Source: Candidatus Hydrogenedentes bacterium CG07_land_8_20_14_0_80_42_17 (GTDB lineage Bacteria > UBA8481). From it: a stretch of 15,794 nt of DNA. The position numbers were made by a program, and so were the translations under genes. Where the stretch lies: positions 1 through 15,794 of the forward strand of contig PEWQ01000117.1 in assembly GCA_002780065.1 (NCBI GenBank), written 5' to 3'. The notes under the pieces were generated by a model. The model was given only the letters and a program-made list of their open reading frames with translations. It searched no databases and was not told the origin of the DNA. The stretch's first letter is position 1, and every line of letters starts with the position of its first letter. Shown here in pieces: positions 1 through 15,794 of this stretch.

Positions 1-231
1 CTGGGTGTTTATCACAGCCACCCTGCTACTCCAGCAAGACCTTCTCAGGAGGACATAAAGCTTGCATTCGACCCTTCAATTAGTTACGTGATTATTTCGC
101 TTGCAGAAAAAGATCCAGTAGCTAAATCATTCCTGATAAAAGATGGAAAAGTCGATATCGAACCAATAGAAATCATTAATGATGAGGTTGAAGATTACGA
201 CGAATACTCTGTGGTAGGAAGGCGAATATGA
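1..231 (+). CDS. M67-family (JAMM/Mec-type) metallopeptidase, 3' part only
   Basis: Frame 1 is open from the left edge to a TGA at 229-231, giving the last 76 residues of a protein whose start lies outside the window. It opens with GVYHSHPATPARPSQED, a textbook JAMM zinc motif: H5, H7, S15 and D18 fit H-x-H-x7-S-x2-D. The catalytic Glu of the family would lie upstream. In this family, Mec-type enzymes remove the C-terminal cysteine made on a small ThiS/CysO-like sulfur carrier protein, and eukaryotic and archaeal relatives are deubiquitinase-like. The stop overlaps the next start as ATGA, so it is translationally coupled to the sulfite reductase gene. That context favours a role in sulfur-carrier-dependent cysteine synthesis; this role is inferred. 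The tail is rich in Asp and Glu. Confidence 0.85.
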   Translation: MGVYHSHPATPARPSQEDIKLAFDPSISYVIISLAEKDPVAKSFLIKDGKVDIEPIEIINDEVEDYDEYSVVGRRI

Positions 232-2570
232 CTTTTTACAATATACCTTCTGAATTGAAGTCGGAGATAGATTCTCTTGAGAAGATGATCTTAGATGTAA
301 AAGCAGGAAAGTTGTCGGCTCAGGAATTGAAGCCGCGACGGGTTCCTATGGGTGTTTACGAGCAGAGGAAGAACGATACATACATGATGCGGATCAGGAC
401 TCCGGGTGGAGCAGTTACGCCTCAACAGCTTCTGCGTATTGCTGAGGCGTCGAGAAGATGGGGCTCTTCGTATTTTCATGTGACCACGCGTCAGGAATTT
501 CAGATTCATTATGTCGCATTGGAAAATGTAATTCCTGCGATGCGATTTCTTTTAGAGGCTGGACTTTCAACAAGAGGCGGCGGCGGGAATACAGTCAGGA
601 ATATTGTTTCGTCAGTGGATTCCGGAATCGATCCTTTAGAAGTATTCGACGTTTCTCCTTTTGCCGCGGCGCTGACGTCACGAATGATTTCTGAATCGGA
701 TTCGTGGACAATGCCAAGAAAATTTAAGTTTGCATTTTCAAATTCGCCATCTGACACTGCGATGGCCTCAGTTGCGGATGTAGGTTTTGTTGCGACAGAG
801 AAGAATGGCGAGAAAGGATTCAAGGTTTATCTCGCAGGCGGAATGGGAGCAAAGTCTGCGGTCGGAATTCTTGCGCATGAATTTATTACAGTGGATGAAG
901 TCTATGCAGTAGCGCGCGCGGCAAAGAATTTGTTTAACAATAAAGGCAACAGGAAGAATAAACATCACAATCGATTGCGTTTTTTACGAGAAGACCTCGG
1001 CAAAGAAAAATTTTTAGAGGAGTATCATAATGAACTCGAAGCGGTGCATAAATTAAATCCTGAACCTTTACACTTGGAGTTAGAAAAATTCGAGAATAAA
1101 TCCGTGTCAGTCGACCTTCTGCCTTTGCAGCATAATTCAAACAACTTTGTGATATGGAAAAAGAGGCATGTTGCAAAGCAGAAGCAGGAAGGACTTCATT
1201 CAGTTGTAATTCCTTTTGCGCTGGGAAAGATCGATAACGAAAAAGGAATTGAACTTGCGAATTTTCTAATGCCGTTTGGCAGAAATGTTTTGAGAGCTAC
1301 AAAAGAACAGAATTTAAAATTGCGCAATATTCATGAAAAGTATCTTGGAAATATTTTTGAAATTTCACGACATATTTCAGAACTTTCTGAGCAACCCGCA
1401 ATTTTGAGAGATACGATAGCTTGCGCAGGAGCGGATACGTGCAGACTCGGAATATGCCTTTCGCGCGGTGCTGTCACGGCAATTACAAAAAGTCTTTCGA
1501 AGTCAGAACTCGATCTTGACAGGCTTTCCGGTTTTCGCATGAATCTTTCCGGATGCCCGAATTCATGCGGCCAGCATCAAACGGCGAATCTCGGATTTTA
1601 CGGAAGAACTCTGCACAAGAATGATCGCTATTATCCGGCATACACAGTTGTTGCCGGAGCGCAATTCGGTGACGGGCACCCTCGTTTAGCGAAGATAATT
1701 GGAGATATTCCGTCGCGCTCCATTGCGGACTTTACGAAGGAACTTTTGAAATACGTAATCGAGAAGAAAAGAGAAGATGAATCTTTTGATGAGTTTATGC
1801 AGAATTCAGGTTTAGAAGAAGCAAATCGTCTTGTCAAAAAATATCGGGAATTGGAAGTTCCTCTATACGAAGACGATCCTGCTTTTTATCACGATTGGAG
1901 CGCAAGCGAACCATTCACTTTAGCCGGCAGAGGCTCTGGCGAGTGCTCTGCAGGGCTTTTCGATTTAATAGAATTTGATTTAAAAAACATAAATGCAGAG
2001 AAGAAAGAACTCTCGAAGATATCCGAAACTGAAGCAGTAAAGAAACATCTTTACAATATCGCACATTTCTCGGCGCGAATGCTCATTATTACGCGCGGAG
2101 TTGACGCAGGTTCAGAAGGGCAAGTTTTCAAAGAATTTCAGGAGCGATTTATTTTGCCGGGGCTGGTCGAAAAAAGATTCGAAAGAGTTGTTATGGCCGG
2201 GCTTTCAAAGGATTTGAGTTTGCTTTTCGAATTAAAGGAAGAGGTATTGAATTTATCCGAGGCAGTTAAAAAACTTTACGAAAGCATGGATGATCAACTG
2301 AGATTTCCAAACGAAAGGAATTCGAATTTTGTAAACTCTCAGACTAAAGATGTTCCTGTCCACGATTTTCGCGGTGTCGGATGCCCTATGAATTTTGTGA
2401 AGGTTAAATTAGTTTTATCGAAACTGCCGAAGGGTTCGAAGATTGAAGTGCTGCTTGATGACGGAGAACCGATTCGAAATGTTCCGCGTTCGGTTGAATT
2501 AGAAGGCCACCGTGTGATAGGTATGAAGAAGAAAGATTCGCATTGGTCTGTCGTGATAGAAAAGAGGTAA
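228..2570 (+). CDS. Siroheme/4Fe-4S sulfite reductase fused to a C-terminal TusA-like domain
   Basis: The 780-residue protein is longer than a typical one-chain sulfite/nitrite reductase of roughly 550-650. Residues 50-100 form the first ferredoxin-like half-domain (FHVTTRQEFQIHYV), and RGGGGNTVRNIVSS (116-129) belongs to the siroheme-binding core. The four ligands of the siroheme-bridged 4Fe-4S cluster are C399-x5-C405 and C443-x3-C447 (SGCPNSCGQHQ). Residues about 601-695 are a helical region resembling a HEPN-like domain. Residues 709-780 are a TusA/SirA-like sulfur-transfer domain with DFRGVGCPMNFVKVKL, candidate persulfide cysteine C719. Role: six-electron reduction of sulfite to sulfide in the cytoplasm. 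Siroheme genes and APS reductase in the same operon favour sulfite over nitrite as the substrate. An AGGAAGG ribosome site at 216-222 supports the ATG at 228. Confidence 0.93.
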   Translation: MTFYNIPSELKSEIDSLEKMILDVKAGKLSAQELKPRRVPMGVYEQRKNDTYMMRIRTPGGAVTPQQLLRIAEASRRWGSSYFHVTTRQEFQIHYVALENVIPAMRFLLEAGLSTRGGGGNTVRNIVSSVDSGIDPLEVFDVSPFAAALTSRMISESDSWTMPRKFKFAFSNSPSDTAMASVADVGFVATEKNGEKGFKVYLAGGMGAKSAVGILAHEFITVDEVYAVARAAKNLFNNKGNRKNKHHNRLRFLREDLGKEKFLEEYHNELEAVHKLNPEPLHLELEKFENKSVSVDLLPLQHNSNNFVIWKKRHVAKQKQEGLHSVVIPFALGKIDNEKGIELANFLMPFGRNVLRATKEQNLKLRNIHEKYLGNIFEISRHISELSEQPAILRDTIACAGADTCRLGICLSRGAVTAITKSLSKSELDLDRLSGFRMNLSGCPNSCGQHQTANLGFYGRTLHKNDRYYPAYTVVAGAQFGDGHPRLAKIIGDIPSRSIADFTKELLKYVIEKKREDESFDEFMQNSGLEEANRLVKKYRELEVPLYEDDPAFYHDWSASEPFTLAGRGSGECSAGLFDLIEFDLKNINAEKKELSKISETEAVKKHLYNIAHFSARMLIITRGVDAGSEGQVFKEFQERFILPGLVEKRFERVVMAGLSKDLSLLFELKEEVLNLSEAVKKLYESMDDQLRFPNERNSNFVNSQTKDVPVHDFRGVGCPMNFVKVKLVLSKLPKGSKIEVLLDDGEPIRNVPRSVELEGHRVIGMKKKDSHWSVVIEKR

Positions 2571-2573
2571 AAG

Positions 2574-2795
2574 ATGATAGAAGGACACGCTAGAAGCCTA
2601 GCCAAAGCATTTTCATGGAGAATAAGCGCATCAATTTGGACAGTAGCAATAGCTTTCATTTTTACAAGAAAAGTTTTTTTATCACTTTCCATCGGCGCAG
2701 TAGAATTTGTTACAAAGATATTTTTCTATTATATTCACGAACGAATCTGGGAAAAAATTAATTTTGATCGTAAGAGACCTGAATATGAAATTTGA
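2574..2795 (+). CDS. DUF2061 family small membrane protein
   Basis: This 73-residue protein matches the DUF2061 pattern as I know it: an N-terminal KAFSWR segment, a Thr/Ala-rich hydrophobic helix (about residues 19-33), a second hydrophobic stretch (about 34-52), and the hallmark YYIHERIWEKI near the C-terminus. Two membrane segments are likely. The start ATG follows AAGAGG (2562-2567) at 6-nt spacing and lies only 3 nt after the sulfite reductase stop. The last 11 bp overlap cysH. Its function is unknown. Its position inside the sulfate-activation operon suggests a helper role in sulfur assimilation or sulfur-anion handling, but nothing in the sequence proves it. Confidence 0.85.
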   Translation: MIEGHARSLAKAFSWRISASIWTVAIAFIFTRKVFLSLSIGAVEFVTKIFFYYIHERIWEKINFDRKRPEYEI

Positions 2796-3498
2796 TTTGG
2801 ATAGCTATCGAAAAGAGCTTGAAGGAAAAAGTGCGCGGGAGATTTGCGCATGGTCAGTTGAAACATTTGAGAAACCGAATGTGATACTTGCGTCGAGTAT
2901 GAGTCTTGAGGATCAGGTGCTGACCGACATGTTGTCCGAAGTTTCGCCGGGTTCTAGAGTCTTTATACTCGATACAGGAAGGCATTTCGAAGCGACATAC
3001 GATACACTACATAGGTCGATGAGTTATTTCAATGTGAAGTATGAGATTCTCGAACCTGACGCAAAAGAGGTTTCTGAAATGATTCAGGATAAAGGTCCCA
3101 ATCTTTTTTTTGAGAGTGTGGAGAATAGAAAATTATGCTGTGAAATCAGAAAAGTCAGACCTCTAAAAAAAGTTTTACAGACGGTCTCTGCATGGATTTG
3201 CGGATTGCGCAGAGAGCAGTCAATAACTCGGAAAGAAATAAACTCGATTGAATGGGATTCAGAAAATAATATCTTCAAGATAAATCCAATTTTCGATTGG
3301 ACTCTTGAAGCAGTATGGAAGTATGTAAAAGAGCGAGGACTTCCGTACAACTTATTGCACGATAAAGGTTTCCCGAGCATCGGGTGCGAGCCATGCACGC
3401 GGGCAATTGAATTCGGAGAAGACATACGGGCAGGCAGATGGTGGTGGGAACGTCCAGAGAGCCGCGAATGCGGTTTGCATATTGGAAAGAAAAAATGA
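2785..3498 (+). CDS. cysH: Adenylylsulfate (APS) reductase, CysH family
   Basis: This 237-residue thiol-dependent reductase converts APS (or PAPS) to sulfite. The PP-loop-type nucleotide site is seen at ASSMSLEDQ (36-44), followed by LDTGRHF (62-68) and GLRREQS (140-146). The paired cysteines C118-C119 (KLCCEIRK) and C201-x2-C204 (GCEPCTRAI) are the 4Fe-4S ligands of the APS-using (assimilatory, plant/Pseudomonas-type) subclass. PAPS-only enzymes such as that of E. coli lack them. C229 in ECGLH is the catalytic C-terminal cysteine. A longer reading from 2707 would add 26 residues buried in the DUF2061 gene without similarity to the family, so I chose the ATG at 2785, 11 bp before the DUF2061 stop. 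It overlaps cysD by ATGA. Confidence 0.94.
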
Positions 3499-4382
3499 TA
3501 CAAAATCATCTCGATAGGTTGGAAGCTCGAAGTGTTCATATTTTGCGCGAGGCATATCGTGAGTTCAAACAGCTTTGCATGCTATGGTCAATTGGGAAAG
3601 ACAGCACAGTGCTTTTGTGGCTTACGCGAAAGGCGTTTTTCGGGCATGTTCCCTTTCCGCTTGTACACATAGATACGGCGTTTAAGATTCCGGAGATGAT
3701 TGAATATCGAGATCGGCTTGCCCGTGAGTGGAAGCTGAACATGATTTTTGGAACGAACAAGACAGCTTTGGACGAGAAGCAAACTTTTCCTGACGGGAAT
3801 GTAAACAGAATTATGTGCTGCAAGTTTCTGAAGACTGAAGCTCTGAAGAGAACTCTTTCCGGAGAAGGAGAGAGATACCGAATGAATCATTCAACCGGCA
3901 AATACGAAATTGATATGAACAAGGAACCTTACACTGGAGTAATTGTCGGCGCGCGTGCGGATGAAGAGGGAAGCCGTTCGAAAGAGAGATATTTTTCGCC
4001 GAGGGATCGTGAGAGCGAGTGGGACATTGCGGAACAGCCGCCTGAATTGTGGAATCAATACAAGACCGATTTTGCTCCGGGCACGCATCTCCGGATACAT
4101 CCGCTTCTTGACTGGACAGAACTGAATATTTGGGAATATATCGAGCGCGAATCGATTCCAATCGTCTCTCTTTATTTTGATCGAGGAGACGGGAAGAGAT
4201 ACAGGTCGCTAGGCTGTGCGCCGTGCACTCAGCCTGTCGAATCAACAGCGAAGAATGTTCACGAGATAGTTGAAGAATTGCGAAGCGGAAAATTTTCCCG
4301 CATTGCAGAGCGCTCTGGCCGAGCCCAGGACAAGGAAGACAGCGGAGGGCTCGAGACTTTACGACGGGAAGGCTACATGTGA
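3495..4382 (+). CDS. cysD: Sulfate adenylyltransferase subunit 2
   Basis: The 295-residue small subunit of ATP sulfurylase makes APS and pyrophosphate from ATP and sulfate in complex with the GTPase CysN. Visible family features are the PP-loop WSIGKDST (31-38), [12 protein letters not shown] (57-68), [14 protein letters not shown] (152-165), the [11 protein letters not shown] segment (238-248) and the typical C-terminus ERSGRAQDK...[12 protein letters not shown]. An upstream in-frame ATG at 3438 would add 19 residues inside cysH. The ATG at 3495 is preferred because it starts a family-typical N-terminus ([17 protein letters not shown]), follows a GGAAAGA site and overlaps the cysH stop as ATGA. 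The length and conserved sites suggest an active enzyme. Confidence 0.96.
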
Positions 4383-4415
4383 GCAAGAATTTTTTTGTTT
4401 TGAGGACTAAAGAAA

Positions 4416-6233
4416 ATGAGTAGTAATTCTATCGCAAAACCTTTCGATAATCGCGAACAGTTTAATCTTGTTATAGTCGGTCATGTCGATCACGGGAAGA
4501 GCACAGTTATCGGCAGGCTTCTCTCTGATACTAATTCTCTGCCTGATGGAAAACTGGAAGCGGTTAGAGAGCGGTGCAGAAGGAACTCAAAGCCGTTCGA
4601 ATACGCGTTTCTTCTTGATGCCTTGAAGGATGAGCAGGAGCAGGGAATCACGATAGATTCTGCGCGATGTTTTTTTAAGTCCGGCAATCGAGATTACATT
4701 ATTACTGATGCTCCGGGTCATGTTGAATTTCTGAGGAACATGATAACCGGAGCCTCGCGCGCTGATGCGGCGCTTCTTGTTATTGATGCGGCTGAAGGCG
4801 TGATGGAAAACTCGCGCAGGCACGGATTCATTCTATCGCTTCTTGGAATTCGACAGGTTTCCGTTTTGGTCAACAAGATGGATCTTGTCAAATACGATCT
4901 CAAAGTGCTCGAGAAAATCAAGGAAGAGTTCGGTGCATTTCTCGAAAAGATCGGAGTCAAGCCTGCGAGCTTCATACCGATCTGCGCTCGTGAAGGAGAA
5001 AATATAGTGAGGCGCGCAGAATGGCATGACGGAAAAACGGTATTGGAACAGATCAATGATTTTTCCGCGCATGAAGAATTGGACAACAAACCATTCAGAT
5101 TGCCGATTCAGGGTGTTTACAAATTTACGGAAGAAGATGACCAACGCCGGATTTTTGCGGGCAATGTCGAGACCGGAACAGCGAGTATCGGCGACGATGT
5201 TATTTTTTATCCTTCAAAGAAAAAAACAAAGATAGCGAGCATTGAAGTTTTTTCTGCGAAAGAGAAGAAGACGATCAGCGCAGGAGAAGCTGTGGGAGTC
5301 ACTTTAGCCGATGAACTTTATGTTAGACCCGGAGAAATTATGACAAAATCTTCGGATATTTCTCCTAGAGTTGGAACTCGTCTTCGTGTTCAGCTCTTCT
5401 GGATGGGACGGTCTCCGATGATAAAAGGCAAGCGCTACAAACTAAAGATTGCATCATCGAGAACTTCCACTTTTCTCTCTTCGATTGAAAAAGTTTTAGA
5501 CGCTTCGGACTTTTCAATGTCTTTTGCAAAGTCACAGATAGACCGTCACGATGTCGCAACTTGCGTAATCGAATCCATAAGGCCAATCTCTTTTGATCTT
5601 CCGACTGAAATTGCAGGGACTGGAAGACTTGTAATTGTTGATCGATATGAAATTGCCGGCGCGGGAATTGTTCTCGGAGGTGCAATGGATTCGAAGTCGA
5701 TTTTCGATGAGCATGTAGAGAAGCGTGAAGAACGCTGGGAAACAAGCGAGCTCACTTCGGAGCAGAGAGCGTTGAGATTTGGGCACAAACCGAAATTTAT
5801 TCTGATTACGGGAAGAAATGAAGAACGCTCGAAGAGAATAGGCATGATGCTCGAGGCGCGGCTTTTTGATGAAGATTATCATGTTTATTATCTAGGAATA
5901 GCGAATCTTGATTTCGGCATGGACCAGGACGTTGAGGAGAAGGAAGAGGAAAGAGCGGAAAGAATCAGGCGGTTAGGCGAGCTTTCACGCATAATGACGG
6001 ATAGCGGTCAGATATTTATAACTGCTATAGGTGAGTTGGACCCGCATGAAATTAGAATTATCAGAAAGTTGAATGCTCCGGGAGAAATCCTTGTTGTTTC
6101 TTTATCACAGGACTCGGATACTGTCTCGGAAGCGGATATTAATCTCAACGAGAATGATGATGAGGTTAATTCGATCAGAAAGATTTGTGAACGATTGAGT
6201 ATTGAAAAGGTGATCGAGGATTATGTCATATGA
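4416..6233 (+). CDS. cysN: Sulfate adenylyltransferase GTPase subunit with degenerate APS-kinase-like C-terminal domain
   Basis: The 605-residue protein has an intact elongation-factor-like GTPase: G1 GHVDHGKS (22-29), a switch-I-like EQGITIDSA (75-83), G3 DAPGH (98-102) and G4 NKMD (153-156). Beta-barrel domains run to about residue 425. It couples GTP hydrolysis to APS formation by CysD. Residues about 448-605 align with the APS kinase half of CysNC fusions, from the linker [12 protein letters not shown] onward. The kinase P-loop (normally GLSGSGKST) is replaced by GRNEERSK (466-473), and the usual LDGDNVR stretch reads LGIANLD (493-499). The later [13 protein letters not shown] is still recognisable. 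The kinase half is therefore predicted inactive. GAGGA at 4402-4406 supports the start. There is a 33-nt gap after cysD and an 11-bp overlap with the next gene. Confidence 0.93.
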
Positions 6234-6690
6234 AAAAGAAGAAATTTTTTTACCAGTCGCAATAAAACTCAGAGAAGGCTTTATTTTAGTTGTTGGCGGC
6301 GGCAAAGCGGCTCTTCAAAAAATACAATCGCTTCTTCAGTTCACGAGAAAGATCAAAGTTATCTCCACAAAAATATTGAAAGAGATCGAAGAGTTCGGAG
6401 TCGAATTTAAGAAAGACGCTTACAACGATCGATATCTCGAAGACGCGATACTTGTTTACGCTTGCACTGATGATAAAAAAATAAATCAAAAGATAGCCGA
6501 AGATGCCCGCATAAGAGGGCTTATGGTTTGTATCTCCGATAATCCAGTTGAAAGCGATTTTATCTCACCGGCAATATTTCGCAAAGATTACATGACTGTT
6601 GCTGTGACTTCAAATGCCAGAGACGTTAAGAGATCTATTGCATGGAGGGACAGGATCAAAGAGCTGGACAAAGAAGAAGGATTACCGTGA
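6223..6690 (+). CDS. Precorrin-2 dehydrogenase / sirohydrochlorin ferrochelatase-like protein
   Basis: This 155-residue protein belongs to the Met8/SirC/CysG N-terminal family. It has the NAD-binding glycine motif [16 protein letters not shown] (23-38) and then the [16 protein letters not shown] region (81-96). [15 protein letters not shown] (105-119) contains the position, D106, expected for the family's catalytic aspartate (compare the VDD-P motif of CysG). These enzymes oxidise precorrin-2 to sirohydrochlorin, and some also insert iron to give siroheme. At 155 residues it is shorter than many relatives (about 200) because the C-terminal helical part is trimmed, so ferrochelatase activity is uncertain. 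Its place in the operon fits siroheme supply to the sulfite reductase upstream. The ATG lies 11 bp before the cysN stop. Confidence 0.88.
6672..6689 (+). promoter_or_regulatory. Ribosome binding site selecting the GTG start of the SUMT gene
   Basis: AAGGA at 6677-6681 sits 5 nt before GTG 6687-6689, inside the end of the preceding gene, and the GTG overlaps its TGA as GTGA. An ATG at 6642 in the same frame would give a 15-residue Arg/Gln-rich extension with no family support. I therefore prefer the GTG. Confidence 0.7.
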
Positions 6691-7871
6691 AGCAATTAAC
6701 GCTTGGCGCGGTCTCGATAAATATCGACAAAGCAAAATGCTTTTTTGATGAACGGTTAGATGTTGAATTAAATGTTATTGAACTTAATGAAATTGTTGAC
6801 GCGATTAAAACTTTAGATTCAGAAAAAATTAATGCGATAGTTGTTAGTTCAGATTCATTACCTTTTCCCCGTCCTTTTGACTTACGAATTTTTTGTGCCT
6901 TTACCTCTGAAGAAAATAAAATAATTGCGGTTATTGGAAAGAAAAAAGAAATTGAGGTTCGAAAAATATTTTTTGAATTAGATGAAAGAAGAAGATGGGG
7001 CAAGGTTTGGATTGCGGGTTTCGGACCGGGAAATGCCGATCTGCTGACTATTAAAACTGATCGGCTGTGCGGAATAGCCGATGCTATTTTTTATGACGAT
7101 TTGATAGATTCAGATTTCCTAAAAAAATACGAAGCAGAAAAAATATATGTTGGAAAGCGCAAGGGAAGAAGAAAGACAGACCAGAATGAAATCAATGCAG
7201 AACTTTTTTCTGCGGCTCGAAGCGGTAAGCGAGTAGTCCGCTTGAAGGGTGGAGACCCGTTTATTTTTGGGAGAGGCGGAGAGGAACTGGAATACTTGTC
7301 GAAAAGATGTATTGCAGTTGAAGTAGTGCCGGGCGTCAGCGCAATAAACGCGGCCGCGGCAGAATTTGGAATTCCTTTGACTCAACGATATCTATCGAGT
7401 TCTCTTGAAATTGTTTCGATGCACGGCCGCACGTCCAGCAATTCGACATTGGTCTATTACATGAGCGCGTCACTTTTAAACGAAGTGCAGTCTGATTTGC
7501 GCGAAAAAGGAATTGCAGGAGATACACCGGTTGCGATTATACGGAATGCGTCCATTGCAAATTCAGAAATAGTTACGACGACAGTTGACTCGATGGAGGG
7601 ACTCTCGGTAAGCTCTCCCGCACTTGTGATTGTTGGCAGAACTTCTGCTTTTGCCAGCCAACCCTCACGATGGCTAACTATCGGTAAAGAAGAGCTGGGA
7701 TTAGGATTTATGGATCGGGAAGATATTATGGAAGATCTTAGCAAATTCGAAAAATATAGGAGCTATTTAAATCGATACGACGGAATTGCTTTTGCATGCG
7801 CTGAAAATAAAAAACTATTTTTCGAGATTGCAGGTGAACTTTCAGGCTTGCTATTTTATGCTCCAAGCTGA
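6687..7871 (+). CDS. Uroporphyrinogen-III C-methyltransferase (SUMT) with extra N-terminal HMBS-like and C-terminal modules
   Basis: The 394-residue product carries an intact SUMT/CobA core at about 105-325: VWIAGFGPGNADLL (107-120), RLKGGDPFIFGRGGEE (185-200) and VVPGVSAINAAAAEFGIPLT (213-232). It uses SAM to methylate uroporphyrinogen III to precorrin-2, the substrate of the preceding gene product. Residues 1 to about 90 are not part of SUMT. LTLGAVSINIDKAK and INAIVVSSDSLPFPRPFDLR resemble the first domain of hydroxymethylbilane synthase (compare iGtRgSkLA and iDlAVHSlKDlPtelP) but lack most of its substrate loops. A tail at about 331-394 (YDGIAFACAENKKLFFEIAG) weakly resembles a uroporphyrinogen-III synthase segment. 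Both flanking assignments are tentative. It is the last gene of the operon. Confidence 0.9.
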   Translation: MKQLTLGAVSINIDKAKCFFDERLDVELNVIELNEIVDAIKTLDSEKINAIVVSSDSLPFPRPFDLRIFCAFTSEENKIIAVIGKKKEIEVRKIFFELDERRRWGKVWIAGFGPGNADLLTIKTDRLCGIADAIFYDDLIDSDFLKKYEAEKIYVGKRKGRRKTDQNEINAELFSAARSGKRVVRLKGGDPFIFGRGGEELEYLSKRCIAVEVVPGVSAINAAAAEFGIPLTQRYLSSSLEIVSMHGRTSSNSTLVYYMSASLLNEVQSDLREKGIAGDTPVAIIRNASIANSEIVTTTVDSMEGLSVSSPALVIVGRTSAFASQPSRWLTIGKEELGLGFMDREDIMEDLSKFEKYRSYLNRYDGIAFACAENKKLFFEIAGELSGLLFYAPS

Positions 7872-7897
7872 TATATCAAGAAGAAAAGAGCTGGCTG

Positions 7898-7950
7898 GCT
7901 GGAGGTGCTGGCATGCGTACCTAGCACAGGTGGGGGCGCCTGTGCCTCCA
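7898..7950. repeat. Palindromic REP-like intergenic repeat
   Basis: The core GCACAGG (7924-7930) pairs with CCTGTGC (7939-7945) around an 8-nt G-rich loop. An outer TGGAGG (7900-7905) pairs with CCTCCA (7945-7950), sharing one base with the inner stem. GTGCT/AGCAC (7905-7909 and 7923-7927) offers an alternative fold. Upstream is a short CTGG-rich run. The element is GC-rich compared with its flanks and lies in the gap between two converging operons. The layout resembles short palindromes dispersed in many genomes. Copy number in this genome cannot be seen from the window. Confidence 0.55.
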
Positions 7951-8012
7951 TGTCAATTATTTTACACGTTCAAAGGGAAATGGTATTTTCGGAGAACTCC
8001 ATGAAAAAGGTT

Positions 8013-8048
8013 AAAAAAAAGCTTCGCCGATTCTTCAACCGGCGAAGC
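8013..8048 (-). terminator. Rho-independent terminator after ilvC
   Basis: A perfect 9-bp stem, GCTTCGCCG (8021-8029) with CGGCGAAGC (8040-8048), has a 10-nt loop and is preceded on the + strand by eight A residues (8013-8020). On the minus strand this reads as a GC-rich hairpin followed by a U-run, 19 nt after the ilvC stop codon. There is no T-run on the + side, so it should act only for the ilvC operon. Confidence 0.88.
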
Positions 8049-8067
8049 GTGAACTTCAAATAATAAT

Positions 8068-9069
8068 TTACTTCTTCGCGTCCTTGAGCCAGCTCATCAT
8101 CTTGCGAAGATTTGCTCCAACCTTCTCTATGCGGCTGTTTGCTTCGGCTTTACGCATCTTAAGAAATTTCTTTTTTCCGCTTCTGGCTTCGGCAACCCAT
8201 TCTTTAGCGAATGCGCCGCTTTGAATGTCCTTCAATATCTTCTGCATTGCATCGCGTGAAGATTTTCCAACAACTTTTTGACCTCGAGTGTAATCACCGT
8301 ATTCAGCGGTATCCGAAATAGAATAACGCATCCATGCAAGTCCGCCTTCGTTGATCATATCGGTAATCAGTTTAATTTCGTGACAGCATTCGAAGTATGC
8401 GGCCTCAGGCTGATAACCTGCCTTGATCAATGTTTCGAACCCGGCCTGAATCAATGCACATAGTCCTCCGCAAAGAACTGCCTGTTCTCCAAATAAATCT
8501 GTTTCGGTTTCCTCAGTAAATGTTGTCCTGATGACTCCGGCTCTCGTGCCGCCGACCGCTTTCGCGTAAGAAAGTCCAAGTTCCCACGCTTTTTTCGAAG
8601 CGTTTTGTTCTACTGCAAGTAGCATTGGAACGCCTTTACCGTCTGCAAAAAGCCTTCGAACAGTATGACCGGGTGCTTTCGGCGCGATGAGAATTACATC
8701 AACTCCTTTAGGAGGTTTGATCAGTTTAAAGCGGATATTAAATCCATGAGAAAATAATAGAGCTTTGCCCGGTGTCAAATTTGGAGCGACATCCTTCTCA
8801 TAAACTTTTGCTTGAATTTCATCAGGAAGAAGAATTTGAATCACATTCGCCCACTCTGCAGCTTTTGCCGCAGGCATGGGTTTGAACCCGTCTTTGACAG
8901 CTTTCTTGTAGTTGTCTGTGCCGGGAAGTTCGGATACTACTACCTTAACTCCGGACTGGCGGAGATTCTGGGCTTGAGCGTGCCCCTGCGAACCATATCC
9001 CAATACTGCAACCTTTTTGCTTTTAATTAGCTTAAGGTCTACATCTTTGTCATACCAAATTTTTGCCAT
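8068..9069 (-). CDS. ilvC: Ketol-acid reductoisomerase (class I)
   Basis: The 333-residue protein has the usual class I KARI length. It catalyses isomerisation and reduction of acetolactate or acetohydroxybutyrate in branched-chain amino acid synthesis. The Rossmann motif GYGSQGHAQAQ is at 24-34. Active-site and metal residues lie in SHGF (107-110), DLFGEQAVLCGG (D191, E195), YFECCHEIKL (E227, E231) and YSISDTAEYG (S252). The cofactor loop SELPGTDNY (46-54) lacks the Arg and Ser residues usual in NADPH enzymes (typically GLREGSKSW). AAGGAG at 9080-9086 gives a strong ribosome site for the ATG. The gene follows the small LigD-PE-like gene by 45 nt and is closed by the terminator at 8013-8048, so it is probably the last gene of the ruvA operon. 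An internal promoter cannot be excluded. Confidence 0.97.
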   Translation of the reverse strand: MAKIWYDKDVDLKLIKSKKVAVLGYGSQGHAQAQNLRQSGVKVVVSELPGTDNYKKAVKDGFKPMPAAKAAEWANVIQILLPDEIQAKVYEKDVAPNLTPGKALLFSHGFNIRFKLIKPPKGVDVILIAPKAPGHTVRRLFADGKGVPMLLAVEQNASKKAWELGLSYAKAVGGTRAGVIRTTFTEETETDLFGEQAVLCGGLCALIQAGFETLIKAGYQPEAAYFECCHEIKLITDMINEGGLAWMRYSISDTAEYGDYTRGQKVVGKSSRDAMQKILKDIQSGAFAKEWVAEARSGKKKFLKMRKAEANSRIEKVGANLRKMMSWLKDAKK

Positions 9070-9079
9070 GAACTATAAA

Positions 9080-9086
9080 CTCCTTT
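9080..9086 (-). promoter_or_regulatory. Ribosome binding site of ilvC
   Basis: The minus strand reads AAAGGAG, ending 10 nt before the ATG at 9067-9069. It is the strongest Shine-Dalgarno match in this operon and supports the annotated start. Confidence 0.7.
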
Positions 9087-9114
9087 CATCTATTTGATGA
9101 TCTTTTATGTTAGA

Positions 9115-9501
9115 TTAGAACTTATCGGAGTAGTCTTCAAGTTTTTTTGTGGATTTTCTCGGGTCTATCAGTAAATTTTTTTTGAAGAGATATATTCCTG
9201 AGCTCTTTCCGTCTTCAAGAGTCAATAACGATTCAAAAAGCCGATAGTGGCCTTGTGAATGAATTGTTACTTTGCCTCTGCCTTCGGAAATTTCTCCTTC
9301 ATATTCAAGATATTTTTTTCTATGGTCGCAAATTTTTTCGACAGTGACGCAACCTGTTTCGGGTGGAGCAGAAATTCTCCAAGCATTCAGTACATCTCCA
9401 TTTTCGAGAAAGAGATCGTAATGTGATTTGCCTTTGGATTCATGCAGAGACACGGTGTAATGCTTACGGCTGAATTTTGAGTTTACTGACAGCTCTGCCA
9501 T
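9115..9501 (-). CDS. Small stand-alone LigD-type 3'-phosphoesterase-like protein
   Basis: The 128-residue protein resembles the phosphoesterase (PE) module of bacterial DNA ligase D, which trims 3'-phosphate and 3'-ribonucleotide ends. Similarity is seen at LHESKGKSHYDLFLENGDVL (19-38; compare QKHHARRLHYDLRLE in LigD), NAWRISAPPE (39-48), DHRKKYLEYEGEISEGRGKV (59-78) and HSQGHYRLFE (81-90). Putative metal and catalytic residues H20, H27, D29 and H60 are kept. The Arg that usually follows HYDL is Phe here (HYDLFLE). There is no polymerase or ligase module. The ATG lies 7 nt after the ruvB stop without an obvious strong ribosome site, suggesting translation coupled to ruvB. A role in DNA end processing is inferred. 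Confidence 0.72.
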   Translation of the reverse strand: MAELSVNSKFSRKHYTVSLHESKGKSHYDLFLENGDVLNAWRISAPPETGCVTVEKICDHRKKYLEYEGEISEGRGKVTIHSQGHYRLFESLLTLEDGKSSGIYLFKKNLLIDPRKSTKKLEDYSDKF

Positions 9502-9508
9502 TTAGTTT

Positions 9509-10531
9509 TTATTTCGAGTTGAGTTCGCGAACATAATCTATAGCTTGAGCCATTGCGACTCTGCCTCTAGGAGTTCTCTTTATCATTCCAATATGTATAA
9601 GATAAGGCTCATGGACTTCTTCTATTGTGCCTGGCTCCTCCGCAACTGCGACAGCGAGAGAATCCACTCCTACTGGTCCTCCGCCGAATTTTGTCACGAG
9701 AGCTTCGAGGATTCTTCTGTCCATCGAATCGAGTCCAAGGAAATCAACCTCCAGCATCTCGAGCGATTTTTGCGACGCTTCTAGAGTCAGCACTCCGTTG
9801 GATTTAACTTCAGCGTAGTCACGGGCTCTTCTCAAAAGACGATTGGATATTCTCGGAGTTCCTCTGCTTCGCTTTGCGATCTCCATGAGCCCTTCATTAT
9901 CGGCGTTTAATTTTAATAGCCGCGCGGCCCGCTCGACTATTTTCATCATATCGCTAACATCGTAATGATCGAGTCTATGGGTTATTCCGAAGCGCTCTCG
10001 CATAGGAGCCGCAATCATTCCGGAACGAGTTGTTGCTCCGATAAGAGTGAATGGCGGCAGAGCGATTTTAATCGAACGCGCTGCCGCACCTTTGTCGAGA
10101 ATAATATCAATCGAGTAATCTTCCATTGCGCCATAAAGAAATTCTTCGACAATTTTTGGCAGTCGGTGTATCTCGTCTATGAATAGAACATCCCGCGGCT
10201 GAAGCTGAGTTAAGAGTCCTGCGAGGTCGGCTCCTTTTTCTATTACAGGTCCGGAAGTGGAATGAAGAGCTACGTTCAGTTCGGAAGCAATTATTGCGGC
10301 AAGGGTCGTTTTACCGAGCCCGGGAGGTCCTGAAAGGAGAATGTGATCCAGAGCAGAACCGTCGGTCCTACGCTTTGACGCTTCAATGGCAAGCTGAAGA
10401 TTTTCTTTTACACGCGCCTGCCCGACGAATTCTTGAAACGTTTTCGGCCGTAACGCCCTGTCCAATCCCTCGTCTTCAGCGACCCCGCCAGGTGCAACGA
10501 CGCGCGATTCTAAATCTTGTTTATCTTTCAT
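9509..10531 (-). CDS. ruvB: Holliday junction branch migration DNA helicase RuvB
   Basis: The 340-residue AAA+ motor drives branch migration with RuvA. Motifs in order: [12 protein letters not shown] (27-38), Walker A GPPGLGKT (68-75), Walker [10 protein letters not shown] (116-124), sensor 1 GATTRSG (165-171), the arginine-finger segment MRERFGI (177-183) and sensor 2 [13 protein letters not shown] (223-235). A C-terminal winged helix follows ([10 protein letters not shown]...[11 protein letters not shown]...[15 protein letters not shown]). All catalytic motifs are intact and the length is normal. The start overlaps the upstream aminopeptidase stop as ATGA (10528-10531). Confidence 0.98.
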
Positions 10532-11922
10532 TGCCGCTCTTCAATGAATCTTAAAAGCATTCCAATTCCGAAACCGGTGGCTCCATTTGGTCTGCCTTTT
10601 CCTTTGCCTTCGCGAAACGCAGGACCTGCAATATCGAGATGAGCCCAAGGTGTTCTATCGATAAACTCATCTAGAAATTCAGCGGCAGTGCTGGCTCCAC
10701 CGTATCTGTTTCCTATATTTTTTAAATCGGAAATATCTCCTTTTAATTTTTCCTTAAAATCCCTGCCCATCGGCATTCTCCAGATTGCCTCTCCGCTTTG
10801 CTCTGCCGCGCGAATAATACTTTCACTGAGTTTAGCATCTTTTGAGAAAAGCCCTGCGTATTCTTCTCCAAGCGCTACTACGCAAGCGCCCGTTAGAGTT
10901 GCGGCATCGATGATTGCGTTCGGCTTTTCCGCTTCGGCGAGATTTAGAAGATCTGCGAGCACTAGCCTTCCCTCTGCGTCTGTGTTTAATACCTCGACTG
11001 TTTTTCCGGCTCTAGTTTCAATTACGTCCCCAGGTTTGAATGCGGCATTTCCAGGCATGTTCTCGGCAAGCCCTGCAAAGACGGTCACCGAATTTTTTAT
11101 TCCAAAATACGCGGCGAGAATTCCGGCTCCGATAACAGTAGCCGCACCCGCCATGTCGCATTTCATAGTTTTCATTCCTTCGTAGGTTTTTAGATTTAAT
11201 CCTCCGCTGTCGAAGATCAATCCTTTGCCGACAAGCACAATTTTTCCTTTAGCACCTCGCGGTACATAGTCTAGCCGCAATATCATAGGAGGATTAGCTG
11301 AGCCCTTTCCGACAGCGAGTATTCCATTACATTTTTCTTTCTCTAACTTATTTTTATCCCAAATTGTCATTTTTATTTTTCGATCGAGTTTTCTTTTTTT
11401 TATTTCAGAGCGAATAACCGCCGCAAACTTATTTGGGCTTTTGTGAGAAGGAGGCATATCGACTAGAGTCCGCGCAAAACTTTTAACTGATGAAATTTCT
11501 TTTGCTCTTTTTTTGATAGAAGCGTTCGAATTGATTATTTTAAACTCGATCTTTGTTTTATTATTCTCTTTATTTCCAACTTTGAATTTGTATTCGGCAT
11601 CGAATAAAGCCTCTTCTAACAGCCCGCAGGCGGTTTTAGGCGCACCGCCTATTTCGATTCGTTCAAACTTATGTTTGCTTGCGGTCTCGTATAAAAGCTG
11701 AGCCGCTTCTTTCATAGCACGCATCTTGTCGCATTCATTATTATCTCCACCTATTCCTACAAGTATTGATGGAGAGATGCCGTCAAGAACTAAAACTATT
11801 TCGCCTGCTCTTCCTTTGAGTTTATATTCTTCGACTGCCTTCGCCCAAATTGCTTTATATTCTTTCGGAACATTTTTCAATTCAGGCCCGTCAATAAGCC
11901 ATGCAGTAATATTTTTTTTCAT
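10528..11922 (-). CDS. Leucyl aminopeptidase, M17 family (PepA-like)
   Basis: The 464-residue cytosolic di-zinc/manganese aminopeptidase has its catalytic half well conserved. [15 protein letters not shown] (231-245) carries K233, D238 and K245. KCDMAGA (254-260) carries D256. The family signature NTDAEGRL (313-320) carries D315, E317 and R319. The spacing of these residues matches that of E. coli PepA. The N-terminal domain is divergent and somewhat short. Members cleave N-terminal residues from peptides and hydrolyse Cys-Gly. E. coli PepA is also a DNA-binding accessory factor in Xer recombination. Here the gene sits between ruvA (abutting TGA|ATG at 11920-11925) and ruvB (ATGA overlap). 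AAGGA at 11930-11936 precedes the start. Confidence 0.95.
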
Positions 11923-12498
11923 TCAGCGTCCTTTCTTCAAAGCAAGTTTGATTATTTCAGAATTGTCGTTTAATTCTGGATTTTCTTCACGGACTTTTCT
12001 GATAATTTGCTTGGCAATATTTTCGGAATACCCAAGTTCAATTAAAGCCCGAGTTGAATCGTCAAGAGTAGAAAAGTCCTCGTCGGCGTCGGGTAATTCA
12101 TCGAAGTCAATCTGCCCGCGCAGTTCGAGCAATAACTGTTGCGCTGTCTTCTTGCCGACTCCAGGTATCGAAGTAAGAGATTTTATATCTCCTTCCGCAA
12201 GCGCTTTTCTGAAGCCTTGAACCCCGCAATTACCTATTATTGCCATTGCAGTTTTCGCCGGTAATCTGTTCACCTTAAGCATTGACTCGAAAAGAGTGAG
12301 CTCTTCAAACAACAAGAATCCGAAGAGATCCAGAGAATCCTCCCTGACCCTGAGAAATGTCCAGAGCGAAACACTGCTTCCCAATGGAGGAAATTTTGAA
12401 AGAGAAGGAACAGCAATTCTAAAACCGATTCCTCCGGTTTGAACGATTACCTCACCTTCGTGCCTATGAATTATTTCTCCTGCTATCTTTCTAATCAT
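11923..12498 (-). CDS. ruvA: Holliday junction DNA helicase RuvA
   Basis: The 191-residue subunit of the RuvAB complex has the family's usual length. The N-terminal OB-fold is at 1 to about 62 (MIRKIAGEII...VREDSLDLFGF). The second helix-hairpin-helix, IPGVGKKTAQQLLLEL (111-126), is canonical. The first, normally NGVGPK, reads NRLPAK (77-82) and lacks both glycines. An acidic linker (131-142) leads to the C-terminal RuvB-binding three-helix domain (about 145-191, ALIELGYSENIAKQII). It is the first gene of the minus-strand operon, and its ATG faces a divergent gene 79 nt away. Confidence 0.95.
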   Translation of the reverse strand: MIRKIAGEIIHRHEGEVIVQTGGIGFRIAVPSLSKFPPLGSSVSLWTFLRVREDSLDLFGFLLFEELTLFESMLKVNRLPAKTAMAIIGNCGVQGFRKALAEGDIKSLTSIPGVGKKTAQQLLLELRGQIDFDELPDADEDFSTLDDSTRALIELGYSENIAKQIIRKVREENPELNDNSEIIKLALKKGR

Positions 12499-12577
12499 TG
12501 CCGATATTTTACTACGGAAAAATTTTTAGAGAAAGTTCTGTCTTTTCTAAATTATTTTTTCGAATATCATCTGAAAT
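12499..12577. promoter_or_regulatory. Divergent intergenic region between ruvA and the DUF4330-like gene
   Basis: This 79-nt, very AT-rich gap separates two outward-reading genes and must hold both promoters if each operon starts here. A TAAAAT near 12510 on the minus strand and a TATCAT at about 12565 on the + strand are possible -10 elements, but neither has a convincing -35 partner. No strong ribosome site precedes the ATG at 12578. Confidence 0.35.
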
Positions 12578-12970
12578 ATGGGTTCGAATCGCATATTCAG
12601 TATTTTTGTCAGCATCTCGTCCGCTCTGCTGATTGTTTTGGCAGTATCGATATTTGCTGTAAGACTTCATACCAATTCGGTTTCAATTCAAAATAAAGTA
12701 TCTGAAGACGTAAAGGTTCGAGTCAAAATTCTTTTGGATAATGTCTGGCTCGAAAAGGATTTCAAGGGTGAACTGCATGTTGGAGATATCGTCTCTTCTT
12801 TGCGCTCAGAGCAGATAGGAACGATTTTGTCGTTTGACACTCGCTCTGTGACTGCGCGATTGGATTTAAAAAACTCGAATACAGTTTTGAAGCCGGGCGC
12901 ACAGATTAAATTGATGGGAGACTCTGCGGTAATATCCGGAACTATTTTGAATGTTGAGCAGGATTTTTAA
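12578..12970 (+). CDS. Membrane-anchored DUF4330-like protein
   Basis: The 130-residue protein has a single N-terminal hydrophobic helix (about residues 5-28, IFSIFVSISSALLIVLAVSI) preceded by a short positive stretch, predicted to anchor an extracytoplasmic domain. The rest is beta-rich: VKVRVKILLDNVWL, then GDIVSSLRSEQIGTILSFD and PGAQIKLMGDSAVISGTIL. This pattern of repeated short strands with a GD turn resembles DUF4330, though I am not certain of the family. No catalytic motif is seen. It lies 17 nt upstream of the O-antigen-ligase-like gene and is probably co-transcribed with it, hinting at an envelope or polysaccharide role. This role is inferred. Confidence 0.7.
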   Translation: MGSNRIFSIFVSISSALLIVLAVSIFAVRLHTNSVSIQNKVSEDVKVRVKILLDNVWLEKDFKGELHVGDIVSSLRSEQIGTILSFDTRSVTARLDLKNSNTVLKPGAQIKLMGDSAVISGTILNVEQDF

Positions 12971-13012
12971 AACACGGAGACGAATTGTTGAAACACGGAG
13001 ACACAGAGTCAC
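12970..13012 (+). repeat. Short tandem/direct repeat with AAACACGGAGAC units
   Basis: AAACACGGAGAC occurs exactly twice, at 12970-12981 and 12991-13002 (period 21). It is followed by degenerate 8-9-bp steps (ACAGAGTCACTGAG). The first copy begins at the last base of the upstream stop codon. The second copy lies within the start of the next reading frame. GGAG in the first copy acts as that gene's likely ribosome site. Confidence 0.7.
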
Positions 13013-14154
13013 TGAGATTTTTAAATTTCTTTTTAACTCTTTTTGCATTCTTTCTTATTTCTATCGTGCTCGATCCTTTTCTTCCGTATTTATTTGATCT
13101 ATGTTTGATCGCTTTGATTTTGTATGCATACTTTAATCGAGGGTTTAGAGAATCTCGATTTGTTGGATTCGAGTATTGGGCATCCGGATACTTGATTGCA
13201 GCGGTTGTTTCTACAGTGAGAGGTTTTTTATGCGGCACTGTTGAAACTTATGACGAGATTCTTCCGACATTTGCGAGGACTCTGGGAATACTTTTAATTT
13301 CACCTATTACCTCGATCTATATCTCGAAAATAGATAATTGGCAAAGAATCAAAAAATTACTTATCGTATTGATTACAGTTTTATTGCTTATTTATACCGC
13401 TTCAATTTTAGGGCTTTCACTTATTGAAGATTCGAATGGCGAGTATCACAGATTTTCCGAGCGGTTAGCCGGCACAATTTCAATATCGGTTCCGATCGTG
13501 CTTTCAACATTACCCTTTGCCCAAGCTGTTATTGCGGGCTTGGCTTTGTTGATTGCAATAGCGGTCAGCGGCGCGCGCGCGGCTTTTTTCGGAGCTATTA
13601 TCGGCGCTGCATCAGTTTTTTTGATTTTGATTTTTCGTAAAGAAATTTCTTTCAGCAAACTTTTATTTTTTTGTGCAGTTTTGCTGTTGATTGGATTTGC
13701 ATTTATGCCTCCGCAAAGTGTTTCAGGCCTGATGTCGCTTTCGGGTAATTTGAATACGAATGCAGAGCGAGGAAGAATTCTTGCGTGGACAGTTGCAGTT
13801 TCGGAATGGTTTCATTCTCCTATTTTAGGGCGCGGGGTCGGAGCTATTCGCAGAGTCTTCTACGAGGGTGATTGGATACGTGTGCTTCACCAAAGCGGTC
13901 TGATTGGATTGACTTTTCTCGCGGGCGCCGCTGGAGCTGTGATTGTAAAATTAATTTCGATAAAAGAGAGATTGGCTGTTGGACTATTGGGAACTTTTAT
14001 AGTTTTAATGTTGCGGAGTTTTTTTGGAAGCCCATTTTTACGAGCTTCAGATGCCGGAATATTTTTTGTTGGAATGACTTTTTTGTTGATGAATACTAAT
14101 CACGAATCTCAAATAACTAATCCAATCGCTTCGGGCAGCTCGCTGAAAGAGTGA
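12988..14154 (+). CDS. O-antigen ligase / polymerase-like polytopic membrane protein
   Basis: The 388-residue, very hydrophobic protein has around ten predicted membrane segments. Near residue 260 is the signature of the Wzy/WaaL O-antigen ligase superfamily: ERGRILAWTVAVSEWFHSPI followed by LGRGVGAIRR, then HQSGLIGLTFL. Such enzymes join or polymerise lipid-linked glycans at the outer face of the inner membrane. Whether it is a ligase or a polymerase cannot be decided. No ATG exists near the N-terminus. TTG at 12985 and 12988 are in frame, and 12988 lies 7 nt after GGAGA (12976-12980), so I chose it. The 3' end overlaps the convergent HAD gene by 46 bp. There are no glycosyltransferase neighbours in the window. 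Confidence 0.8.
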   Translation: MKHGDTESLRFLNFFLTLFAFFLISIVLDPFLPYLFDLCLIALILYAYFNRGFRESRFVGFEYWASGYLIAAVVSTVRGFLCGTVETYDEILPTFARTLGILLISPITSIYISKIDNWQRIKKLLIVLITVLLLIYTASILGLSLIEDSNGEYHRFSERLAGTISISVPIVLSTLPFAQAVIAGLALLIAIAVSGARAAFFGAIIGAASVFLILIFRKEISFSKLLFFCAVLLLIGFAFMPPQSVSGLMSLSGNLNTNAERGRILAWTVAVSEWFHSPILGRGVGAIRRVFYEGDWIRVLHQSGLIGLTFLAGAAGAVIVKLISIKERLAVGLLGTFIVLMLRSFFGSPFLRASDAGIFFVGMTFLLMNTNHESQITNPIASGSSLKE

Positions 14155-14789
14155 ATTATTGCGTCAGCTTTTTGCAATTCTGAGCTGGCATGACCGAAGG
14201 CGCAACCTATCCACGGAACAGAGGCAAATCGCGCGGCTTCGCCGTCTGAAGCTCTGTCTCCGATCATTACCCCTTTGCTTTTATTAAGCACTTTTTTGAG
14301 TAGTCCCGCTTTTCCGGCTGAAGGATCGTCTTCGTTGCATAGAGCAGAAAAAAAGAATTTTTCAAGTTTGTATGTTTCGAGTATTGCCTCTAAATATGCC
14401 CGCCTGCAATTAGAGACAATAAATAGAGTGAAGCCGGCGTCTTGAAGTTTTTTTAGAACGGAAGGAACATCAGGAAAAATTTTTCCTTCTCTATTGCGAA
14501 TACGGCGAATAAGTTCGACAAGCACTGAGTCGGAAATTATTTTCTGCTGTTCAAGAGTCATTTGAGGAAAAAGAGCTGCTATAATTTCTTTACCAGGTCT
14601 TCCGACAAGCGATATTATTTTTTGAGCTGAAGGAATTAAATATGAAGTATTCCACCCAGAATTGCATCTTTGAATCACGGAGGAATAAGAAGGTTCGAGA
14701 ATATCAGACGACGAAAAGATGGTTCCGTCCAGATCGAAGACTATTTTAATTTTTGAAGTGCCCATAGAATAATAGTAACAATTCTTCAT
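14109..14789 (-). CDS. HAD-family hydrolase (phosphoglycolate-phosphatase-like)
   Basis: The 226-residue HAD phosphatase has all four motifs. FDLDGT (18-23) carries nucleophile D19 and D21; SN is at 126-127; K160 lies in AGKAGLLKK; and IGDRASDGEAAR (176-187) carries the metal-binding acids. A helical C1-type cap lies between motifs I and II (about 30-105). Substrates in this group are small phosphoesters such as phosphoglycolate or sugar phosphates, and the exact one cannot be inferred. A second in-frame ATG at 14763-14765 (Met9) would start 10 residues before the nucleophile and is equally plausible, since neither start has a well-spaced ribosome site. The 3' end overlaps the convergent membrane-protein gene. 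Confidence 0.9.
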   Translation of the reverse strand: MKNCYYYSMGTSKIKIVFDLDGTIFSSSDILEPSYSSVIQRCNSGWNTSYLIPSAQKIISLVGRPGKEIIAALFPQMTLEQQKIISDSVLVELIRRIRNREGKIFPDVPSVLKKLQDAGFTLFIVSNCRRAYLEAILETYKLEKFFFSALCNEDDPSAGKAGLLKKVLNKSKGVMIGDRASDGEAARFASVPWIGCAFGHASSELQKADAIIHSFSELPEAIGLVI

Positions 14790-14816
14790 GTATTTTAGAG
14801 AAACTCCATCAAAAAA

Positions 14817-14845
14817 TTGACTTTATTCTTTATTCAAAAGATAAT
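14817..14845 (+). promoter_or_regulatory. Sigma-70-type promoter of the tRNA-Ala gene
   Basis: TTGACT (14817-14822) and GATAAT (14840-14845) each match five of six consensus bases and are exactly 17 nt apart. Transcription would start near 14852, leaving a leader of only a few nucleotides before the tRNA at 14856. Confidence 0.82.
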
Positions 14846-14855
14846 GAATGAAGTT

Positions 14856-14928
14856 GGGGATGTAGCTCAGTTGGAAGAGCGCGACATTCGCATTGTCGAG
14901 GCCAGGGGTTCGAGTCCCCTCATCTCCA
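14856..14928 (+). tRNA. tRNA-Ala (anticodon CGC)
   Basis: A full 73-nt cloverleaf. The acceptor GGGGATG pairs with CATCTCC (14921-14927) and includes the G3-U70 wobble that is the alanine identity element. The D-arm is GCTC/GAGC. The anticodon arm is CGACA/TGTCG with loop TTCGCAT (anticodon CGC at 14889-14891). The T-arm is AGGGG-TTCGAGT-CCCCT (14904-14920). The discriminator is A14928. The CCA end is not encoded, as the gene is followed by AA. It would read GCG codons. Confidence 0.96.
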
Positions 14929-14930
14929 AA

Positions 14931-15030
14931 GGAGATGAAGCAAAAGTAGAAACGCCGTAGGATTGCGGCGTAACAAATGGATTCGCAGATCGCAATGGAA
15001 GGCGAACGCACGTCCCCGCGTCTCCAAAGG
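14931..15030 (+). pseudogene. Decayed tRNA-Ala-like copy (tentative)
   Basis: GGAGATG (14931-14937) can pair with CGTCTCC (15019-15025) as a 7-bp acceptor-like stem with one wobble. Between them are a hairpin ACGCCG/CGGCGT (14952-14957 and 14966-14971, 8-nt loop) and a weaker TTCGC/GCGAA (14982-14986 and 15002-15006). Both this element and the intact tRNA-Ala end in TCTCCAAAGG and begin with GG-GATG-x-AGC. There is no T-loop TTC and no canonical anticodon loop, so it is not a working tRNA. Chance similarity is possible. Confidence 0.35.
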
Positions 15031-15056
15031 CAGCCGCAGGCTTTAGCCTGCGTTAC
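15031..15056. repeat. REP-like palindrome with TTTA loop
   Basis: CGCAGGC (15035-15041) and GCCTGCG (15046-15052) form a perfect 7-bp stem with a TTTA loop, flanked by CAGC and TTAC. There is no downstream T-run close enough for a terminator. Its CAGGC-type core is similar in style to the palindrome at 7898-7950, suggesting a family of dispersed elements. Confidence 0.6.
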
Positions 15057-15081
15057 TGAAGATACTTTATTTTCCTGAATA

Positions 15082-15173
15082 GGAGAGGTCGCATAGTCCG
15101 GTCTAGTGCGCACGCCTGGAGCGCGTGTAGACTTTAAAAGGTCTCGTGGGTTCGAATCCCACCCTCTCCGCCA
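15082..15173 (+). tRNA. tRNA-Ser (anticodon GGA), CCA encoded
   Basis: A 92-nt class II tRNA. The acceptor GGAGAGG pairs with CCTCTCC (15163-15169), then discriminator G15170 and an encoded CCA (15171-15173). The anticodon arm is CACGC/GCGTG with loop CTGGAGC, anticodon GGA at 15118-15120. A long variable arm, AGAC...GTCT (15129-15144), is typical of serine tRNAs. The T-arm is GTGGG-TTCGAAT-CCCAC (15146-15162). It reads TCC and TCT codons. No separate promoter is convincing, so it may be transcribed with tRNA-Ala. Confidence 0.95.
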
Positions 15174-15304
15174 GTTTTCACTTTTTACGATTTCTCTGAA
15201 AATACAATTTGGCGGTGTTTTTTGACTGATATTCAAACATTCTTTGAGCAAAACCCCCACTAAGGAAGCCCCTCCTACGCTTACGCTTCGGCGGGCAGGC
15301 ACCC

Positions 15305-15433
15305 CCGCCACCGCTCGCAACACCACAGAAAAATACTCTTTGCTCTTTTCATTTTGCGCGCGCCGGATTTCTTCTTTTCCTAATGAAAAGAGTATTTTTC
15401 TGTGGTGTCTTGCAATGAGTTGCAAGGTGGCGG
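15305..15433. repeat. Large nested inverted repeat (long imperfect hairpin)
   Basis: The outer arms CCGCCACC (15305-15312) and GGTGGCGG (15426-15433) are perfect complements. Inside, 15320-15341 and 15387-15408 are a perfect 22-bp inverted repeat. In an alternative register, 15320-15335 plus 15343-15353 pair with the continuous 27-nt arm 15382-15408, leaving a 7-nt bulge CTCTTTG that duplicates the adjacent CTCTTTT. The loop (about 15354-15381) contains an alternating GCGCGCGC. A small TTGCAA-TGAG-TTGCAA hairpin (15410-15425) sits on the right shoulder. Confidence 0.85.
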
Positions 15434-15454
15434 AACTGGCCTCATTTTGATTTG

Positions 15455-15504
15455 GCAAGAGAAAAGCGGAATTCCCCCAAACCCTCCTTCCGCTTTTCTC
15501 TTGC
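15455..15504. repeat. Perfect 17-bp inverted repeat
   Basis: GCAAGAGAAAAGCGGAA (15455-15471) and its exact complement (15488-15504) flank a 16-nt C-rich loop. There is no downstream T-run on the + strand and no matching A-run upstream for a minus-strand terminator, so it is not a standard terminator. It lies 21 nt after the larger inverted repeat. Confidence 0.85.
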
Positions 15505-15708
15505 TCAAACGGAACGGGAACGGCAAGCACGAGCGGGAAAAAATTCCTTCCCCGCAACCCCCTTCCTTTTTGCCCGTCTGCTTGAGCTTCGCCCCCAAAA
15601 CTTTTCGGCGGGACGGCGTGACGGAAAATACAAAAGAAAACAAAAGAGGAATAACGCTTGCCCCACCACCCGTGCGCGGAAAAGTTTAAGGAACTCCCCG
15701 AAGATTCG

Positions 15709-15737
15709 TTTACAAAATTGTTTAAATTATGTATCAT
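15709..15737 (+). promoter_or_regulatory. Possible promoter reading out of the window
   Basis: TTTACA (15709-15714) and TATCAT (15732-15737) each match five of six sigma-70 consensus bases with 17-nt spacing in an AT-rich stretch. The presumed transcript would begin with GGGGTGC (15740-15746) and could fold with the GCAC...CCCC downstream (about 15760-15769). Confidence 0.4.
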
Positions 15738-15794
15738 TGGGGTGCATGGCGAATTATTGGCACTTCCCCTGTAATCCGAAGATAATGTAGGACA

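Follow-up and report, generated by a model that had tools for sequence, protein, structure and literature searches.

The cysN gene of the window, by which we mean the whole 15,794-nucleotide stretch of DNA analyzed here, ends in a domain that resembles APS kinase while lacking the motifs of an active one, and this raises the question of why a GTPase subunit of ATP sulfurylase should carry it. The initial annotation proposed that the pathway had abandoned the PAPS step and retained the fused domain, perhaps for APS binding, assembly or channelling to CysH. ORFs together with Pfam and NCBIfam matches define a sulfate-assimilation cluster that lies entirely on the + strand and comprises a sulfite-reductase-like gene, cysH, cysD, cysN and two sirohaem genes (Table 1). 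The TusA motif of the sulfite-reductase-like protein reads CPMN, not CPxP, and the listed ORF of cysH begins at 2707 with TTG. The CobA-type protein has about 115 extra residues at its N terminus and about 70 to 90 at its C terminus; a Pfam search of both ends matched no family. Elsewhere in the window, tRNA-Ala (14855-14929) and tRNA-Ser (15082-15173) lie on the + strand, and a 304-aa minus-strand ORF overlying both (14823-15737) is probably not a gene.

Table 1. Features of the sulfate-assimilation cluster and of its CysN protein (window positions)
Feature	Position	Strand	Basis
Sulfite/nitrite-reductase-like protein, C-terminal TusA domain	228..2570	+	Pfam NIR_SIR, NIR_SIR_ferr, TusA
cysH, [4Fe-4S] APS-reductase type	2785..3498	+	TIGR02055; CC, CxxC and ECGLH motifs
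cysD, PP-loop subunit of ATP sulfurylase	3438..4382	+	Pfam PF01507 5.2e-39; NCBIfam CysD 3.4e-106
cysN, 605 aa: ATP sulfurylase GTPase subunit with fused pseudo-APS-kinase domain	4416..6233	+	ORF; Pfam GTP_EFTU 8.8e-43 and APS_kinase; G1/G3/G4 motifs intact
Linker (bearing R437 and W441) plus N-terminal helix of domain, residues 424-447	5685..5756	+	Alignment; both residues invariant in 49/49 carriers
Pseudo-APS-kinase domain, residues 448-605	5757..6230	+	Pfam/NCBIfam/PDB matches; AlphaFold2 model and fold matches
Degenerate P-loop GRNEERSK, residues 466-473	5811..5834	+	Alignment with live CysNC
Degenerate LDGDNVR motif, now LGIANLD, residues 493-499	5892..5912	+	Alignment with live CysNC
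Approximate site of missing lid (about 30 residues, DPKGLY...FTGI.SPYE); about 9 residues left	6108..6150	+	Lid gone in 49/49 carriers
Precorrin-2 dehydrogenase-like protein (CysG N-terminal half, sirohaem)	6223..6690	+	TIGR01470 77.3 bits, cut-off 62.3
Uroporphyrinogen-III C-methyltransferase (CobA/CysG C-terminal half), N- and C-terminal extensions	6642..7871	+	TIGR01469 215.7 bits, cut-off 185

The protein is recognizable as a CysN by its motifs, its Pfam match and the cysD partner upstream. Its EF-Tu-like GTPase half is intact, with GHVDHGKST at residue 22, DAPGH at 98 and NKMD at 153. It narrowly misses the CysN cut-off of NCBIfam TIGR02034 (326.8 bits versus 336.1), a shortfall that we read as divergence rather than as the mark of another protein because the window CysN sits in a divergent GHVDHGKS subgroup. 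It falls far under the CysNC profile PRK05506 of NCBIfam (417.5 versus a cut-off of 715).

The last 180 residues match APS kinase in Pfam (APS_kinase, E values of 1.6e-9 to 1.2e-8; 38.4 bits versus a cut-off of 21.1), in NCBIfam and among PDB sequences (1.8e-7). The NCBIfam apsK match has an E value of 4.8e-12, yet its 45.9 bits stay below the equivalog cut-off of 138.7. An AlphaFold2 model of the domain, built from 17 homologues, reached a pLDDT of 85 and a pTM of 0.83. All 50 Foldseek matches listed for this model were APS kinases or APS-kinase-containing proteins, and in VIA-align the APS kinases and APS-kinase-like domains scored Z 16.8-21.5, with other P-loop kinases next at 14. By model and profile, the C-terminal domain has the APS-kinase fold, in agreement with the initial annotation, which had seen an APS kinase outline in residues 448-605. 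The Pfam match and the strong fold matches rule out spurious homology and dispose of the concern that structural similarity might be lacking. The homologous unit begins slightly before residue 448, with a conserved linker containing R437 and W441 at about 5685-5740.

In an alignment with live CysNC, the P-loop GLSGSGKS corresponds to GRNEERSK in the window protein and LDGDNVR to LGIANLD, just as the initial annotation had described. The lid, whose absence it had not mentioned, is missing as well. In Mycobacterium tuberculosis CysC, the lid residue Arg559 stacks on ATP, Lys562 serves catalysis and Phe576 stacks on APS, while APS is held by Asp480, Arg483 and Phe492 (PMC4373884). We transferred this numbering via a live CysNC relative and not via the M. 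tuberculosis sequence itself, and applied it to 49 CysN proteins with such a dead domain (the carriers) that we recovered in database scans. The lid residues R559, D560, K562 and Y565 and the Mg-binding P-loop residue Ser457 were absent from all 49. D480 was lost in 47 of them, and almost every carrier lacked R483 and F492; the window protein is without all three. The P-loop lysine (Lys456) was kept in 40 of the 49 and lost in the window protein and several others. A basic residue occupied position R497 in 42 carriers, and Arg497 is the sole APS contact that the window protein retains among those checked. The features that define the enzyme (the P-loop Lys and Ser, Asp480 of LDGD, and R559 and K562 of the lid) are all missing from the window domain. 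Because the P-loop, LDGDNVR, lid and APS-contact residues have been lost, kinase activity is not expected, as initially annotated, and normal APS binding is unlikely, as far as the residues allow a prediction. With the lid, D480, R483 and F492 gone from the window protein and nearly all of the family, the suggestion that the domain was kept for APS binding finds no support.

The carriers come from records assigned to Omnitrophota, Planctomycetota, Verrucomicrobiota, Elusimicrobiota, Nitrospinota and others. Counting as strong those matches that scored at least 125 bits, we found the domain in 38 of the 285 genomes sampled from the Omnitrophota phylum and in 23 of the 294 sampled from the Planctomycetota phylum. 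Nearly all strong matches in these samples lay in frames of about 600-700 aa, that is, in CysN fusions, and the exceptions were few and truncated or unclear. Two pseudo-domain CysN genes each occurred in three Planctomycetota-phylum genomes (G569, G621 and G647), and two different ones in one MAG (L003 and L007).

In a tree of the domain, the 19 dead domains used formed one clade with a support of 100/99, to be read with some caution given the long branches. The GTPase tree rejected a clade made up of the dead CysN proteins alone (p = 2e-5), as L015 falls inside it; a clade of the dead CysN proteins plus L015 was compatible with the data (p = 0.38). L015 (2281-4143) is a CysNC from Oscillospiraceae whose kinase domain is intact, and it has an R-x3-W linker pattern in common with the dead CysN group. 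Its live domain falls outside the dead domains in the domain tree, although grouping with them was not rejected either (p = 0.32), and domain replacement in L015 is possible. The dead-domain change on CysD-CysN apparently arose once and then spread or persisted through several phyla.

The retention of the domain was borne out by a comparison of substitution rates, which the initial annotation had proposed. Among the closest carrier pairs, dN/dS ranged over 0.04-0.15 in the domain and 0.06-0.16 in the GTPase half. All pairs were drawn from relatives, since none is close enough to the window CysN for a pair including it; the best match of the window, L033, has a frame break inside cysN. Where saturation was lowest, in two of the pairs, constraint was stronger on the domain (0.039 versus 0.088 and 0.070 versus 0.158). 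The domain is thus under purifying selection in relatives. Conservation had fallen in the ligand loops, namely the P-loop (0.78 to 0.43), the DGDN loop (0.71 to 0.40), the SPYR loop (0.76 to 0.43) and the lid (0.67 to 0.36), and had risen in the linker (0.34 to 0.43), beta-2 (0.62 to 0.70) and the C-tail (0.17 to 0.43). Arg437 and Trp441 of the linker were invariant in all 49 carriers. Intact P-loops in near relatives, which the initial annotation would have taken as a sign of recent decay only, were found in none of the 49, and recent decay is ruled out by the single domain clade, the spread of carriers over several phyla, the family-wide motif loss and the purifying selection.

The claim that the PAPS step has been abandoned fits the window genome itself. 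An APS_kinase profile search of this genome, which is 86.9% complete, gave a single match, the CysN domain, and found no separate APS kinase or cysC; likewise, neither Sulfotransfer_1 nor Sulfotransfer_3 had a match in the same 86.9%-complete assembly. The window CysH has the four-cysteine signature that the initial annotation assigned to APS reductases (CC, CxxC and the catalytic cysteine of ECGLH), and it passes the APS-reductase cut-off of TIGR02055 (243.4 versus 235.3 bits). Because no other APS kinase and no sulfotransferase matched and CysH is of the four-cysteine type, the gene content is consistent with an APS-only route, in which APS would pass directly to CysH without a PAPS step.

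Loss of PAPS does not, however, explain the domain in general. Of the 57 carrier genomes searched, 31 had a separate CysC match (two of the matches cut by contig ends) and 26 lacked one, which rules out the general rule that a dead domain means PAPS loss. In some Planctomycetota the separate cysC immediately precedes the fused pair, as cysC-cysD-cysN', where cysN' denotes the pseudo-domain gene. In eight Omnitrophota-phylum genomes (L163-L170) it adjoins a second kind of CysH with CCxxNK instead of CCxxRK. Sulfotransferase matches accompanied the separate CysC: Sulfotransfer_3 matched in 11 of 16 genomes that have it and in 1 of the 16 that do not (Fisher p = 0.0006, uncorrected for relatedness). 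One other genome of the window's phylum, from the same order (G001), encodes a classical CysN without the domain and a live standalone CysC. The domain is also not needed for an APS-to-CysH route in general, since a CysN without any such domain adjoins a four-cysteine CysH in L029. As the pseudo-domain is kept with or without PAPS synthesis, its role is to be sought in CysN itself.

We therefore favor a reading, to which we give a probability of roughly 0.55, in which selection keeps the pseudo-APS-kinase domain as a non-catalytic module that serves the assembly or regulation of the CysD-CysN enzyme to which it is attached. Three observations point to such a structural or regulatory role: the fusion to CysN is almost constant, the ligand loops have been lost while the core was kept, and an invariant linker has been gained. 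The domain would act in cis, most likely by holding subunits together, in keeping with the dimer formation of APS kinases, by tuning the CysD-CysN reaction, or both, and the R437/W441 linker may fix its position. The dimer helices show no special conservation, which weakens the simple version in which the APS-kinase dimer was kept.

The main rival, which we consider unlikely, is a docking role: the domain would bind whichever enzyme consumes APS next (in the window CysH, in other carriers a separate CysC), and APS would be handed over without release. Gene order is consistent with this, as cysH, cysD and cysN' form one cluster in the window and in many carriers, and some Planctomycetota have the cysC-cysD-cysN' arrangement. 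ATP sulfurylase-APS reductase complexes have been proposed in onion, and channelling has been shown for Rhodobacter sphaeroides (PMC4220642). With the GTPase and CysD distances removed, domain distances correlated with CysH distances at a partial r of 0.60, in a small test of 16 genomes with non-independent pairs and no rate model; the same test gave 0.01 for CysH and CysD distances given the GTPase. The divergence of the domain follows that of CysH more closely than expected, a hint of contact with CysH. Against docking, carriers retain the domain whether cysH adjoins cysDN' or lies elsewhere alongside CysC. If docking were true, a kinase would have been turned into a channelling adaptor that is kept across phyla however APS is used.

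Somewhat more doubtful is an allosteric sensor, in which binding of APS, PAPS or another nucleotide to the domain would regulate CysDN, much as the dead domain of the Penicillium ATP sulfurylase does for its enzyme. The architecture is alike in principle, the Penicillium structures 1m8p and 1i2d are among the fold matches, and PAPS binds that domain as an inhibitor (PMC3734648). In most carriers the basic residue at R497 and the P-loop lysine could still permit the binding of an anion or nucleotide. Against a sensor, the lid is missing together with the contacts D480, R483 and F492, and no parts of the domain dropped in conservation as much as the ligand loops. The window protein, moreover, lacks the P-loop lysine, and no PAPS source was found in its genome.

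It is improbable that the domain is a functionless relic decaying after the loss of PAPS synthesis. Over long distances it does evolve faster than the GTPase half (37% versus 60% mean identity), and its motifs have decayed furthest in the subclade of the window protein, but dN/dS lay far under 1 wherever a pair could be measured, R437 and W441 never vary, and the domain persists where a separate CysC maintains PAPS synthesis. Carriers from several phyla, virtually without exception, have open frames. A still-active kinase or other phosphotransferase with a non-standard active site is very improbable: most carriers have G-x4-GK at the P-loop, but none has Ser right after its Lys or the lid Lys/Arg, D480 is nearly always gone, and the window has lost the Lys itself.

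A cis-acting module of CysD-CysN, our preferred reading, is directly testable, given the many homologues and the clear residue differences. For annotation, the family carries a warning: Pfam scores such CysN proteins as APS kinase, so that automatic pipelines could predict PAPS synthesis in genomes that possibly lack it. None of the open-licence PMC papers that we searched describes a CysN with a dead APS-kinase domain.

Among known systems, the CysNC/NodQ proteins, in which CysN bears a live APS kinase (for example, M. tuberculosis CysNC), have the same domain order and fold as the window protein and can be aligned with it throughout. In contrast to them, the window CysN has lost the P-loop Ser, the DGD aspartate, the APS contacts and the entire lid. 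Standalone CysC has the fold and the RRxGE helix in common with the window domain but keeps its motifs and lid intact, and it is found besides the pseudo-domain in the carrier genomes with a separate CysC. The ATP sulfurylase of Penicillium chrysogenum ends in a dead, allosteric APS-kinase-like domain that matches our model (1i2d/1m8p, Z 16.8). Unlike that PAPS-regulated domain, the window domain is without lid and APS contacts, in a genome where we saw no source of PAPS. Yeast ATP sulfurylase likewise has a non-catalytic appendix of APS-kinase fold, which is reported to be structural and to hold the oligomer together (PMC4220642, PMC3779200). Our model matches this C-terminal domain (1j70/1jec, Z 11.6), though more weakly than it matches true APS kinases, and by analogy the yeast enzyme offers the closest precedent for a structural role. 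The fungal domains are fused to a Sat-type ATP sulfurylase, whereas Pfam places the window domain on the unrelated CysN. Dead APS-kinase domains were thus already known from fungal ATP sulfurylases, and what is new is one on the unrelated CysD-CysN enzyme. The likeness amounts to convergence with fungi, with a dead APS kinase most likely put to use within an enzyme of sulfate activation, here the GTPase-driven CysD-CysN.
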